DNA from: Hadesarchaea archaeon
Lineage (GTDB): Archaea > Hadarchaeota > Hadarchaeia > Hadarchaeales > Hadarchaeaceae
DNA: 64,000 nucleotides
Direction: 5' to 3'
NCBI GenBank assembly: GCA_029259175.1
Contig: JAPDJH010000004.1
Location: 1 to 64,000 of the forward strand
Shown here one piece after another: positions 1 through 64,000 of this stretch. The stretch's first letter is position 1. Each line of letters opens with the position of its first letter. The notes under the pieces are model-generated. The model was not told where the DNA came from, did not search any database, and saw nothing but the letters and a program-made list of their open reading frames with translations. The translations under genes were made by a program, and so were the position numbers.

Positions 1-121
1 AGCAACCGGAGGACGGTATAGAGGAGTTCCAGTAGTGCATCGTCGAGTTCGGCGTATGCCGCGTCCCTTGCGCGCCATCGTCTGTTGAAGCCGTGTTTGA
101 CCGTTTCTCGTACCCCCTCAT
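1..121 (-). CDS. possible partial coding sequence running off the left edge
   Basis: Read on the minus strand, the frame starting near 121 stays open to the window edge and looks protein-like, ending in an acidic and leucine-rich stretch ([17 protein letters not shown]). No convincing start codon is seen; the same frame is also open further upstream until a TAG near 170. I do not recognise a family. It could be the 5' part of a gene whose body lies outside the window, or chance. Confidence 0.25.
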
Positions 122-238
122 GCCATCGCCTCCAGCCCAGCCTCCCAAGAAAATTTGGGGATTCAGAATTTTTCTACAAGCCCTTTTTACACACAACATT
201 TTTACCGCTCAGCGTGGACACCTGCCCTGGGAGCAGAC

Positions 239-823
239 ATGAGAAAAACACTTGAGAACTTGGTGAAGGCCTTCATTGGGGAGAGCCAAGCTCGCAACCG
301 TTATGCCTTCTACGCCAAAGTCGCAAAAAAGGAAGGCTACGAGCAAATTGCTGAAATTTTCAGAATGACAGCCGAGAACGAACGCGAACATGCGAGCACT
401 CTCTTCAAGCTCATCCAAGAGCTCAAGGAAAAATTTGGTGAGTCTCTCGAAGAAATCAAAGTGGAAACCGTGGCTCCAACGGTGCTTGGGACGACCGCTG
501 AAAATCTAAAAGCTGCAATCGCAGGGGAAAACTACGAACACACAACGATGTATCCTGAGTTCGCCAAGGTTGCTGAAGAAGAGGGGTTAAGGGAGATAGC
601 CGCGAGACTGAGGGCTATCGGGAAGGCGGAAGAGCACCATGAGGAACGCTACCAGAAGCTCCTCCACGAAGTCAAGGCTGGCACAGTGTTCAAAAAGAAC
701 CGCGAGGTCTACTGGGTTTGTCGCGAGTGTGGCTATGTGCACTACGGGAAAGAACCACCAGAGCGCTGCCCGTCCTGTGCCCATCCACGCAGCTATTTCC
801 AGCTCCTCTGCGAGGAGTACTAG
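239..823 (+). CDS. rbr: rubrerythrin
   Basis: Non-haem iron peroxidase that reduces hydrogen peroxide in anaerobes, taking electrons through its rubredoxin domain. From the chosen ATG the protein is 194 residues, the usual length. Residues 1-145 form the ferritin-like four-helix domain with diiron ligands in [20 protein letters not shown] and EEHHEERY. The C-terminal rubredoxin-like domain has CRECG (about 160) and CPSC (about 175). An upstream in-frame ATG at 155 would add 28 residues with no family resemblance, so I prefer 239. It stands alone ahead of the box C/D operon and suggests an anaerobic lifestyle with oxygen defence. Confidence 0.93.
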
Positions 824-862
824 AGTTATAACGCTCCGGGCATAACCCTATCGGGGAGGCTG

Positions 863-1999
863 ATGGTTCTCCACATTGGTGAGTGTGTACTGGGCGTCTT
901 TGCATTTGATGAAAAAGGAGAGCTAGTGGCATACGAGCGTTTTCCTCCCGACCCGGGCGAAGTCGCTGGCCGGCTGATGACAATCGAGATGGGGACACCA
1001 ACGCCCGAGCACCGCGTCCTCATTCACAAACTGATGGAGCGCGGGGAGAAGGACTTCGTGCTTGAGTCCTCCAAGTTGGTCGAACGACTGGCAACCGAGT
1101 TTTCGGATGCCCGTTTTGTCCATCAAATCCCCAATCGCGCGGGATCTATTCTGCGCGAAAAACTCGCCGATGTTGCGGAGAGAATCGGTGTGGCTTCGGT
1201 AGAGGATCTGCGCCGCGAAGTGAGTTTTCTGCTAACGCGCATCAAACTGAAGCGTGAAGCCGGACAGCGCGATCGTTTGATTATTCACGCGATTGATATG
1301 ATCGACGAATTAGATCGCTTTATTAACATCCTGACGATTCGAGTTCGTGAGTGGTACGGCCGCCATTTTCCTGAACTCGACCGGTTGGTCCCTGATCACG
1401 AGCTCTACCTCAAGTTTGTACACGAGCTCGGCTCGAGAGCGGATTTCACCGAAAACCGTGTGAAGGCGGTGGGGGATCTGCCAAAAGAGCGTGCCCGCCG
1501 GATTGCTGATGCAGCGAAATCTTCGGTGGGCGCGCCCATGGATGAACTCGACTTGAAAGCCATAAAGGAGTGTGTTGGGCAGATAAGATCCCTGCAGGAA
1601 CTTCGAGAACGACTTGTGGAATACGTGGACGGGCTAATGGCGCAGGTTGCTCCGAATCTCAAGACACTTGTTGGGGGCACGATCGGGGCCAGACTGATCT
1701 CTCTCGCAGGCGGGCTGGGCGAGCTCTCCCGGCTCCCGGCCAGCACTATTCAGGTTCTGGGCGCGGAGAAGGCCCTTTTCCGCGCCTTAAAGGGAAAAGC
1801 CAAGCCACCAAAACACGGTGTGATCTATCAGCACCCAGCTGTTCGTACAGCCCCTCGGCGCCTGCGTGGAAAAATAGCGCGCGCTCTCGCAGGCAAAATC
1901 GCCATAGCTGCACGCGTCGATTTCATGGCGGGCGAGTTCGTTGGGGAAAGGCTTTTAGCTGAGTTCAAATCCCGAGCTGCCGAAATCATGCAGCAATAA
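863..1999 (+). CDS. nop5: Nop5/Nop56 family box C/D RNP core protein
   Basis: Scaffold protein of the archaeal box C/D small RNP, bridging L7Ae bound to the RNA kink-turn and the methyltransferase fibrillarin. At 378 residues it matches archaeal Nop5. It has the N-terminal fibrillarin-binding region, a central coiled coil, and the Nop domain containing the run TLVGGTIGARLISLAGGL near residue 265, followed by the GAEKALFRALK segment. The C-terminus is basic but lacks the long KKE/D tail of eukaryotic Nop56. The fibrillarin gene follows 31 bp downstream, the standard archaeal operon. A candidate box C/D RNA lies at 29424-29574. Confidence 0.96.
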   Translation: MVLHIGECVLGVFAFDEKGELVAYERFPPDPGEVAGRLMTIEMGTPTPEHRVLIHKLMERGEKDFVLESSKLVERLATEFSDARFVHQIPNRAGSILREKLADVAERIGVASVEDLRREVSFLLTRIKLKREAGQRDRLIIHAIDMIDELDRFINILTIRVREWYGRHFPELDRLVPDHELYLKFVHELGSRADFTENRVKAVGDLPKERARRIADAAKSSVGAPMDELDLKAIKECVGQIRSLQELRERLVEYVDGLMAQVAPNLKTLVGGTIGARLISLAGGLGELSRLPASTIQVLGAEKALFRALKGKAKPPKHGVIYQHPAVRTAPRRLRGKIARALAGKIAIAARVDFMAGEFVGERLLAEFKSRAAEIMQQ

Positions 2000-2030
2000 G
2001 TTTTTTTCTTAAGACACGCTTTCATTTCTG

Positions 2031-2717
2031 ATGGTCGAACTCGTTCGCCACCCAGACTTTGACAATGTTTACTGGGCCGCCTTTGAAGGAAAAGGGAGGA
2101 AGCTTGTTACGAAGAGTTTGGCGCCGGGATTCAAGGTTTTTGTGGACGAGTGGACTTTCGAACATAAAGGGTCTGAATTCCGTATGTGGGATCCGTACCG
2201 AAGCAAATTGGCAGCTGCCATAATGAAGGGGCTGAAGCGCTTTCCGCTTCGCAGGGGGGACCGGGTTCTCTACTTGGGCGCTGCGAGCGGAACCACAGCG
2301 AGTTTCGTGAGCGATATCGTAGACGCCGAAGGAAAAGTTTTTTGCGTGGAGATTTCCAGCCGGCCGTTACGCGATTTGCTTCAAGTATGCAGCAAGCGCT
2401 CGAACATGCTCCCGATTCTAGCAGATGCAGGCGATCCCTGTGCTTATGCTCCCCTAGTGTCCTCGGCCGATGTGGTCTATCAGGACATCGCCCAGCCAGA
2501 TCAAGTCGACATCTTTCTAAAGAACGTAAGGATCTTCCTACGCGAAGGAGGGTACGGCGTTCTTGCCGTTAAGGCGCGCGCCATAGATGTGAGCAAGCGC
2601 CCCTGCGAGATTTTCAGCGAAGAACTGGAGCGGCTGCAGCGCGAACTCGATGTGTTGGACACGAAAATACTGGACCCGTATGAACGCGATCACGCAATGT
2701 TCATCGTCAGGAAGTGA
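2031..2717 (+). CDS. flpA: fibrillarin-like rRNA/tRNA 2'-O-methyltransferase
   Basis: SAM-dependent enzyme that methylates ribose 2'-hydroxyls of rRNA and tRNA at sites chosen by box C/D guide RNAs. The 228-residue protein has the fibrillarin N-terminal beta hairpin region and a Rossmann methyltransferase domain with the SAM motif VLYLGAASGTTASFVSDIV near residue 77, the VFCVEIS acidic loop, and the catalytic-side ADVVYQDIAQPDQ segment. Length and order are normal for archaeal FlpA. It is co-directional and closely spaced with nop5. Confidence 0.97.
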   Translation: MVELVRHPDFDNVYWAAFEGKGRKLVTKSLAPGFKVFVDEWTFEHKGSEFRMWDPYRSKLAAAIMKGLKRFPLRRGDRVLYLGAASGTTASFVSDIVDAEGKVFCVEISSRPLRDLLQVCSKRSNMLPILADAGDPCAYAPLVSSADVVYQDIAQPDQVDIFLKNVRIFLREGGYGVLAVKARAIDVSKRPCEIFSEELERLQRELDVLDTKILDPYERDHAMFIVRK

Positions 2718-2721
2718 GTGG

Positions 2722-3615
2722 TCAGCGCGTCGTGACTTCACAACCGTTTTCCGTTACGATCACGGTGTGCTCGGCTTGAGCGACTTTTCCCTTCCCACGC
2801 TCGGATAGCACATGATAGGGCCAGAGCGCCCCAGCACCGACGAGTTCGCGCAGGCTCAGTTCGAGCCGCAACTTGGACATACGCTTTGCCAGCCAGCGTT
2901 CAGCGAAGGGGAGAGTACGATAGAAGTTCTTGATGTCTCGGAGGAGCGCACGCGTCATGCGCAAGCGTGTGGGCGCGTCTCGCAGGTAACGAAAAATGAG
3001 GGTCTGCTGCAGATCGTCGACATAGCCTGCGCCGTCAGTTGCAAACGGTTCGATAGCGAGCACATCCCCCGGTTTGAGGATTTGTCCGGTCTTTTCAGCC
3101 ACATTGGGGATCGTTATGCCAGCGTGCAGGTCCCACGGTGCAAGACTGTGTCCCGTGAGATTACGGATGGGCTTGAAACCGAGCTGAGTGATGGTTTGTT
3201 CGACGGCTTTTCCGATTTCTCCCACGTCGATCCCCGGCCTCACAACTGAGATCGCTGCTTCGAGGGCTTTTTCCGCAGCTTCGACCAAGGGATTGGGCGA
3301 TCCGATCGATACTGAGAAAGCTGTGTCGGCAATATAACCGTCTATCTGGGCTCCGATATCCACCTTGACGAGATCACCCGTCTGAATGGTGCGCTCGTCG
3401 TTTAGAGGAGGAGAGTAGTGAGCGGCGATTTCGTTGACCGAGACGTTACAGGGAAAAGCGGGCTGGGCCCCTTTGGAGCGAATGAGTTCCTCAGCACGTT
3501 CAGCGATGTCTACCAGTTTGACCCCCTCTTTCACGTGTTTTTTGATCTCTTCCCTCACTTCGGCCAGAATTTTTCCTGCCTGTCGGTATTTCTGGAGTTC
3601 TTCCTCGCTGAGCAT
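2722..3615 (-). CDS. map: type II methionine aminopeptidase
   Basis: Removes the initiator methionine from nascent proteins using a dinuclear metal centre. The pita-bread fold ligands are visible: GHSLAPWDLHAG (His), VDIGAQIDGYIADTAFS (two Asp), VLAIEPFATDG (Glu) and HTVIVTENG (Glu). An insert of about 60 residues before the final Glu strand marks the type II (archaeal/eukaryotic) form. I choose the ATG at 3615 (MLSEEELQKYRQAGKIL) because homologues begin with this helix; the ATG five codons earlier is possible. Convergent with flpA, separated by 4 bp. Confidence 0.96.
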   Translation of the reverse strand: MLSEEELQKYRQAGKILAEVREEIKKHVKEGVKLVDIAERAEELIRSKGAQPAFPCNVSVNEIAAHYSPPLNDERTIQTGDLVKVDIGAQIDGYIADTAFSVSIGSPNPLVEAAEKALEAAISVVRPGIDVGEIGKAVEQTITQLGFKPIRNLTGHSLAPWDLHAGITIPNVAEKTGQILKPGDVLAIEPFATDGAGYVDDLQQTLIFRYLRDAPTRLRMTRALLRDIKNFYRTLPFAERWLAKRMSKLRLELSLRELVGAGALWPYHVLSERGKGKVAQAEHTVIVTENGCEVTTR

Positions 3616-3736
3616 CGGGATCTCCTGCAAAACTGTTAACTCAAGGTCTTAAAGATTGGGGCCACACATCACCCAGATGAAAATCTGCCCCCGGCGATTT
3701 CGAGACTTGAATAACGACAGATTTTTGGGAGACGTA

Positions 3737-4195
3737 CTATCTGACTTTGAAATAGCACACACGTAGCTTCGGATCGTGGACTTTGGGTTCGGGAATTTCG
3801 CGGGCTTTTTCCAGCGGAATGTTGTCGAGGCGCTTCCAGCCGTGCATCGCGGCGTTCGCCTTGAACCCGAAGTCAAGCTTGCGGAGCAGATAGTTCGTGT
3901 CGGCCTGGACCCTCCGGATCTTTTTAAGCGTGCACGCTATGTCTTCCTGCACTTGCTTGATTTCCCTCTGAACCCCCTTGATCTCCCGGAGAAGCTTGAG
4001 GGTCTGACGGTTTGAGTTTTGGATTATCCTTTGTGTTTGGCGGTTTGAGGATTCGATTAACTTCTGGGTCTGCAAGTTCAGCTTCTGGACGAGGCACTGC
4101 GTTTGTCGATTGGTCAGAACTATGGTCGGAACTAACGTTCCAATTAATGGTAGGGTAATCGTCAGCAGGGCGGTTAGGACCTCCATCACACCCAT
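3737..4195 (-). CDS. membrane-anchored coiled-coil protein with NRQTQ repeats
   Basis: Unrecognised 152-residue protein. Residues 5-28 form one hydrophobic segment (VLTALLTITLPLIGTLVPTIVL). Residues 30-70 contain four degenerate copies of an 11-13 residue unit with the core NRQTQ or LQTQ, then a predicted coiled coil of the REIKGVQREIKQVQEDI type. The tail (FGFKANAAMHGWKRLDN...) is compact and polar. A Shine-Dalgarno-like GGAGG lies upstream of the ATG. Its TATA region closely matches that of Cas2-like gene B (see promoter entry). Possible role as a structural or tethering membrane protein; function unknown. Confidence 0.7.
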   Translation of the reverse strand: MGVMEVLTALLTITLPLIGTLVPTIVLTNRQTQCLVQKLNLQTQKLIESSNRQTQRIIQNSNRQTLKLLREIKGVQREIKQVQEDIACTLKKIRRVQADTNYLLRKLDFGFKANAAMHGWKRLDNIPLEKAREIPEPKVHDPKLRVCYFKVR

Positions 4196-4245
4196 TTAAG
4201 TTCCGTCCTCCAGCTATTTCTCACTTTTCTCGCTGATCCTTTGCG

Positions 4246-4264
4246 TGAAGGTTGCTTATAAAAA
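4246..4264 (-). promoter_or_regulatory. TATA-box promoter for the coiled-coil gene, shared sequence with Cas2-like gene B
   Basis: The plus-strand run TGAAGGTTGCTTATAAA here is identical to 27106-27122, and a TTTGCG hexamer just before it is also shared. On the minus strand it reads TTTATAAGCAACCTTCA, with the TATA element about 60 bp upstream of the ATG at 4195. Confidence 0.65.
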
Positions 4265-4423
4265 ACAAATTGTATTTAACAAAGCGAGCTTCTCCAACGG
4301 CGATTCCTAAAAGCTGTACCACACTTCCCGAACCACAAAGCAAGCAAAAATCCATGACCGCCGGAACACCGTCGGATACACTTTATGTAATGCTAAAAGA
4401 CGACATGACATTATAGGTAGTGG

Positions 4424-4837
4424 GTGCACGGCTTGAAAGACACTTTTCTCACTGATGCCCAGCGCCGGGTTCTCGAGCTCCGGGCTCAGGGCTACAGCCA
4501 AGCCCAGATCGCCCGGATGCTTCGGACCACCCGTGCCAACATCTCTATTTTGGAAAAGCGCGCGCGTGAAAAGATAGAGCGCGCAAGACGGACCGTCGAG
4601 TTCGCTAAGAAGCTGGAATCGAGGGCGGTCGTGGAAGTGAGACCAGGGGAGGACTTGCTGGGCATCCCCAAACGGGTTCTCCGCGCCGCCGACTCAGCTG
4701 GGATAAAGCTCGGCAAGTCCTACGTGGATTTGCTTGCCGAGATCAAAGAGAAAGCGGGCAGAAAGGTGGACGGCCGAAGGATACGCGAAAAGTTTGAGAT
4801 CGCAATTTCGGCGACAGGTGAGCTCATCGTCAGCTGA
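4424..4837 (+). CDS. Tfx family DNA-binding transcriptional regulator
   Basis: Archaeal helix-turn-helix protein of the Tfx type, first described as binding the fmdECB promoter region in a methanogen. Residues 8-55 show the HTH (LTDAQRRVLELRAQGYSQAQIA, RTTRANISILEKRAREKIERAR), followed by the family C-terminal domain (VEVRPGEDLLGIPKRVLRAADSAGIKL). Total length 137 is typical. The start is a GTG; a TTG three codons later is an alternative. It ends 8 bp into the 3' end of the convergent polB. The target gene cannot be inferred; no methanogenesis genes are in view. Confidence 0.88.
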   Translation: MHGLKDTFLTDAQRRVLELRAQGYSQAQIARMLRTTRANISILEKRAREKIERARRTVEFAKKLESRAVVEVRPGEDLLGIPKRVLRAADSAGIKLGKSYVDLLAEIKEKAGRKVDGRRIREKFEIAISATGELIVS

Positions 4838-7235
4838 GGAATTCCTCCAAGCCGCGTTGCCGGCTTCGCTGGAATCGCAGACTCTCGTCCGAGTAGCCGA
4901 GAACTTCCATTATTCGCATGACCGCTGGCAACACCTGGTGCTCCACGTAGTAATCGGGATCGTAGTTTCTGCCCTCTAGGAGTTCCACCGGTATTGCCCG
5001 ATCACTTATGCTGCCGCTCCCTCTAACCACCACATACCCTATGACCATTCCAGGCTCCACTTCTACGCCTCGCTCTCGCAGACGCTTTGCAGCTGCCACG
5101 TGGGGACCCACCGAGCGGTAGCTCTCGATCGGCATTTTCAGCTGGGTGTAGATGATCAAGTCGTTGAGATCCACTTCACCCTTTTGAATGCGGCGCGTTA
5201 CCGTGCGCACGATATCGGCTGCTTTTTCCTTGGATCCCTCTCTCAGAATGGCTTCGAGCACTGCCTGCTGTGTCCGCTTGGCGATCTGTGCCCAGTCACG
5301 TCTCACGAACTCCAAGCCCTTGACGGTGATTCGACCGTCCTCGTCGATCATCGCATAGCGCTTCTTGGTCACGTATACCGCGCGCGGATAGAACCCCTCC
5401 AGCTCGAGCTCGATGATTCCGGGCAGCCGGCGGTTTAGTTCTTCCATGAAGCGGATGGCGTCCTTCTTGCTTTTACCGTTGAGGGTACAGTGCAGCGAGT
5501 CCGTGTCCGAGTACACCACCCTCAGACCGAAGCGCTCGGCCTCTTGAATGCTTTGGCGGATGTAGTAGCGCCCGAAGCTTGTCACGCTTTCTGCCGCTTC
5601 GCGGGAGTACCACCGCGCCCGAGGGTAGCCGAGCACGCCATAGAAGCTGTTCGAGATCACTTTGAGAGCCCACTGCTGGGCGTTGAGCACGGTGTATTCA
5701 GGGGTGTCTCGCTTCATCTTTTTCAGCTCGCGCTTGAGCTGTGAGCGTGTTTCAATGAGCTTTTTCAGAACCCCTGGAATGAATCCCTTGCGCTTAGCAC
5801 AAATATGGTAATCCAGCTCGGGCACTCTGGTGCTCTCCGATGGTTCACAACACTTGCAGTTGATGGTGGATGGATCGATATTGTGAGTAACAATAATAGA
5901 CGGATACAGGGAGCGGAAGTCGAAGACCACCAAGTTTTCGTGCATACCGCGCTTTGGCTCCATCACGTAGGCTCCCGCATATGTCTCTTCCATTCGTTCC
6001 TCGTACTCACCTCCCACAGGACGGGCGGGAACGAGCTCCCCCCTGCGCTGGGCTTCGGCCACGAGCAGCCACTCCACCAGCTGTCCCGGGGTCATGCGCG
6101 TGACATCGAAGAGGGTCTGCCCAACGATTTTGCAGATTTGAATGAAGAGCGGGAGGAACTCTAGTCCCAGCTCCAGAGTGGCTTCCGCATCCGAGAGCGA
6201 GTACTCCAGCAGACGCTTCCAGAGTTCGCCCCCGCGTTCCCAAGCCTCGACGAACCGGGTGAATTCGAAATCAGGTTTTTCCTTTCCAAATACGTAGCGG
6301 TACACGTCTTCGAGGGTGTAATGGATGAGGCGAATGTTTCCAATGGTGGCAAGGAAATTGACTATCGCGTACACGTCGACATGGATTCGACCGCGTATCC
6401 GAGTGGCAGTGGCGAACCGTCGGCGCTTGGAGACTATTTCTGATTCGTCGCGTCCGAGCGCCAGTTTGAGCTTGAGGTGTTTTGCGCGATCCTTGAGATA
6501 GGGAAAGTCGAAGAAGTCGGTGTTGTACCCAAGCAAGATGTCCACGTCGCGTTCTTTAATGATCTCGATGAAGCGCTTAATCATTGTTCGTTCGTCTTCC
6601 ACCACCTCGACGAATTTGAGCGGGGGAGAGTCTTTCTTCCACGTGAGCACACGGCGGAAGCCGTCGTTTCCCGCGAGACTTATCATGAGCACCGGGTCTT
6701 GCTCTGGCCGCGGAGCGCCCGTGGGATTGTACACCTCGATGTCGAAGCTCATGACGCGGAGGTCTGGCAGGTCGAGCTCGACGGCCTTGGGGGGAGAGAG
6801 AACGGTTAGCTGCTTTTCGTCGATTTTTGTCTCCACCCCATCCATTGGTCTGAGCCCGTGTTCGATGAGGTACTGCTTGCTCACCGGGATGTCATATCCG
6901 TAAATTGCGTTCACACCGGGGAGATCGCGTATAGTTCTGCGAAGCGGCTGGAGGTGTTTGGGCTTTTCCAAAACCACTTTTACGGCGGGTGTGGGTTCAC
7001 CCAGACGGGTGCGCTCGACCACTTCCGTTTTGAGCGGTTTGATGAAGCCACCGTTGGAGGGGATTCGCAACTTCGATATGAGCTGAGCTAGTTTTTGAGG
7101 GTTGGGGCCCGTCACGAAGAAGTAATGCTCGAAGCGCGGGTCGTTGACCACCACTAGGTCTCGCGTTTTTCGGAGGTAGAGCCGGATCACGTTTTGTTCG
7201 TCCGAGTAGTCGATGTCGAACAGGACTCCCTTCAT
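4830..7235 (-). CDS. polB: family B DNA polymerase
   Basis: Replicative or repair DNA polymerase with 3'-5' proofreading. From the ATG at 7235 it has 801 residues and starts MKGVLFDIDYSDEQN, the usual N-terminus; the frame stays open for 77 more codons upstream but that stretch is the structured GC-rich RNA candidate. Exonuclease motifs: DIEVYNP, YNTDFFDFPYL, YSLSDAEATLE. Polymerase motifs: DFRSLYPSIIVTHN (A), KVISNSFYGVLGYPRARWYS (B), VVYSDTDSLHC (C). No intein interrupts these motifs, although they are common intein sites in hyperthermophiles. All catalytic aspartates are present. Confidence 0.97.
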   Translation of the reverse strand: MKGVLFDIDYSDEQNVIRLYLRKTRDLVVVNDPRFEHYFFVTGPNPQKLAQLISKLRIPSNGGFIKPLKTEVVERTRLGEPTPAVKVVLEKPKHLQPLRRTIRDLPGVNAIYGYDIPVSKQYLIEHGLRPMDGVETKIDEKQLTVLSPPKAVELDLPDLRVMSFDIEVYNPTGAPRPEQDPVLMISLAGNDGFRRVLTWKKDSPPLKFVEVVEDERTMIKRFIEIIKERDVDILLGYNTDFFDFPYLKDRAKHLKLKLALGRDESEIVSKRRRFATATRIRGRIHVDVYAIVNFLATIGNIRLIHYTLEDVYRYVFGKEKPDFEFTRFVEAWERGGELWKRLLEYSLSDAEATLELGLEFLPLFIQICKIVGQTLFDVTRMTPGQLVEWLLVAEAQRRGELVPARPVGGEYEERMEETYAGAYVMEPKRGMHENLVVFDFRSLYPSIIVTHNIDPSTINCKCCEPSESTRVPELDYHICAKRKGFIPGVLKKLIETRSQLKRELKKMKRDTPEYTVLNAQQWALKVISNSFYGVLGYPRARWYSREAAESVTSFGRYYIRQSIQEAERFGLRVVYSDTDSLHCTLNGKSKKDAIRFMEELNRRLPGIIELELEGFYPRAVYVTKKRYAMIDEDGRITVKGLEFVRRDWAQIAKRTQQAVLEAILREGSKEKAADIVRTVTRRIQKGEVDLNDLIIYTQLKMPIESYRSVGPHVAAAKRLRERGVEVEPGMVIGYVVVRGSGSISDRAIPVELLEGRNYDPDYYVEHQVLPAVMRIMEVLGYSDESLRFQRSRQRGLEEFLS

Positions 7236-7270
7236 CGAATATCTCTTGGTTAATCCTGAATAAATGAGAA

Positions 7271-7466
7271 GCGGCGGAGGCGTTCCCCACCGTTCGTCGC
7301 AGGTTCTGGAGGTCGGGGAACGCCTGCGACTACGGGTGGGCCCAAGGCCCGCTAGGTGCCGCACCGCAGAGCGGCGCGACCCTCGTAGAGTGGCACCAAC
7401 GTGAGGAAGGCCGCCCCTGAAGTCGGGGTCTGGCACCAAGCCACTCCGTGGGCCCGCCTCCGCCAC
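7271..7466 (+). ncRNA. GC-rich structured RNA candidate with pseudoknot
   Basis: A stretch without a plausible gene that is much more GC-rich than its flanks. A perfect 10-bp terminal helix joins GGCGGAGGCG (273-282 of the 7000s, i.e. 7273-7282) to CGCCTCCGCC (7455-7464). Inside, GTTCCCC (7282-7288) pairs with GGGGAAC (7315-7321) and GTCGCAGG (7296-7303) pairs with CCTGCGAC (7323-7330), which together make an H-type pseudoknot. Further hairpins include GGGCCCAAGGCCC and CCGCAGAGCGG. On the plus strand a T-rich run (7472-7489) follows, as expected for archaeal termination; the minus strand is not excluded. I could not match it to RNase P, SRP or H/ACA consensus motifs. Confidence 0.55.
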
Positions 7467-7517
7467 TAATACTTTTGTTTTTCTTTCTATTTACAGCTTT
7501 CGGCTTAGTCGATTCCA

Positions 7518-7649
7518 AAAGGGTGATGGGGTGGCTGGTATGAGCTGCTCATCCAAGCGTTGGCCAACACCTGTCCCAGCCAGCTTGGCACCACCCCGAA
7601 ATCATATCTGGGGCCAATCTTCTTAAGAATGGGCGTTTACTGTTGTGCG
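7518..7649 (+). promoter_or_regulatory. structured 5' leader of the MetE N-domain gene
   Basis: Between a TATA-like CTATTTACAG (7488-7497) and the ATG at 7650 lies about 130 nt with strong pairing: GGGGTGG (7528-7534) with CCACCCC (7591-7597), GCTGG (7534-7538) with CCAGC (7580-7584), and two small hairpins (ATGAGCTGCTCAT and GTTGGCCAAC). It may be a cis-regulatory leader or an independent small RNA. It matches no riboswitch consensus I know. Confidence 0.35.
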
Positions 7650-8630
7650 ATGGAACTCCTTGCTTCCAATCACAGCAGCTATCCGCGGATAGGCGACAGC
7701 CCGGAACAGCAACGGCACCGTCAAGCGTATACGCGTTGGGAGCGTGGTGAGATTTCGGACGAGGAGTTCGAGCGGGTTCAGGATGAGGTTACCCGTGAAG
7801 TCATCGAAGAGCAGATCCGGGCGGGGCTGGATGTGGTCACAGACGGTCAGATCCGGTGGTACGATCCGGTGTCGCACCTTGCCCGAAAGGTTGAGGGCTG
7901 CGAGATAGATGGTTTGCTCCGTTTTTTCGACACCAACTTCTATTTCCGCCAGCCGGTGGTCACGCAAAGCTTGCGGAGACGTGAGCCGGTCCTGCGCCGC
8001 GAGTTCGAATTCGCCAGAAGTGTGAGCTCGCGTCCCGTCAAAGCGGTGATCACCGGTCCGTACACCATCGCGAAGCTGTCGATCGATCGCAGCTCCCGAG
8101 GATTCGACTTTCTGCTCCAGGAATGGACTCGGGTGGTGACCGAGGAGATCTCGGATCTGGTGAGTGCTGGTGCGCGGGTGATTCAAGTGGAGGAGCCGGC
8201 GATTCTCCGCAATCCCGGTGACTGGAATCTGTTCAAGCGCTCGGTGGAGCAGTTAGCGTCTGCCCGTGGAGAAGCCGATCTGTTGCTCGCCACCTACTTT
8301 GGTGATGCCACGCCCCTTTATCCAAGGTTCTGCAGGCTGCCAGTTCAAGGACTGGTGTTTGATCTGACTTATGCCCCCAAGTTGCCGAACACTATTGCCC
8401 GTTTGGGCTGTCCTCTAGATTTGGGCTTGGGAATCGTTGACGGGCGCAATACTCGGATGGAGCGGATCGATGAGCTTCTCCCGGTGCTGAGGACGATTCT
8501 TCCGACCATCGGGAGTTCTCGCGTGTACCTTGTGCCCTCCTGCGGGATAGGCGATTACCTTCCCCGCGCCACCGCGTTCGCAAAGCTGGAACTGTTGGCC
8601 GAGCTGAAACGCGAGGCCGAGCGCTTATAG
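7650..8630 (+). CDS. MetE N-terminal-domain-like protein (split cobalamin-independent methionine synthase)
   Basis: A (beta/alpha)8 protein of 326 residues that resembles the N-terminal half of MetE, not the catalytic half. It has SSYPRIGDSPEQ at the start, ITGPYTIAKLS, the N-domain TYFGD motif where the catalytic half has HxC, and LGLGIVDGRNTRMERID. The zinc ligands H-x-C and the following Glu are absent; only a lone PSCGIGDYLP cysteine remains. The catalytic partner (10677-11702) is a separate gene 2 kb downstream. I chose the ATG at 7650; ORF extension to 7560 would run through the structured leader. A role in folate substrate binding is inferred from MetE. Confidence 0.82.
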   Translation: MELLASNHSSYPRIGDSPEQQRHRQAYTRWERGEISDEEFERVQDEVTREVIEEQIRAGLDVVTDGQIRWYDPVSHLARKVEGCEIDGLLRFFDTNFYFRQPVVTQSLRRREPVLRREFEFARSVSSRPVKAVITGPYTIAKLSIDRSSRGFDFLLQEWTRVVTEEISDLVSAGARVIQVEEPAILRNPGDWNLFKRSVEQLASARGEADLLLATYFGDATPLYPRFCRLPVQGLVFDLTYAPKLPNTIARLGCPLDLGLGIVDGRNTRMERIDELLPVLRTILPTIGSSRVYLVPSCGIGDYLPRATAFAKLELLAELKREAERL

Positions 8631-8849
8631 AGGGTTGCGTCTCTTGCTCCGTTGCCACAACAGCACCGAAAGCGCGAAACAGAAAATTGCCGCTGAGTAC
8701 CCCACAGCCTCAACTCTACATTTGTCTGTTAATTCGTGACCGAGTTCCTCCCACACCCGTTCTGCCCCCACAGCAAACGTAATCCACCCAGCCCCAATCC
8801 ACGCTATCAGCGGCGCCAAGATCCGAAACAAGACTGCTCGCTCTCTCAT
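8625..8849 (-). CDS. small two-span membrane protein coupled to the PrsW-like protease
   Basis: A 74-residue protein starting MRERAVLFRILAPLIAWIG. Two hydrophobic segments, about residues 6-28 and 47-65, flank a polar loop (AERVWEELGHELTDKCRVEA). Its ATG overlaps the TGA of the upstream protease gene (ATGA), which indicates translational coupling. It ends in a basic tail (QRSKRRNPL) that overlaps the 3' end of the convergent MetE-N gene by 6 bp. No recognised family; it may be a partner or substrate-presenting subunit of the protease. Confidence 0.65.
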   Translation of the reverse strand: MRERAVLFRILAPLIAWIGAGWITFAVGAERVWEELGHELTDKCRVEAVGYSAAIFCFALSVLLWQRSKRRNPL

Positions 8850-9355
8850 GGTAGCCAGCCCCCAGCGACCGCAACCAGCAAGTTGTAGACGGAGTGTATG
8901 CTGATGGCCACAAGTAGAAACTTTAACAGCTCTTCGATTCGTCCGGTTTTCCTCCACCTCATTACCCCGAAAGCCGCAATCGAAGTTGCGGCCATGTGTA
9001 CAGGGAGGGAAAGTCCAGTGCGCAGTGCGAGTACTCCGAGCACCGCGTGGATACCGTGCGAGAGTGCTTCCGTCGCGTATATCGCGTTTTCCAGTAGGCC
9101 GAAGCCCAACCCGGCAACCGCACCGAGCACGATCCACTCTCTCGTCTTTATTCGAGCTCGTGTCAGCTTGAGCAGATAGAGTCCAGCCGGTTTGACGGAC
9201 TCTTCCACCACCGGAGCTATCACGGAGATCGCCAAGAAGAGGAAGAGGCCCCGGTTTTCGGCCGTGAGGGGCCAGATGAATCCGATGTACTGGAAGTTGT
9301 AGGATGCTGCCATGAGCCCGGCATAAGCCCCTAGTCCAAAAGCTACGAACCACAT
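8846..9355 (-). CDS. PrsW-like glutamic intramembrane protease
   Basis: Polytopic membrane protein of 169 residues with the motifs of PrsW/CPBP-type intramembrane proteases: APVVEESVKPAGL (EExxK) near residue 50, GFGLLENAIYATE (ExxxY) near 86, and HMAATSIAAFG plus SIHSVYN histidines in later helices. Bacterial PrsW performs site-1 cleavage of anti-sigma factors; the archaeal substrate is unknown. It is shorter than bacterial PrsW and has about five hydrophobic segments. The downstream 74-residue membrane protein is translationally coupled. The family call rests on motifs only. Confidence 0.75.
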   Translation of the reverse strand: MWFVAFGLGAYAGLMAASYNFQYIGFIWPLTAENRGLFLFLAISVIAPVVEESVKPAGLYLLKLTRARIKTREWIVLGAVAGLGFGLLENAIYATEALSHGIHAVLGVLALRTGLSLPVHMAATSIAAFGVMRWRKTGRIEELLKFLLVAISIHSVYNLLVAVAGGWLP

Positions 9356-9415
9356 CCAGCGCTGCAGCCGTGACCCCTCCTCATATTTTTATCCGCGCGG
9401 GGTGTATAGAGGGTG

Positions 9416-9988
9416 ATGGTGTCTGAAGATCGTGTTCTGTTTTACTTCGGTGTGGGTTTAGTAGTGGCTGGGATGGTTCTGCTCGTGGTTCACGTTCTCA
9501 CGCCTTCGACGGCGGAAAGTGAAACACGTTCGGAAAATTTTGAACGCGTGGTGGTCGTGAGCCCGCCCGAGTCGTGGGCGTCTCTGCGGCTGGACAATCT
9601 CGTGACGCCCCCTTTATTCTCGTTTTTGGAGGAAAACGTGCACCTGACCGGTCAGGCGAGAGAGGTGGACAACAAGCCCTTCGATTTTTTGATTCTGGCT
9701 GGAGACGAGTACCAGCTCTGGTTGGCGGGTAAGAGCTTTGACTCAATCGTCCACGGAGAGAACAAGTCCCTCCACTCCTTCGCCGTTTCGACCGATTACA
9801 AGCTTGATATGTGGTTCGTCTTCATCGGGGACAATATCGGGGTCAGACTCGAGGGCTCCATCAGCTGGACGGAGGTTATGAGTGTCTCCAGCTTCTTGCG
9901 CTCTCTTTCGAAGTTAGTCTACTTGATTTCTGGGATCGCCTGCGTCGGGAGCGGCTTTATTCTCGTGTGGCTCTTCAAAAAGAAATAA
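9416..9988 (+). CDS. membrane protein with two terminal transmembrane segments
   Basis: Unrecognised protein of 190 residues. An N-terminal hydrophobic helix (VLFYFGVGLVVAGMVLLVVHV) and a C-terminal one (LVYLISGIACVGSGFILVWLF) bracket a beta-rich soluble domain of about 115 residues, probably extracellular (ENVHLTGQAREVDNKPFDFL... WLAGKSFDSIVHG). The C-terminus is FKKK, consistent with a cytoplasmic end. ATG at 9416 is preferred over a GTG one codon earlier. It follows a TATA-like element near 9385 and is convergent with the Yip1 gene. No functional inference is possible. Confidence 0.7.
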   Translation: MVSEDRVLFYFGVGLVVAGMVLLVVHVLTPSTAESETRSENFERVVVVSPPESWASLRLDNLVTPPLFSFLEENVHLTGQAREVDNKPFDFLILAGDEYQLWLAGKSFDSIVHGENKSLHSFAVSTDYKLDMWFVFIGDNIGVRLEGSISWTEVMSVSSFLRSLSKLVYLISGIACVGSGFILVWLFKKK

Positions 9989-10015
9989 AAAAGGCTGGAG
10001 GAGGAAGAGCCGTCT

Positions 10016-10600
10016 TCAAGAAGAGAGCGTGGCAGAACCCGTGGAGGCGATGATGGCAGCGTAGAGTATTCCGGGAATCAGAACGGCGAGCAGAACAGCG
10101 GCCACCGCGCGGCCGGTCGAAATCTCGTGGAGTTCTCGAAGCCCTAAGATGGAAAGAATCAGCGCCCACAGACTCCCGATAAAGTTGACGAAGGGGATCC
10201 ACCCTAGCACATATCCAGGAGTTCCGCCGTAGGCGAGAGCCTTCACGGTTTGCCCGTATCCCTTCCGTCCGCCGCACACGTAGACCCACAGGTGTGTCCA
10301 TGCCCCGCCGATGATGAGCCCAATGATTCCGCCGATCACGGTCATCACGATGACCACGGGCACGAGTGCGTAGCCCCAACCGCTCAGAGTGTCCACGAAT
10401 TGGCCCAAGCCCGGAAGCTGCTCGTACATGCTGGCAAGCGCGCCTATTACCGCCGCAAGCACGATGCCCGCCAGAACTCCCAAGATAACGAACCACACTG
10501 CCGCGTACTTCAGTGCGTCGCCGAGCGAGTCCCCTTTGGAGCCCTGAAAGGTCTTGGTGGGATTAAGCAGGAGTCCTTTTGCCTTGTCTACAAAACCCAC
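10016..10600 (-). CDS. Yip1 domain membrane protein
   Basis: Polytopic membrane protein of 194 residues resembling the Yip1 family, whose prokaryotic members have unknown function. The N-terminus KAKGLLLNPTKTFQ is a common Yip1 start (amphipathic helix with NP motif). Four to five hydrophobic segments follow, rich in Ala, Gly, Ile and Val, with the loop GGRKGYGQTVKALAYGGTPGYVLGWIP being the most conserved region of the family. It is divergent from the MetE catalytic gene, sharing a 76-bp intergenic promoter region. Confidence 0.82.
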   Translation of the reverse strand: MGFVDKAKGLLLNPTKTFQGSKGDSLGDALKYAAVWFVILGVLAGIVLAAVIGALASMYEQLPGLGQFVDTLSGWGYALVPVVIVMTVIGGIIGLIIGGAWTHLWVYVCGGRKGYGQTVKALAYGGTPGYVLGWIPFVNFIGSLWALILSILGLRELHEISTGRAVAAVLLAVLIPGILYAAIIASTGSATLSS

Positions 10601-10676
10601 GCTTCCACCACACTTCTATTTCCTTCTTCCGATTTAAGATGGCGGGTCTCGTGAAGTTTTTACGCCGGGGGTTCAA

Positions 10677-11702
10677 ATGGGTGTGAAACTCATGTCGCGG
10701 ACCAAGTTGGAACAGCTCGGGATTAGACTTCCACTCCTCCCGACAACGGCTGTGGGGAGTTACCCCAAGCCCCCCTATCTGCTCGAAGCCAGGCGTAGGC
10801 TGCGCGCTGGCCGAATCGAACCAGCCGAGCTCCGGGAACTCGAGGAGCGAGCGACTCGCGAGTGGATCCAGCTCCAAGAGCAGATAGGGCTAGATGTGCT
10901 GGTGGACGGCGAGATGTACAGGGGGGACATGGCCACTTACTTTGCTGAGCATCTCTCCGGGTTCAAGATCAGCGGGCTGGTTCGGAGCTACGGGAATCGG
11001 TATTACCGGAAACCCATAATCGTGGGGGAGGTGGAATGGCAGGGGCCGATTACCGTCGAGTGGTGGCGCTTCGCGCAGAGTCTCACCGAGCGCCCCGTTA
11101 AAGGGATGATTACTGGGCCGTACACGATGATGGACTGGTCGTTCAACGAGTACTATCCGAGCCGGCGCGACGCTTGTCTTGCGCTTGCCCGTGCTTTGCG
11201 GAAGGAAGTGGAGGCTCTCGTGCGCGCGGGTGCCAAGATAATCCAGATAGACGAGCCCGCCATATCAGCGCGGCCGGAGGAACTGCCAGCTTTTGCTACG
11301 GAGGCGATGCGTATAATGACAAAAAACCTGAACGCCTATTTCATCACCCACATCTGTTACGGGGCTTTCGAATTCGTTTATCCGCAGATGTTGGAGCTCC
11401 CCGTTGACAATTTTGATTTGGAGATGTCCAACTCCCAGCTGGATTTGGTGGAGCTGTTCAAGGAGCACCCGTTCACCCGTGACATCTCCTTCGGGGTTGT
11501 CGATGTGCACTCTCACGTGGTGGAGCCCCCCGAGGTGGTGGAGAAGCGAATCCGCGCGGCCCTGCAGGTGTTGCGCCCCGAGCGCGTGTGGGTGGATCCG
11601 GATTGTGGTCTCAAGACGCGAACGCGCGAGGAGGCCGTCGGTAAGTTGCGCTCGATTGTTGAGGCGACTCGAAAGATTCGGAAGGAGATGGGAGATGGAT
11701 AG
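10677..11702 (+). CDS. metE: methionine synthase catalytic (MetE C-terminal) protein
   Basis: Zinc enzyme that methylates homocysteine to methionine. The 341-residue (beta/alpha)8 protein corresponds to the C-terminal half of MetE. Zinc ligands are intact: THICYG (His and Cys), FDLEMSN (Glu) and DPDCGLKTR (Cys). Other family motifs are TTAVGSYPKP, MITGPYTMMDWS and IIQIDEPAIS. Archaeal core methionine synthases of this size may use methylcobamide or another methyl donor instead of methyl-folate. A second in-frame ATG lies at 10692. The N-domain homologue is at 7650-8630. The next gene starts inside its last 8 bp. Confidence 0.9.
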   Translation: MGVKLMSRTKLEQLGIRLPLLPTTAVGSYPKPPYLLEARRRLRAGRIEPAELRELEERATREWIQLQEQIGLDVLVDGEMYRGDMATYFAEHLSGFKISGLVRSYGNRYYRKPIIVGEVEWQGPITVEWWRFAQSLTERPVKGMITGPYTMMDWSFNEYYPSRRDACLALARALRKEVEALVRAGAKIIQIDEPAISARPEELPAFATEAMRIMTKNLNAYFITHICYGAFEFVYPQMLELPVDNFDLEMSNSQLDLVELFKEHPFTRDISFGVVDVHSHVVEPPEVVEKRIRAALQVLRPERVWVDPDCGLKTRTREEAVGKLRSIVEATRKIRKEMGDG

Positions 11703-13470
11703 GGCTCTGGCGGTCGGGGTGGTGTTGGTCTTTCTTGCGGCTTTTTTCAGCGCCTATTTCATAGCAGGAATAGTTCCGGAGGCTCCTTCCATTTTGGAGT
11801 TTGAAAAGCACGACGAGCTGGTTCTTCGCGTGGACAGCGAGGGCGACGCCTGCGGTGAAGTATCTTTTTACCTTCCCCCTTCGCCTTTCACGGACGTGTT
11901 CAAGCAAGTGGTGCTGCTCACCGGGATAGAGAGCTATGCGCAGAGCATTGAGGAGGAGCTTCGGAACTCCTTTGCGCTGCGCGGATTGGAGGTGGACAAT
12001 ATTTGGGCGGTGGTGAAGTTTAACGCGGGGATGCGGATCGATGCGACTCTGCGGGTCCACAGGGTTGCGAGATGGACGGGGGAGGGATGGAGAATCGATT
12101 TTGGATGGATAAATCCTGAAGATGCTGCGGAGGAGGAGCTCGGGGAGCAGAAGATCGAGCGATTACTGTATCGAAGTTTTGCTCGGGGTAGCGGATACGA
12201 GGACGCAAATTTCTGGCAGTTTTATACCACTTCGATACAGCTCCCCGCCGATGCGAGTGGCGTGGTACTCCTGAGCAGCACGGACTCGGAGTACGTGGAC
12301 TACGGTGGGGGGAGCTACCTGCAGAGCTCTCTCTCGCTTGAACAGGAAAATGAGGTATGGGTTCTGTCCGAGAACGGTGTACGCTTTGTTACCACCCAGA
12401 ACGAGTTCACGATAGAGCCAAGCGCGCTGGCGGACAATGTGGTTTCGCTGGCGCTGACGTTTTCAGCACCGATGCCAGAGAACTGGTCGTTTGTCGAGTC
12501 GGTGGAACAGGTCAGGCTTGATCTCAAGTTTGGGCGCGAGTTACGGGAGAAGTACCCGGTGGTGGAGAACGGATCGATTTACTGGTTGACCCCCGCCCAA
12601 ATACTCTACAACGCGGCCCGGTATCTGTTGGCAGAAAATGCTGCGCTGGAGTCGAAGGCAGTCGCATCTCCCGAGAACGAGTCGGGCGAGTGGGGAGCGG
12701 TGTGGCGATGGCTTTCCCGTGAGGAATACCGAGAGCTGGCGGAGCAAGTGGTTTTGAAAGTGGATGAGACGGGTAGGGCTCCTGGCACGGTGGATACTCC
12801 GGTTGGACACATGCGTTTTCGCGATGTGCTCTATCTCTTTTTACGCGTAGTGCATGAGGTCGCGGAGAACGGCGCCCAGCCGGAGAATGTGTTGGTGGCT
12901 CCTGTCCCCTCCGGTCAGCTCGAGTGGGGGGCGGTGAAGGTACCCGCTTCGTATGCTTATTTCTTACTTCCGGATTCGTACGTGATCACGGGAACGGAGC
13001 TCGTTGAAAACGTGTTGGCGAGTTTGCCCGACAACTTGGACAATCGGGCTTTGGCGGAGGAGATCGCAGACTGGACTAGCTCTGCGCTGAGCTATAGTCC
13101 CTCCTATTCGCCCCTAACGTCGGAGAAGGTGTTGAGTTCTAGGCGGGGGCAGTGTCGTGACTACACCAACGCCTATCTGGCGCTGGCGCGGACCGTTGGA
13201 CTGCCCTCGAGGCGCGTGATAGGGTGGGTTTACTCGAGCTGGGTGCCCCCCGCAGGGTGGGGGCATTCCTCCACGACCACTTCGGAAGGAAAGACGGTTG
13301 CGTTGCACGCTTGGGTCGAGGTCTACGTGCCGGACGAAGGATGGATTCCGCTTGATCCCCAGTACTCGGGGGCGCATGTGGGGGAGCTGCCGAATGCCCC
13401 CTACAGGGAGTTCCGCCAGAGCTGGGTCAACGCGCTGGCCGCGTACGAGGTGGCGAGGGGGCTGCTGTGA
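11695..13470 (+). CDS. membrane-anchored transglutaminase-like protein
   Basis: A 591-residue protein with an N-terminal transmembrane or signal segment (residues 3-27), about 400 residues of extracytoplasmic beta-rich sequence, and a C-terminal transglutaminase-like cysteine protease fold. The catalytic triad appears as SRRGQCRDYTNAYLAL (Cys), VALHAWVEVYV (His) and IPLDPQYS (Asp), with the usual LPSRRVIGW strand between. The start ATG overlaps the metE 3' end by 8 bp, and the downstream JAMM gene overlaps its stop (GTGA), so the three are probably co-transcribed. It could be a peptidase, peptide ligase or amidase; no substrate is evident. Confidence 0.85.
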   Translation: MDRALAVGVVLVFLAAFFSAYFIAGIVPEAPSILEFEKHDELVLRVDSEGDACGEVSFYLPPSPFTDVFKQVVLLTGIESYAQSIEEELRNSFALRGLEVDNIWAVVKFNAGMRIDATLRVHRVARWTGEGWRIDFGWINPEDAAEEELGEQKIERLLYRSFARGSGYEDANFWQFYTTSIQLPADASGVVLLSSTDSEYVDYGGGSYLQSSLSLEQENEVWVLSENGVRFVTTQNEFTIEPSALADNVVSLALTFSAPMPENWSFVESVEQVRLDLKFGRELREKYPVVENGSIYWLTPAQILYNAARYLLAENAALESKAVASPENESGEWGAVWRWLSREEYRELAEQVVLKVDETGRAPGTVDTPVGHMRFRDVLYLFLRVVHEVAENGAQPENVLVAPVPSGQLEWGAVKVPASYAYFLLPDSYVITGTELVENVLASLPDNLDNRALAEEIADWTSSALSYSPSYSPLTSEKVLSSRRGQCRDYTNAYLALARTVGLPSRRVIGWVYSSWVPPAGWGHSSTTTSEGKTVALHAWVEVYVPDEGWIPLDPQYSGAHVGELPNAPYREFRQSWVNALAAYEVARGLL

Positions 13471-13826
13471 AGCTGAAGCGCGAGCTCTTGGAGTTCCTGC
13501 TGGGAGCAGCGCGATCGGCTCATCCAAAAGAATTTGCCAGAGTGCTTAGGCGGAGAGGTGATACGATCGATGAGGTTTTGCTGGTTCCGGGGGCGGCGTC
13601 AGAGCGCTCCGCTTTGCTCCGAATCCACATGTTGCCCATAGATCCGTCAGTGGTGGGTACGGTTCACAGTCATCCGGGGCCCTCGGCCCTTCCGTCGGAT
13701 GAGGACTTGCGGTTTTTTGACAAGTTTGGAGCTGTGCACATCATAATTGCTTATCCGTACACTCAGGATTCCTGGGCGGCGTACAATCACCGGGGAGAGC
13801 GCGTAGAGCTCCAAGTGGTCGGCTGA
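13467..13826 (+). CDS. JAMM/MPN+ metalloprotease (desampylase-like)
   Basis: A 119-residue minimal JAB1/MPN/Mov34 domain. The zinc signature is complete: TVHSHPGPSALPSDED (H-S-H-P, then S and D), with an acidic residue in the preceding strand (DEVLLVPGA). In haloarchaea such small JAMM proteins remove ubiquitin-like SAMP modifiers; other members process cysteine-synthesis or thiocarboxylated carrier proteins. The GTG start overlaps the transglutaminase stop by 4 nt, which implies translational coupling with that gene. No ubiquitin-like or E1-like gene is visible in the window, so the substrate is unknown. Confidence 0.85.
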   Translation: MKLKRELLEFLLGAARSAHPKEFARVLRRRGDTIDEVLLVPGAASERSALLRIHMLPIDPSVVGTVHSHPGPSALPSDEDLRFFDKFGAVHIIIAYPYTQDSWAAYNHRGERVELQVVG

Positions 13827-14007
13827 AGGGCTGAACGCTTTTTTCCCTTTAAAACGGCCCCTGCGCAAAGCGAAAGCGAGGAATGAGTGGAGGGCAGGGG
13901 GATAATGGGTTTCTCATCCCCAGCCCAGCTTTGATAACACCTAAAAGAGGACTGAAAATTTACTTCCCACCTGAGTTCCTCTCGAAGTTTCCGAAAACCG
14001 TCATTCT

Positions 14008-14217
14008 TCACTTCGTGAGAAGGTAAAGGACGAAAGAAAGCAGAGAAAGGATGAGGAGTAAGGGCGAGGTTATGAAATAGAAACCGTTTGAGCGGTACAT
14101 GTAGAGGATCCAGGAGGGAAGGTGGCCCACGTCGAAGTAGCGGACGAGCAGCGGGGCCGCCATGAGGGCCAGTCCGATCAGCACTAGGGCGAATCCCAGC
14201 AATGGGAGCGCATCCAT
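14008..14217 (-). CDS. small two-span membrane protein
   Basis: A 69-residue protein starting MDALPLLGFALVLIG, with hydrophobic segments at about 4-25 and 44-66 and a short aromatic loop between (FDVGHLPSWILYMYRSNGFYF). A GTG at 14232 would overlap the upstream stop, but the ATG at 14217 gives a cleaner N-terminus. It follows the B3/B4-domain gene immediately and is probably in its operon. I do not recognise a family. Confidence 0.6.
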   Translation of the reverse strand: MDALPLLGFALVLIGLALMAAPLLVRYFDVGHLPSWILYMYRSNGFYFITSPLLLILSLLSFVLYLLTK

Positions 14218-14228
14218 GACCGAGCCCC

Positions 14229-14912
14229 TCACAGGATCTGGTGCTCGTCCACGTGTCCGCCGCAGTACTTCCGGCCGTACAGGCTGATGCGCTCGATGGC
14301 GTGCTCCATGTTTTCGCGCGGGATTCCGGGGGCGTTCCAGAAGACCACCAAGACCGTTGAAGTGCCAAAAGTGATTTTTGGGACTTTCGAGTCGCCGATG
14401 GTGTACGCTGACACGATGCGCTGCTCGTCGCGCAGGATCACTTCGCCTGGTAGGGGGGCGAGCTTTCTGCCGTCGATCAAATCGAAGGGTTTCTCGTCAG
14501 GGCCTGCGAGGGTGGTCCGAACTCGGCCCTTGAGTCGCTGCACGTCGTAGACGCCGCCTGAGATCATCGACTCGACTGACGCCAGGAGGCAGGAGTCCAC
14601 CACGTTGTTTATGCGTGGGAACTTGCCCTCGAGGGCCCTCCGCAGCAGATACTCGGGGGCTGGTCGGTAGCTGGAGGGGTCGCGTCCGATTTGCTTGAAG
14701 AACGTCCGGTAGGCTTGGATCTCGGGGATTGCGCTTATCTCCGCGCCTTGGTGTTTTGACTGAAGCTCAGACACCACTTCGGCGATGCGGGCGTTCAGGG
14801 GCTCGACTTCTGGCTCCACCGTGACGCCGCTTATCAGCACGTAGCCGGCCAGAAATCCGGGGTAGCGCTCTCTGACTGCGGGATCGAGTTCCAGCGTGCT
14901 CATCACACTCAT
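14229..14912 (-). CDS. stand-alone B3/B4 tRNA-binding-domain protein
   Basis: A 227-residue protein resembling the B3/B4 editing-like domain of the phenylalanyl-tRNA synthetase beta subunit, found alone in many archaea and bacteria. Typical segments are NARIAEVVSEL near the N-terminus, YRTFFKQIGRDPSSYRPAPE, PRINNVVDSCLLASVES, and the C-terminal IGDSKVPKI and WNAPGIPRENMEHAIE strands. Function in cells is not established; trans-editing of mischarged tRNA has been suggested. Two ATGs (14912 and 14903) are possible; both are close to an ACTTAAGA TATA-like element. Longer upstream readings have no family similarity. Confidence 0.85.
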   Translation of the reverse strand: MSVMSTLELDPAVRERYPGFLAGYVLISGVTVEPEVEPLNARIAEVVSELQSKHQGAEISAIPEIQAYRTFFKQIGRDPSSYRPAPEYLLRRALEGKFPRINNVVDSCLLASVESMISGGVYDVQRLKGRVRTTLAGPDEKPFDLIDGRKLAPLPGEVILRDEQRIVSAYTIGDSKVPKITFGTSTVLVVFWNAPGIPRENMEHAIERISLYGRKYCGGHVDEHQIL

Positions 14913-15054
14913 ATCGCGGGTGCCGCTCTTAAGTGTTGGTATGGGGGTTGGGATTCCGCGCGCATGGGGCGCCAAAATCCGGAGGAAACTACGAACCTTC
15001 GGAGTTGTGTGTAAGGGACGCGGTGTGGGGTGCTGAAATGAAGAGCTGGTCCTA

Positions 15055-15345
15055 TCAACGGTGGACGCTCGCAACAGTTTGTGAGCGATGATGTCTAGAA
15101 CAATGTTGCTTGAGTGGTGTCTGACTACGAACCTTCGTAGTCCACTCTACGAGTTCGCGGGCGCGGTACACTCTCAGCTCACGGACTCCGAATTCCTTGA
15201 GCTTGGTTGCGAACTCTAGGGCGAGGCGCAGTTTGCGGAATTCGACGACTGACTGCTGAACGCGCTCGCCGCCGATCTCCTTCAGCTGGCGGTAATGCCA
15301 GCCGGAGAGGCCCCTTCCGCTTTTGTCGAAGATCACCAAGTACAC
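15055..15345 (-). CDS. Cas2-like protein A (solo)
   Basis: A 96-residue protein whose first 68 residues have the Cas2 pattern: beta1 MYLVIFDKSG with the conserved Asp-7, an alpha helix (HYRQLKEIGG), beta2 ERVQQSVVEFR (Cas2 consensus RVQxSVFE), a second helix and beta4 ELRVYRA. Cas2 proteins are ferredoxin-fold dimers that act in CRISPR adaptation or as nucleases; VapD toxins are related. The start is GTG, 35 bp downstream of a TATA box. Palindrome 15123-15142 lies in frame directly after the fold (residues 68-75); the remaining tail is basic and low-complexity. No cas1 or other cas gene is near. I infer a nuclease or palindrome-binding protein. Confidence 0.72.
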   Translation of the reverse strand: MYLVIFDKSGRGLSGWHYRQLKEIGGERVQQSVVEFRKLRLALEFATKLKEFGVRELRVYRARELVEWTTKVRSQTPLKQHCSRHHRSQTVASVHR

Positions 15346-15375
15346 TCGAATCCGTTTCCCCTTGGGTGGTTGGTT

Positions 15376-15385
15376 ACTTATAAAG
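15376..15385 (-). promoter_or_regulatory. TATA box of Cas2-like gene A
   Basis: On the minus strand CTTTATAAGT lies 31-40 bp upstream of the GTG start. Palindrome 15400-15417 sits 15 bp further upstream, where an operator or activator site would be. Confidence 0.65.
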
Positions 15386-15648
15386 CGATAAATCGGTGAA
15401 CTACGAACCTTCGTAGTACAATCTAACCAGAATACGGAGATATGCAGTGCCTACTGCTCCCATGAGTGAAAGCCTGCTCTACGAACCTTCGTAGTGTTCT
15501 CGCCGCCGCCAGAACTACGAACCTTCGTAGTTGGATCTACCACCCTCGAAGCCCACACTATTCACACCCAGCTGCATGATGACTACGAACCTTCGTAGTC
15601 CCGCACAAACCCTAAAATTTTTCTCCCGGCGCGGCTGAAAACGAACTG

Positions 15649-16230
15649 ATGCGTCCCCTCCCGCGCGCCTTCTACGAGCGCCACCCCGCCCGCGTCGCCC
15701 GAGAATTGCTCGGCCACATCCTGCTGAGCCGGTCTGCGGGCATAACGACCTCCGGGCTCATCGTCGAAACAGAGGCCTACCTCGGCTGCAACGACCCCGC
15801 CTCGCGCGCCTCCTACAAGCGAACCCCCATGAACGAGATCATGTGGGGTCCCGGCGGACTCGCTTTTGTTTACATGGTCCACGGGAACAGGCTGTTCAAC
15901 ATCACGGCGAATCCCCCAGGCATCCCGGGCGCGGTCCTCATAAGAGCCGTGGAGCCGCTCGGAGGAATAGAAGCCATGAAATCGAGGCGACGGTGTGAAG
16001 ACCCCCGCTTGCTCACCTCTGGGCCCGGCCGATTGACCCAAGCGATGGGAATCGAAAAACGACACCACGGGAGCGACGTGACGGACCCAAAAAACGAAGT
16101 AGTGGTGGTCAGAGGCGCTGGAGGAAAGCTGGAAATAGCCTCGTCGCATCGTATCGGAGTCCGCGCCGACGCCGCTCGTCCGCTCAGGTTTTTCGTGAAA
16201 CACAACCCCTTCGTGTCCAAATCCAGATGA
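15649..16230 (+). CDS. mpg: 3-methyladenine DNA glycosylase (AAG/MPG family)
   Basis: Base-excision repair enzyme that removes alkylated purines and hypoxanthine. The 193-residue protein matches the AAG family: LLGHILLSRS, IVETEAYLGCNDPASRASYKR (substrate loop with the catalytic Glu), GLAFVYMVHGNRLFNITA, GAVLIRAVEPLGG and TSGPGRLTQAMGI. The last palindrome of array A ends 48 bp before its ATG, so the array may influence its expression. Its 3' end overlaps the convergent membrane hydrolase gene by 47 bp. Confidence 0.95.
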   Translation: MRPLPRAFYERHPARVARELLGHILLSRSAGITTSGLIVETEAYLGCNDPASRASYKRTPMNEIMWGPGGLAFVYMVHGNRLFNITANPPGIPGAVLIRAVEPLGGIEAMKSRRRCEDPRLLTSGPGRLTQAMGIEKRHHGSDVTDPKNEVVVVRGAGGKLEIASSHRIGVRADAARPLRFFVKHNPFVSKSR

Positions 16231-16666
16231 GAAACGAGGCACCGCCGGTCACAACGGGCAGCGCCCAATCGGTCGACTTGAGCAGCCCGAGCTGGAAGTC
16301 CCACACCCACACCACCGGAAACAGCAAAACCATCCCTCCAGCTGCGTGGACCAACAGGGAATCCAAGGCAAAGTGCGAGCAGACCCCCAGCATGATCCAG
16401 CACCAAGCACGAAAAGAATCTGTAAACCACAGAGCACCGACCCCCGCCACCAGAGCTGCTCCAACGAGAGTGTGGAGTGGGAGCACCAAATCGGCGACGT
16501 GGTAGCCCCACACGCGCCCTCCTAGGTACTGGAGCGCCGCGAGATCCGGGAAAACCGCCCCGAGCAGAACTAGCGCAATAACTCCGTTGCTCGGACGGCC
16601 AAATCTGAGCTGGAAGAGCTTGAGCGCGCACCACGGCACCAACACGTGAACTAAAAGATCTGGCAT
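16184..16666 (-). CDS. membrane-bound metal-dependent hydrolase (YdjM/DUF457-like)
   Basis: Polytopic membrane protein of 160 residues with the histidine/aspartate pattern of the YdjM-type family: MPDLLVHVLVP at the start, AVFPDLAALQYL, LPLHTLVGAAL and GVCSHFALDSLLVHAAGG. These residues are thought to bind metal within the membrane; the family resembles phospholipase C-like hydrolases and its members are often induced with DNA-damage genes in bacteria. Five hydrophobic segments are apparent. It follows the OB-fold membrane gene with a 1-bp gap and is probably co-transcribed with it. Substrate unknown. Confidence 0.8.
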   Translation of the reverse strand: MPDLLVHVLVPWCALKLFQLRFGRPSNGVIALVLLGAVFPDLAALQYLGGRVWGYHVADLVLPLHTLVGAALVAGVGALWFTDSFRAWCWIMLGVCSHFALDSLLVHAAGGMVLLFPVVWVWDFQLGLLKSTDWALPVVTGGASFLIWIWTRRGCVSRKT

Positions 16667-16667
16667 C

Positions 16668-17096
16668 TCACCCCTCCACCATGCGCCATCCGCGCGGTTT
16701 CCACGAGCGGAAAAACAGCAAAACCAAGAGGACTGCGCCTACCAGGGAGCGGGCAAACATCGCGTAAAAATCGGTTCTCGGATAAACGATCGCCTTCCGG
16801 GGCACCAAGGAATCATTTTCCTCGAGCGTGCCCAAAACTTCGACGAGATCCCCGATCGATGCTCGAACCTCACGAACCCGGATCGTCCCCGCCGAGGTGG
16901 AGAGCCACACTCCTCCTTCATCCCTCTCGGTAACCGTTCCATACACCAGCACCTCGGAGCCCACGTAGAGGGCCTTGCTTTCGGCGAGGTCGCGAACGGT
17001 CGGGTACGGAAAGTGGGAGTGGGCCGCCTCACCGCTGTACACGCACAGGAGGAAAAGCAGAGCGATCATCGCCGCAGCCGCCAGCGCCCGCCTCAT
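16668..17096 (-). CDS. membrane-anchored OB-fold protein
   Basis: A 142-residue protein with an N-terminal signal or transmembrane segment (residues 3-22), an extracytoplasmic OB-fold-like domain (YVGSEVLVYGTVTERDEGGVWL... VREVRASIGDLVEVLGTLEEN, residues 40-100), and a C-terminal transmembrane helix (SLVGAVLLVLLFF). Similar archaeal proteins are annotated as DNA-binding OB-fold membrane proteins, but the topology places the fold outside the cytoplasm. I choose the ATG at 17096; a TTG at 17105 is less likely. It precedes the YdjM-like gene. Confidence 0.72.
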   Translation of the reverse strand: MRRALAAAAMIALLFLLCVYSGEAAHSHFPYPTVRDLAESKALYVGSEVLVYGTVTERDEGGVWLSTSAGTIRVREVRASIGDLVEVLGTLEENDSLVPRKAIVYPRTDFYAMFARSLVGAVLLVLLFFRSWKPRGWRMVEG

Positions 17097-17138
17097 AATC
17101 CCCAAGAATTAAAGCAGGGATGCGTTTAATGAATTGTG

Positions 17139-17414
17139 ATGAAGGCGAGGGCGCACGTGTGGATCAGCGGGCGGGTCCAGGGGGTCTTCTTCCGGTACCA
17201 CACGGAGCAGCTGGCCCGACGGCTCGGAGTCCGCGGATGGGTGCGCAACCTGCCGGACGGGCGTGTAGAAGCGGTGTTCGAGGGGACCAAAGACCGAGTG
17301 GACCAGATGATAGAATTCTGTCGCCGGGGCCCGCCAGCCGCTGTTGTCCGCCGTGTGGATGTGAAGTGGGAGACGCCTACGGATGAATTCCACGATTTTG
17401 AGATAAGGTGGTGA
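17139..17414 (+). CDS. acyP: acylphosphatase
   Basis: Small enzyme hydrolysing acyl phosphates. The 91-residue protein has the diagnostic loop [20 protein letters not shown] with the phosphate-binding Arg, the catalytic Asn in [19 protein letters not shown], and the C-terminal strand. Length is standard. ATG at 17139 is preferred over a GTG one codon earlier. Its physiological substrate in archaea is unclear. Confidence 0.95.
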
Positions 17415-17433
17415 AACACTCAGCCGGAGGGAT

Positions 17434-17841
17434 TTGCTGACAGGGGCAGCTTCTGGAAAAATAAACTTGGATGGGACAGTAAGATTGCAACAAAAAGTGC
17501 TAGAAGGAGCAGAAATTTTCATACACTTGAAGGGGTACTCCAGAGCCCGAGTTACCCATCTCGATATCGAACATCCCGAACTCAAAATTCTGCCGCCAAA
17601 ACGCGGAAGATTTGCTACTCTTCAAAATGAGAAAAATGGATTAACGGTGAAAATCGGTGCCCAATGCCTAACACTAGAATGCTCTAGATTGAAGGACTTG
17701 CTCATCACATCTGAGAAAACGGTGGTGTGGGTGGGAGGAAAGACGGGTGGGCTTTACCTAGGATTTAAGCGCCCCTATGTGAAAAAGCTGGAGCTCCTAG
17801 CCGAAAAGCTGCTGAAGCTTGGAAGGCAGCTCGGCAAGTGA
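17434..17841 (+). CDS. conserved-looking hypothetical protein, 135 residues
   Basis: Soluble, basic protein that I do not recognise. It is mostly beta-strand with alternating hydrophobics (KINLDGTVRLQQKVLEGAEIFIHL, LTVKIGAQCLTLECSRLKDLLI, TVVWVGGKTGGLYLGFKRPYV) and ends with an amphipathic helix (KKLELLAEKLLKLGRQLGK). The start is TTG, supported by a GGAGG immediately upstream; it begins 20 bp after acyP and is probably co-transcribed. Its base composition is somewhat more AT-rich than its neighbours. The 3' end overlaps the convergent HAD gene by 45 bp. Confidence 0.65.
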   Translation: MLTGAASGKINLDGTVRLQQKVLEGAEIFIHLKGYSRARVTHLDIEHPELKILPPKRGRFATLQNEKNGLTVKIGAQCLTLECSRLKDLLITSEKTVVWVGGKTGGLYLGFKRPYVKKLELLAEKLLKLGRQLGK

Positions 17842-18444
17842 GCGAATCGTCCATCGCCCTGGGCTCTCTGCCTCCCTGTCCAGCAGGAGCGCGTGGGCCC
17901 TGGCCCGCCGCGGGATCTCGAAATCGTGAATCCGGTGGTCTCCCACGTGCAGCAACTCCGATGGCCGAACACCAAGCTCGACACACACCCGCGCGAAAAG
18001 CTCCGGGCGCTTCCCGACCACTCCGAAGTCCGAAACCGCTGAAAACGTGCGTCCAAAAAACCCATCCAGTCCGCTGCCCTTTATCCCGAGCTCCACGAAC
18101 TCCCGCGCTGCAGCCGAAACAACCACCAACCGGTATCGCTGCCCGAGCACGGGCAAAACCGACGGCACTTCGGGATACGGCCGGGCCAAATGCCTGTACC
18201 GCTCCAGCAACCCGCTCCAAGATCCCGACAGACCAAACCTGTCGAACCAGTACTGGGGCTTGTACCACTCGATCCGCTCCGGCCCGACCTCATCGTACGC
18301 CCGCTTGACCCTCTCCAAGGCCTCCTCAAAAGACACCTTCCACCGCTCCGAGCAGAGTTTTGGAATCCCCTCGAACCACACGGCGTCAGCAAAGTTCTTG
18401 ATCACCAGAGTGCCATCCATGTCAAACGAGAGGACCTTCAACAT
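17797..18444 (-). CDS. HAD-superfamily phosphatase
   Basis: A 215-residue haloacid-dehalogenase-type hydrolase. Motif I is SFDMDGTLV (residues 6-14) with the nucleophile and acid/base Asp, motif II is VVVSAAARE near 108, motif III the Lys in VVGKRPELF, and motif IV LLHVGDHRIHDFE near 165. A helical C1 cap occupies residues 20-85. The family hydrolyses small phosphate esters; the phosphoserine phosphatase-like layout makes a metabolite phosphatase likely. It lies just downstream of ilvN on the same strand, separated by 11 bp. Confidence 0.88.
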   Translation of the reverse strand: MLKVLSFDMDGTLVIKNFADAVWFEGIPKLCSERWKVSFEEALERVKRAYDEVGPERIEWYKPQYWFDRFGLSGSWSGLLERYRHLARPYPEVPSVLPVLGQRYRLVVVSAAAREFVELGIKGSGLDGFFGRTFSAVSDFGVVGKRPELFARVCVELGVRPSELLHVGDHRIHDFEIPRRARAHALLLDREAESPGRWTIRSLAELPSKLQQLFG

Positions 18445-18455
18445 GGTTCGGACCT

Positions 18456-18944
18456 TTAGAACTCCCGAGATATGTAGACCTGCCCCGAGCGAGCCACCTC
18501 TCTGAGGACCTCGGGGCCCAGCGAGCGCAGCAGGCGCTCGATCTGGTCGTGCTCGCCCGAAATCTCGGCAATTATCGCCCCCTCCCTCGAATCGATTATC
18601 TTGCCTCCGGCGCGCTCGATCTGTTCCACTATCCGCCAGTGCTGGTCAGGGGGGAGGGGATTCGTTTTTATCAGCGCCACCTCCCGAACCACGCTGTCCT
18701 CCGGCTCTATCACCTCAACGGCCTCGATCGGCTCGAGCTTCAACAAGATGTGCCGCAACAGCTCGGTGTGCTTGTCATCGGCTTTGAACATCAGGATTAT
18801 GCGAGCAAGTCCCGATGGCTCGATCCCCACCGTAATGGAATCGATGTTTATCTGTCTGCGTGTGAACACGCGCGTTATGCGCATCATCACGCCCGGAGCG
18901 TTCTGACAGAGGATCGAGAATATCCGATTCTTCACCTCCACCAC
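18456..18944 (-). CDS. ilvN: acetolactate synthase regulatory subunit
   Basis: Regulatory small subunit of acetohydroxyacid synthase, the first committed enzyme of valine, leucine and isoleucine synthesis. The 162-residue protein begins with an ACT domain (RIFSILCQNAPGVMMRITRVFTRR, INIDSITVG), followed by the ALS_ss C-terminal domain (EVALIKTNPL... IIAEISGEHDQIERLLRSLGP... ARSGQVYISRE). Start is GTG, one base after the ilvB stop codon region, as in the usual ilvBN operon. Feedback by valine is expected from the family. Confidence 0.95.
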   Translation of the reverse strand: MVEVKNRIFSILCQNAPGVMMRITRVFTRRQINIDSITVGIEPSGLARIILMFKADDKHTELLRHILLKLEPIEAVEVIEPEDSVVREVALIKTNPLPPDQHWRIVEQIERAGGKIIDSREGAIIAEISGEHDQIERLLRSLGPEVLREVARSGQVYISREF

Positions 18945-18945
18945 C

Positions 18946-20628
18946 TCACGTCAGGATCGGTTCGTCCAGCCTCCCGCCAGCTGGCACCATGGGCAGGACG
19001 TGTTCGTCCGGATCCACCACTATGTCCAGAACGGCCGGCTTACCGCTTTCCATCGCCTCCCGAAGCTTGGGACCTATCTCGCTTGGCTTTGACGCCCGAT
19101 CTCCCCACGCACCGTATGCCTGAGCAAGCTTGGCGAAGTCGGGTGTCTTCCCCAGATAGGTCTGCGATCTGCGCTTCCCGAAGAAAAGATCCTGCCACTG
19201 CTTGACCATGCCCAGATAGCTGTTGTTGAAGATGCACACAACAACCGGGATGTCGTTTTCGACCGCCGTGGCCAGCTCCTGCGAGTTCATCAGAAAGCTG
19301 CCATCGCCTGCGATGTCGATCACCGGATGATCTGGACAGGCAACCTTTGCCCCGATGGCCGCTGGAAAACCAAAGCCCATCGTGCCCAGACCGCCCGAGC
19401 TTATGAAGTGCCTGGGACGCCTGACCCGATAGAAGTGGGCGGCCCACATCTGACACTGCCCCACCTCCGTTGTTATGATGGCATCCGGGCCTGCAACCTC
19501 CATTATTTCCTTTATTGCGCGCTGGGGTTTGATCGGGACATCGTCGTAGTCCATCCGGGGAGCCAGATTGCGACGCAGGGAGTTCACGCGCTCCAGCCAC
19601 TCACTGGTTCTCCCCTTCCGCAGGTGCTGCTTCAGCGCTTCGATTATGGCTCGGAGAGCCCGCTTGGCATCCGCAACAATGGCGTGATCCACACGAACGT
19701 TCTTCCCGATCTCCGCGGCGTCTATGTCGATGTGGACCACCTTGGCGCGGGGGGCAAAATGGTGCACGTCTCCCGTGGCACGATCGCTGAATCGGACCCC
19801 CACCGCGAAGAGCAGATCGCATTCAGTGACTGCCAGATTGGCCACCATCCGGCCGTGCATTCCGAGCATGCCCAAGGCCAGCGGGTGATCCTCGGGTATT
19901 GCCCCCTTCCCCAGCAGCGAAGTGGTGACCGGGGCCTGCAAAAGCTCCGCCAGCTCGATCAGCTCGGGAGAGGCCCCCGACCATATCACGCCGCCGCCCG
20001 CATAGATCACCGGCTGCCGGGCGTGTACGAGCAACTCCACCGCGCGCGTCACTTCGGACGGGGTGGGATCCAGCTTGAGCGGCTTGCGGTACTCCACCTT
20101 GGCCGGGATTTCCAGCTCGGCTTTCGACAGCTGGACATCCTTCGGCAAATCTATGTGGACCGGGCCGGGACGACCGGTCGTAGCAATCGCGAAAGCCATT
20201 CGGAAGACCTCGGGCAGCTCCTCTATGCGGTGAACTATGAAGTTGTGCTTGGTGATGGGAAGCATCAGACTCAGCATGTCCGCTTCCTGAAAGGCGTCCG
20301 TGCCGATGGCCGTGGTGCTGACCTGCCCCGAGATCGCGATCACCGGAGAGCTATCCATGTAGGCGTTGAGAATGCCCGTCACGAGATTGGTCGCGCCGGG
20401 GCCCGACGTTGTCATGCACACGCCCGGGCGGCCGGACGCGCGGGCATAACCGTCTGCAGCGTGGGCGGCGGCCTGCTCGTGCCGGGTCAAAATGTGAGTG
20501 ATCTCCGTTTCGCCGTAGAGGGCATCGTAGGTGGAAATGATGGCCCCGCCTGGAATCCCGAACACGTGCTTGACCCCTTCAGCCTTCAAACACTCCCACA
20601 CGGCTTTGGCTCCAGTCATTTCGGCCAT
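18946..20628 (-). CDS. ilvB: acetolactate synthase catalytic subunit
   Basis: Thiamine-diphosphate enzyme that condenses pyruvate with pyruvate or 2-oxobutyrate. The 560-residue protein has the three ThDP-family domains: the PYR domain with catalytic Glu (THILTRHEQAAAHAADGYAR), the central FAD-type domain (VIYAGGGVIWSGA), and the PP domain with GDGSF...NNSYLGM (GDG-N motif; IDIAGDGSFLMNSQELATA). Typical active-site pieces SGGLGTMGFGFPAAIGA are present. The gene is followed directly by ilvN. Confidence 0.97.
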   Translation of the reverse strand: MAEMTGAKAVWECLKAEGVKHVFGIPGGAIISTYDALYGETEITHILTRHEQAAAHAADGYARASGRPGVCMTTSGPGATNLVTGILNAYMDSSPVIAISGQVSTTAIGTDAFQEADMLSLMLPITKHNFIVHRIEELPEVFRMAFAIATTGRPGPVHIDLPKDVQLSKAELEIPAKVEYRKPLKLDPTPSEVTRAVELLVHARQPVIYAGGGVIWSGASPELIELAELLQAPVTTSLLGKGAIPEDHPLALGMLGMHGRMVANLAVTECDLLFAVGVRFSDRATGDVHHFAPRAKVVHIDIDAAEIGKNVRVDHAIVADAKRALRAIIEALKQHLRKGRTSEWLERVNSLRRNLAPRMDYDDVPIKPQRAIKEIMEVAGPDAIITTEVGQCQMWAAHFYRVRRPRHFISSGGLGTMGFGFPAAIGAKVACPDHPVIDIAGDGSFLMNSQELATAVENDIPVVVCIFNNSYLGMVKQWQDLFFGKRRSQTYLGKTPDFAKLAQAYGAWGDRASKPSEIGPKLREAMESGKPAVLDIVVDPDEHVLPMVPAGGRLDEPILT

Positions 20629-20673
20629 GCGACCCCAAAAGGTATTGACAAGATGGTTAAAAAATGAGCGGAG

Positions 20674-21009
20674 TTAGATAACTGGCGGTTGCGGATATCC
20701 CGGAGCAAACCTCACCGGGGGCTTGAACGAGGGAGAAACGATCACGCCATTGGTCTGGATAAAGCCCCGCCCGAAGCGCAGGAAGGCGCCAGGGTTTTCC
20801 ACCACTTCGAACGGCCACAACAGAACTTCTCCCAAAACCTCGACTTCCAGATATTTTCGCCTGCTGCCCGGAGAGACCTCCATCCCTAATCTTTGGAGTA
20901 GCTCGCTGGACACCTGCTCGGACTCTGCATCGGTGTCAAACTCGGCCTCCACTTTCTTCCACTTGCCTGTCCCCGACTTTACCTTCACTTTCCACCTGAC
21001 GCGAGCCAT
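20674..21009 (-). CDS. small hypothetical protein following nmd3, possibly retropepsin-like
   Basis: A 111-residue basic protein. The N-terminal 65 residues (WKVKVKSGTGKWKKVEAEFD TDAE split here; SSELLQRLGM; KYLEVEVLGEVLLWPFEVV) are beta-rich and resemble the layout of small aspartyl-protease-like folds, but the catalytic DTG is DTD, so activity is doubtful. The C-terminus is rich in Pro and Phe. The ATG overlaps the nmd3 stop by one base (TGATG), so the two are translationally linked. Otherwise unrecognised. Confidence 0.6.
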   Translation of the reverse strand: MARVRWKVKVKSGTGKWKKVEAEFDTDAESEQVSSELLQRLGMEVSPGSRRKYLEVEVLGEVLLWPFEVVENPGAFLRFGRGFIQTNGVIVSPSFKPPVRFAPGYPQPPVI

Positions 21010-21719
21010 CACGACCCCACTCTCGCGGAAAACGTGAACCGATACCGCCTGCGCCCGTCCTTGGTCTGCCCGACGAGCTTCCTGCTCTGTTTGATAGAGA
21101 GCCCATTCCTTCTCAAAAACGTTGCCAGCTTTCGAGCCAGTCTGAGGGAGCTGGTGTAGAGATCCCAGCCGTTTTTGACCCTATCCACTTTGACAACAAA
21201 ATCGCGCGAGGTCCGCTCGCTCTCGGCCTGCGCGAGCACGCGATCGAGCACTCTCCTCACGTCCCTCTCCCCCCGGAGCTGGATTATGGCCTCGTAGTGC
21301 CCGCCGTGGAGGAGAGAACAATCGGGACACGTCTGCTCCACCACTCTCAGCTCCACGGTCTTGCGCTCTTCAAATACTGGTGCTCCCGCCGAGTGCCTAG
21401 CAATGAGGGTGACGATTCCCCTCCTCAGATCGGGTATGACCTCGAGAGAGAAATGGGAGGAAGAAATGGATCTCGGTGTTTTCCCATCGATTGTGGGATT
21501 GAGCTTGACTTGGCGCGAAATCTCGCGGATCAGAGCCGCTCGGTCTCTTGACCACCGCCCCCCAGATCTCACAGCGCCACACACCCTGCACGCAGTCACA
21601 ACTATCCTCGAGGGAACTTCCAAAACCCGCAACCGCTGGGAAAGACAGCGGGGACACAATCCCTCCACCAAGCGAGCAGTTGCTTTCTCGACCGCGCCAC
21701 ATCCATAGCAGAACTTCAT
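21009..21719 (-). CDS. nmd3: Nmd3-family ribosome-associated protein
   Basis: Archaeal homologue of the eukaryotic 60S export adaptor Nmd3; in archaea it is thought to act in large-subunit maturation. The 236-residue protein has an N-terminal zinc region with four CxxC pairs or near-pairs (FCYGCG, LCPRCLS, ACRVCG, and TCPDCS at about residue 133) and a C-terminal basic RNA-binding-like domain (FVVKVDRVKNGWDLYTSS... QSRKLVGQTKDGRRRYRFTF). Length fits the archaeal form, which lacks the export signals. It is divergent from thrS. Confidence 0.9.
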   Translation of the reverse strand: MKFCYGCGAVEKATARLVEGLCPRCLSQRLRVLEVPSRIVVTACRVCGAVRSGGRWSRDRAALIREISRQVKLNPTIDGKTPRSISSSHFSLEVIPDLRRGIVTLIARHSAGAPVFEERKTVELRVVEQTCPDCSLLHGGHYEAIIQLRGERDVRRVLDRVLAQAESERTSRDFVVKVDRVKNGWDLYTSSLRLARKLATFLRRNGLSIKQSRKLVGQTKDGRRRYRFTFSARVGS

Positions 21720-21825
21720 GGCCCCAGAGAAAATCGGTGAACTGGAGTTTAAACCGTTGGTTTCGGTGCCAGGGGAGAGACGGTAGGATTAAAATCGAGC
21801 ATAACTCAATCATCACGGTGAAAAC

Positions 21826-23712
21826 TTGCGTCTGCTGCTGATCCATGCGGACTACTTGGAATTCGAAGTGAAACAGCCGACCGCAGTGGCTGAGGAGATC
21901 CCCAAGGAAAAACAGAAGGGGAGATTCGAAGAAGCCCTGGTGGTGTTCACGGCCGTCGAGGAGACGGATGAACAAAACGAAGACCAAGTGGTGCAACAAG
22001 CTGCTGCGGAAATAAAGAAACTCGTCGAACAAATCAAGGCCGAACGTGTGGTGCTGTATCCCTATGCCCACCTCAGCCCTTCGCTGGCTTCCCCGAGCGC
22101 TGCGGTGCGAGTCCTGGACAAGCTGCGTGAAGCCGTCCGCGATTTCGGTCTCGAGGTGTACCGCCTCCCCTTCGGATGGTATAAGGGATTCAAGCTCAGC
22201 TGTAAGGGGCATCCCCTGAGCGAGCTCTCCAAACACATCACCGGAGAGAGAGTCGAAGGAACAGCTGCCCTGCGAGAGGAAGAGCGAGTAAGCTCAACCT
22301 GGTACGTAATGGAGCCCGATGGAAGCATGCACGAACTGAAGCTGGAAGGGGAGGAAGTCAAGGGATACGATTTCACGGGGAAGGAAAACCTCAGGGTGTT
22401 CGCGCTTCACGAAATGGCTAGGCGGAGAGAGGCCGTGGGCGAGCCGCCCCACGTGGATCTCATGCGCAGACTCGAGCTGGTGGACTACGAGCCGGGGAGC
22501 GACTCCGGAAACTTCAAATTCTATCCAAAGGGGAGGTTGCTCAAACGCCTGCTCGAGCGATGGGTGGGGATGCGCGTGGCAGAGTACGGGGCGATGGAGG
22601 TGGAGACCCCCATCATGTACGATTACCACCACCCGGCGCTCAAGGACTATCTGGAGCGATTCCCCGCCAGACAGTACACGCTCAAGTCCGGCAAACGCAA
22701 GTTCTTCCTGCGCTTCTCCGCGTGCTTCGGTCAGTTCTTGCTTCTCTCGGCCTCTACCATTTCCTATCGCCAGCTCCCGCTCCGGATGTACGAGCTCACG
22801 CGGTACTCGTTCAGGCTCGAGCAGAGCGGGGAGCTCTCTGGTCTCCGGAGGTTGCGATCCTTCACCATGCCCGATATGCACACCCTGTGCCGGGACATCG
22901 AACAAGCGAAGGAGGAGTTCAGGCGTCAGTTCGAGCTCAGTATGCGCTGTCTGAGCGAGCTCGGATTTACTACCGATGACTACGAGACGGGGATACGGAT
23001 GACGCAAGAGTTCCTGGAAAACCATCGAGATTTCGTGGAGGGGCTCGTGCGACTCGTTGGAAAACCGGTTTTGTTGGAGGTGTGGAACCGCCGGTACGCC
23101 TACTTCGATCCAAAGTTCGAGTTCAACTTTGTGGACGCGATCGGGAAGGCCTCGGCGCTGTCCACGGTGCAGATGGATCACGAAAACGCCGATCGCTACG
23201 GCATATTCTACGTTGATGAGCACAACCAGCGCAGGCATCCAATCATTCTGCACTGTTCTCCGACGGGGAGCATCGAGCGCGTGGTTTACGCCATGCTCGA
23301 GCGTGCGTATAAGGAGCAGCAACGCGGAAGGGTTCCGGAGCTGCCACTGTGGCTCGCACCCACGCAAGTGCGCATAATCCCGCTGGCGGACCGGCATCTA
23401 GAGTTCTGCGAAAAGCTGGCGGACGAGCTCGAGCGCGCGCGGATCAGAGTGGACGTGGACGACCGCGCGGAAACGGTCGCGAAGAAGGTGCGCGAGGCCG
23501 AGCGGGAGTGGGTGCCGTACATAGTCGTGGTCGGAGATCAAGAAGTCCAGAGCGGTGTCCTCCAAGTCCGGGTGAGGAGCTCGCGAGACATCCGGAAGCT
23601 CGGCATAGACGGGTTGAAGCGCGAAATCCGGGAAAAGGTCGAGAATCTGCCGTACGAGCCCCTTTCTCTTCCACGCCGGTTATCCGCGCGTCCCGTGTTC
23701 GTGGAGGCGTGA
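21826..23712 (+). CDS. thrS: threonyl-tRNA synthetase, archaeal type
   Basis: Charges tRNA-Thr. The 628-residue protein has the archaeal N-terminal editing domain related to D-aminoacyl-tRNA deacylase (LLLIHADYLEFEV, LYPYAHLSPSLASPSAA), a class II catalytic core (ETPIMYDYHHPALKDYLERF, RFSACFGQFLL, MPDMHTLC, VQMDHENADRYG, LHCSPTGSIERVVYAML motif 3) and a C-terminal anticodon-binding domain (PLWLAPTQVRIIPL). Cys in FSACFGQ and the His residues are the expected zinc ligands. The start appears to be TTG. The MFS gene starts 1 bp after the stop. Confidence 0.96.
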   Translation: MRLLLIHADYLEFEVKQPTAVAEEIPKEKQKGRFEEALVVFTAVEETDEQNEDQVVQQAAAEIKKLVEQIKAERVVLYPYAHLSPSLASPSAAVRVLDKLREAVRDFGLEVYRLPFGWYKGFKLSCKGHPLSELSKHITGERVEGTAALREEERVSSTWYVMEPDGSMHELKLEGEEVKGYDFTGKENLRVFALHEMARRREAVGEPPHVDLMRRLELVDYEPGSDSGNFKFYPKGRLLKRLLERWVGMRVAEYGAMEVETPIMYDYHHPALKDYLERFPARQYTLKSGKRKFFLRFSACFGQFLLLSASTISYRQLPLRMYELTRYSFRLEQSGELSGLRRLRSFTMPDMHTLCRDIEQAKEEFRRQFELSMRCLSELGFTTDDYETGIRMTQEFLENHRDFVEGLVRLVGKPVLLEVWNRRYAYFDPKFEFNFVDAIGKASALSTVQMDHENADRYGIFYVDEHNQRRHPIILHCSPTGSIERVVYAMLERAYKEQQRGRVPELPLWLAPTQVRIIPLADRHLEFCEKLADELERARIRVDVDDRAETVAKKVREAEREWVPYIVVVGDQEVQSGVLQVRVRSSRDIRKLGIDGLKREIREKVENLPYEPLSLPRRLSARPVFVEA

Positions 23713-23713
23713 A

Positions 23714-24850
23714 ATGAAATCGCCGGCCTTGCGGGCCGTGGTGATGCTCGGAATCGTGAGCCTGCTGGGTGACATCATATACGAGGGATCCAGGGGGCTC
23801 ATTCCGGAATATCTGAGATTCCTCGGTGCCTCTGCACTCGTAGTCGGGACAGTGATGGGGGCGGGTGAGCTAGTAAGCTATGCCGTACGATTGGCGAGCG
23901 GGGTGCTGGCAGACACCACCAGGCGTTACTGGGGACTGACGTTCTTGGGCTACGGGTTGATCATAGGGATTCCGCTGCTGGCCCTCGCCCACAGCTGGCA
24001 GCTGGCGTTGGCGTTCATATTGGTGGAGAGGCTGGGGAAAGCCATACGAACCCCTGCCAGAGACGTTATTCTGGCTGCAGCATCGCGAGGGGTCGGAAAA
24101 GGAAAGGCATTCGGAATACACGAATTCATGGATCAGCTGGGAGCGGTGACTGGGCCTCTGATCGTTGCCGGGCTGGTGTGGGGGACCGGAAGCGATTTCT
24201 CGCTGGTCTTCGGAGCTCTGCTCGTGCCCTATCTGGTGATGCTGGCCTCGTTGATCAGAGCCAAGCGGAACATTGGAGAAATCGGATGGGAGAGAAAAGA
24301 AAGAAAAGCGAAAGTTGGTGCCGGAGCGTTTGTCACCTATACGGCGGCCGTGGGGCTCAACACGCTTGGTCTGATTCCGGCTGCACTCATCTTATACAAG
24401 ACAGCGGGAATGGTTGCTGCCGCTTGGATCGTTCCACTCGTCTATGCCCTCATCCAGATCGTTGATGCTCCCGTGGCGCTCCTGGCGGGGTACGCATACG
24501 ACCGGGTCGGGAGACGTATGCTCCTGCTCCCATTTGCGCTCGCCGTTGTGCCGTCTGTTCTAGTACTTGCCTCTGAAAGCATCGGGGTGATTCTGGTGGC
24601 GGCAATGGTGTTTGGTGCAGTGCTCGGGATGCAGGAGTCCATATATCGGGCGGCCGTGGCAGAGCTGGTACCGGCGGAGAAACGCGGGCGTGCTTACGGG
24701 GTGTTCCACACCGTGTATGGTGTGGCCCTGCTGGGAGCGGGAGCGATGTTTGGGTGGATGCTGGACGCGGGTGCCGGGCTGGCGGTCGGACTGCCCTATG
24801 TGTGCGGGGTTCAGATCACGGCGATTCTGTTGCTCGTTAGGACTCTATGA
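23714..24850 (+). CDS. MFS transporter
   Basis: Twelve-span major-facilitator transporter of 378 residues. It shows the MFS loop 2-3 signature region (GVLADTTRRYWGLTFLGYGL) and the equivalent loop in the second half (LAGYAYDRVGRRMLLLPFAL), plus an RLGKAIRTPARDVILA stretch typical of the subfamily annotated as putative efflux or nickel-resistance-like carriers in archaea. Substrate cannot be read from the sequence. It follows thrS with a 1-bp gap. Its last 40 bp overlap the convergent membrane gene. Confidence 0.9.
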   Translation: MKSPALRAVVMLGIVSLLGDIIYEGSRGLIPEYLRFLGASALVVGTVMGAGELVSYAVRLASGVLADTTRRYWGLTFLGYGLIIGIPLLALAHSWQLALAFILVERLGKAIRTPARDVILAAASRGVGKGKAFGIHEFMDQLGAVTGPLIVAGLVWGTGSDFSLVFGALLVPYLVMLASLIRAKRNIGEIGWERKERKAKVGAGAFVTYTAAVGLNTLGLIPAALILYKTAGMVAAAWIVPLVYALIQIVDAPVALLAGYAYDRVGRRMLLLPFALAVVPSVLVLASESIGVILVAAMVFGAVLGMQESIYRAAVAELVPAEKRGRAYGVFHTVYGVALLGAGAMFGWMLDAGAGLAVGLPYVCGVQITAILLLVRTL

Positions 24851-25125
24851 CGTTTCTCTGACTTGACGTTCATCGGGAGCCCGCGCGAGATCGAGGCGGC
24901 CATGCGCTCCAGACGTGCCTGCTTGACCACCCTGCGCTTGAATGCCAAGTAGAACCCGAGCGAAGCTCCCAGCGAGATCATGACGACTACGGCGAAAACC
25001 GCTGAAAGCTCTGAGAGGCCGAGACCGGAGGGGATCACCGAGACCCACAGGACGGCGACCATCGCAGCGGAAACTGCTAGGGTTATCCCTACTATGGCTA
25101 GGAGTTCGGCCGTGCTTGCGCGCAC
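24811..25125 (-). CDS. small membrane protein paralogous to the N-terminus of the 26438 gene product
   Basis: A 104-residue protein with two transmembrane segments (residues 10-32 and 42-64) and a basic cytoplasmic tail (KRRVVKQARLERMAASISRG). The spacing and pattern of the membrane hairpin (LGLSELSAVFAVVVMISLGASLGFYLAFKRR) match that of the membrane regulator encoded at 26438 (PDIEPSMIAFAMLVMMAITVG then FYVAFTRY), but this protein lacks the winged-helix domain. It lies 13 bp downstream of the acidic secreted protein gene and is likely in its operon. Confidence 0.65.
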   Translation of the reverse strand: MRASTAELLAIVGITLAVSAAMVAVLWVSVIPSGLGLSELSAVFAVVVMISLGASLGFYLAFKRRVVKQARLERMAASISRGLPMNVKSEKRHRVLTSNRIAVI

Positions 25126-25138
25126 CTCGAGCCCCTCC

Positions 25139-26221
25139 TCAGTAGCGGCGGAGAACGATCTGTCGGGTCGCGGCGATGCTTATCAAAGCTGCAACTATGG
25201 CGGCGGCGAGCACCGTGAGCCACGGGATCACTTGTACCAGACCGATCGCTCCGAGCACTCCGATCTTCGGGTCGTGGACAATGCTGGTTCCGCGCTCATA
25301 GATCAAGTAGAGCTCCCGGTCGCCCTCCTCGACGTCATGGATGAGCTCGGTGGACAGAACCGGACGCTCAACACCATCTACGAGGGCCGTGTCCTTCCAA
25401 GAGAAGAAGCCGCCGAAACCACCGGACTTGATCTCGATCTCTGTTTCCCGTTCGAACTCCTTGGATTTCACCTCCTCCTCGATTTCGCGTTCGCTTTTCA
25501 GCTCGGTCTTCAGCGCGAGCTTAGAGTCAGTCCGAGTGTACGGGAAGTTGTTGATCTCCACGGTGATCTTGGCCTCGTTGGGAGTTATGTTTTCACCGTC
25601 GAGAGTCACCGGCTGGCCAGAAGAATAGAGAATCGCCTTGAAAACACCGTCCGTGGTCTGAACGGTGATCTTGTGCACTTGAACTCCGTTCACGTTTTCC
25701 ACAGTGTACTGCAGGGGTGCGAAGCTCGCATGTTTCAGGTCGTAGGTGTAGACGGCTTCTCCGGGATCGTATACGCCGTCGTTGTCGTTGTCGACGAATT
25801 CTACAATGGAGTCGAACTCGGCTTCAAATTCGAGTTCGATTTCACGCTCGATCTCCACGTTGTCCGCGAGCTCGAACTCCGTGGAGAACTCCAGCCGGAA
25901 CTCGACGCCCTCGTCCGTATCCACCCGCAGCTTGATCTCGTCTTCTATTCGACCGGGTTCGGTTTCGCTGTAATTCTTGGCTTTGATTTCAACGCGGTCC
26001 GTCTCGACTTTGATCTCGATTTCTCGCTCTTCCTTTTCGATATCGTGTTCTTCGTCGACCTCATGTTCGATGTCAGAAGTTTCCTTGGGAGCGGGTGTTT
26101 GGTTTTCAGCGATGTCGGGGAGTTCGTCGGGTTCCTCCTTGCCCAGCGTCGGGACGGGGGCGAACGCTGTTGTCAGGAGTACGGCGCACAGGACCCATGC
26201 GACCACTTTTGCCGTTTTCAT
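25139..26221 (-). CDS. acidic secreted surface protein with C-terminal membrane anchor
   Basis: A 360-residue protein: signal peptide (AKVVAWVLCAVLLTTAFAPV), a strongly acidic low-complexity spacer (residues 30-75, rich in Glu), a beta-rich middle with repeated IEREIELEFEAEFD-like strands, a calcium-binding-type loop DNDNDGVYDPGE near residue 143, and a C-terminal transmembrane segment (VIPWLTVLAAAIVAALIS) followed by RQIVLRRY. This is the layout of a cell-surface protein anchored at its C-terminus. A TATA element lies near 26257-26266. Family not recognised. Neighbouring genes encode paralogous membrane hairpins, one with a DNA-binding domain. Confidence 0.78.
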   Translation of the reverse strand: MKTAKVVAWVLCAVLLTTAFAPVPTLGKEEPDELPDIAENQTPAPKETSDIEHEVDEEHDIEKEEREIEIKVETDRVEIKAKNYSETEPGRIEDEIKLRVDTDEGVEFRLEFSTEFELADNVEIEREIELEFEAEFDSIVEFVDNDNDGVYDPGEAVYTYDLKHASFAPLQYTVENVNGVQVHKITVQTTDGVFKAILYSSGQPVTLDGENITPNEAKITVEINNFPYTRTDSKLALKTELKSEREIEEEVKSKEFERETEIEIKSGGFGGFFSWKDTALVDGVERPVLSTELIHDVEEGDRELYLIYERGTSIVHDPKIGVLGAIGLVQVIPWLTVLAAAIVAALISIAATRQIVLRRY

Positions 26222-26313
26222 TTTTTACCACCTCCGAGAGGCAAGTATGACCAAAAGGGAGATATAAAAAATCTCGGACAAATTTTCATCGAGCTGGCAA
26301 AATACAAGTGTTT

Positions 26314-26353
26314 ATCGTTCAGATCTAGAAAAAGGGGCGAAAAATCGTTCAGA
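26314..26353. repeat. two direct repeats ATCGTTCAGA in a divergent promoter region
   Basis: ATCGTTCAGA occurs at 26314-26323 and 26344-26353, 30 bp apart, between the divergent acidic surface protein gene and the membrane regulator gene. The spacing of about three helical turns is consistent with binding sites on one DNA face. No function is established. Confidence 0.4.
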
Positions 26354-26437
26354 AACTTGCACGAAGTCAAAGGAGAGTGGAAAAACAACAAATCCCAAGA
26401 AATTTAAGAAATCGCGATATCAGGGTTTTAGGGACTC

Positions 26438-26830
26438 ATGAAGCTTGTCGAAGTGCTCTCAGTTATTCTGATAGCGCTCATAGTGGCCATTTTGAGCGGA
26501 GTGGTTCTGTTCGGTGTGCTGGGCATTGCGCCAGACATCGAGCCGAGCATGATCGCGTTTGCTATGCTAGTGATGATGGCGATCACCGTAGGATCAACCC
26601 TAGTCTTCTACGTGGCGTTCACACGGTACGCCGCAGAACGGGCGGTACGCGTAGCGATGCTGGCGCTGAGCGAGGACGAGCGAGCGGTGCTCCAGAAGCT
26701 CATGGAGTTCGGAGGTGAGGTTCGCCAGGAGGATCTGTGGCGAAAGCTACGGGATCGGTACTCCAAGTCTAAGCTGAGCGCGCTCGTCATCAACTTGGAG
26801 CGGAAACACGTGCTCACGCGGCAACGGTAG
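26438..26830 (+). CDS. membrane-tethered winged-helix protein
   Basis: A 130-residue protein with two N-terminal transmembrane segments (residues 7-29 and 39-62) and a C-terminal winged-helix-like domain (residues 72-130: LSEDERAVLQKLMEFGGEVRQ, LSALVINLERKHVLTRQR). This resembles archaeal membrane-bound MarR-like regulators. It is divergently transcribed from the acidic surface protein gene, whose promoter it may control; that link is inference. A TATA-like AAATTTAAG lies 35 bp upstream of the ATG. Confidence 0.75.
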   Translation: MKLVEVLSVILIALIVAILSGVVLFGVLGIAPDIEPSMIAFAMLVMMAITVGSTLVFYVAFTRYAAERAVRVAMLALSEDERAVLQKLMEFGGEVRQEDLWRKLRDRYSKSKLSALVINLERKHVLTRQR

Positions 26831-26845
26831 TATCGGACAAACTTG

Positions 26846-27085
26846 CTAAGGTTGACTCCTGAGTTTAGGAGGAAATGACAAAGGTTTGTCATCGGAACGC
26901 AGGGGCACCACGAGCGCCCGCCCTCCGTTAGAATTGACGAGTTCGGCGAGCGCGCGGCACTGCTCAGGATTCTCCAGCTTCCACACGGACTGCTGGATCT
27001 GCTCGGCTCTGCACTGGTGGAGCTTTCGATTGAGCCTCAGCGCATTGTTTGTCCCGCAGATATCGTACACCAGCAGGTACGGCAT
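26846..27085 (-). CDS. Cas2-like protein B (solo)
   Basis: A 79-residue protein, the first 63 residues of which show the Cas2 fold pattern: beta1 PYLLVYDICG with the conserved Asp-8, helix NALRLNRKLHQCR, beta2 EQIQQSVWKLE, helix PEQCRALAELVNSNG and beta4 RALVVPL. Like protein A it is slightly shorter than usual Cas2. Palindrome 26875-26892 is read in frame as residues 65-70, directly after the fold. ATG start with a TATA box about 30 bp upstream. No cas1, cas4 or interference gene is present. Role unknown; DNA or RNA nuclease, VapD-like toxin or palindrome-binding regulator are all possible. Confidence 0.72.
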   Translation of the reverse strand: MPYLLVYDICGTNNALRLNRKLHQCRAEQIQQSVWKLENPEQCRALAELVNSNGGRALVVPLRSDDKPLSFPPKLRSQP

Positions 27086-27300
27086 CTCCCACGATCGCTT
27101 TGCGCTGAAGGTTGCTTATAAAGGAACAATAGAGCGGATGCTGGAATGACAAAGGTTTGTCACTCACTAAGCCACACTCCCACGATAAAGGTTTGTCAAA
27201 GACCGGCTGTGACAAAGGTTTGTCATCCGCTAGAAAAGTCAAGCTCTCATGACAAAGGTTTGTCAAAGCTCAGACACCAGTTGCGACAAAGGTTTGTCAT
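26875..27300 (+). repeat. palindrome array B: six ATGACAAAGGTTTGTCAT elements around Cas2-like gene B
   Basis: Six copies of an 8-bp inverted repeat around an asymmetric GG: 26875-26892 (perfect 18 bp, in the reading frame), 27146-27163, 27182-27199 (one arm mismatch, GATAAA), 27209-27226, 27249-27266 and 27283-27300. All have GG on the plus strand. Centre spacing is 271, 36, 27, 40 and 34 bp; the last five form a compact array with unrelated 9-22 bp spacers. Reversed, the element reads ATGACAAACCTTTGTCAT and shares 12 of 18 positions with array A. Confidence 0.93.
27106..27124 (-). promoter_or_regulatory. TATA-box promoter of Cas2-like gene B
   Basis: Minus-strand CCTTTATAAGCAACCTTCA, with TATA at 27115-27124, 30-39 bp upstream of the ATG. 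Seventeen bases are identical to the promoter of the coiled-coil gene (4246-4262). Palindrome 27146-27163 begins 22 bp further upstream, the same arrangement as in locus A. Confidence 0.68.
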
Positions 27301-27314
27301 CCGTCAACGGGCAG

Positions 27315-28496
27315 CTACTCTCTCCCCAGCAGCAGCCTCATAAACTCCGGCCCCTCCACAAATCCCAGCGACCCCTGCGCACCCGCCCGCTCACAAAACG
27401 CCAGCCCGTCTCCTCTCTCTCCCGGCCTGTAAATCACGAAAGGAATCGGATCCGATGTGTGAACTTTTTTCGAAACGGGCGTCGGGTGATCCGGCAGCAC
27501 CGCAATCGTGCACCCCTCGGCCCGCTCAACTATCGGACCCACCAATCTGCGATCGAACTCCTCGAGCACGCGCACCTTCCGCTCGGCACTCCCCTCGTGA
27601 CCCGCCTCGTCCGGCGCTTCAACGTGCACGTACACCAGATCATTTCTTTCCAGAGCCTTGAGCGCGTGATCGGCCTTCCCCTCGTAGTTGGTGTCGTAGT
27701 AGCCCGTGGCCCCGGGCACGTCAACGATTTCCATTCCCGCATAAACACCTATCCCCTTGATCAGCAGAACCGCGGAAATCATCGCCCCCTGGATTCCGTA
27801 CCGCCGCTCAAAGGGCTCGAGCCGCGGCCTTGGACCAGGACTCCACAACCATATCATGTTGGCCGGTCTCTTCCCTTCCTCCCTCCTGCGCCGGTTCACC
27901 GGGTGCTCCGAGAGCACGTCCCGCGACCGCAGCATCAGCTCGTTCAACCGCTTTCCGAGCCCACCCGCCTCTGGCGGTATGAGGTGTTCATCTATCGCCT
28001 CCCCCACTATGTTGTGCGGTGGCGTGCACCCAAGCGTAATCTCGGCACCGCGAACCACGAAGATATGTCTGTAGCTCACCCCGACAAAGAACTCTCCAAC
28101 CCCCAGCTTCGCAACCTCTCGGAGGAGCTCCCTGGCCTCTCCCGTGCTCACGTGCCCCGCCGAATAGTCCACCATCCGTCCGCCCTCCACCGTCACCAGA
28201 TTGCACCTGAAAGCCACATCGCGCTCGCCCAGCCGGACACCCATCGCCCCCGCCTCCAGCGGTCCGCGTCCCGTGTAGTACCGCCTCGGATCGTATCCCA
28301 GAATCGAGAGATTGGCAATCGAGGAATCCGGCTCCATCCCCTCCGGAATCGTTTTTAACATCCCCATTCTCCCATGCCCTGCAAGCCAATCCATATTGGG
28401 AGTGTCGGCGGCCTCGAGGGGTGTTCGGCCACCCAGCTCCTCAACCGGATAATCAGCCATTCCGTCCCCAACGATCACTACGTACTTCACCCGCAT
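27315..28496 (-). CDS. apgM: 2,3-bisphosphoglycerate-independent phosphoglycerate mutase, archaeal type
   Basis: Interconverts 3- and 2-phosphoglycerate in glycolysis and gluconeogenesis; alkaline-phosphatase superfamily. The 393-residue protein starts MRVKYVVIVGDGMADYPVEE (metal-binding Asp), with TPNMDWLA, PDSSIANLSILGYDP (nucleophile Ser) and the C-terminal metal site VHVEAPDEAGHEG and LPDHPTPVSKKVHTSDPIP. The ATG at 28496 fits the family; upstream codons belong to the preceding gene, whose stop overlaps it (TGATG). The pairing with a SerK-like gene suggests a link of 3-phosphoglycerate to serine metabolism. Confidence 0.95.
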   Translation of the reverse strand: MRVKYVVIVGDGMADYPVEELGGRTPLEAADTPNMDWLAGHGRMGMLKTIPEGMEPDSSIANLSILGYDPRRYYTGRGPLEAGAMGVRLGERDVAFRCNLVTVEGGRMVDYSAGHVSTGEARELLREVAKLGVGEFFVGVSYRHIFVVRGAEITLGCTPPHNIVGEAIDEHLIPPEAGGLGKRLNELMLRSRDVLSEHPVNRRRREEGKRPANMIWLWSPGPRPRLEPFERRYGIQGAMISAVLLIKGIGVYAGMEIVDVPGATGYYDTNYEGKADHALKALERNDLVYVHVEAPDEAGHEGSAERKVRVLEEFDRRLVGPIVERAEGCTIAVLPDHPTPVSKKVHTSDPIPFVIYRPGERGDGLAFCERAGAQGSLGFVEGPEFMRLLLGRE

Positions 28497-29341
28497 CACC
28501 TGAAAACCAATATTTCTTCTTCGTAGCGCCTGCCCTCCCACACCGACCCGGGCGGCAGGCGTTCCACCCGCCGGTTGCTGAGCCGTTCCTCAAACATGCG
28601 ATTGACTTCGTCGAGCGGAATGGTGTCGTAAAGCCATTCCAGAGGCACACCTATGTTCACGGGACGCGCCGGAACCATGTGTCGAGTCGTCTTGTGAGCA
28701 AACACGTGGCCCGCGAGCGCCAGCTGCAACACCTCCTCTTTTTTCACGCACGGAACCATCAGCACCCCCGTCTCACCCACCCTTCGCTCAGCATCCTCCT
28801 CGTGCTCATAGCTGATCTCCGCACCCTCCTCGCGCAGCGCCAGCTCCAACCGCTTCACCCACGTATATGCCTCGAGCACATCGCCTTTCCGACCTCCCTG
28901 CACCATCAGACATCCTGAGACCGTGCGGTACGCCGCAATTATCTCTCTCCGCTCCAGCGCTTCCTTGGCCTCCGCTGGCGAAGACGACAGGACCTTTAGA
29001 CCCAACAGCCGAACTATCTCGACGAATTTCTCCTCGCCAATCCCCTTGACCACCCGATACCAGCACCCCACCTTTATCGCTGGGTGCCGGTAGTCCACCT
29101 CGCACACGGGCAGGCGCGTACACCCCAACTTCTCCAATGCGGCAACGCGGTGCATCCCGTCCAGCACCACCAGCGAGCGCTCATCCACGAGCACCGGATC
29201 CTTGACCGCATTGTTCTGCTTTATGTCCGCGATCAGCTGCTCGAGGAGCTCCGGAACTATCTCCTCGTGAATCAGCACGTCCCCTATCTCCAATATCCTC
29301 AGCTTTAGCGCAAGCCCAGCCGTCCTGAACTCGAAAACCAA
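28496..29341 (-). CDS. ParB/Srx-fold protein, probable SerK-like free serine kinase
   Basis: About 281 residues from a TTG start. Residues 20-80 form a ParB/sulfiredoxin domain (LIHEEIVPELLEQLIADIKQ, DPVLVDERSLVVLDGMHRVA ALEKLG as separate parts), followed by a larger C-terminal region (VFAHKTTRHMVPARPVNIGVP). This layout and the DGMHRV loop match archaeal SerK, an ADP-dependent kinase making O-phosphoserine, and related ParB-like proteins. The start is uncertain: ATG at 29440 adds a doubtful N-terminus overlapping the RNA candidate's T-rich end. It is translationally coupled with apgM. A plain DNA-binding ParB role is less likely because no helix-turn-helix is evident. Confidence 0.72.
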   Translation of the reverse strand: MVFEFRTAGLALKLRILEIGDVLIHEEIVPELLEQLIADIKQNNAVKDPVLVDERSLVVLDGMHRVAALEKLGCTRLPVCEVDYRHPAIKVGCWYRVVKGIGEEKFVEIVRLLGLKVLSSSPAEAKEALERREIIAAYRTVSGCLMVQGGRKGDVLEAYTWVKRLELALREEGAEISYEHEEDAERRVGETGVLMVPCVKKEEVLQLALAGHVFAHKTTRHMVPARPVNIGVPLEWLYDTIPLDEVNRMFEERLSNRRVERLPPGSVWEGRRYEEEILVFR

Positions 29342-29423
29342 ATGTACCAGCCGTAAGTATGTGGAATTGAAAGAAAAAAATGTTGCTCCACGGAGATTTT
29401 CGAATACGTTAAAAAAAAATTTA

Positions 29424-29574
29424 AGACCGCGAGTCCCCATAGGTAGACTGGGAGAGGGTCAGTGCCCCCTAGAGGGGCAGTTGGCATGCACTCACCATTG
29501 CCCCGAGGGGCTCAGAGTGCCAACCGTTCATCATCCCCTCTCCCACGCCTCATCCACACGGCTCGGCGCGGTCT
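29424..29574 (-). ncRNA. candidate box C/D-like structured RNA
   Basis: Read on the minus strand: terminal helix AGACCGCG (29574-29567) with CGCGGTCT (29431-29424), then a 9-bp stem GGGAGAGGG (29544-29536) with CCCTCTCCC (29458-29450). Directly inside this stem lie box C, GATGATGA (29535-29528), and box D, CTGA (29462-29459), a canonical kink-turn layout. An internal CTGA (D', 29515-29512) sits exactly 12 nt after box C, and ATGGTGA (C', 29498-29492) follows 13 nt later. The C'-D interval is 29 nt with its own hairpin, longer than usual. A T9 run follows on the minus strand. It lies between radA and the SerK-like gene. Confidence 0.6.
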
Positions 29575-29594
29575 CTTACCGAGGACTCACGGCC

Positions 29595-30524
29595 TCAGTC
29601 CCTCACGCCCGCCTCCGTTATCCTGAACGTCGCACTCTCGGGCGGCAAACACGGGTGGTCGACCAACTTCGCGATCCGCAGGTTTTCTCTGGCCTTGCGC
29701 AGATAGATCCGGGCAGTCATAGCATGGCCGAGCACATGCCCTCCTATTGGCCTCGTCGGATCACCGAAAAGCACATCCGGCCGCGCCTGCACCTGATTGG
29801 TCACCAGCACCGCCACATCGTATAGCTCCGCCACCCGGTGAAGGGCTGCGAGGTGCTTGCCCAGCTTCTGCTGCCGCTCCGCAAGCATTCCGCGGCCGCA
29901 GTACTCTGCTCGGAAAAGAGCCGTCACCGAGTCCACCACCAACACCCGCGCTTTGTGCTTCTCCACCAGCCTGTCCGCCCGCTCCACCAGCAGCATCTGG
30001 TGGTCAGTCGTGTGCGCCCGAGCCACACAAATGCGCTCCAGAACCTCTCTAGGATCCAAGCCCAAGGCTGTGGCCATCTGCGCTACTCGCTCCGGCCGGA
30101 AGGTATTCTCCGTGTCCACGAAAATCGCTCCTCCTCCCAGTCCTCCCTGCTCCAGCGGTAGCTGAACGTTGACCACCACCTGATGTGCGAGCTGCGACTT
30201 CCCGCTCCCGAACTCGCCGAAAACTTCTGTAACACCGTCCGTCTCGATGCCCCCACCCAGCAACTTATCCAAATTGGAGCTGCCCGTGGTCACACGCCCC
30301 ACGCACTGGCGGCGCTCATAGAGGACGCTGGCAAGCTCATAATCCAGCTTGGCTGCCTCCCGCGCGGACTGGATGATGCGAATGGCCGTGTTAAACCCGA
30401 TCCCTGCAGAGCCCGCTAGCTCACTCGCGGTCACCGTCGCAAGCCTCAAGGGGGTATCAAATCCCGCTTCCCGAAGCTTCTCGGCAATTGCGGGACCAAC
30501 TCCATCCAACTCTTCCAAATCCAT
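29595..30524 (-). CDS. radA: RadA recombinase
   Basis: Archaeal RecA/Rad51-family strand-exchange ATPase for homologous recombination. From the ATG at 30524 ([20 protein letters not shown]) it is 309 residues. An N-terminal helix-hairpin-helix domain (residues 1-60) precedes the core with Walker [14 protein letters not shown], Walker [18 protein letters not shown], and L2 region [25 protein letters not shown]. The upstream ORF extension overlaps the promoter region shared with the divergent lsm gene and has no family similarity. No intein. Confidence 0.97.
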
Positions 30525-30644
30525 CAAAAACCACCTCCGCTTGCGTTTTTCGAGAAAGTGGTAAGCCATATCTTTAAACGTTTTCCGGGGAGAGGGGTCG
30601 GTGAAAGTAAATCGTTTTATCCGCTCAAAGCACACCCCTATGTG

Positions 30645-30860
30645 ATGGCAGAAAACGACAAATCTTTATCCGACTTGGCTCGCTTTCTCAACCAGCGCAT
30701 ACGCGTCACATCCAAGGACGGCCGAGAATTCAAGGGAGTGCTCATCAACTATGACGAGCACATGAACCTCGTGTTAAGCGACGTGGAGGCCCCGAACGGT
30801 AAAAAACACCAGCTCGTGATCATCAAAGGTGGAAACGTCTCAGATATCTCGTCTGCCTAA
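30645..30860 (+). CDS. lsm: LSm (Sm-like archaeal) RNA-binding protein
   Basis: A 71-residue Sm fold protein. Sm1 is [20 protein letters not shown] plus [10 protein letters not shown], Sm2 is [13 protein letters not shown], matching the family consensus for the U-rich RNA-binding pocket. Archaeal Sm proteins form heptameric rings that bind oligo-U and tRNA-related RNAs. The ATG at 30645 ([10 protein letters not shown]) is chosen because upstream codons have no similarity and a TATA-like ATCGTTTTATCC lies just before it. It is convergent with a winged-helix gene, overlapping by 4 bp. Confidence 0.94.
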
Positions 30861-31126
30861 ATGGACTTGAGAGCCTCCGTTGTGCGCACCGCTTCGTAGA
30901 CCTTTTTCCCATAGGGGGAAAGAACAAGTCCCGACTCGCTTTTTTCCACCAATCCACGTTCCACCAACATTTCAACGAAAGCCTTGACAGACCACCACTC
31001 CGGCGCTCCAAACTTTTGCTTCAAATCCCGGAACCACATGGGCTCGTGCTCAGCGATGAGCCGAAATGCTTTCCCCCATTCCTTTTCTCCCGACTTCAAC
31101 CAGTTGATGTCCTCCGGCACCCCCAT
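30857..31126 (-). CDS. small winged-helix-like protein
   Basis: An 89-residue protein with the pattern of a single winged-helix domain: FRLIAEHEPMWFRDLKQKFG, EWWSVKAFVEMLVERGLVEKS (recognition-type helix followed by wing strands) and SGLVLSPYGKKVYEAVR. It may be a DNA-binding regulator or a small RNA-polymerase-associated protein; I cannot decide. It is monocistronic and convergent with lsm. Confidence 0.68.
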   Translation of the reverse strand: MGVPEDINWLKSGEKEWGKAFRLIAEHEPMWFRDLKQKFGAPEWWSVKAFVEMLVERGLVEKSESGLVLSPYGKKVYEAVRTTEALKSI

Positions 31127-31208
31127 GTTCTCGAACCCAACTAGCCTCTGGTGCTAAAAATCGTTGTGCAGAGACACGTTTAAAAGAAACAATCTTAAGA
31201 AAAATGGG

Positions 31209-31484
31209 GTGAATGCTTTGCGCGAGTGGCTGATACTGGGCCTAGCAGCTCTGTTTTTAGTTGCCTTACCTGTGTGGGCAATCAACCAGAGTGGTGTCGT
31301 CAAGCTCGCCGGTCAGATCGTCCTGACCCTCGTGCTCCTCGTGGTGCTGGGGGCAACCGGGCTCTTCGGCTACATCTGCATCAAAGCCCAAGCGAAAAAG
31401 TGGGGCATCGGGCTGTGGATAATAGCTCTGCTGTCCATTCTAGCGATCTACTGGGTGTGGTTCGGACACCTTCCACTGCTGTGA
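31209..31484 (+). CDS. small three-span membrane protein
   Basis: A 91-residue hydrophobic protein with three predicted helices (about 5-24, 30-53 and 64-85), separated by short loops (AINQSGVVKL and KAQAKKWG). The GTG at 31209 is a plausible start preceding NALREWLILGLAALF; the ATG at 31164 would add a polar N-terminus that overlaps a promoter-like TTTAAAAG element. No family recognised. Confidence 0.6.
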   Translation: MNALREWLILGLAALFLVALPVWAINQSGVVKLAGQIVLTLVLLVVLGATGLFGYICIKAQAKKWGIGLWIIALLSILAIYWVWFGHLPLL

Positions 31485-31485
31485 A

Positions 31486-31971
31486 CTACCGCATTATTCC
31501 CGGCACGATCTCGTAGAGCTTGTGGAAGAGTTCCTTCAACACTTCGCTGTGATCGTATATTTTTTCCTCACCCTCCAGAGTCTTGGTGGAATAGAGGATC
31601 TGGACGGGCATTATCCGGGAGAGCACTATCGCTACCGATCCCAGCACAAGACTCATCGCCTGTGTCCCACCGCTGTAGTTGATCATCACCCGGTCATCGG
31701 GCTTCAGATTTTCCAGGATTTGCCCTAGCGCATCCCCGATCGACTCTGGGTCAAATGGGTCGCATTTATAGATATGTAGCTTGGCCTTCACCCGCTTGGC
31801 AACGTTTTTGAGAACCTCGTGATTGCTGATCTTGTAGCCTTGCTCCACCGCAACATAGCGAAGCCCGTCCTCTCCCGCAACCACGTGACACACATCGGGC
31901 TTTTTCCTCAAAATAACGAGTTCAAGCGCCCGCGGGTGCAATCCCAAGGTGAGTATCGCGATCTTTCTCAT
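31486..31971 (-). CDS. stand-alone CARF-like domain protein
   Basis: A 161-residue protein with a Rossmann-like fold of the CARF type: MRKIAILTLGLHPRALELVI (beta1, loop, helix), a middle strand HIYKCDPFDPESIG, and the diagnostic strand-loop-helix MINYSGGTQAMSLVLGSVAIV near residue 100. CARF domains bind cyclic oligoadenylates in type III CRISPR signalling; CARF-only proteins of this size can be ring nucleases or regulators. No effector nuclease domain is fused. The ATG overlaps the stop of the upstream gene (ATGA). No type III genes are in the window, so the ligand assignment is inference. Confidence 0.65.
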   Translation of the reverse strand: MRKIAILTLGLHPRALELVILRKKPDVCHVVAGEDGLRYVAVEQGYKISNHEVLKNVAKRVKAKLHIYKCDPFDPESIGDALGQILENLKPDDRVMINYSGGTQAMSLVLGSVAIVLSRIMPVQILYSTKTLEGEEKIYDHSEVLKELFHKLYEIVPGIMR

Positions 31972-32222
31972 TTCTCCTTTCCCCACGTCTCCAAGTTGAG
32001 CTGCTTTGCTCGCTCTTGGAGCTTCATCAAAATATAGTTTCTGGCCTGCACAGCATCGGCTTCCCCCTCCAACGAGCGACTGATCTGTTGCAACCGCTTG
32101 GATGCAAAAAGCTCAAAAGCCATCTCAACATCGGCATCGGAGAGCGGCGCATCCTTCACCTTATCTACCAGCACCTCAGACGCTTTTTCAACTATCCAGT
32201 CCAATTGCGAGAAATCTCTCAC
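31968..32222 (-). CDS. small helical protein coupled to the CARF-like gene
   Basis: An all-helical, charged protein of about 84 residues from a GTG at 32222 (VRDFSQLDWIVEKASEVLVD...). Further upstream ORF sequence overlaps the promoter and start of the divergent nitroreductase gene, so the shorter form is preferred; a TTATTTTTAAG element lies 30-38 bp upstream. The C-terminus overlaps the CARF gene start. I do not recognise the family; it may be a partner or a small effector of the CARF protein. Confidence 0.55.
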   Translation of the reverse strand: MRDFSQLDWIVEKASEVLVDKVKDAPLSDADVEMAFELFASKRLQQISRSLEGEADAVQARNYILMKLQERAKQLNLETWGKEK

Positions 32223-32267
32223 TGAAACCCCAACTCTTTTATTCGCCAGCTTAAAAATAACCTTGCT

Positions 32268-32789
32268 ATGGACGTGTTCGAAGCAATTCACGGCAGGCGA
32301 AGTATCCGAGCCTATACGAGCGATCCAGTCCCCGAAGAAGACCTGAAACGAATTCTAGAAGCAGCGATTGCTGCCCCAAGCGCAGGAAACCGGCAACCCT
32401 GGGAATTCGTCGTTGTGCGAGATCAAGAACAAAAACACAAGCTCGCCGATGCCGCCCTGGGCCAGTCCTTCATCGAAGAGGCCCCCGTAGCAATAGTGGT
32501 GTGCGCAAACTTTCCGCGAACAGTCAGGGTTTACGGTGAACGGGCCAGAAGGCTCTACTGCATCCAAGACACTGCAGCAGCAGTTCAAAACATCCACTTG
32601 GCCGCATATGCTCTGGGATACGGAACGTGCTGGGTGGGGGCTTTCGACGACGAGCGTGTGGCGGAAGTCATCGGATGCCCCAAAGACGTCAGACCGGTAG
32701 CCATAATCCCGATCGGAAAACCCGCCGAAAAGCCTTCCGCAACACCGCGCTTGCCTCTGAACAAAGTCGTCCATCGTGAGCGCTTCTAG
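32268..32789 (+). CDS. nitroreductase-family FMN protein
   Basis: A 173-residue flavoprotein of the nitroreductase superfamily. It has the N-terminal GRRSIRAYTSDPVPEEDL (FMN-binding Arg pair), AAIAAPSAGNRQPWEFVVV, the dimer helix AAVQNIHLAAYALGYGTCWVG, and PVAIIPIGKPAEKP. The short single-domain form is typical of anaerobes. Its substrate cannot be read; it could reduce a quinone, thiophene-like cofactor or other electron acceptor. It is divergent from the CARF operon. Confidence 0.93.
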   Translation: MDVFEAIHGRRSIRAYTSDPVPEEDLKRILEAAIAAPSAGNRQPWEFVVVRDQEQKHKLADAALGQSFIEEAPVAIVVCANFPRTVRVYGERARRLYCIQDTAAAVQNIHLAAYALGYGTCWVGAFDDERVAEVIGCPKDVRPVAIIPIGKPAEKPSATPRLPLNKVVHRERF

Positions 32790-33664
32790 CCGGTGCGACG
32801 CGGGCCACCGCGGGCGAGCCGGGCAACAAAGAAGTTATCTTCCACCACGTCTGATAGGGCCCTCTTCACGGCCTGAAGCTTTTCCCTTCTCACCAACGCG
32901 AATACCGCGCGCCCCAGCATGACCTGGCTGGCCCCGATAGAACCAGCGCCCTCCATAACCCGAGCAATCGATCTGAGTTCTGAGTCAAACAATCCCAGCG
33001 ACTCGGCGAAGTTCCTCGAAGCCCGCAGAAAACTTTTCGTGGATGGGGACTTCCAAACCATTTCGAATGCTTGTCTGCCAGCCGAACGACACCGGCTCAC
33101 AAAATCTTCATCCGTGAGCAAACGCCGAGTTTTGAGTCCGCCCAAAACACACACGACGACTCGAATATCTGGTGAAACCTCGAGTCGCATCCAGCGACCA
33201 TAAGGGGGGGCTCCCGGTTCGAGCGTGAGAACCAAAGAGCCCAGCGCCTGAGCCGAGACATCACCCAAACCCGTCCTGCACACGACCTCTGCGCGGTGCG
33301 CGGTTCTTACCAACTGCTCCTCGGGCAGGGGCAAACCCAAGGCGTCGGCAATGGCAAATGCGGCTCCGAGTGCTCCAGCACCGCTTGCTCCCAGACCGGC
33401 ACCTACCGGGACTTCACACCTGTGCAAAACCTGGAGTGTTGCGTCTCGCGCAAGTGTTCGGACGACTTCTAAAGTCGTCGGCGCTTTTGCTGTCTTTCCA
33501 TTAATGGTCACGCGAATCCTCCCACTCGCTTTCGCCCTGACTTCCGTAACCACTCCAACATCTAGGCACGGCCCACAATTTCGAGACCCCGTGCGCATCG
33601 GGTCTTCGTGGAAAAATGGTTCAAAGAATCCGGAGATGTGTGCTGGAACCCACCACTCGACCAT
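32786..33664 (-). CDS. pok: pantoate kinase (GHMP family)
   Basis: Archaeal coenzyme A pathway enzyme phosphorylating pantoate to 4-phosphopantoate; with phosphopantothenate synthetase it replaces bacterial PanK. The 292-residue protein has the GHMP signature PVGAGLGASGAGALGAAF near residue 90, N-terminal VPAHISGFFEPFFHEDPMRTGSR split across the substrate site, and C-terminal SIGASQVMLGRAVFAL. The ATG at 33664 begins MVEWWVPAHISG. It lies near coaBC and coaD, which supports the assignment. No phosphopantothenate synthetase gene is visible here. Confidence 0.93.
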   Translation of the reverse strand: MVEWWVPAHISGFFEPFFHEDPMRTGSRNCGPCLDVGVVTEVRAKASGRIRVTINGKTAKAPTTLEVVRTLARDATLQVLHRCEVPVGAGLGASGAGALGAAFAIADALGLPLPEEQLVRTAHRAEVVCRTGLGDVSAQALGSLVLTLEPGAPPYGRWMRLEVSPDIRVVVCVLGGLKTRRLLTDEDFVSRCRSAGRQAFEMVWKSPSTKSFLRASRNFAESLGLFDSELRSIARVMEGAGSIGASQVMLGRAVFALVRREKLQAVKRALSDVVEDNFFVARLARGGPRRTG

Positions 33665-33755
33665 ACTAACGCCCGTGTTCTCTGGTATCACCGACTAATA
33701 AACCCGCTAGAAAACAGTTGTTCTACCATTCAATCTTCTTCCGGAAGTGCGCGCT

Positions 33756-34979
33756 CTAGCGGCGGTTTTTCAACATCTGTAAAGCCAAGTCCAAGACCTC
33801 GCGGGCTATCCGCTCCTTCGACCCGCTGAGCTTCTGTTGGAGGCCGTGCGTGAGCACCACCACTTCATTCGTGTCCGTTCCGAATCCGGCCCCCGGTCTG
33901 GCCACATCATTTGCCACCACAATGTCAAGCCGGTCGCCAAGGAGCTTCTGCCTCCCAACCTGCTCGAGCTCCTCATCGCTGACTCCGTGCTCCGCCTTGA
34001 ACCCGATCAAGCAAGCATTGGGGAGTCTTTCTTTGACCCTCGCGTCCACAATCCGTGGTGCGGGCTTGAGCTTGAGCACCGTTTCCCGATCGTGGCGAAG
34101 CTTGGTCGGAGCCGGAGACTCAACGACGAAATCCTGCGGCGCTGCTGCGCTGACCACGATGTCCGGCTCGTTTTCCAGCTCCCGGTCAAACGCTTCCTTC
34201 ATCTCTCGAGTGGTCGTAACACGGATCACTTTAACTCCAGGCGGCGGTGTTTCCGTCCCGGGACCGTAGATCAAACACACATCGGCACCGCGCAGGGCTG
34301 CAACTCGTGCAAATGCCATTCCCATCTTACCCGTACTCGGGTTGGTGATGTGTTTGATCGGATCTATGGGCTCAACGGTGGGGCCAGCCGTAACAAGCAC
34401 TTTCAGTCCACGCATATCGCGAGGGCCGAGCAGAGAGACCATCCTATCGACCACCCTTTCCACCGGTGGAAACTTGGCCTTGCCTTCCTCAACCGACGGT
34501 TCGACCACCTCTATCCCCATCGCTCTGAGCTTCTCGAGATTCTCCTTCACCCCCGGGTGCTGGTACATGGAGAGGTGCATCGCCGGAACTACCGCTACCG
34601 GCTTTTTCAGACCCAGGGCGACCGAGACCACAGAAGTGACCGGAGTATCATCAATGGCATGCGCGATCTTGCCCAGCGTGTTGGCCGTTGCTGGGGCCAC
34701 GACGACCGCATCAGCCCACTGGGCCAACTCCACATGCTCGATCCGCCCGGAAAGAGAAGTGATCACCTCGTTGCCGCTCGCCCAGTGAAAGAGTTGTGGC
34801 GTCACCAACTTGGCCCCCTCCTCTGACATCACCACTCTCACTTCTGCTCCGTGTCGCATCAGCTCACGAACCAGGTCAACAGAGCGGATTGCTGCTACGC
34901 TGCCGGTGACTCCGACCACTATTTTTCGGTCGCGCAGTTCGTCACCTTTGGAGCCCACGATATCCTTAGAGGGATGCAT
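33756..34979 (-). CDS. coaBC: bifunctional phosphopantothenoylcysteine decarboxylase/phosphopantothenate-cysteine ligase
   Basis: Two-domain CoA synthesis enzyme of 407 residues. The N-terminal flavin domain (CoaC) has VVGVTGSVAAIRSVDLVREL, the active-site His region, VAPATANTLGKIA and PAMHLSMYQHP. The C-terminal CoaB domain has LVTAGPTVEPIDPIKHITNPST, NPSTGKMGMAFA, SAAAPQDFVVE and LIGFKAEHG, ending with the NDVARPGAGFGTDTNEV signature. ATG at 34979 is chosen over TTG one codon earlier. It is in the CoA gene neighbourhood. Confidence 0.96.
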   Translation of the reverse strand: MHPSKDIVGSKGDELRDRKIVVGVTGSVAAIRSVDLVRELMRHGAEVRVVMSEEGAKLVTPQLFHWASGNEVITSLSGRIEHVELAQWADAVVVAPATANTLGKIAHAIDDTPVTSVVSVALGLKKPVAVVPAMHLSMYQHPGVKENLEKLRAMGIEVVEPSVEEGKAKFPPVERVVDRMVSLLGPRDMRGLKVLVTAGPTVEPIDPIKHITNPSTGKMGMAFARVAALRGADVCLIYGPGTETPPPGVKVIRVTTTREMKEAFDRELENEPDIVVSAAAPQDFVVESPAPTKLRHDRETVLKLKPAPRIVDARVKERLPNACLIGFKAEHGVSDEELEQVGRQKLLGDRLDIVVANDVARPGAGFGTDTNEVVVLTHGLQQKLSGSKERIAREVLDLALQMLKNRR

Positions 34980-35013
34980 CAAAACAACTCGCTCATAACT
35001 CCTCTAAAAACCA

Positions 35014-35487
35014 TCACTTTTTGAGAATCTTGCCGTGCTCGTCCATCTCACCGTAGCGGATGCGTATGGCCGAAATCGGAGTTCCATCTTCGGCGAGCAC
35101 CCACGGCACCTCCACCACATGGAGCGGTTTCAATCCTTTCTCTCGCCTGCGCCTATTGATCTCCTCCGCCCCTTTACGGGTCTCGGGACTCACCACGATT
35201 GCCTCTGCTTCCGGATCCTCTGTTGCTGGACCGAGGGGATCGTTGAGGATCACGAGTTCCGTGCGCTCGAGCGCTCCCAGCTCGTTCACAAAGCTCAAAA
35301 CCGAATGCACGCGAACGGCTAGCGGACGGATTCCGGCCGAGTCTTTCCTGAGCAGCTCCTGCATCTGATCCGAACAAACGCCCACAACCACCCGCTCGCC
35401 GATCTCGAACGCCCGCTTGAGCAAAGCCCTGTGCCCGTCATGGAAGTAGTCAAATGTTCCTCCAACCATCACTTTCCGATACTTCAC
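35014..35487 (-). CDS. coaD: phosphopantetheine adenylyltransferase, archaeal type
   Basis: Nucleotidyltransferase forming dephospho-CoA from 4'-phosphopantetheine and ATP. The 157-residue protein has MVGGTFDYFHDGHRALLKRA, containing the HxGH-type motif, and VVVGVCSDQ, VVSPETRKGAEEINRRR (KMSKS-like position) and ISAIRIRYGEMD. It belongs to the archaeal/eukaryotic PPAT group, not bacterial CoaD. A GTG at 35487 overlaps the proA stop (GTGA) and gives a better N-terminus than the ATG at 35505. Confidence 0.93.
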   Translation of the reverse strand: MKYRKVMVGGTFDYFHDGHRALLKRAFEIGERVVVGVCSDQMQELLRKDSAGIRPLAVRVHSVLSFVNELGALERTELVILNDPLGPATEDPEAEAIVVSPETRKGAEEINRRRREKGLKPLHVVEVPWVLAEDGTPISAIRIRYGEMDEHGKILKK

Positions 35488-36809
35488 CCTAGTGCCTCCC
35501 TCCACTCCCTGCGGAGCGGTCGGTGGGTGAACCGTTTCGCTCGCTCTCCCACGTAGTCAGCCACCACGTGTCCCCTTCCGACCACCACATACTTGGTGGT
35601 GGTGAGCCCTTCTAATCCCACTGGCCCGCGTGCGTGAATCTTGGTGGTGCTTATCCCGACTTCGGCGCCAAGCCCATAACGGTACCCGTCGCTAAAGCGT
35701 GTGGACGCGTTGACCATCACGCTGGAGGAGTCCACCCCCTCCACGAACTCCAGTGCGGCTTTCTTGCTTTCCGTCACTATCGCATCTGTGTGTCCAGAGC
35801 CGTATCGGTTTATGTGATCTACAGCTTCCTGCAACGAGTTCACCACACGAACCGACACCACCAAATCCAAATACTCCGTGCGCCAGTCCTCCTCGGTCGC
35901 TGGTTTTGCCCACGGGAGAATCCGCCTAGCGCGCGGGCACCCCCGGATCTCCACCCCGGCTTGCCGGTAAAGATCGCCCAGTTTAGAAAGAAAGCGATCG
36001 GCGAGCTTCGAGTGCACCAGAATCGTTTCCACCGCGTTGCACACCGCCGGGTACTGCACCTTGGCATCGTAGCATATGCTAACGGCTTTCGAGAGATCTG
36101 CGTGTTCATCCACATACACATGGCATATACCCTCCGCGTGCCCCAGCACCGGAATCCGCGTGTTCGCCTGCACGTACTGGATAAAGGCCTTGCTCCCGCG
36201 CGGAATCAGCAAATCCACGTATTGGTCGAGCTTTAAGAGCTCCCGCACCTCCTCCCGCGCTTCTATGAGCTGGATCCAGCCGCGCGGGATACCAACGGCC
36301 TCCGTTTCTCGCTTGATGAGCTCGAAAAACGCACGATTGGAGTGGACGGCCTCTCGGCCGCCCTTCATTATCACAGCGTTCCCGGATTTGAGACACAGCG
36401 AAGCGATCTGTGGCAGCACATCGGGGCGCGCTTCAAAAACGGTTCCGATCACCCCTATGGGGCACGTGACCTTGTAGACCTCCAGCCCCTTGTCCATTTC
36501 CATTGCGTAAACCGTCTTACCTAGCGGATCTGGCAAGCGCGCTACGCTGCGCACCATTTCAGCCACGGCACGCACTTTGGACGGACTGAGCTTCAGGCGC
36601 TGTAAGGTCGCGGCGGTGAGCTCCCCCCGCTCAACCATGCGCTCGCCTTCGCGCATGTCTTTTGCGTTGGCGCGGAGCAATTGGTCCTCAGACTGCTCGA
36701 CCGCTTTAGCCACGCGCAACAGCGCGCGGTTCCTTACTTTTAGCGGAGTCTTGGCCAGCCGCAAAGCCGCTTCTCGCGCGGCCTTTGCCTTTTCCACCAC
36801 TTCCGCCAT
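35484..36809 (-). CDS. proA: glutamate-5-semialdehyde dehydrogenase
   Basis: Second enzyme of proline synthesis, reducing gamma-glutamyl phosphate with NADPH. The 441-residue protein is of normal length. Recognisable parts are KVTCPIGVIGTVFEARPDVLPQIASLC, the NAVIMKGGREAVHSN nucleotide-binding region, the catalytic Cys in YPAVCNAVETILVH, and SSVMVNASTRFSDGYRYGLGAEVGIST, followed by HARGPVGLEGLTTTKYV. The ATG overlaps the proB stop (TGATG), and the coaD start overlaps its stop. Confidence 0.96.
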   Translation of the reverse strand: MAEVVEKAKAAREAALRLAKTPLKVRNRALLRVAKAVEQSEDQLLRANAKDMREGERMVERGELTAATLQRLKLSPSKVRAVAEMVRSVARLPDPLGKTVYAMEMDKGLEVYKVTCPIGVIGTVFEARPDVLPQIASLCLKSGNAVIMKGGREAVHSNRAFFELIKRETEAVGIPRGWIQLIEAREEVRELLKLDQYVDLLIPRGSKAFIQYVQANTRIPVLGHAEGICHVYVDEHADLSKAVSICYDAKVQYPAVCNAVETILVHSKLADRFLSKLGDLYRQAGVEIRGCPRARRILPWAKPATEEDWRTEYLDLVVSVRVVNSLQEAVDHINRYGSGHTDAIVTESKKAALEFVEGVDSSSVMVNASTRFSDGYRYGLGAEVGISTTKIHARGPVGLEGLTTTKYVVVGRGHVVADYVGERAKRFTHRPLRREWREALG

Positions 36810-37600
36810 CAGTCCACCCTCGGCAGGAAGAGTGTGCCCACTTCTTCCCCTTTCAAAATGGATTTCAGCACGTGGGGGTGCCGGCTGTGAGCGATCACAA
36901 CCGCGATCCCGGCCTCTGACGCCATGCGCGCGGCTTGAATCTTGGTAAACATTCCACCAAACTTTTTCGATGTCCTGAATGCCGTGCGCTCGAGCTGCGG
37001 CGTGACGCGCTCCACTAGAGAGAGACGCTTTCTTTCTCTTCCCCGTTTCACATAGACCCCGTCCACGTCGGAGAGCAACACCAACAAATCCGCTTTCGCT
37101 CCTTTGGCCACATAGGCCGAAAGCAAATCGTTGTCCCCTACCATTATCTCTTCAGTCGCCACCGTGTCGTTCTCGTTGATTATGGGCACCACGCCCCACC
37201 GGAGCAGAGTGGAGAGGGTGTTCTTGAAGTTTCTATATCGCGTAGCGTTTGTGAAGTCCTCCGCTGAAAGAAGCATCTGGGCCACCGGCTGTTTCCACCG
37301 ACTGAAAAAGCGCTCATACGTTTGCATGAGCAGACTCTGGCCCACAGCTGCAACCGCTTGAAGTTCCGAGAGTTTGCGAGGCCTCGAAACAATTCCCAAA
37401 CGCCCCATCCCGGCTCCTATTGCCCCGGACGTGACCACCAAAACCTCCCGCTTCAATCGCCGCACCTCCATGACATCGTTCACCAGCTTGGAGACCTTCT
37501 TGACATCGAGCTTTCCGTTAGTGGTAAGGCTCTTCGTTCCTATCTTCACGACCATACGTTTGACTGACTTCAAGCCGTCGCGATTCTGTAAGCACTTCAT
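36809..37600 (-). CDS. proB: glutamate 5-kinase
   Basis: First enzyme of proline synthesis. The 263-residue amino-acid-kinase-fold protein has VVKIGTKSLTTNG (phosphate-binding Lys), VTSGAIGAGMGRLG, NENDTVATEEIMVGDNDLLSA and the Gly-rich FGGMFTKIQAARMASEAGI. It lacks the C-terminal PUA domain of many bacterial ProB proteins. Start ATG overlaps the pncB stop by 4 nt; another ATG lies 15 codons later. The presence of ProBA is notable because many archaea make proline by ornithine cyclodeaminase. Confidence 0.95.
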   Translation of the reverse strand: MKCLQNRDGLKSVKRMVVKIGTKSLTTNGKLDVKKVSKLVNDVMEVRRLKREVLVVTSGAIGAGMGRLGIVSRPRKLSELQAVAAVGQSLLMQTYERFFSRWKQPVAQMLLSAEDFTNATRYRNFKNTLSTLLRWGVVPIINENDTVATEEIMVGDNDLLSAYVAKGAKADLLVLLSDVDGVYVKRGRERKRLSLVERVTPQLERTAFRTSKKFGGMFTKIQAARMASEAGIAVVIAHSRHPHVLKSILKGEEVGTLFLPRVD

Positions 37601-38787
37601 ATCTCGTCCACCTTCTCTAGCTGTTTCAAAACATTTTTCCTTATTTGGTCTGGCGAGGGCAATCGACCCACTATCTTACCCTTCCGGATAAGAGGTTTGA
37701 GCGCCTGAGTGGTCTTGTGCCCACACCGAGGACACGTGGGTGCTCTGGAACCTGCAGGCGTGAGCACAAAACACAAACAGCGTTCGCACCGCCAAACCCT
37801 TTTTCTACCGCTGAGCTTCCCGCGCTTGGCCTCTGGCCGGCCTTCGATCTCCACCAAATCCATTGCGAAGTCAACTGTAGGTGCGTTTGTTATGGACGTC
37901 CCAACACCAAAACCATCTGCCCCTGCGTTGCAGAGCTCGCGAATGTTTTGGTCGCTTATTCCTCCAGAAACGAAGATCTTGACTCTCGAGAAACCGCGCA
38001 GGTCGAGCTCCCATCGGACCTCGCGAACGATCTCAGCTAAGCTTCCCTTTCTTGATCCCGGTGTATCGAGTCTGACACCCGCAAGGCGGCGCCCAAGAGC
38101 CTCGGCTGCCATAAGGGCTTCGGCCTTCTCATCGAAACGGGTGTCCACCAAAGCTATTCGCGGAACGTCAGGCGGCATGATCTCGTCGAACGCCCGCCAG
38201 GCCTCGATCTGATTCCCGAAGCACAAAATCAGCGAGTGCGGCATAGTTCCCATGGGCTTTCGCTTTATGGTCTCTGCCCCGATAAGGCTCGAAACCCCAT
38301 CAAAACCACCGACATAGGAAGCACGGTCCAGCATCGGGGCCAGCGCCGGGTGAGCTCTCCGGATCCCGAAGGCCAGCAGCGTTTTGTCCCACGCCAGCTT
38401 TCTTATCCGAGCTGCCATCGTAGCCACGCCACTCGCCTGACACAACAGTCCAAGCAGAGGTGTCTCAAACTCGCAGTACTTCGCGTAGGGGCCTTCGATC
38501 ACAAGTACGGGGATCCGACGACCGCTGAAATCAAAGGGTCTGAAAATCGTGCCCTCCGGCATACAGTCCACATCCACTGGCAGACCTTCGAGCAAATGCG
38601 CGACCTCTTCCACTCCGCACAGAACCGCCCACGGCCACCCACGCGGAAGTGCTCCGCTCGTCACCTCTGCAAGTGCCCGGAGATTTTCCATTCCTTTGGC
38701 CTCTAAGACCTGTCTGGTCCGCACAAAGTAGACGTCGGTGGTTTTGCCGCTCTTGATATCAGCCTCGGACGCAACGTGAAACTTCAT
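37597..38787 (-). CDS. pncB: nicotinate phosphoribosyltransferase
   Basis: NAD salvage enzyme that makes nicotinate mononucleotide from nicotinate and PRPP. The 396-residue protein shows SEADIKSGKTTDVYFVRT, YCEFETPLLGLLCQASGVAT, FGIRRAHPALAPMLDRASYVG (key Arg and His), VDTRFDEKAEAL, and IFVSGGISDQNIREL with VGTSITNAP. The C-terminus carries a small zinc-ribbon-like unit (WRCERCLCFVL and PTCPRCGHKT), common in archaeal members. The ATG overlaps the pncA stop, linking both steps from nicotinamide. Confidence 0.94.
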   Translation of the reverse strand: MKFHVASEADIKSGKTTDVYFVRTRQVLEAKGMENLRALAEVTSGALPRGWPWAVLCGVEEVAHLLEGLPVDVDCMPEGTIFRPFDFSGRRIPVLVIEGPYAKYCEFETPLLGLLCQASGVATMAARIRKLAWDKTLLAFGIRRAHPALAPMLDRASYVGGFDGVSSLIGAETIKRKPMGTMPHSLILCFGNQIEAWRAFDEIMPPDVPRIALVDTRFDEKAEALMAAEALGRRLAGVRLDTPGSRKGSLAEIVREVRWELDLRGFSRVKIFVSGGISDQNIRELCNAGADGFGVGTSITNAPTVDFAMDLVEIEGRPEAKRGKLSGRKRVWRCERCLCFVLTPAGSRAPTCPRCGHKTTQALKPLIRKGKIVGRLPSPDQIRKNVLKQLEKVDEI

Positions 38788-39326
38788 TGGGCTTCCCATT
38801 CCTGCATCAACTCCGTGGATTTTACTATTCTGGCTCCGTACAGTTGCTTCATTGTTTCAAGTGCTTGCCGATGGAGTTCGTCCTCTACAGCGGCCGTGCA
38901 GTCCTCTGGAACCGTTATCTCGTACCCTCGGAAGTGGGCGTCGGCGGCGGTGTGTTGAACACAGATGTTGGTAACCACACCCGTGAGAATCACCTCTCTT
39001 ATCCCTCGGTCCTGAAGAAATCCGTGCAATCCCGTTTCAAAGAACGCGCTATACGTGTGCTTCTTAAAAACGGCGTCTTCTGACTGAGGGCTCAGCTCGT
39101 CCACTATCTGCGCACCCTCGCTTCCTTCCATCGCGTGCTCCCCCCACACCCGGAGTTCCGGATCACCTGGTCTGTGGGCATCGCAGACATAGACCACGGG
39201 GTACCCCACGCGCCGGGCAGCTTCGAGCAACGCGCGTATGGTGGGGATTATCTGCCGGGCTCTCGGAGATCCGAACTTGCCCGTCACAAAATCCTTGATC
39301 ATGTCGATTACGAGAACGGCTTTCAT
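38784..39326 (-). CDS. pncA: nicotinamidase (isochorismatase family)
   Basis: Cysteine hydrolase likely deamidating nicotinamide to nicotinate for the adjacent PncB. The 180-residue protein has the catalytic Asp in LVIDMIKDFVTG, Lys in FKKHTYSAFFET, and Cys in GVVTNICVQHTAADAHFRGY, with PEDCTAAVEDELHRQ at the end. The ATG at 39326 is preferred to longer readings. The overlap with pncB makes the nicotinamidase role much more likely than a generic isochorismatase. Confidence 0.9.
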   Translation of the reverse strand: MKAVLVIDMIKDFVTGKFGSPRARQIIPTIRALLEAARRVGYPVVYVCDAHRPGDPELRVWGEHAMEGSEGAQIVDELSPQSEDAVFKKHTYSAFFETGLHGFLQDRGIREVILTGVVTNICVQHTAADAHFRGYEITVPEDCTAAVEDELHRQALETMKQLYGARIVKSTELMQEWEAQ

Positions 39327-39388
39327 CCCGAACCCCATAATCATCAATTCTCACCACTAATAAACTCTCGTTAGTCTGGTGGATGGAA

Positions 39389-39928
39389 CTATTTCGTGCA
39401 CACGCAGAAAACGTCCTCGCTATCAGGAATATTTCCCGAGTCTTTGATTCGCAACTGTGCGCTGGTAGCTAAATTTCGAAGCGTGATGTGCGTATGCTTG
39501 CGTTTGAGAGATGTGAGCACCGCGAGCCCACCCTCTCTCAGCACGCGAGCAATCTCGTTTAGCACGCGCTCTGGAGAAGGCGCGTTCTGAATCACCGTTG
39601 CAGACACAACAACATCGAAACTTCCGTTGGTGAACGGAAGAGATTCGGCGTCGGCCAAAACGAGCCGTACCTCAGGTACGCGTTCGCGTGCAAGTCGGAT
39701 CATGCGCTCAGAAAAATCGATGCCTACCAACCTCGCGCTTAGTGGCCGAAGTAACTCCAGAAGAAGGCCTGATCCACAGCCAACATCCAAGACACTACCC
39801 ATTCGCCGCGGCAGATATCGGAGAATCCATCGGTGTTTGTACTTCTGAATGCTTTCATAGCGTCGATCATAAACCGATGCAGTCTCGTTGTAGAGCATCA
39901 TCAGCTCGCGTTTGCGCTCCACATCCAT
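39389..39928 (-). CDS. class I SAM-dependent methyltransferase
   Basis: A 179-residue Rossmann methyltransferase. Motif I is MGSVLDVGCGSGLLLELL, motif II LVGIDFSERMIRLARER, motif III VLADAESLPFTNGSFDVVVSA, and motif post-III IARVLREGGLAVLTSL. The small size and UbiE/Methyltransf_11 pattern fit a small-molecule methyltransferase; the substrate is not evident. It is divergent from the Xaa-Pro peptidase gene. Confidence 0.88.
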   Translation of the reverse strand: MDVERKRELMMLYNETASVYDRRYESIQKYKHRWILRYLPRRMGSVLDVGCGSGLLLELLRPLSARLVGIDFSERMIRLARERVPEVRLVLADAESLPFTNGSFDVVVSATVIQNAPSPERVLNEIARVLREGGLAVLTSLKRKHTHITLRNLATSAQLRIKDSGNIPDSEDVFCVCTK

Positions 39929-39973
39929 TCTTTTGGCGGGAGAGTTTTTAGACCCGAACTCCTACTAGCATTG

Positions 39974-41053
39974 ATGTGGTTGCGCCGCCGTGTGCTGAAG
40001 CTCAAAAAGAAAATGGAGCTGTTGGGATTGGACGCATTTGTCGTGGCAAAAAGCGGCTTCTACTTTTCGGGAACCACAGCATGCAAAATGGTTGTGATCC
40101 CATCGGACGGTGAGCCAATACTAATATGCAGTCGACTGGAACGGGAGCGCGCGGCGGCTGAGAGCTGGATAAAAGACGTTCGAGCGTTCTCGGCATGGAA
40201 AGCACCCTTGCGGAGCGGCGAGCGGGTGTACTTCATGAGGCCCCACGAACTGCTAGATTCCTGTTTGGAATCTATCGGAGCAAGATTCGTTGGATACGAA
40301 GGCCTTCCTTCTTCTACGGTGCGAGCCCTAAAAAAGACTGGCAAACGGAATTGCGTAGAGTTGTCCAAATGGGTTCAAGAGCTGAGAGCGATCAAAGATC
40401 CTAGTGAAATAAAACTGCTCCGAAAATCCGCGCAGATCGCCAGTAGAGGGATGCGCGCCGCTCTAGAGACCCTGCGCCCTGGCATAAGAGAGATCGATGT
40501 TGCCGCACAAGCAGAATATGAAATGCGAAAACGTGGAAGCACCGGAACTCCCTTTCCCACCATAGTCGCGTCCGGAAAAAACTCTGCACTGCCTCACGCC
40601 AGTGCTACCGAGAAAAAGATCAGAAGAGGAGAGCTCGTCGTAATCGACTTGGGCGCCACGTATAGGGGCTATGCCTCCGATTGTACCCGAACGTGGGGTG
40701 TGGGACTCTCTAAGAAACGGCTGCGGCTGGTAGAAATCGTTAAACGGGCACAGAAATCGGCTGTAGCTAGGCTCCGCGATGGAATGATGGTCAAAGAAAT
40801 CTGTGCCGCCGCGAATCAGGTGCTGAACCGAGCAGGCCTCCTTCGAGATTCGCTCCACGGACTCGGGCATGGTGTCGGAATAGAAATACACGAACTTCCC
40901 TCTCTCTATCCCGGATCTAAAGAAGTGTTGAAAAGCGGAATGGTGCTTACGGTAGAGCCCGGGGTGTATTGCCGGAACATCGGAGGTGCTCGTTGGGAAG
41001 ACATGTTTTTGATTAAAAAGAACGACGCCGAGCAACTCACGATGACTACTTAA
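39974..41053 (+). CDS. pepQ: Xaa-Pro dipeptidase/aminopeptidase P family
   Basis: M24 metallopeptidase cleaving peptides with proline at the second position. The 359-residue protein has an N-terminal creatinase-like domain (residues 1-125) and a pita-bread catalytic domain with ligands in VVIDLGATYRGYASDCTRTWG (two Asp), HGLGHGVGIEIHELPSL (His), TVEPGVYCRNIGGARWEDMFL (two Glu). The ATG at 39974 gives the family N-terminus; longer readings overlap the divergent methyltransferase. Confidence 0.94.
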   Translation: MWLRRRVLKLKKKMELLGLDAFVVAKSGFYFSGTTACKMVVIPSDGEPILICSRLERERAAAESWIKDVRAFSAWKAPLRSGERVYFMRPHELLDSCLESIGARFVGYEGLPSSTVRALKKTGKRNCVELSKWVQELRAIKDPSEIKLLRKSAQIASRGMRAALETLRPGIREIDVAAQAEYEMRKRGSTGTPFPTIVASGKNSALPHASATEKKIRRGELVVIDLGATYRGYASDCTRTWGVGLSKKRLRLVEIVKRAQKSAVARLRDGMMVKEICAAANQVLNRAGLLRDSLHGLGHGVGIEIHELPSLYPGSKEVLKSGMVLTVEPGVYCRNIGGARWEDMFLIKKNDAEQLTMTT

Positions 41054-41073
41054 GTCAGTGTACCATAGGGGCT

Positions 41074-42513
41074 GTGAGAAAAATGGTTGGGCGATCACGC
41101 TGGCAAAACAATTTCAGCGAGTGGTTCAACGAGATAGTCCAAGTCGCGGAAATAATGGAGACCCGATATCCGGTCAAAGGACTCTACGTATGGTTGCCCT
41201 ACGGACTCAAACTGCGTAACCACGTGATTTCTGCGTTGAAGGAACTGCTCGAGCGAACCGGCCACCGAGAAGTCTTGTTTCCACTCCTGATTCCGGAAAA
41301 CCTGTTCAAAAAAGAAGCCGAGCACATCCGCGGATTCGAAGGACAGGTTTACTGGGTGACTCACGGCGGTCACGACCGATTGGACATCCGGCTGGCCCTC
41401 AGACCCACCTCCGAAACCGCAATGTACCCGATGTTCTCTCTCTGGATTCAATCCCACGCCGACCTGCCATTGAAAATCTACCAAGTGGTCAATGTGTTCC
41501 GTTATGAAACGAAAATGACCAAACCGCTCATCCGACTGCGCGAGGTCACCACCTTCAAGGAGGCACACACCGCCCACGCCACCGCCGAAGACGCCGAACG
41601 CCAGATCCGAGAAGCGATCCAGATCTACAAACAATTTTTCGACAGGCTCTGCATACCCTACATTATAACCAAGCGGCCCAGCTGGGACACTTTTGCCGGT
41701 GCTGTGTACTCCATTGCTTTCGACACGCTGGCACCAGACGGACGGACCCTCCAAATCGGAACCGTTCACAATTTGGGACAGAACTTCTCGAGGGTTTACG
41801 ACGTTCAGTACGAGCGCGTGGACGGCTCTTACGAGCACGTGTACCAGACGTGCTACGGAATTTCGGAGCGAGCTATCGCGGCCCTCATAATGGTGCACGG
41901 GGACGATATCGGGATGTGTCTGCCCCCAGAGTTCGCACCGATTCAGGTGGTCATCGTTCCGATCCCCTACAAGGACGTTCAAGCTCCAATCGAGCAAACG
42001 TGCACCGAAATATATGAAAGGCTCAAGCAAGCGGGTCTAAGGGTCGAGCTCGATCTCCGAGATCTGAGACCAGGAAACAAGTACTATTACTGGGAGCGTC
42101 GCGGAGTGCCACTCCGAATAGAACTCGGCCCTACCGACCACGCAAATCAGAGGGTGACTGCCGTGCGCAGGGACACTGGCGAACGAATCCACGTCCCGCT
42201 TGACCGGGTGGCGGAGCGAGTACCCCAATTATTGAGAGAGATCGAAACGAGCATGAGAAGGCGTGCGTGGGAAGAATTCCGGAAAAGAATAAAAACAATT
42301 GCCAGTGTGGACGAACTCCAAAACGCAATTCACAACCGAAACGTGGGCAGGGTTCCGTGGTGCGGCAATGAGAAGTGCGGCTTGGAAATCGAGGAAAGAG
42401 TAGAGGGAAGTGTGCTGGGCGAAGAACTCTTCACTGAAGCCCCGAAAAACCGTTCGTGTGTGGTGTGCTTCCAGCAAGCAAACAAATGGCTCGTGGTCGC
42501 GCGGACCTATTGA
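41074..42513 (+). CDS. proS: prolyl-tRNA synthetase, archaeal/eukaryotic type
   Basis: Class II synthetase of 479 residues charging tRNA-Pro. Motif 2 region VNVFRYETKMTKPLIRLREV, motif 1 part KGLYVWLPYGLKLRNHV and motif 3 MVHGDDIGMCLPPEFAPIQVV are evident, followed by the anticodon-binding domain and the type-specific C-terminal zinc domain (PWCGNEKCGLEIEE and RSCVVCFQ). The start may be GTG at 41074 or ATG at 41083. Overlaps the convergent PfkB gene by 7 bp. Confidence 0.96.
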   Translation: MRKMVGRSRWQNNFSEWFNEIVQVAEIMETRYPVKGLYVWLPYGLKLRNHVISALKELLERTGHREVLFPLLIPENLFKKEAEHIRGFEGQVYWVTHGGHDRLDIRLALRPTSETAMYPMFSLWIQSHADLPLKIYQVVNVFRYETKMTKPLIRLREVTTFKEAHTAHATAEDAERQIREAIQIYKQFFDRLCIPYIITKRPSWDTFAGAVYSIAFDTLAPDGRTLQIGTVHNLGQNFSRVYDVQYERVDGSYEHVYQTCYGISERAIAALIMVHGDDIGMCLPPEFAPIQVVIVPIPYKDVQAPIEQTCTEIYERLKQAGLRVELDLRDLRPGNKYYYWERRGVPLRIELGPTDHANQRVTAVRRDTGERIHVPLDRVAERVPQLLREIETSMRRRAWEEFRKRIKTIASVDELQNAIHNRNVGRVPWCGNEKCGLEIEERVEGSVLGEELFTEAPKNRSCVVCFQQANKWLVVARTY

Positions 42514-43391
42514 ATTTGCTTCATGGCTTCCAACACTTCTGTTTCTGACGGAAAGCCGACAGGCCCTCGGTACCGGATCTTGAGCCCCGCTGAGGCAGAT
42601 GCGAATCGAGCAGCGTCAACGGCATCGCGCGTGCTGAGATAGCGGCACAAAAACGCTGCACCAAACACGTCACCGGCACCCGTGACATCGAAAACGGGAA
42701 CCTCCAGCGTTTTTACTTCCACGACTCGATCATCGCACAAAATCAATACCGGATCCTTGCCGCGTGTGATTATCACTATCTGCGGTCCGGCCTTCCTGAA
42801 TTCCTCCATGGCTTTCTCAACATCCGCCCCGAGAATGTTTATTTCTTCCAGTCCGACTTTCACCACATCGCAGTGCTTCAAGTAGGGTGAAAGATCTCTC
42901 GGCTTCACTTCCACCTTTCCATCTGCTCCTATCTCGCGGAGCACACCCTGAGGGTCAAACATCACCACCCCGCCCTGAGCCTTCAAATGGGCTAAGAGTT
43001 CTGGCGAGACCTCACCCGCTATGGGTGAAACATAGAATCCGGACGCGTCCAGGTAATCGGCGGGGATGTCCTGCTGTGTGATGGGGGGTGCGATGTGGCG
43101 GCAGACTTGAGTGCGCCGCCCCTGTTCGTCGTAGGTGTTCTCAAAGGTCGTGGTGTGTTCGCCCACGACCACCATCCCTTTGGTGTCCAGCCCCAACTTG
43201 CTGTAAATAGGCGGGAAGAGTTCGACAAAGTCCCTGCCGACCTTGCTGACCAATCCAACGCTCCGGCGCAGGTTTACCGCCGCCAGCCCCGCATAAGTGG
43301 GGGCGCCGCCGAGCACATTCTCTATTGTGCCCCACGGGAAGCGGTTGTGGTCGACTGCCACATGGCCGATGACTATGAGATCAAACGCCAT
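42507..43391 (-). CDS. PfkB-family sugar kinase, possible myo-inositol kinase
   Basis: A 294-residue ribokinase-fold kinase. It has the N-terminal IGHVAVDHNRF and ENVLGGAPTYAGLAAVNL (substrate Gly motif), and the C-terminal signature VFDVTGAGDVFGAAFLCRYL with the catalytic Asp. Family substrates include sugars, nucleosides and, in Thermococcus, myo-inositol. Because it starts 1 bp downstream of the ino1 stop, a role in inositol metabolism is plausible but is inferred from neighbourhood only. Confidence 0.87.
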   Translation of the reverse strand: MAFDLIVIGHVAVDHNRFPWGTIENVLGGAPTYAGLAAVNLRRSVGLVSKVGRDFVELFPPIYSKLGLDTKGMVVVGEHTTTFENTYDEQGRRTQVCRHIAPPITQQDIPADYLDASGFYVSPIAGEVSPELLAHLKAQGGVVMFDPQGVLREIGADGKVEVKPRDLSPYLKHCDVVKVGLEEINILGADVEKAMEEFRKAGPQIVIITRGKDPVLILCDDRVVEVKTLEVPVFDVTGAGDVFGAAFLCRYLSTRDAVDAARFASASAGLKIRYRGPVGFPSETEVLEAMKQIQ

Positions 43392-43392
43392 G

Positions 43393-44466
43393 TCACCGCT
43401 CTCGCTTGCCCTCTATAAACTCTTCCACCATCCGCCTCGCTTCCGTGTCTGGGATCTGAACCGGCGGATGCTTGAAGCAGTACGCTGAGATGCTCGTCAG
43501 CGGTCCGGCGATTTTTCGATCGAGTGCCAGCTTCACGGCACGTATGGCATCAATTACCACTCCGGCACTGTTGGGAGAGTCCTCGACCGATAACTTCACG
43601 TCTAGGTAGAGAGGAACATCTCCGAACTTTCGCCCCTTGATATAGATGTAGCAGATCTTGCGGTCGTTAAGGAAGGGCACGTAATCGCTGGGACCAATCC
43701 GCAACGGCACCTCATAGGGTATCTGGCTTGCCACTGCCTCCGTTTTGCTTATTCGCTTGGAGCTCAGGCGTTCTTCCTCAAGCATGTTGAGAAAATCGGT
43801 GTTGCCCCCAATGTTTAGCTGATAGCTCTCCTCCACCTGCACTCCGCGGTCTATGAGAAGTTTGGTTAGGGTACGATGCAAAATGGTGGCCCCCACTTGC
43901 GACTTTATGTCGTCCCCCGCACACGGCAGACCTGCATCTTCAAATCGCTTTGCCCACTCCTTGTCCGAAACTATGAACTCAGGAATACAGTTTACGAACG
44001 CACAACCGGCTTTGAGGGCTTGCTCGGCATAGAAGCGGGTGCCGTTATAGCTCCCGACCGGCAGGTAATTGATCAGGATCTCGGCTCCGCTGTCCTCGAG
44101 TACCTTGGCAACATCTACTGGTTTCTTGGTCGTGTCCACTTGAATGACGGGTTTGAGATACTTGCCGAGACCGTCCAAGACTGGAGCCTGTTGGACTTCA
44201 ACGTCCAGCTTTGGTACGTCGCTGAACTTGATCGTGCAGTTCGGCGGAGTGAAGATAGCCTCGGCCAAATCCTTGCCCACTTTGTTGGCGTCCACATCGA
44301 AGGCCGCCACGAATTCGATGTCCCGGATGTGGTATCCGCCGAAGTTTACGTGCATCAGGCCTGGAATGAACTGATCCTCGCGCGCGTCCTTGTAGTACTC
44401 CACCCCCTGAACCAGCGAGGACGCACAGTTCCCAACTCCAGCTATCGCTACTCTGATCTTTCCCAT
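43393..44466 (-). CDS. ino1: myo-inositol-1-phosphate synthase
   Basis: NAD-dependent isomerase making inositol 1-phosphate from glucose 6-phosphate. From the ATG at 44466, preceded by GGAAGGTGAT, it has 357 residues, the short prokaryotic form. The Rossmann start is [20 protein letters not shown]; other family parts are [58 protein letters not shown] (catalytic-site Lys region) and [13 protein letters not shown]. The product can feed inositol phospholipids or di-inositol phosphate, and a CDP-alcohol transferase gene lies 0.6 kb upstream. Confidence 0.96.
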
Positions 44467-44570
44467 CGAAATCACCTTCCAATATCTAAAGTAATTCCTT
44501 ATGATAAAACACGCAGATATTTTTAAGGATTCGCCCCTTTCGTCAGATAGCCGAATTTGGTCCGGGTCCA

Positions 44571-44984
44571 TTACGCCGAGGGGGCAGTCATGGTCGCGGC
44601 CCACGCTTCAGCAGACGTTGGGCTTGCTGCTCCACCGACCGCCGATGCCCACATGTCTCCAGGATAGGTGCCGGTTCCAAATAGTGCACCAGACCAACTG
44701 TCTATCTCTGTAGAAGGCGTCACTGAAGGTGCTACGCTTGGCCCGGGTGCCGTGAGAACCCAAGCACCAATAGCAGCTATTCCAATGATGATCACAGCGG
44801 CCGCAACCCAAGGAAGCCTCTCACTCATCTTGCTCCTCCTCTCCCGCCTGATTTCTTCTTCTACTATTTTTTTCGGTGCCCGAACCCGCTTCGGAGTATA
44901 GTCCAGCCTTACCTTGCACCTCGGGCACTCGCGAGGGTTGGGCACCCGGGGCTTCCACTCATAACCGCAACGAGGGCACTTCAT
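44571..44984 (-). CDS. zinc-ribbon membrane protein
   Basis: A 137-residue protein with an N-terminal zinc ribbon (KCPRCGYEW and [12 protein letters not shown], CxxC-15-CxxC), a basic linker ([19 protein letters not shown]), a transmembrane helix ([19 protein letters not shown], about residues 59-78) and a Pro/Ser/Thr/Ala-rich external tail ([19 protein letters not shown]). The ribbon is probably cytoplasmic. Such proteins are common in archaea and have no assigned role. It lies between the two inositol lipid genes on the same strand. Confidence 0.75.
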
Positions 44985-45021
44985 CGGTACATCTTTTCAC
45001 TCTACCATAAAAAAATTTTTT

Positions 45022-45633
45022 CTATGCTAGCCTTCGCTTTGCCACCGCCAATCGATGGATGACGGTGATATGAGACAATGCTGCAACTATTACCAAAGCG
45101 TAACCTATCAAACCGATTAGGCCCCCAAAAGCCAAAATCAGCAGACGCTCGCCACGTTCGGCCACACCCACATCCAGTCTATCTGCGCCAGCCGCTTCAG
45201 CTCGCGCTCTCACATAACTCACAAGCAAGCTACCGGAAAGAGCGAGAAATCCCCACACCCAGCCGGACAATCCAAGAATCTCCGGTGGACCTCCCCACAC
45301 GATGCCCGCGATCACGAAGAAATCCACGTAGCGATCAACCGTGGAATCCAAAACCCCTCCAAAGCGTGTCACTTGGCCAGAAATTCGAGCTACAGCACCA
45401 TCTATGGCGTCTAGCCCTCCACACAAAAGCAGAAAAACTGCTCCCAATGCGTGATTTCCTTGGGCAAACAACAATGCGGAGATCGTCCCAGTTACTAGCC
45501 CTAGAAAGGTGAGCGAATCGGGAGAAATTCCGACTTTGGCCACCTTCTCGGCCACAGGGGTTGTGAGTTTTTCTGCTCGTTCACGTAACCGGCTCAGCAC
45601 GCCAATCCACAACTTCTTTTTTGACCACAACAT
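45022..45633 (-). CDS. CDP-alcohol phosphatidyltransferase, probable archaetidylinositol phosphate synthase
   Basis: Membrane enzyme of 203 residues with the family signature D-G-x2-A-R-x8-G-x3-D-x3-D, seen in LDAIDGAVARISGQVTR then GGVLDSTVDRYVD. In archaea this group transfers CDP-archaeol to inositol 1-phosphate, and the nearby ino1 supports that reading; archaetidylglycerol or serine products cannot be excluded. Five to six hydrophobic segments. The ATG at 45633 is 16 bp from the divergent endonuclease gene start, so leaders are very short. Confidence 0.87.
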   Translation of the reverse strand: MLWSKKKLWIGVLSRLRERAEKLTTPVAEKVAKVGISPDSLTFLGLVTGTISALLFAQGNHALGAVFLLLCGGLDAIDGAVARISGQVTRFGGVLDSTVDRYVDFFVIAGIVWGGPPEILGLSGWVWGFLALSGSLLVSYVRARAEAAGADRLDVGVAERGERLLILAFGGLIGLIGYALVIVAALSHITVIHRLAVAKRRLA

Positions 45634-45649
45634 AAGAGTTATGGAGAGC

Positions 45650-46483
45650 ATGATATGGCTGGGACCTGCAGGAGTTCCGGTGACTTCTAAAGACCGAAGC
45701 ACGGCTGGAGGCCTGCTACGGGTTAAAGAACTGGGGCTCAACGCCATGGAAGTGGAGTTCGTCAGAGGGGTTACTCTAAGTGTTGAAGCTGCGCGAGAAG
45801 TCGGCAAGATCGCGAAAAAGCTGAAAATCAAACTTTCGGTTCACTGTCCCTACTTCATCAACCTCTGCTCACCCGAGAAAAAGAAAGTGGAAGCTTCAAA
45901 AAAACGCATTATAGAATCTGCAAGGCGTGCTTCAGCCATGGGAGCTGATATCGTTGTCTTCCATCCGGGCTACTACGGAAAACTCTCTCCCGAAGAGGCG
46001 TACGAGTTGGTGAAGAGTGCTGATGAGGACATGGTTGATCGTCTGAGAGGCGAAGGTATTCGAAAGGTTAAGCTGGGACACGAGACCACAGGAAAACTCA
46101 GTGCTTTTGGGACTCTAGATGAAATTGTGCGATTGTGTCGGGAAGTTCCGCAAAGCGTTCCAGTTGTGGATTTTGCCCACATCTACGCGCGCCAAGGCGG
46201 AAAAATCGATTATGAAAAAATTTTTGAAAAGCTTAAGCCCTTGAAACTGAAACACCTGCACGCCCACTTCACGTCGATGGAGTGGACCCCTGCAAAAAAC
46301 GGAAAGGGGGGGAATGAGCGGCGACACCTGCCTCTGAAAGTCGGAAAACCTCCCTTCAAGCCCTTGGCACGAGAAATCCTGAAGCGAAAGATAAACATCA
46401 CTATAATCTCCGAATCTCCGGTGCTGGAGCTCGACTCTTTAGAGATGAAAAAGATTTTCGAAAAGCTAGGTTATCGGTTTTAG
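45650..46483 (+). CDS. endonuclease IV-like AP endonuclease family 2 protein
   Basis: TIM-barrel protein of 277 residues similar to archaeal endonuclease IV (Nfo), which incises DNA at abasic sites. It starts MIWLGPAGVPVTSKDRSTAGG, the usual archaeal N-terminus, and has LSVHCPYFINLCSP, VFHPGYYGKLSPEEA, LGHETTGKLSAFGTLDEIV (metal Glu) and VPVVDFAHIYARQGG, HLHAHFTSMEW and IISESPVLELDS with the expected His, Asp and Glu ligands. ATG at 45641 is an alternative start. Overlaps the hisS 3' end by 18 bp. Confidence 0.9.
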   Translation: MIWLGPAGVPVTSKDRSTAGGLLRVKELGLNAMEVEFVRGVTLSVEAAREVGKIAKKLKIKLSVHCPYFINLCSPEKKKVEASKKRIIESARRASAMGADIVVFHPGYYGKLSPEEAYELVKSADEDMVDRLRGEGIRKVKLGHETTGKLSAFGTLDEIVRLCREVPQSVPVVDFAHIYARQGGKIDYEKIFEKLKPLKLKHLHAHFTSMEWTPAKNGKGGNERRHLPLKVGKPPFKPLAREILKRKINITIISESPVLELDSLEMKKIFEKLGYRF

Positions 46484-47728
46484 TTTCTTGATCGCTTTCT
46501 CAACGCCCATCTGTTCTTGCTTCCCCGACTTCATATCCCGGAGCACCACACGCCCAGCCGCTCGCTCCGCCGGGCCTATGAGCACCACGTAAGATACGCC
46601 GAGCGCGTTCGCGTGGGCGAGGGATTTCGCGAGCTTTCGATCGGCGAGCTCTAATTCAGTGGAGATGCCTTGGCGTCGGAAGTCCAATGCTATTCTAAAG
46701 GCCTCTGGAACGTCTTCTCCCGTAACGGGGATCACCATCACTTTTGGTTCCGTGGAAAACGACAGAGATTTCGATTCTAGAACCAGCTTGGCCAAACGAT
46801 CGACGCCGAACCCCACGCCTGTGGCGGGGGTGGGGGGTCCGCCTAGCGTTTCAACGAGAGTATCATAACGTCCCCCGCCAGCGACCTGCACCCCCCGCAC
46901 GTAGATCTCAAAAACCACTCCGGTGTAGTAATCGAGCCCGCGCGCTATGCTCAAATCGACGCTGAACGGTATTTTCAAAGAGCGCAAGAAATTCAGGATT
47001 CGAGCAAAGTCCTGCAGAGAAGACCTGTCGACAAAAGTTGACGGAAGTTCCTCCAGGACATCCGGTGTGCCCTTGGTGGAAAACACCTTTTTGAGTTCTT
47101 GGGCTCTGTCACTGCTCATGCCCGCCCGCTTCAGTTCACGGTCAATGCGCTCTTCATCTTTAGAATCTACGGCGCGGAGGATTGGATCTTGGTCTCTTTC
47201 TTGAACTCCCGATGCCCTGAGGGCCCTGCGAAGGATGTCCACGTTGCCTATTCGTAGATCCCAAGAGGAGAACCCCAATTCCCTCATTGCTTCAGTAGCG
47301 GTAAGGATCACTTCAACATCGCACGCGGGGTTGCTGCTCCCTATCACTTCGGCCCCGGCTTGGTAGAACTGTCTCCACCGGAAGGCTTGGGGCTCCTCAT
47401 AGCGGAAGCAGTGCCCAAAGTAGCAGAGCTTGAGTGGTTTTGGTGCGGACTTGAGATGCTGAGCATAGAGCCGGATCACGGGCGCTGTGAGCTCCGGTCT
47501 CAGGGCCAGATCGCGGCCGGATTTGTCTCTGAACGCGTAGAGCTGTTTAACCACCTCGCTGCCGCTCTTGCGTGTAAACAAGTCCAAATGTTCAAACATG
47601 GGTGTCTCGACCTCCTGATATCCGAATCTTTGAAACACTGAAGCGAGAGTTTTGGTGACCCCGCGTATGCTATTCAGTTCCTCTCCCATGAGGTCCCGAG
47701 TTCCTCGAGGGGTCTGAAAATCAGTCAA
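46466..47728 (-). CDS. hisS: histidyl-tRNA synthetase
   Basis: Class II synthetase of 420 residues charging tRNA-His. Motif 1 is in YQEVETPMFEHLDLF, motif 2 in CYFGHCFRYEEPQAFRWRQF with QAGAEVIGS, and the histidine-specific peptides IARGLDYYTGVVFEIY and GGRYDTLVE are present. The C-terminal anticodon domain follows (VMVIPVTGEDVPEAF). The aglB stop overlaps its start by 4 nt, so the two genes are co-transcribed. Confidence 0.97.
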   Translation of the reverse strand: MTDFQTPRGTRDLMGEELNSIRGVTKTLASVFQRFGYQEVETPMFEHLDLFTRKSGSEVVKQLYAFRDKSGRDLALRPELTAPVIRLYAQHLKSAPKPLKLCYFGHCFRYEEPQAFRWRQFYQAGAEVIGSSNPACDVEVILTATEAMRELGFSSWDLRIGNVDILRRALRASGVQERDQDPILRAVDSKDEERIDRELKRAGMSSDRAQELKKVFSTKGTPDVLEELPSTFVDRSSLQDFARILNFLRSLKIPFSVDLSIARGLDYYTGVVFEIYVRGVQVAGGGRYDTLVETLGGPPTPATGVGFGVDRLAKLVLESKSLSFSTEPKVMVIPVTGEDVPEAFRIALDFRRQGISTELELADRKLAKSLAHANALGVSYVVLIGPAERAAGRVVLRDMKSGKQEQMGVEKAIKKLKPIT

Positions 47729-49938
47729 GTGATCACCGAATGATTTACTTTGTAAATCCTAACATATTGGTTCGAACTGGTAAAGACTTCATCCAAGAAA
47801 TCAATGCCCCCCACGTCACGGATGGCCACCGGCAGCTCACGGTTCGAGACCTCGGCGGAAACCCCCTCGACCAGTTTGGCTTGGGTCACCTGATTGTTAT
47901 TCACGAAGACCAGCAGGGTTTCGTCGATGGCGGGGGATGAGGGCGAATAGAACTGAGCAGAGTAGTCAAAGCGGCGGCCTCCGATCAAAGACGGGTTATA
48001 GAAGAGAAATGCAAATCCGTCCAGTTCTTGCTGGGAGCCTCCCGACTCCACGTACGCGCGGCCAGCATTCTGGTCGACTACCACTCGCTCACGGCCGGAA
48101 CCGAAGTTGAAAACCAGTTTGTTTCCTTCCTGCGTGATGCTAGTGGTGCTCCGGAGCTCCGGTGAACCCAAAAGGATCGGAACAGGTTCCCAGTACTGAT
48201 AGTACTTGTAGGCGTTGGAGATCTCGTCTATGGTGAACAAAATATAGTCGATGCACACACCATACTCATCGCGATAGGTCTTCAGGTACCATCGCAGCTC
48301 GTTCTCGGTTGAGTAGGGGAAGAACTGAATGTCTGGTCTGCGTCCGTTCACCGTGTACGCGCGCGCGCCCTCGTTGACCCCGTACATGTAAGCTCGGCCG
48401 TTTTTGACATAGTAAATGTAATCCGGCGGGCGAGGCGTGAAAGATGGGTTGTTCTCCCATGTCCCCTCTTGGGCTGTGACCTCAGTTCCGTCCACAACAG
48501 TCATGCGATCGGTCGCGCCAGTTAAGAGGTGGCCAAAAGACCATTGAATCGAGATAATATCGTTTTCAGATGTGTTGGTCTGAATCCAGTCGAAAGCCTC
48601 CATGAGAGCGGGATCAAGACCAATTCCGTGCCATTCAGTTGGAGGGGTGGTAACACGGGCAGCGGAGACCGCATTGTAAAAAAACGCGGCAGAGAAGAAG
48701 AGAACCACCACCAACACCAGCAAAGGGCGCTGAAAGCTTTTCAGCCATTCCCAGTTGGGATCGAAGCTCAGATCTCTGAGCCACCGAACAATGGTCGCTG
48801 CCCCCAGTCCAGCCATAACGGGGACGAAAGGCCACCACACACGCTCAAAACGGGCTTGTCCCTTGCCCGGCCATATGAGTGCCAATAAGACGATAAGGGT
48901 GGCCAGCAACAATAAATGGGGTCTCTGCCGCTTCCAGATACACAGAATCAAGGTCACTCCGACGAAGAGGAGAACAATGTTTGTGATTAATGGATCTCGG
49001 TAAAAAGATCCTATCACGTCGTTCAGAGAAGAAGGAGCCTGCATCTCCGACGCGTAACGGGGAAAGGCGATCCCCGCTCCCCCGCCGAGCGGAATTCCCA
49101 GATATCCGAGCATGGTGGTGGAAAAACCAATCCAAAAGTTAGGAGAAAGCCCTGTGAGCCCACAGTAGACAATCGTGGCTATCACCAAAACCGCGATACA
49201 CCCTAAGAGAAACTGAAAGTGGGTTTTAATCGCGTGATAGGCTGCACCATAGAGGTCGTCAAAGCGTTTCATCAACTTGCCTCCAAAAGCTAGTAAAAGC
49301 ACGAAAATTATCCCTAGCGCCAACGCAGCTGTGATATAGAGCGCCCCCGTCCAGCAGAAAAGGAACAATCCCATGAGAAGACCGGCCAGCAGGGTATCTC
49401 GCGCTAGCGTTTCTCGGTTGGTCTTGAACAAGCGGACTAATCCGTAGAAAGTCCACGAAGCGAACAGGGTTATGGTCGGCTCACGGTCAAATGCCCCGAT
49501 CTTGTGCCAATAGATAGTGGAGACCATGGTGGCCATAAAGAAGACCGCAAAAATGCCGGCCGCGCGCCCGCCGAGTTCTCGAGCCGTCAGATAGACAGGG
49601 ATGAGGGTCAAGCAAAAAAGAAAGGGACCGTAAAATCTAACTACATCCATTAAAGAAACGGAAGGCGACAGTGCATGAACTCCCCGATAAATCATCACGG
49701 CAAGCAGGGGTTGAAGCTGCTGAGGCTCGAACTTCCATCCATACGGGGCGTGCGACCAAGGATTGGTCTCTGCCAGCCCATTGGTTGAGTTGATTACCTT
49801 GGCCTCATCATATACCCAGCCACTGTCGGAGGTCGTGAGAGTGTCATAGCGCTCACCCGGTATAGACACTATTGAGAACGAGAGCCACATCATCGCAAGT
49901 AGATAGACAACTATTGCCCATTTCCAATATCTGCCCAT
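47725..49938 (-). CDS. aglB: STT3/AglB oligosaccharyltransferase with degenerate WWDYG motif
   Basis: Transfers lipid-linked glycan to Asn of surface proteins. The 737-residue protein has an N-terminal multi-span domain (residues 1-440) with the DxD-like IGAFDREPTITL motif and a YASEMQAPSS loop corresponding to the TIxE/SVxE motif, then an extracellular domain. The sequon-binding WWDYG motif appears as IISIQWSFGHLLTG, where the first Trp and the Asp are replaced. A DEISNAYKYYQYW segment may be the DK motif. It lies upstream of a surface glycan island. Activity is probable but the altered motif raises doubt about sequon choice. Confidence 0.88.
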   Translation of the reverse strand: MGRYWKWAIVVYLLAMMWLSFSIVSIPGERYDTLTTSDSGWVYDEAKVINSTNGLAETNPWSHAPYGWKFEPQQLQPLLAVMIYRGVHALSPSVSLMDVVRFYGPFLFCLTLIPVYLTARELGGRAAGIFAVFFMATMVSTIYWHKIGAFDREPTITLFASWTFYGLVRLFKTNRETLARDTLLAGLLMGLFLFCWTGALYITAALALGIIFVLLLAFGGKLMKRFDDLYGAAYHAIKTHFQFLLGCIAVLVIATIVYCGLTGLSPNFWIGFSTTMLGYLGIPLGGGAGIAFPRYASEMQAPSSLNDVIGSFYRDPLITNIVLLFVGVTLILCIWKRQRPHLLLLATLIVLLALIWPGKGQARFERVWWPFVPVMAGLGAATIVRWLRDLSFDPNWEWLKSFQRPLLVLVVVLFFSAAFFYNAVSAARVTTPPTEWHGIGLDPALMEAFDWIQTNTSENDIISIQWSFGHLLTGATDRMTVVDGTEVTAQEGTWENNPSFTPRPPDYIYYVKNGRAYMYGVNEGARAYTVNGRRPDIQFFPYSTENELRWYLKTYRDEYGVCIDYILFTIDEISNAYKYYQYWEPVPILLGSPELRSTTSITQEGNKLVFNFGSGRERVVVDQNAGRAYVESGGSQQELDGFAFLFYNPSLIGGRRFDYSAQFYSPSSPAIDETLLVFVNNNQVTQAKLVEGVSAEVSNRELPVAIRDVGGIDFLDEVFTSSNQYVRIYKVNHSVIT

Positions 49939-49986
49939 GTATACCCTTTAAAATGAAGCGCAGAAGGTTTAAGAATGTGTAGAAGC

Positions 49987-50262
49987 CTACTTCTTTTTCT
50001 TCTTTTCCTCTTTGGGGCTCTCCGTAACTGGTGCCACTTCTTTCGTGGTTGCCATGATCCACCCGAGCCAGACGCCGAGCGCTGAAACCACCCATACACC
50101 TACCGCCACAGGAATAACGATGAACCAAGACGAAGTCGTCGCGTACTCGAAGAGACCAAAGTTAAGCCAACCGAGTTTTGCCAGCACGAAGCCCACGTAC
50201 AACGCGAACACGATGGCCCCGACAACACAGAGCACTGCACCAAGGGCTCTTGTCTTTCCCAA
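49987..50262 (-). CDS. small membrane protein with lysine-rich tail
   Basis: A 91-residue protein with two transmembrane segments (about 8-30 and 47-69) and a charged cytoplasmic tail ending PKEEKKKKK. The loop between (KLGWLNFGLFEYATTSSW) is aromatic. It is 48 bp upstream of aglB on the same strand but the T-rich gap suggests separate control. No family recognised. Confidence 0.68.
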   Translation of the reverse strand: MGKTRALGAVLCVVGAIVFALYVGFVLAKLGWLNFGLFEYATTSSWFIVIPVAVGVWVVSALGVWLGWIMATTKEVAPVTESPKEEKKKKK

Positions 50263-50331
50263 ACACTCACCCCCTTATCTCTCACAAAACCGCTTAAAAA
50301 GATTTTTCTCGCCAGTTCACAATTAATTTGT

Positions 50332-50409
50332 GGGCCCGTAGCCTAGCCAGGATAGGGCGTCGGCCTTCTAAGCCGAAGGTCGTGGGTTCGAATCCCACCG
50401 GGCCCGCCA
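50332..50409 (+). tRNA. tRNA-Arg (anticodon TCT)
   Basis: Complete cloverleaf. Acceptor GGGCCCG pairs with CGGGCCC; the D arm contains AGCCAGGAT; the anticodon stem-loop is CGGCCTTCTAAGCCG with anticodon TCT; the T arm is GTGGGTTCGAATCCCAC. Discriminator G is at 50406 and CCA is encoded at 50407-50409. No intron. It reads AGA codons. It marks the left side of the sulfate and glycan region; I see no second copy of its 3' end that would indicate an integrated element. Confidence 0.98.
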
Positions 50410-50566
50410 ACTAACTTATTTTTGCGATCCTCCTCTCTCAGTGGCCGAACAAAAACCAAGCCGCAAATTTTTACTGAAAATTCTCACGCTCTGCATTTTT
50501 CCACATGAGCCTGAGCCCCTCGCGCAAATAGTATGTCACAAGCCAAAATCACGCTGAACCCTGCTC

Positions 50567-51382
50567 TCACAGCACCCACGTCTTGATTAGTGTGTACAGA
50601 CCGAGTGCGATTACCAACACACCTAGACCTGTTTTTATCCTCCGCTCAGATCTAAATTTAGCGGTAATGCGTGGCCCTACCCATCCTCCTACTGTCGCTC
50701 CAACGAGCAGAGGCATGAGTAAGTTGCTACTCGGTATGCCCTTTGTGAGCACGTAAGTGGCAAATCCGGTAAGACAGATGGGTATCTCAGACGAGGTGGT
50801 CGCCCCAATGGTCTCCTTCGACCTCCTGCCAGCGATCAGCTGGCCGGTGGTGACCACTGGACCAAACCCTCCGCCCGAAATTCCCTTGTTGAACGCGCTC
50901 AGAACGCCTACCCCGAAGATCTTCTTCCAAGAGAAGCCGAATACACTCCTCGAGAGCAGTACAACTCCCATGACGATAACCAGCACGCCTATGTAGGTCT
51001 TGAGCGCGGTCTTCGGGATACTCACGGCCGTTAGGGCCCCCACACACGTTGCCAGCACGCCAGCCGCTGAGATAATAAAGACCACTTTCAAATCCCTGCT
51101 TAGACTTCGCTTAAAAGTCTCGATGTACCCCAGCTCTGCCAGCCTCTGCCTAATATTTTTCTCTACCCTGTACTCCACATGCCCGAGCTTGTGATGTTTC
51201 ACACTCGCAATGAACCCTCCAATTGCCTGTGAGAGCAAGATGGAGGGAATAACTGCAACCGGATTGTATCCCGCAGTTATGAGGGCTGGTGATAGAATGG
51301 TCCCGTAAAGCATTCCTAGGGACGAGTCAATGATTTCGCACCCGCACGCCAGCGCCGCCAACAAAAGAAGGCCCGAATCCAT
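50567..51382 (-). CDS. TauE/SafE-family anion transporter
   Basis: A 271-residue membrane protein of the TauE/SafE (sulfite exporter) family, with eight or so hydrophobic segments and the two repeated Gly-rich hairpins: IIDSSLGMLYGTILSPALI near the N-terminus and FNKGISGGGFGPVVTTGQLIAG in the second half. The ATG at 51382 is the natural start; the ORF continues upstream without family similarity. Members move sulfite, sulfate or organosulfonates; its place at the end of a sulfate-activation cluster favours sulfate or sulfite. Confidence 0.88.
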   Translation of the reverse strand: MDSGLLLLAALACGCEIIDSSLGMLYGTILSPALITAGYNPVAVIPSILLSQAIGGFIASVKHHKLGHVEYRVEKNIRQRLAELGYIETFKRSLSRDLKVVFIISAAGVLATCVGALTAVSIPKTALKTYIGVLVIVMGVVLLSRSVFGFSWKKIFGVGVLSAFNKGISGGGFGPVVTTGQLIAGRRSKETIGATTSSEIPICLTGFATYVLTKGIPSSNLLMPLLVGATVGGWVGPRITAKFRSERRIKTGLGVLVIALGLYTLIKTWVL

Positions 51383-51393
51383 TCTTTTACCCC

Positions 51394-52182
51394 TCAACTC
51401 TTGGTCCTTAGGAACTCTTTTTCCAGCACTCTGAAGACATCTTGAGGCTGCTCTATTTCCTCCTCCACGTTCACCGTGATGAGAACCGCTCGCTCGAGGT
51501 GGTCTCCCTTCAGCTCCCCGTAGGGAGTTCGCTTGGGGAGGGTCTGCACCTTGGCCTCGCCGAACGAGCAGAACCCGTGATCGGAAATCAAAATGAGCTT
51601 GTTGGTCTCGCTCGGCAGAAAGCCAGTATCCCACACGAGCTCCCCAATTTTCTCGTCTAGTTTTTTGTACCACTCTAGAACCACGGGTTCGCCCCAGTGG
51701 AAATGCTGAACTCTATCCAGCAGCGTGAACACCGAAATCAGAAGATCTGGCTTCCAAGTCAGCAGCTCCTTCGTTGTTTCGGTGACCCGCTCGAGTTCCT
51801 CCTCCCATTCCTTTTCGTTGCTGGGCAGGCCGAAACCCACCGGCCTGAAATCCACGTTGAAGGAGTAGGGCGGCACCACAAACGGGACGTTCAAAACTCG
51901 AACATCTATCTTGTCCTTCAAAATATCCCAGATGAACTTTACGGGGATATCTTCTCTTTTTACTATCTTGCCATCTTTTGTAAACTCCAAGTGTCCGTGC
52001 TCCTCAACGGTCTTTCCAGAAAACATCCCGCACCAGATCGCTGCAGAAATTGGTTTTTCTCTGAGCACGATTTCTTTTGCCTTCCCTGCTTGGATAAGCC
52101 TCGCAAAATTCTTCAAAACTTTTAGATTTGGGCGAATAACGTTCCAGCTTGCTCCGTCGATGCCTAAAACGAAAAACGTCAA
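51394..52182 (-). CDS. alkaline-phosphatase superfamily (type I phosphodiesterase-like) hydrolase
   Basis: A 262-residue protein of the alkaline phosphatase superfamily. The N-terminal metal Asp is in FFVLGIDGASWNV, the probable nucleophile region is KPISAAIWCGMFSGK, and the second metal site is SVFTLLDRVQHFHWG and LILISDHGFCSFGE. It is shorter than nucleotide pyrophosphatases. In sulfate-activation clusters such proteins may hydrolyse nucleotide or sulfate esters such as PAP or APS; here that is inference. The TTG start overlaps the cysN stop by 4 nt. Confidence 0.82.
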   Translation of the reverse strand: MTFFVLGIDGASWNVIRPNLKVLKNFARLIQAGKAKEIVLREKPISAAIWCGMFSGKTVEEHGHLEFTKDGKIVKREDIPVKFIWDILKDKIDVRVLNVPFVVPPYSFNVDFRPVGFGLPSNEKEWEEELERVTETTKELLTWKPDLLISVFTLLDRVQHFHWGEPVVLEWYKKLDEKIGELVWDTGFLPSETNKLILISDHGFCSFGEAKVQTLPKRTPYGELKGDHLERAVLITVNVEEEIEQPQDVFRVLEKEFLRTKS

Positions 52183-53405
52183 CTCGATACCTCCAAGGCC
52201 ACTCCTGCCCCGATATTTTTTCCATTTTTCATTATGACGAATCTACCAAGTTCTGGAATATCTGGATACCGCTCCACCACCATAGGTTCACGGAGAGATA
52301 GTACCATTAGTGCTGCTTCGTTTATGTCAACGACAGAGGGCTGTTTTTCAACAATCGCCCCGGTTTCTGTGTCGATTTTCTCAAGAATGTTCTGCACCCG
52401 CGCTGGCACGGCCGCAGTACCACACTTGACCACTATTGTTTCGTTCTTTCTCAGACGATCGAGCAGGAGAACCACTTCTCCTTTTATCTCTGTAACTTTT
52501 TTAGGTGGCGACTCCGCAAGACCGAACACTTCACCTCTCCGCGGAATTACGCTACTTATTACTCCCACGCACTCGCCTGGCTTGGCTTCGCTCCGCTCGC
52601 CTTCGTACACGCGGATTTGCTGAACTATTGCCGGTCTTCCCGAAGGCTCGAAAACCCCTTTCGCCCCTTTTCTCAGCACGCCGCTTTCCACTCGTCCAAC
52701 AACAATTTTTTCTCCATCCACCTCATACACGTCCTGCACAACAAATCTCAACGGTTTGTCCAATTCCCTGCTTTTTATCGGAATAGCATCCAGTGCCTCG
52801 ATCAGGGTCTTCTTCGCCCAAGGCATCTTAGTAGAGCGGCGGTAAACATTCTCTCCTTCTATGGCGGAGATCGGCACGAAACTTATCTTGTCCAAATCAA
52901 ACCCTAGGGAATCTAAAAATTCCTTCATCGCGTTGTGGATCCTTTCAAACGGTTCTTTTTGATATCTTACAGCATCCATCTTGTTTACGGCGACCACCAA
53001 GTGTTCGATTCCGAGTAGTTTGAGCAGAAACACGTGTCTGCGGGTCTGCTCCTCTATCCCTTCCTGCGCTGACACTATTACGATCGCCGCGTCTGCTTGA
53101 GAAGCACCAGTTAGCATGTTTTTGAGAAACTCTTTGTGACCTGGAGAGTCGATAATAGTGTAAAGACGATTCTTACCTTTGAAAAACACCCGTGTAGACT
53201 CTATGGTCATCTGTTCTTTTCGCTCTTCTTCGAGCGCATCTAGGAAATAAGCGAACTCGAATCTCCGTTTCAGCTCCTCAGCATATTTTTGAATCTCCTC
53301 TACACGATCGTCGGTGACACTCTCACCATCATATAGCAAGCGTCCTATAGTGGTGGATTTCCCGTGATCCACATGACCAACGAAAACCACGTTGACGCTC
53401 TCCAT
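52179..53405 (-). CDS. cysN: sulfate adenylyltransferase GTPase subunit (CysN-like)
   Basis: EF-Tu-type GTPase of 408 residues that drives adenosine 5'-phosphosulfate synthesis with CysD. G1 is VVFVGHVDHGKSTTIGRLLY, G3 is IIDSPGHKEFLKNMLTGA, G4 VVAVNKMDAVRY, G5 VPISAIEGENVY, then beta-barrel domains 2 and 3. The effector segment KEQMTIESTRVFF departs from EF-1alpha and matches CysN. It lies directly downstream of CysD (11-bp gap). No APS kinase domain is fused at the C-terminus. Confidence 0.92.
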   Translation of the reverse strand: MESVNVVFVGHVDHGKSTTIGRLLYDGESVTDDRVEEIQKYAEELKRRFEFAYFLDALEEERKEQMTIESTRVFFKGKNRLYTIIDSPGHKEFLKNMLTGASQADAAIVIVSAQEGIEEQTRRHVFLLKLLGIEHLVVAVNKMDAVRYQKEPFERIHNAMKEFLDSLGFDLDKISFVPISAIEGENVYRRSTKMPWAKKTLIEALDAIPIKSRELDKPLRFVVQDVYEVDGEKIVVGRVESGVLRKGAKGVFEPSGRPAIVQQIRVYEGERSEAKPGECVGVISSVIPRRGEVFGLAESPPKKVTEIKGEVVLLLDRLRKNETIVVKCGTAAVPARVQNILEKIDTETGAIVEKQPSVVDINEAALMVLSLREPMVVERYPDIPELGRFVIMKNGKNIGAGVALEVSS

Positions 53406-53416
53406 TACCGTCCCGC

Positions 53417-54226
53417 CTACATGTATCCAAGCGCCCGGAGTTTCTGCATCATGAAAGCCTGTTCTTTATCCTGTGCTCGTCCGGCCCGCTCAGCGGTTTT
53501 GGTTCGCTCCAATTCCTCAATGATCTTGTCAATCGTGTCGGCGTTAGAATCGATTGGATTCGTGCATGGCATGCAACCCAAACTTCTGTATCTCTTCCCG
53601 TTTCGAGCAAAATACATGGGGTTAACAGGGATGCCCTCACGTTTTATGTAGCGCCAAATATCGATCTCCCGCCAGTGGAGCATCGGGTGCACACGTGTGT
53701 GGGTGGCCTCTTCTGAGGCCTTTTCATACTGATCCCACATCTCCAACGGTTGATCGCGATAGTCCCATCGGAAGTTGGCATCGCGGAGGCTGAAATACCT
53801 CTCCTTTGCCCGGATACCGTGCTCGTCTCTTCGGATTGCCAAAAGGAGGGCATCGAATCCGTGTTTTTTCATTGCTATCTGAAGAGCCTGCGTTTTGAGA
53901 GCAGTACAACAAGCAAGCTTTCCCTTTTCGGGACCCATTCCACTCTTCAACGCCTCTTCGTTCCGAGCAATTATCAAATTTAGCCCCCATTTTCTCACCC
54001 ACTTGTCCCTGAACTCGTACATCTCTGGAAACTTCCGCCCCGTGTCAATATGGATGACCGGAAATGGCACTTTTCCATAGAAAGCCTTGCGACACAGCCA
54101 GAGGAGAGTGGTAGAGTCCTTTCCCATACTCCAGAGCATGGCTGGTTTCTTGAACTGCGCTTTTGCTTCCCTAATGATGTAGATACTCTGATTCTCGAGC
54201 TGATCTAGATAATCCCCCACGCACAT
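53417..54226 (-). CDS. cysD: sulfate adenylyltransferase catalytic subunit (CysD-like)
   Basis: Adenylates sulfate to APS. The 269-residue PP-loop protein has AMLWSMGKDSTTLLWL (SGGKDS-type motif with Met in place of the first Gly), PVIHIDTGRKFPEMYEFRD, DEHGIRAKERYFSLRD, HPMLHWREIDIWRYI and SLGCMPCTNPIDS. These match CysD better than PAPS reductase because the reductase C-terminal Cys motif is missing. The C-terminus reads QKLRALGYM, a tail shared with the next two proteins. The ATG at 54226 overlaps the upstream gene's stop. Confidence 0.92.
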   Translation of the reverse strand: MCVGDYLDQLENQSIYIIREAKAQFKKPAMLWSMGKDSTTLLWLCRKAFYGKVPFPVIHIDTGRKFPEMYEFRDKWVRKWGLNLIIARNEEALKSGMGPEKGKLACCTALKTQALQIAMKKHGFDALLLAIRRDEHGIRAKERYFSLRDANFRWDYRDQPLEMWDQYEKASEEATHTRVHPMLHWREIDIWRYIKREGIPVNPMYFARNGKRYRSLGCMPCTNPIDSNADTIDKIIEELERTKTAERAGRAQDKEQAFMMQKLRALGYM

Positions 54227-54450
54227 CACCTCAGATATCCCAGCGCCCGCAAGCGGCGTCTGATTTTTTCTGCATCTTCTCTGGCAAACGGCATCTCACC
54301 GCTTTCATGAGCTTCCACAAGCACTTCCCGTAGCAGATATCCCACATAACTGGAAACCGAAGGGAATCCGGTATTCTCTATCTGCTTTTTTATTTTCTCG
54401 AACAGCTGCACCGGAATAGATACGGTTGTGAATTTTTTCCTTCTCGGCAT
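54226..54450 (-). CDS. ribbon-helix-helix protein 1, with LRALGYLR tail
   Basis: A 74-residue DNA-binding-type protein: TTVSIPVQLFEKIKKQIEN (beta strand and first helix), GFPSVSSYVGYLLREVLVEAH (second helix), and a C-terminal helix EDAEKIRRRLRALGYLR. Probably a dimeric RHH regulator. It is translationally coupled with cysD (TGATG), so it is likely to regulate or interact with the sulfate-activation genes. Confidence 0.82.
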   Translation of the reverse strand: MPRRKKFTTVSIPVQLFEKIKKQIENTGFPSVSSYVGYLLREVLVEAHESGEMPFAREDAEKIRRRLRALGYLR

Positions 54451-54505
54451 CTTCTCAATTTAATTATATGTGATTACACTATAAAAATTCTCCCCATCTG
54501 GGAAA

Positions 54506-54688
54506 CTAGCGTAAATACCCAAGGGCTCGTAGTCTTTCCTTTATTTTTTCTTCATCCGTCGCTTTTTTTTCTATAGTTTTTTCAATGATTCTCCGAACAT
54601 ATTCTTCTACTGAACGAATGCCCTCATTTCTAGCGCGCATCTTCAGCTCTTCATATAAAAATTTTGGAACCTTTATCGTTATTACCAT
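54506..54688 (-). CDS. ribbon-helix-helix protein 2, with LRALGYLR tail
   Basis: About 60 residues from the ATG at 54688 (MVITIKVPKFLYEELKMRAR), or 67 from the ATG at 54709. Pattern strand-helix-helix with GIRSVEEYVRRIIEKTIEK as second helix, then KIKERLRALGYLR. It resembles protein 1 and ends with the same tail. It is the first gene of the minus-strand sulfate cluster, with an AT-rich promoter region shared with the divergent flippase. Confidence 0.78.
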   Translation of the reverse strand: MVITIKVPKFLYEELKMRARNEGIRSVEEYVRRIIEKTIEKKATDEEKIKERLRALGYLR

Positions 54689-54782
54689 AGTTTTGTTTTT
54701 TCGAAACATTTGATCCTACTCTTTCCACCGTTGAGGAAAATAAAAGCTTTTTCGTAGGCATGATGTTTAAATTAGGACGCTG

Positions 54783-56342
54783 ATGAGAGAAAGTTACGCA
54801 AAATACATAGTCAAAGGTGGTTCGGCTGTTTTCCTAGCGTTAATAATAAGCCAAATTTTAGCATTCGGGATTCGGGTATTTCTCGCTAGACCACTTCTTC
54901 AGCAAGACCTAAGCGCAGGAGTCCCAGAGGGATATCACTTTGGATTAGTATACGGAACTCTCGCATTTATTTCGCTTTTTCCCCTTTTCAGAAATATAGG
55001 CATACCAACTGCACTAATAAAATATGTTTCCCAGTACTTTACGCAAAGAAGATTCAAACAAATAAAATCATTGTTTTTCTCTGCTCTCACGCTTCAACTT
55101 TCATTGTCAATTTTAATAGCAATACTGATAATAGTTTTCGCCGAACAAGTCGCGTTTAATGTCTTCAAAAGCCCAGAAGCCACATTATTGATCCAAATAC
55201 TCGCGCTTTGGTTGATTGGAGACTCGGTCTTCACAGTGATATTAAGCTCATTTCAAGGCCTTAAAAACATGCTTACTTACTCCATTATTCGATGTTTACA
55301 TTCCTTTTTACTTCTGGCTCTCATGATAGCATTTGTAGGATTTTTAGACTTGGGCGCATTGGGTGCGATTATCGCATACACAGTCAATGTGATTTTTGTC
55401 TCAATATTTGGGATGTTCAAATTGTTCAAAAGTTATCCTAAAATCTTCAAAAAAATAAAACCTCAGATCTCCATGCACTCTGCCAAAATCTTAGTAAGTT
55501 TTGGTATTCCGGTCTTTTTGGGATCTATAGCCAGCATGATTCTAACCTCGATGGACACAATCATGATCGCCTTCTTTAGAACCCTGCCTGAAGTAGGACT
55601 CTACCAGGCAGCACAGCCCACGGCCAAATTTTTATGGTATTTTCCAATGACTTTGAGTGTTTTGACTTTACCAATGTTTTCCGAGATATGGGCACGCAGA
55701 GATAAAAAACTATTACAAAATGTTCTCTACATATTAACTCGCTTCTCCTTTTTTCTGATTATTCCTGCATGTTTTCTTTTCATCGCTTTTCCTGGCGAAA
55801 TTTTGCGAATATTGTTTGGTGAAGAATACGTGGCCGGTGCCACGGTACTCCAAATATTGGCTGTGGCCGCAATTATCTATACTGTGTATAGCATATTGGG
55901 TCAAACGATTATAGGAATTGGAAAACCTATTGTAGGCTCGATTACTGTTGCGATAATGGCAGTAATAAACTTGATTCTTAACATTTTGCTTATCCCTTCA
56001 TCGGGCATTGTTGGTGCTGCGCTTGCAAGTCTTTTTGCTTACATGATTGGTTTCATTTTCCTGTTTAACTATTTGCAAAAATTAATGAAATTCCAAATTT
56101 TGGACATTTCAATTTTCAAGATGGCCGTTGGCGGTGTTTTGACTCTTTTGATTATCTTTGTGCTGAAATCATTTCTAAATTTTCAACCATTAGTTGAAGC
56201 CGCTGTTTTATTGATTTTAGGTACCGCAATTTATCTTCTATGGACATTGAAAACCAATGCAATAACCCAAAGCGATCTCCTAATGATAAAAAATGTAGCA
56301 CCAATACCTAAATGGATACTGAAAATCGCCAAGCGCAAGTAG
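54783..56342 (+). CDS. Wzx-like polysaccharide flippase
   Basis: Membrane protein of 519 residues with about 14 hydrophobic segments, in the MOP superfamily of oligosaccharide flippases. Diagnostic are the opening KGGSAVFLALIISQILAFGI, RNIGIPTALIKYVSQYF, FGIPVFLGSIASMILTSMDT and FGEEYVAGATVLQILAVAAI. It is expected to move lipid-linked glycans across the membrane. It begins the plus-strand side of an AT-rich glycan island. Confidence 0.9.
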   Translation: MRESYAKYIVKGGSAVFLALIISQILAFGIRVFLARPLLQQDLSAGVPEGYHFGLVYGTLAFISLFPLFRNIGIPTALIKYVSQYFTQRRFKQIKSLFFSALTLQLSLSILIAILIIVFAEQVAFNVFKSPEATLLIQILALWLIGDSVFTVILSSFQGLKNMLTYSIIRCLHSFLLLALMIAFVGFLDLGALGAIIAYTVNVIFVSIFGMFKLFKSYPKIFKKIKPQISMHSAKILVSFGIPVFLGSIASMILTSMDTIMIAFFRTLPEVGLYQAAQPTAKFLWYFPMTLSVLTLPMFSEIWARRDKKLLQNVLYILTRFSFFLIIPACFLFIAFPGEILRILFGEEYVAGATVLQILAVAAIIYTVYSILGQTIIGIGKPIVGSITVAIMAVINLILNILLIPSSGIVGAALASLFAYMIGFIFLFNYLQKLMKFQILDISIFKMAVGGVLTLLIIFVLKSFLNFQPLVEAAVLLILGTAIYLLWTLKTNAITQSDLLMIKNVAPIPKWILKIAKRK

Positions 56343-56376
56343 TTTTTAGTATCTTATCGAAAATGATGGTGGAATC

Positions 56377-57258
56377 ATGAGAATATGTATCGTGGGTGGG
56401 GGCACCGTAGGAAGCGCGGTTGGTATGGGACTTGCAAAATTGGGACACGAAATAGTGTTTTATGATGTCGAAGAGCAAAAAACACGAGAGCTTAATAAAA
56501 AAGGATTTAGAGCTACCACAAACTTTGAAGAAGCTATTCAGAACACAAATATGTCGTTCATATGTGTTCCCACCCCCACTATCCGGGGAAAAATTTGTCT
56601 ATCTCACGTTAAGGACTCTATCAAAAAAATCGCCAATTTTCTGAAACATCATGATAAGTATTACCTCGTCGTCATTAAGAGCACAGTACTTCCAATGACA
56701 ACGGAAAAGGTTATAATTCCGCTCATAGAGAAGATTTCGAAAAAGAAAGTTGGTAAAGATTTTGGTGTGTGCGTAAATCCAGAATTTCTAACAGAGTCTC
56801 ACAAAAGTTGGACTAAAAACAGGCGTTTTGCAAGGGATTTTTTCAGCGAAGACAGGATAGTTATCGGTGAATCCGATAAAAAAGCGGGAAACGTTCTCGT
56901 ACGACTGTATAAACCACTGCGAATCCCTATCATTAGAACCGATTTGCGAACGGCAGAGACTATAAAATATGCTTGTAACTGTGCGCTAGCCTGCAGGATC
57001 TCCTATTGGAACGAAATATATTATGTGTGCAAAAACATTGGCGTAGACTCTCATTTTGTGGCTCGTGTAGCAGCCATGGACGAAAGAATAGGCGTCTATG
57101 GAACCGTGCATGGTAAGGCCTTCGGTGGAAAATGTTTGCCAAAAGATTTGAAAGCCTTTATAGCATTTTGTAAAGAGATCGGTTATAGACCACGACTCTT
57201 AGAGGCTGTCGACTTAATCAATGAAAAAATCAGAAAAGAAGAGGGGATAAGAGAGTGA
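56377..57258 (+). CDS. short UDP-glucose/GDP-mannose dehydrogenase-like protein
   Basis: NAD-dependent nucleotide-sugar dehydrogenase-like protein of 293 residues. The NAD-binding start is RICIVGGGTVGSAVGMGLAKLG, with ICVPTP, VIKSTVLPMTTEK and CVNPEFLTE, and the catalytic Cys in FGGKCLPKDLKAF at about residue 252. It ends some 40 residues later, so the C-terminal nucleotide-sugar domain present in standard enzymes of about 430 residues is missing. The next gene starts 4 bp inside its end, so the short form is probably natural, not a frameshift. Confidence 0.85.
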   Translation: MRICIVGGGTVGSAVGMGLAKLGHEIVFYDVEEQKTRELNKKGFRATTNFEEAIQNTNMSFICVPTPTIRGKICLSHVKDSIKKIANFLKHHDKYYLVVIKSTVLPMTTEKVIIPLIEKISKKKVGKDFGVCVNPEFLTESHKSWTKNRRFARDFFSEDRIVIGESDKKAGNVLVRLYKPLRIPIIRTDLRTAETIKYACNCALACRISYWNEIYYVCKNIGVDSHFVARVAAMDERIGVYGTVHGKAFGGKCLPKDLKAFIAFCKEIGYRPRLLEAVDLINEKIRKEEGIRE

Positions 57259-58013
57259 TCAAAAAAGGTATTGTCCTTGCGGCTGGGAAAGGCTCCAGAT
57301 TATTTCCCCTAACGCTCGCAATTCCGAAGGAGATGATTCGAGTTGGTGTCAAGCCCGCGATCGAACATGCCATAAATGTTCTAAAAGCCGGAGGAGTTTC
57401 CGACATTCTAATAATCGTCGGAAGAAACAAAGAAGCCATTTTCAACTATCTAGGCTCTGGAAAAAGACTGGGTGTTCAAATCTCTTATCGCATTCAAGAG
57501 GAGCTACTGGGAACCGCCGATGCCACTTACTACGGAAAGGACTTCGTCCAAAATGAAGATTTTGCTTTGATTTATGGAGACAATTATCTCAAACCATACA
57601 ACGTTATGAAAGAAGTTGTCAAAGTTCACGAAGAAAGCAACGCAGATGCTACGCTCGTATTATCCTTAGTGAAAGATCCAAGGCAACATGGGATCGTTAA
57701 AATTGACAAAGAAGGGTGGATAACACGTATGATCGAAAAACCCACTCTTAGTGAAGCCAGACCTTTTCGACACAATAGAAAATATCTCAGCATAGCTGGA
57801 CTAATGATCCTTAAACCAATTATTTTTAGATACATAAAGAAAACAAAACCTGGCAAGAATGGGGAAATATGGCTCACCGACACTCTCGAACTCATGAGAA
57901 GAGATGGAAAACGTGTTCGAGGATTTATTTTTAATGGTGAACGATACGATATCGGAACCTTGGAATCTTTAATAGAAGCAGATAAACTCGAATACAAAAA
58001 TTTCAAGAAATGA
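57255..58013 (+). CDS. sugar-1-phosphate nucleotidyltransferase
   Basis: Nucleotidyltransferase of 252 residues (RmlA/GalU-like) that activates a sugar 1-phosphate with NTP. GIVLAAGKGSRLFPLTLAIPK is the nucleotide-binding signature; ALIYGDNYLKP carries the metal Asp; later parts are IVKIDKEGWITRMIEKP and ISIAGLMILKP-like strands, with WLTDTLELMRRDGKRVRGF. It probably supplies substrate for the neighbouring dehydrogenase. Start overlaps its upstream neighbour by 4 nt. Nucleotide and sugar specificity unknown. Confidence 0.92.
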   Translation: MIKKGIVLAAGKGSRLFPLTLAIPKEMIRVGVKPAIEHAINVLKAGGVSDILIIVGRNKEAIFNYLGSGKRLGVQISYRIQEELLGTADATYYGKDFVQNEDFALIYGDNYLKPYNVMKEVVKVHEESNADATLVLSLVKDPRQHGIVKIDKEGWITRMIEKPTLSEARPFRHNRKYLSIAGLMILKPIIFRYIKKTKPGKNGEIWLTDTLELMRRDGKRVRGFIFNGERYDIGTLESLIEADKLEYKNFKK

Positions 58014-59223
58014 ACTGCCTCACAATATTAAAAGGAAAACGAAACCTGTTTTTAAACCACCAGGGGAGGGCAGAATAGCTTGAATATGCCATCCTAGTTA
58101 AAAGAACTCTGAATTCGGAAGGGTTGAATTCCAATTGATATCTCTTTACTGCGGAATTATCTAGTTCTACTCCCAACCCTCCGGCCGTTGGAAGTTTTAG
58201 ACATCCGCGAGTGAGGCCTATTGGTTTTTTGATAATATCATATCCTCGAATGTTAAACAGCCCAATTTCCTCGCTGGGGTATTGGATCTCTCTAAGCGAA
58301 GCAACCAAATGCATATAAGCGGAAACACCAACACCGCTCATCACCGCCCCGCCAATCACATATTCAAGACCCAAATCTAGAGCTTTTTCAATCAATTTTC
58401 TAGTCACGGAAAGACATCCAAACTTCGGAGGATGGAAATTCACAACATCTGCAACTTTTTTTGTTGCTATTAGGTCAATGTCCGACGGTTTCCACACGCT
58501 TTCATCGACCATTATCTTGATATTAGTCATTTTTCGAAGTTTTCGAAGACCATCCCAGTCACGCCATCTTATTGGTTGCTCAGCAATGATTATTCCATGC
58601 TCTTCGAGTTTTCTGAGAGTCTTTGCAGCTTTTTCAGCTTTTTCATAGGCCTGATTGGCATCTATCCTAAGCGCGATGCGGGGGCCCACCGCTTCTCGGA
58701 TTTGTTTTACGATTTTACAATCAATGTCCTCATTGCCTGTTACTTTTATTTTGAGATGGGTGATGCCTTGGGATGTCCAATACTTGGCAAATCTAACCAT
58801 TTCGGAAATCGGTGCCAGATATACCGTTCCTGTTGCAGGTATTTTTTTTCTGTAAATTTTGCCCAATTCTTTGGCCATTACAAATCCACTAGCTTTGCTT
58901 AGAGCGTCTAAAATTGCTGTTTCAAAAGCCAGCAAGATTCCATAATCGACTATTCGATTTTGAACCAAACGTTCTTGAATTTTGGACAAAGCTTCCAAAG
59001 CATCCGGAAGTTTTTGACCTTGTATGGTCTTGGCTATCTTTATCCCCAACGCGTGAGAATTGTAAGCGTGAGTGTAGAACGGCGTACCTTCTCCCACCCC
59101 CTCCGTCTCAGTGGTCCGTATTTTTACAAGAATGTGATTTCGGTATTTTTCTGTCCCCCACGGTAACCTAATATCGAGAGGGAACCTCAAGAGATAGATT
59201 TCAGAACGGAGGATTTTTGCCAT
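58003..59223 (-). CDS. enolase-superfamily enzyme (muconate lactonizing/dipeptide epimerase-like)
   Basis: A 406-residue protein with the two-domain enolase layout. Catalytic residues: THLKIKV (KxK), IALRIDANQ (Asp), IIIAEQPIRW (Glu), IKIMVDESVW (Asp) and a later Lys in VNFHPPKFGC. This pattern belongs to the MLE subgroup, which includes dipeptide epimerases and o-succinylbenzoate synthase. The length exceeds most members through a C-terminal extension of about 60 residues. In this glycan island it may epimerise an amino or sugar acid; that is inference. Confidence 0.87.
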   Translation of the reverse strand: MAKILRSEIYLLRFPLDIRLPWGTEKYRNHILVKIRTTETEGVGEGTPFYTHAYNSHALGIKIAKTIQGQKLPDALEALSKIQERLVQNRIVDYGILLAFETAILDALSKASGFVMAKELGKIYRKKIPATGTVYLAPISEMVRFAKYWTSQGITHLKIKVTGNEDIDCKIVKQIREAVGPRIALRIDANQAYEKAEKAAKTLRKLEEHGIIIAEQPIRWRDWDGLRKLRKMTNIKIMVDESVWKPSDIDLIATKKVADVVNFHPPKFGCLSVTRKLIEKALDLGLEYVIGGAVMSGVGVSAYMHLVASLREIQYPSEEIGLFNIRGYDIIKKPIGLTRGCLKLPTAGGLGVELDNSAVKRYQLEFNPSEFRVLLTRMAYSSYSALPWWFKNRFRFPFNIVRQFIS

Positions 59224-59247
59224 CAAACATTCATGGCAAAAAGTGTT

Positions 59248-61053
59248 TTAGCCCTTTTCGATCCAAGCCTCATGCCAAAGTGTAAGACCCAACAGGACCC
59301 ATAACTTCTCAAGATTAAGAACGGGATTACTCATTAATCGTCTCACATATTTTCTATTGAAATATTTTCCGAGATCCGTTTTCCACAATTTATCATCGAT
59401 TGTTTCGAAGAGTGATTTCAAGAACCGCTCATCTCGAGTGATGTGAGATCCGAACCCTATCTTTTTTTTGTAAAGCGTGGTCGGCGGCAAAAGATCTAAC
59501 ATGCTCTTCTTGAATAGGTATTTGCCTGCCGGTCCCTTCGCATTCATGCGAGGCGGGATACAAAGAGCATAGGTAATGAATTCCATATCTAGATATGGAT
59601 AGCGTACTTCGATACCTGGCAGAGCCACATACTCGCCAAGTCTAAATAATTTCTCGGGAAGTCTCCCCTTAAATTCCACTAGTGAAACAATGTGGTAAAA
59701 GTCGTTAAACCCCATCCCAAACACATTGGGGGTGTCGAAAAACGAAAACGAACTCCTGAATTGAAGATCAAACATTTTCCTTTTTTCCCATTCACAAAAA
59801 ACTACTGACCAAAACGGTATTCCGTGTCTACTTCTTAGAAGATCTGGTAGAAGCTCAGAAATGATGCTTCGCCTGACACCCCCAACCAGATTGGTGGCAA
59901 AATTGACCAAACTTTTTGGAAAGACCTTCAGAGATCCCGCCAATTGGTGGGCCACAAATAACCAGCGGTAAATAGGATATCCACAAAAAAGTTCGTCCGG
60001 TCCTAAACCATTTAACCAAAGGTTAATTTTCCTCTTTCTCATTTCTCTGAAGATGTGGTGCATAAAAACAGCCACGGCATGAGATATGGGTTCGGGACTG
60101 CTCTCCACCATGTCGGACAAGTAAGCTCGCACGTCTTCGTGAGAAATGACAGACTCGTAATGTTGGGTGCCAAACTTTTCCGCTACTTGCTTTGCATCCG
60201 AGAATTCGTTATAAACACTTCCTTCCATGCTTGTCGCAAATGTGTAAATTGGTCTGTCACATAATTGGGACGCGAAAGCTACTAGGGCTGCAGAGTCTAT
60301 CCCTCCACTAAGAGGAATCCCTATTCTAGCTTCTCGATCAATTCTCTTTTCAATGATACGTGGAAGCATTTCTCTGATTTTCTTCACGGTCTTCTCTTCA
60401 CTCTCGTTATAATTGATTTGGATGTCTAGCATTTCCCAATATTTCTTCTCTCGGACTGAACCTTTTTCACAGATAAGCACCGTTCCAAATTTCAATTTTT
60501 TCATCCCTTGGTAAAGCGTAAGCGGAGGAGGGACAAATCTCAAAGTGAGATAATGGTATACTGCTTCCGTGTTTACTTGTGGTTTTATTACGTCAGCATT
60601 TAAAAGTACTTCAAGTCTAGAAGAAAAAACAAGCTGATCATCCACCGGAACATAGTAAAGTGGGGATTCCCCAATCTTGTCTCGTGAGAGAAGCAGTCTC
60701 TCCCTTTTAGAATCCCAAACTGCTAGTGAAAAGGGGCCGTTTAACATCCCTATAAACTTAGTGTCGTATTTCAGATAGAGATATGCCGCGAGCTCTGCAT
60801 CGCTTGTGATTTCATTTTTTTTAGAAAGTTGTTGTTTTAACCAATCAAAATTATAAATTCTTCCGGAAAAGGCGACCACGATGGATTTATCGTTGTTGTA
60901 GCCAACTACCGGTCCTTCTGATTTAAAATCTCTGGTTCCCAGCAAAATTACTTTGTTGTCAACATAAGAATCTGAAGGACGGCCGATGGCTTTTTTTAAT
61001 TTGCTTAAATATTGCTCGGCATTAGGTCCACATGCTCCAGCTATAAGACCCAT
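59248..61053 (-). CDS. asparagine synthase-like amidotransferase lacking the glutaminase cysteine
   Basis: A 601-residue AsnB-like protein. The C-terminal synthetase domain is intact (IPLSGGIDSAALVAF PP-loop; LNGLGPDELFCGYPIY; YPYLDMEFITYALC). The N-terminal Ntn glutaminase-like domain (residues 1-190, with RDKIGESPLYYVPV) starts MGLIAGACGPN, without the catalytic Cys-2 of the family. Hence it should use free ammonia or another nucleophile. Similar proteins occur in surface polysaccharide clusters and may amidate a uronic acid or other sugar carboxylate. Confidence 0.88.
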   Translation of the reverse strand: MGLIAGACGPNAEQYLSKLKKAIGRPSDSYVDNKVILLGTRDFKSEGPVVGYNNDKSIVVAFSGRIYNFDWLKQQLSKKNEITSDAELAAYLYLKYDTKFIGMLNGPFSLAVWDSKRERLLLSRDKIGESPLYYVPVDDQLVFSSRLEVLLNADVIKPQVNTEAVYHYLTLRFVPPPLTLYQGMKKLKFGTVLICEKGSVREKKYWEMLDIQINYNESEEKTVKKIREMLPRIIEKRIDREARIGIPLSGGIDSAALVAFASQLCDRPIYTFATSMEGSVYNEFSDAKQVAEKFGTQHYESVISHEDVRAYLSDMVESSPEPISHAVAVFMHHIFREMRKRKINLWLNGLGPDELFCGYPIYRWLFVAHQLAGSLKVFPKSLVNFATNLVGGVRRSIISELLPDLLRSRHGIPFWSVVFCEWEKRKMFDLQFRSSFSFFDTPNVFGMGFNDFYHIVSLVEFKGRLPEKLFRLGEYVALPGIEVRYPYLDMEFITYALCIPPRMNAKGPAGKYLFKKSMLDLLPPTTLYKKKIGFGSHITRDERFLKSLFETIDDKLWKTDLGKYFNRKYVRRLMSNPVLNLEKLWVLLGLTLWHEAWIEKG

Positions 61054-61112
61054 CATTTCACAATCATTTCATTCAATTTTAAACCTTCTAGCGTTGACAT
61101 TCAAGCGATAAC

Positions 61113-62096
61113 ATGGGGTCTCCGCTAGTCTCAGTGATAATGCCGGTCTACAACGCTAGCAAATATCTCCCAGAGGCCATTGAGGGAATTCTCAACCAAA
61201 GCTTTTCGGATTTTGAATTCATCATAATAGATGATGGATCTTCTGATGATAGTCCTAAAATTATCAGGAAATATGTAAAACGGGACAAGCGAATAAAGGT
61301 TCTGACCAACAAAGAGAACAGAGGTTCTGTAAAATGTAGAAACATGGGGTTAAAATTGGCTCGTGGAAAATATGTCGCTGTTGAAGATGCAGATGATGTC
61401 TCTCTTCCAAATAGGTTGGAAGTTCAGGTACAATATCTAGAAGATAATCCCCAAGTTGTCCTGTTAGGGACTTCATATCATATCATAGATGAAACCGGAG
61501 AAATATTGACAACTGTCGAAGTTCCAACCAAAGATAAAGTACTGAGAAGGATATTGCTCAAGAATAATCCTATCGACCATGGTTCCATAATGTTTAGAAG
61601 GAAGGAAATATGTAGAATAGGAGGATATCGAGAAGAGTTTGTATATGCCCACGATTATGATTTGATTTTGAGAGCACTAGAAATCGGAGAAATCCACAAC
61701 CTTTCTTCAATTCATCACAAGTGGAGATTTAGAAAAGAATCCATCTCCGCTAAAAAATTTGCTCTCCAAACTGCCTTCAGCAGATTAGCTCGAAAACTAG
61801 CTCTCGAACGTTTGAACTACGGACGTGAAATAAGTCCTCTAAAACCCGAGCCTATGAGGTTCCAAATCGATCCTGAAATTCAGTTTCAGCTTAGAGTGTG
61901 TAAAATGCTCGTATGGGGCGGTAAGTTCAAAAGGGCCAGAAAAGAAGCTTTAGTACTAATGAACAATCCTGCCATTTCGTCTTGGATCCGAATCTATCTT
62001 TCGGCGCTCTATCTCTGGACTCATATGGGAAAGATAGCGTACCCTCTTCAAAGAAAAATCATTAGTACTCTTCTAAATCAAGGAATCATACTCTAA
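61113..62096 (+). CDS. family 2 glycosyltransferase
   Basis: GT-A fold glycosyltransferase of 327 residues. Residues 1-200 contain VSVIMPVYNASKYLPEAIEG, FEFIIIDDGSSDDSP, NRGSVKCRNMGLKLARGKYV and AVEDADDVSLPNRLE (the metal-binding DxD region), then the acceptor site EFVYAHDYDLILRALE. The C-terminal 120 residues are helical. It should add a sugar to the lipid-linked glycan. No transmembrane segment. Overlaps the convergent GT4 gene by 4 bp. Confidence 0.92.
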   Translation: MGSPLVSVIMPVYNASKYLPEAIEGILNQSFSDFEFIIIDDGSSDDSPKIIRKYVKRDKRIKVLTNKENRGSVKCRNMGLKLARGKYVAVEDADDVSLPNRLEVQVQYLEDNPQVVLLGTSYHIIDETGEILTTVEVPTKDKVLRRILLKNNPIDHGSIMFRRKEICRIGGYREEFVYAHDYDLILRALEIGEIHNLSSIHHKWRFRKESISAKKFALQTAFSRLARKLALERLNYGREISPLKPEPMRFQIDPEIQFQLRVCKMLVWGGKFKRARKEALVLMNNPAISSWIRIYLSALYLWTHMGKIAYPLQRKIISTLLNQGIIL

Positions 62097-63244
62097 CATC
62101 TTTTTAGAACACCGAGAAGAATTTTGTGGATTTTTTTCGAGTTATTCTCCGCATTGAAATTCCTTTGTGCATATTTGTAAGCTTTTTCAACAATTCGTCT
62201 GAGCTTCTTAGGATTTCGTAATACTTGAAGTATTTTGGTGGCCAGTTCCCTATGATCGCCGGGAGTATATAAAAAACCAGTTTTCCCATCATGCACGAGC
62301 TCTGGTGTGGCTCCCGATCGAGCGCCAATCACCGGAAGTCTACTAAGCATTGCTTCGATGGTAACTAGACCAAACGCTTCAGACCGAGAACATACTAAAA
62401 ACACATCGGCCTGAGTTCTAATTGAGGATAAATCTGGGACTCTGGAGAAAAACACCACCTCATTCTTAACTCCTACTCTCTCAACTAGATCCTCCAGTTC
62501 CTTTTTATATGGAGATCCATTACCAACAATCCAGAGCTCTGCTTTCAATCCAACTTTCTTCAGTTCTAAAATCGCCCGTATGGCATCTGAATGCCCTTTA
62601 TTAGGATGAAGTCGTCCAACCATCAACAGGATGATTTTTTTCCGCGATTTTTTTCTTCTTTGCTTCAGATTAGCCTCCACACCATCATAGACCACGTGCA
62701 CCTTACTTTTTGGGAAAAACCTGCCAAATTTCTTCCTCACAGCTTTTGAAACTACGATAACTTCGCATGACATTCGATCTACCAACTTCATCGTTCTACG
62801 GAGACCTAAATCAAAGTGGAGTCCGAAATCTTCCTCAATGAATTCTCGGATATGCCACACGTGAGGTTTGCCGACTAAAATTGCTGCTACCCCTCCAACA
62901 GGCGACACCAACGCATTAGAATAAATAAGGTCTACATCTAGCTCTCTCGCTTTAGAAGCTATTAATACAGAGAAAAGTCCTATGTTTAAAACTTTCAGGA
63001 TTTTTACTATCATGTCGAAAAATGGATTTCTCTTTGGGCTGGCCCACCACGCTGGAAGCAATTTTCGTGTAAGTACAACATAGTGTATTCTTGCCCTTTT
63101 CAAATCGTTTTCGAAATTTCCACGATTAGGTAAAACAACATAGCAATCGACCCCAAGCTTACGCAAACCTTTAATCAGGCTCAAAAGAGCCACGTTTGAG
63201 CCGTCATATCTACTACTAGAAAACGTCACAAATAAGACTTTCAT
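62093..63244 (-). CDS. family 4 glycosyltransferase
   Basis: GT-B fold glycosyltransferase of 383 residues. The N-terminal domain starts VLFVTFSSSRYDGSNVALLS; the C-terminal GT4 domain has ILLMVGRLHPNKGHSDAI, FFSRVPDLSSIRTQADVFL and CSRSEAFGLVTIEAMLSRLPVIG with the nucleotide-sugar Glu pair EAFGLVTIE. It transfers a sugar from a nucleotide donor in glycan assembly. The sulfatase-like gene lies 11 bp upstream on the same strand. Confidence 0.92.
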   Translation of the reverse strand: MKVLFVTFSSSRYDGSNVALLSLIKGLRKLGVDCYVVLPNRGNFENDLKRARIHYVVLTRKLLPAWWASPKRNPFFDMIVKILKVLNIGLFSVLIASKARELDVDLIYSNALVSPVGGVAAILVGKPHVWHIREFIEEDFGLHFDLGLRRTMKLVDRMSCEVIVVSKAVRKKFGRFFPKSKVHVVYDGVEANLKQRRKKSRKKIILLMVGRLHPNKGHSDAIRAILELKKVGLKAELWIVGNGSPYKKELEDLVERVGVKNEVVFFSRVPDLSSIRTQADVFLVCSRSEAFGLVTIEAMLSRLPVIGARSGATPELVHDGKTGFLYTPGDHRELATKILQVLRNPKKLRRIVEKAYKYAQRNFNAENNSKKIHKILLGVLKRC

Positions 63245-63255
63245 TTTCTGTTCAC

Positions 63256-64000
63256 CTATTCTACCTCAAACCAAGGTACTTCCAGAAGCGCTGGATGAGA
63301 ATAATCAAAAATGTGTCCGTAAAATCCATCTTCTCCTAAAAGCTCTCCGTGATCAGAGGTTATCACCGTTTTTCCAGGCAATTTTTTCACAAGTTTTGCG
63401 ATGTGTTTTAACACATTTTCTACTTCTCGGCGATATATTTCACGCAGTCCCTCTTGCCCATATTTTTTCGCAATTATTTCGATATACTGAAAATCCGCCA
63501 AACCTAGTTTTTTTCTAATTTTTATTGTAGTCACAGGGCCTAACACTCTACTCGCCAATCTGCCGAGCAACGCACGTAATTTAGTTATGCTTTGATAGGA
63601 TAAATCTTTCTTGAGCGAAGAATTCCAAGCGGGGGGGATGTAACCTAGAGTTAGATATGGCGTGTGGGGCTGCAAGTAATGCGCTATTATTTTTTTTCCA
63701 GGAAATTCCTTTTTCACTTGCAACACAGCCTCGTTCATAACTAATGGTGGAACCGTGTTATACTTCCGATCCCATCCATAATCCCACACGTCGATTATTT
63801 TGTAAAAATGCCCCACGGCATTGAATGCATCTTTGCTTCCCGCCGCGATCCCTTTAGAGTTAACATAAGGATGAGCCGAAACATAAACAACATTGGTCAA
63901 TCTTTTGTTGCCGAACAAAGCCTTAAGCCAGCCTTGGGTGTCCGAAGCTGGGGAGAGAACTTTCTTCAGCTTGCCACGCAAATATTTCTTATAGACAATT
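63256..64000 (-). CDS. sulfatase/alkaline-phosphatase superfamily protein (5' end outside window)
   Basis: At least 241 residues; the frame remains open to the window edge upstream of the first candidate start (TTG at 63981), so the gene is probably truncated by the window. The C-terminal metal site is TVITSDHGELLGEDGFYGH; IIAHYLQPHTPYLTLGY is the typical central strand; NVVYVSAHPYVNSKG precedes. Such proteins in archaeal glycan clusters may hydrolyse or transfer sulfate or phosphate groups. The nucleophile region lies in the part not seen. Confidence 0.8.
   Translation of the reverse strand, partial: IVYKKYLRGKLKKVLSPASDTQGWLKALFGNKRLTNVVYVSAHPYVNSKGIAAGSKDAFNAVGHFYKIIDVWDYGWDRKYNTVPPLVMNEAVLQVKKEFPGKKIIAHYLQPHTPYLTLGYIPPAWNSSLKKDLSYQSITKLRALLGRLASRVLGPVTTIKIRKKLGLADFQYIEIIAKKYGQEGLREIYRREVENVLKHIAKLVKKLPGKTVITSDHGELLGEDGFYGHIFDYSHPALLEVPWFEVE

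Follow-up and report, generated by a model that had tools for sequence, protein, structure and literature searches.

A probable lineage-specific structured RNA with a predicted L7Ae-type kink-turn, situated next to radA and upstream of the gene for a SerK-like kinase in a Hadesarchaea archaeon

What is encoded in the short interval that separates radA from a gene for a SerK-like free serine kinase in a Hadesarchaea archaeon (GCA_029259175.1)? The stretch of DNA analyzed here, 64,000 nucleotides long (contig JAPDJH010000004.1, positions 1-64,000) and referred to below as the window, had been assigned at this point a box C/D-like RNA. The kink-turn is readily recognized; whether the rest of the element is that of a guide RNA is the question addressed below.

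An element between radA and serK

The element occupies the minus strand between the two genes, with a 5' end near 29595 and a 3' end near 29424 (~172 nt); both ends are predicted, being set by an outer helix, P1. The first-pass annotation had drawn the limit at 29574, and the start indicated by P1 lies 21 nt further out. The 5' end is the last base of the stop codon (29597-29595) of the upstream neighbor radA (29595-30635, minus strand; Rad51 family, E 5e-89), so that the stop codon touches the RNA. The downstream neighbor, the SerK-like gene (28496-29350, minus strand; PDB 5x0b, E 6e-20), lies outside it. A T9 tract just past P1 (29412-29420, minus strand) is, judged from sequence, a likely archaeal terminator; no promoter was identified for the RNA.

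P1 pairs a 5' arm (29581-29595) with a 3' arm (29424-29438). It encloses a small hairpin, P2 (CGGU-AAGAG-ACCG, 29569-29581), a second hairpin, P3 (GCGCC-GAGCCGUGUGGAUGA-GGCGU, 29545-29569), whose loop letters are strongly conserved, and P4, the canonical stem of the kink-turn, in which the 9-bp 5' arm GGGAGAGGG (29544-29536) pairs with the 3' arm CCCTCTCCC (29458-29450). The bulged strand of the kink-turn carries box C, GAUGAUGA (29528-29535), and the non-bulged strand carries box D, CUGA (29459-29462). Between the boxes are a hairpin H1 (29478-29526), closed by CGGUUGGCA/UGCCAACUG and holding the guide and D' box of the first-pass annotation, and a shorter hairpin H2 (CCCCUCUAGGGG, 29466-29477). 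A conserved 3' strand, AGUCUACCUAUGGGG (29435-29449), supplies a linker and the start of the P1 3' arm.

The window copy has a 3-nt bulge, GAU, followed by GAUGA (GATGA in the DNA) opposite CUGA, with the tandem sheared G-A motif (GA/GA) and the 9-bp flanking stem; read from its letters, this is a textbook kink-turn of the box C/D type. That much agrees with the original description, as do the 12-nt interval between C and D' and the second interval of ~29 nt with its CCCCTCTAGGGG hairpin. Two further pairings survive in part. GTTGGCA and TGCCAAC can indeed pair, but as part of a conserved hairpin rather than as a bridge between two guide halves, and the 8-bp outer helix AGACCGCG/CGCGGTCT can form in the window copy but is not kept in a second copy of the element (the paralog, described below); the 15-position P1 is supported instead.

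The window copy folds with a z-score of -5.2, and none of 200 shuffled sequences was equally stable. In a comparison of strands, z was -5.05 on the minus strand and -3.34 on the complement, a difference due to G-U pairs that favors the minus strand as the RNA strand; the paralog gave -4.99, so that both copies reach about -5 on the RNA strand, against about -3.4 on the complement. The fold common to the two copies has an energy of -75.5 kcal/mol, compared with -92.6 kcal/mol for the minimum-energy fold; minimum-energy folds lack P2 and some of H1. A minus-strand RNA that has a kink-turn of the L7Ae type and an oligo-T end is well supported as a prediction.

Several other features were noted in this part of the genome. 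A small ORF at 26846-27085 (minus strand) resembles Cas2 (Pfam Cas2, E 0.001, below the cut-off; no PDB match). A 16-nt palindrome, TGACAAAGGTTTGTCA, is present in six copies within 26846-27306: the copy at 26876 is inside this ORF, and the other five, with a spacing of 27-40 nt, occupy 27147-27306. ORF and palindromes together look like a solo Cas2-like mini-array. Two relatives, G014 and G016 (loci L052 and L054), have other short repeats (TTTCACAGGTGTGAAA; ATCGGTGTTAGGTGTTACC) after radA, around a different small ORF; these small ORFs appear Cas2-like by eye, and Pfam gave no confirmation. Positions 31486-31986 of the window encode a small protein with weak similarity to CARF domains (Csm6/Card1 CARF, E ~2e-4 to 6e-4, below the cut-off).

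A second copy and the common fold

A second copy of the element is located in the same genome at C2:149564-149771, 120 kb away. BLAST against the organism's own genome recovered it as two blocks of 82-86% identity (C2:149567-149751, minus strand; E 1.9e-11 and 9.8e-9). A covariance model, R1, scores 246 and 199 bits for the two copies; R1 was built from both, so these values serve only to set its scale, and the BLAST match is the independent evidence. Over the two copies the element is ~172-202 nt long.

Shared by both copies are P1 (15 positions), the small hairpin P2, P3, the kink-turn stem P4, and an inner hairpin, along with nearly unchanged blocks: GUAAGARAC; GCGCCGARCCGYGYGSAUGAGGCGYG; GGGGAUGAUGAACGGYUGGCACU; GGCRCUGACCC; and CUCCCRGUCURCCUAUGGGG. 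Boxes C and D have the same letters in the paralog, and 13 of the 15 letters of the conserved 3' strand are identical. The paralog P4 (GGGAGGGG/CCCCUCCC) is one pair shorter than that of the window copy, and in its kink-turn either the bulge is 2 nt long or one C must bulge out. The second interval is where the copies part: H2 is replaced in the paralog by an unrelated, longer hairpin.

Divergence within the helices largely preserves pairing. In P1, 6 positions are the same, 7 are changed and still paired (one by a double change), and 2 are broken in the paralog. P2, which reads CUAGU-AAGAA-ACUAG there, shows two compensatory double changes and one position paired in the paralog only; P3, for which the paralog could form an alternative hairpin, has one single change, and one double change (U-A to C-G) and one single change (G-U to G-C) are found at the base of H1. 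Altogether, counted over P1, P2, P3, and the base of H1, 12 of 15 changed base pairs can still form in the second copy, four of them through double changes, an outcome with a probability of 0.018 if half were kept by chance. Coming from two sequences, such covariation provides good, not overwhelming, support for the common fold.

The paralog also bears on two explanations tied to the radA-serK context. Its setting is different: it lies downstream of a same-strand gene and faces a convergent ORF, with no same-strand gene directly downstream. (The gene upstream, L031 2530-4059, encodes a HEPN domain, E 4e-9.) Because the window element begins right at the radA stop codon and runs out in T9, it might be taken for an elaborate radA terminator or a set of chance hairpins; we regard this reading as highly improbable, given that the paralog is conserved away from any radA context and that z is about -5 in each of the two copies.

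One proposal of the first-pass annotation is an L7Ae-binding regulatory element of the SerK-like gene. The position of the RNA would suit such an element, or a leader that acts in cis by binding L7Ae or a ligand: the SerK-like gene follows directly, on the same strand. L7Ae-binding mRNA leaders (l7ae and others; PMC5539422) likewise carry a box C/D-like kink-turn ahead of a gene. Unlike those leaders, this RNA has a far larger fold and is separated from serK by the T9 tract, and the paralog is not a leader. Cis-regulation of serK is very unlikely because the paralog faces a convergent gene; in addition, where radA adjoins serK in relatives (G002, G006, G009, G013, and G014), the spacer lacks the RNA.

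The methylation-guide reading

Archaeal C/D guides are 10-12 nt long and lie upstream of D' and D (PMC7994747). The exact 12-nt distance from C to D' invites a reading of the element as a non-canonical box C/D guide, in which ACGGUUGGCACU, before the D' CUGA, would pair with the 530-loop of 16S rRNA (GGUGCCAGCCG) and either direct 2'-O-methylation of the C equivalent to Escherichia coli C518 or help the rRNA to fold at that site, as a chaperone. The window element forms an 11-bp match, including 2 G-U pairs, with SSU positions 479-489; the corresponding element of the paralog, ACGGCUGGCACU, matches the same site over 11 bp, one of them G-U; and the target would fall in helix 18, known as a hot spot for the C/D methylation predicted in archaea (PMC4644070).

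A guide is expected to complement rRNA or tRNA under the fifth-nucleotide rule, and over rRNA the 530-loop is the best match of both copies. The matches themselves are not significant: 26 of 400 shuffled guides did as well for the window copy and 12 of 400 for the paralog (7% and 3%), which is also how the rRNA comparison suggested by the first-pass annotation turned out. Nor is the paralog match independent, as 11 of the 12 letters of the element are common to both copies. Given the helix 18 hot spot, we keep the guide as a rival, though not as the explanation.

Structure weighs further against it. Like archaeal box C/D sRNAs, the element has a terminal stem and a C/D kink-turn, the latter with the same boxes (GAUGAUGA/CUGA) in both copies. 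It differs in its length, its extra outer helix, and its two outer hairpins. The D' box CTGA (29512-29515) of the window copy reads ACAA in the paralog, in which C' is not recognizable either, so that an internal C'/D' pair is not conserved across the two copies compared. Two single-stranded guides are likewise absent: the 12-nt element forms the base of the conserved H1 hairpin in both copies, with a compensatory change, and the D-side guide lies inside H2, in the interval of ~29 nt that is exchanged in the paralog. With no D' in the paralog, a guide enclosed in a conserved hairpin, and a swapped second interval, the paralog lends no support to methylation guiding by a C/D RNA, and we consider this reading improbable; the element is well supported as a variant rather than a normal C/D sRNA. 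A perfect-looking C/D box and a 12-nt interval are, in this case, insufficient for calling a guide RNA.

Rfam gave no match to either copy at the gathering threshold; below it, weak look-alikes of C/D sRNAs were found in the window copy and none in the paralog. The nearest, sR3 (RF01133), is a weak local match (UGAUGAAC-GUUGG---CUGAGC) of 19 bits against a gathering score of 41, covering half the length of a 55-nt guide RNA. This genome has matches to the archaeal models for RNase P, SRP, and SSU rRNA; identity with RNase P RNA or SRP RNA was considered and rejected, both being found elsewhere in the genome. The LSU rRNA match (L233 1501-5397; G000:C3:141350-145246) extends over 3897 nt, compared with a 2987-position model, so the gene probably holds introns or large insertions.

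Distribution and proposed role

Searches with R1 over overlapping sets of 121, 394, 39 (with laxer filters), and 399 archaeal genomes (the last being relatives of another archaeon) identified no convincing homolog, same genus included, among candidates that R1 preselects by sequence, a step that a relative alike in fold only could escape. Outside the organism's own genome no score exceeded 19 bits (E 0.001 per genome), as expected by chance for that many genomes, and the printed alignments from other genomes lack the set of conserved blocks. BLAST loci in relatives (five were read) and model hits with printed alignments were rejected as chance-like, several lying in apparent coding DNA. Pattern loci in viral contigs scored ~14 bits or less with R1; plasmids (queried with the window copy) and phages (queried with the paralog) gave no match. 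A pattern scan of genome contigs returned mostly planctomycete and other bacterial loci and no named relative; three archaeal loci from it were tested with R1. A second model, R2, served for cross-checking only, its RNAalifold structure being partly wrong with the inner hairpins cut out. A GC-rich segment of the window (46802-46901, plus strand) matches the models weakly (10-16 bits), probably by chance.

That the RNA was found in one genome only, as two diverged copies, hints that it was acquired by horizontal transfer or along with a mobile element. The RNA could itself be a part or relic of such an element; examples would be a TnpB/IS605-type guide RNA and a non-autonomous small element with P1 as its ends. 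This origin would be in keeping with the two copies here and none found in close relatives, with the RNA-free radA-serK spacers of relatives, and with the relation of the Pyrococcus abyssi kink-turn RNAs sRk48, sRk52, sRkB, and sRkC to orphan OrfB/TnpB elements (PMC3124441). We judge it rather unlikely. Around the two TnpB-like fragments of the genome (C3:10172 and C3:13312), no sequence convincingly resembles the RNA, and no link to a TnpB gene end was found; neither copy showed a transposase or an obvious target duplication; and the divergence of the P1 arms is compatible with G-U pairing, which fits a functional RNA better than the ends of a DNA element.

The closest described case, by analogy, is the set of repeated kink-turn or K-loop RNAs of P. 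abyssi, which are of similar size (~130-340 nt for sRkB, sRkC, and sRk52), intergenic, repeated in one genome, and expressed, and which bind L7Ae (PMC3124441). As the searches suggest for the present RNA, sRkB and sRkC are specific to their genome and absent from related ones. These two bind L7Ae through kink-turns and sRk52 through a K-loop; sRkB has two kink-turns, and one P. abyssi copy and an OrfB/TnpB gene overlap at the gene's 3' end, a feature not seen here (PMC3124441). The likeness is one of description, apart from any comparison of sequences.

On balance, the element is probably a stand-alone, lineage-specific structured RNA, whose likeliest function is that of a trans-acting small RNP scaffold with L7Ae. 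A transcript would be made from the locus, and L7Ae would bind and bend its kink-turn; the bend may pack the variable hairpins H1 and H2 onto a core of P1, P2, and P3, and the conserved unpaired letters of the P3 loop and the AGUCUACCUAU linker could form a site for a partner RNA or protein, the whole acting in trans.

Most of what is known of L7Ae-based RNPs in archaea concerns guide RNAs, RNase P, SRP, and ribosomes. The RNA described here may, more tentatively, represent a new class of archaeal L7Ae RNP RNA: a junction RNA that is built around a C/D kink-turn, with hairpins H1 and H2 as exchangeable modules, present as two specialized paralogs in one lineage and serving a role other than methylation guiding. 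Although we hold this to be somewhat less than an even prospect, if true it would mean that a separate RNA has borrowed the L7Ae scaffold, combining a fixed core with swapped hairpins, and that it joins the few orphan kink-turn RNAs of archaea.
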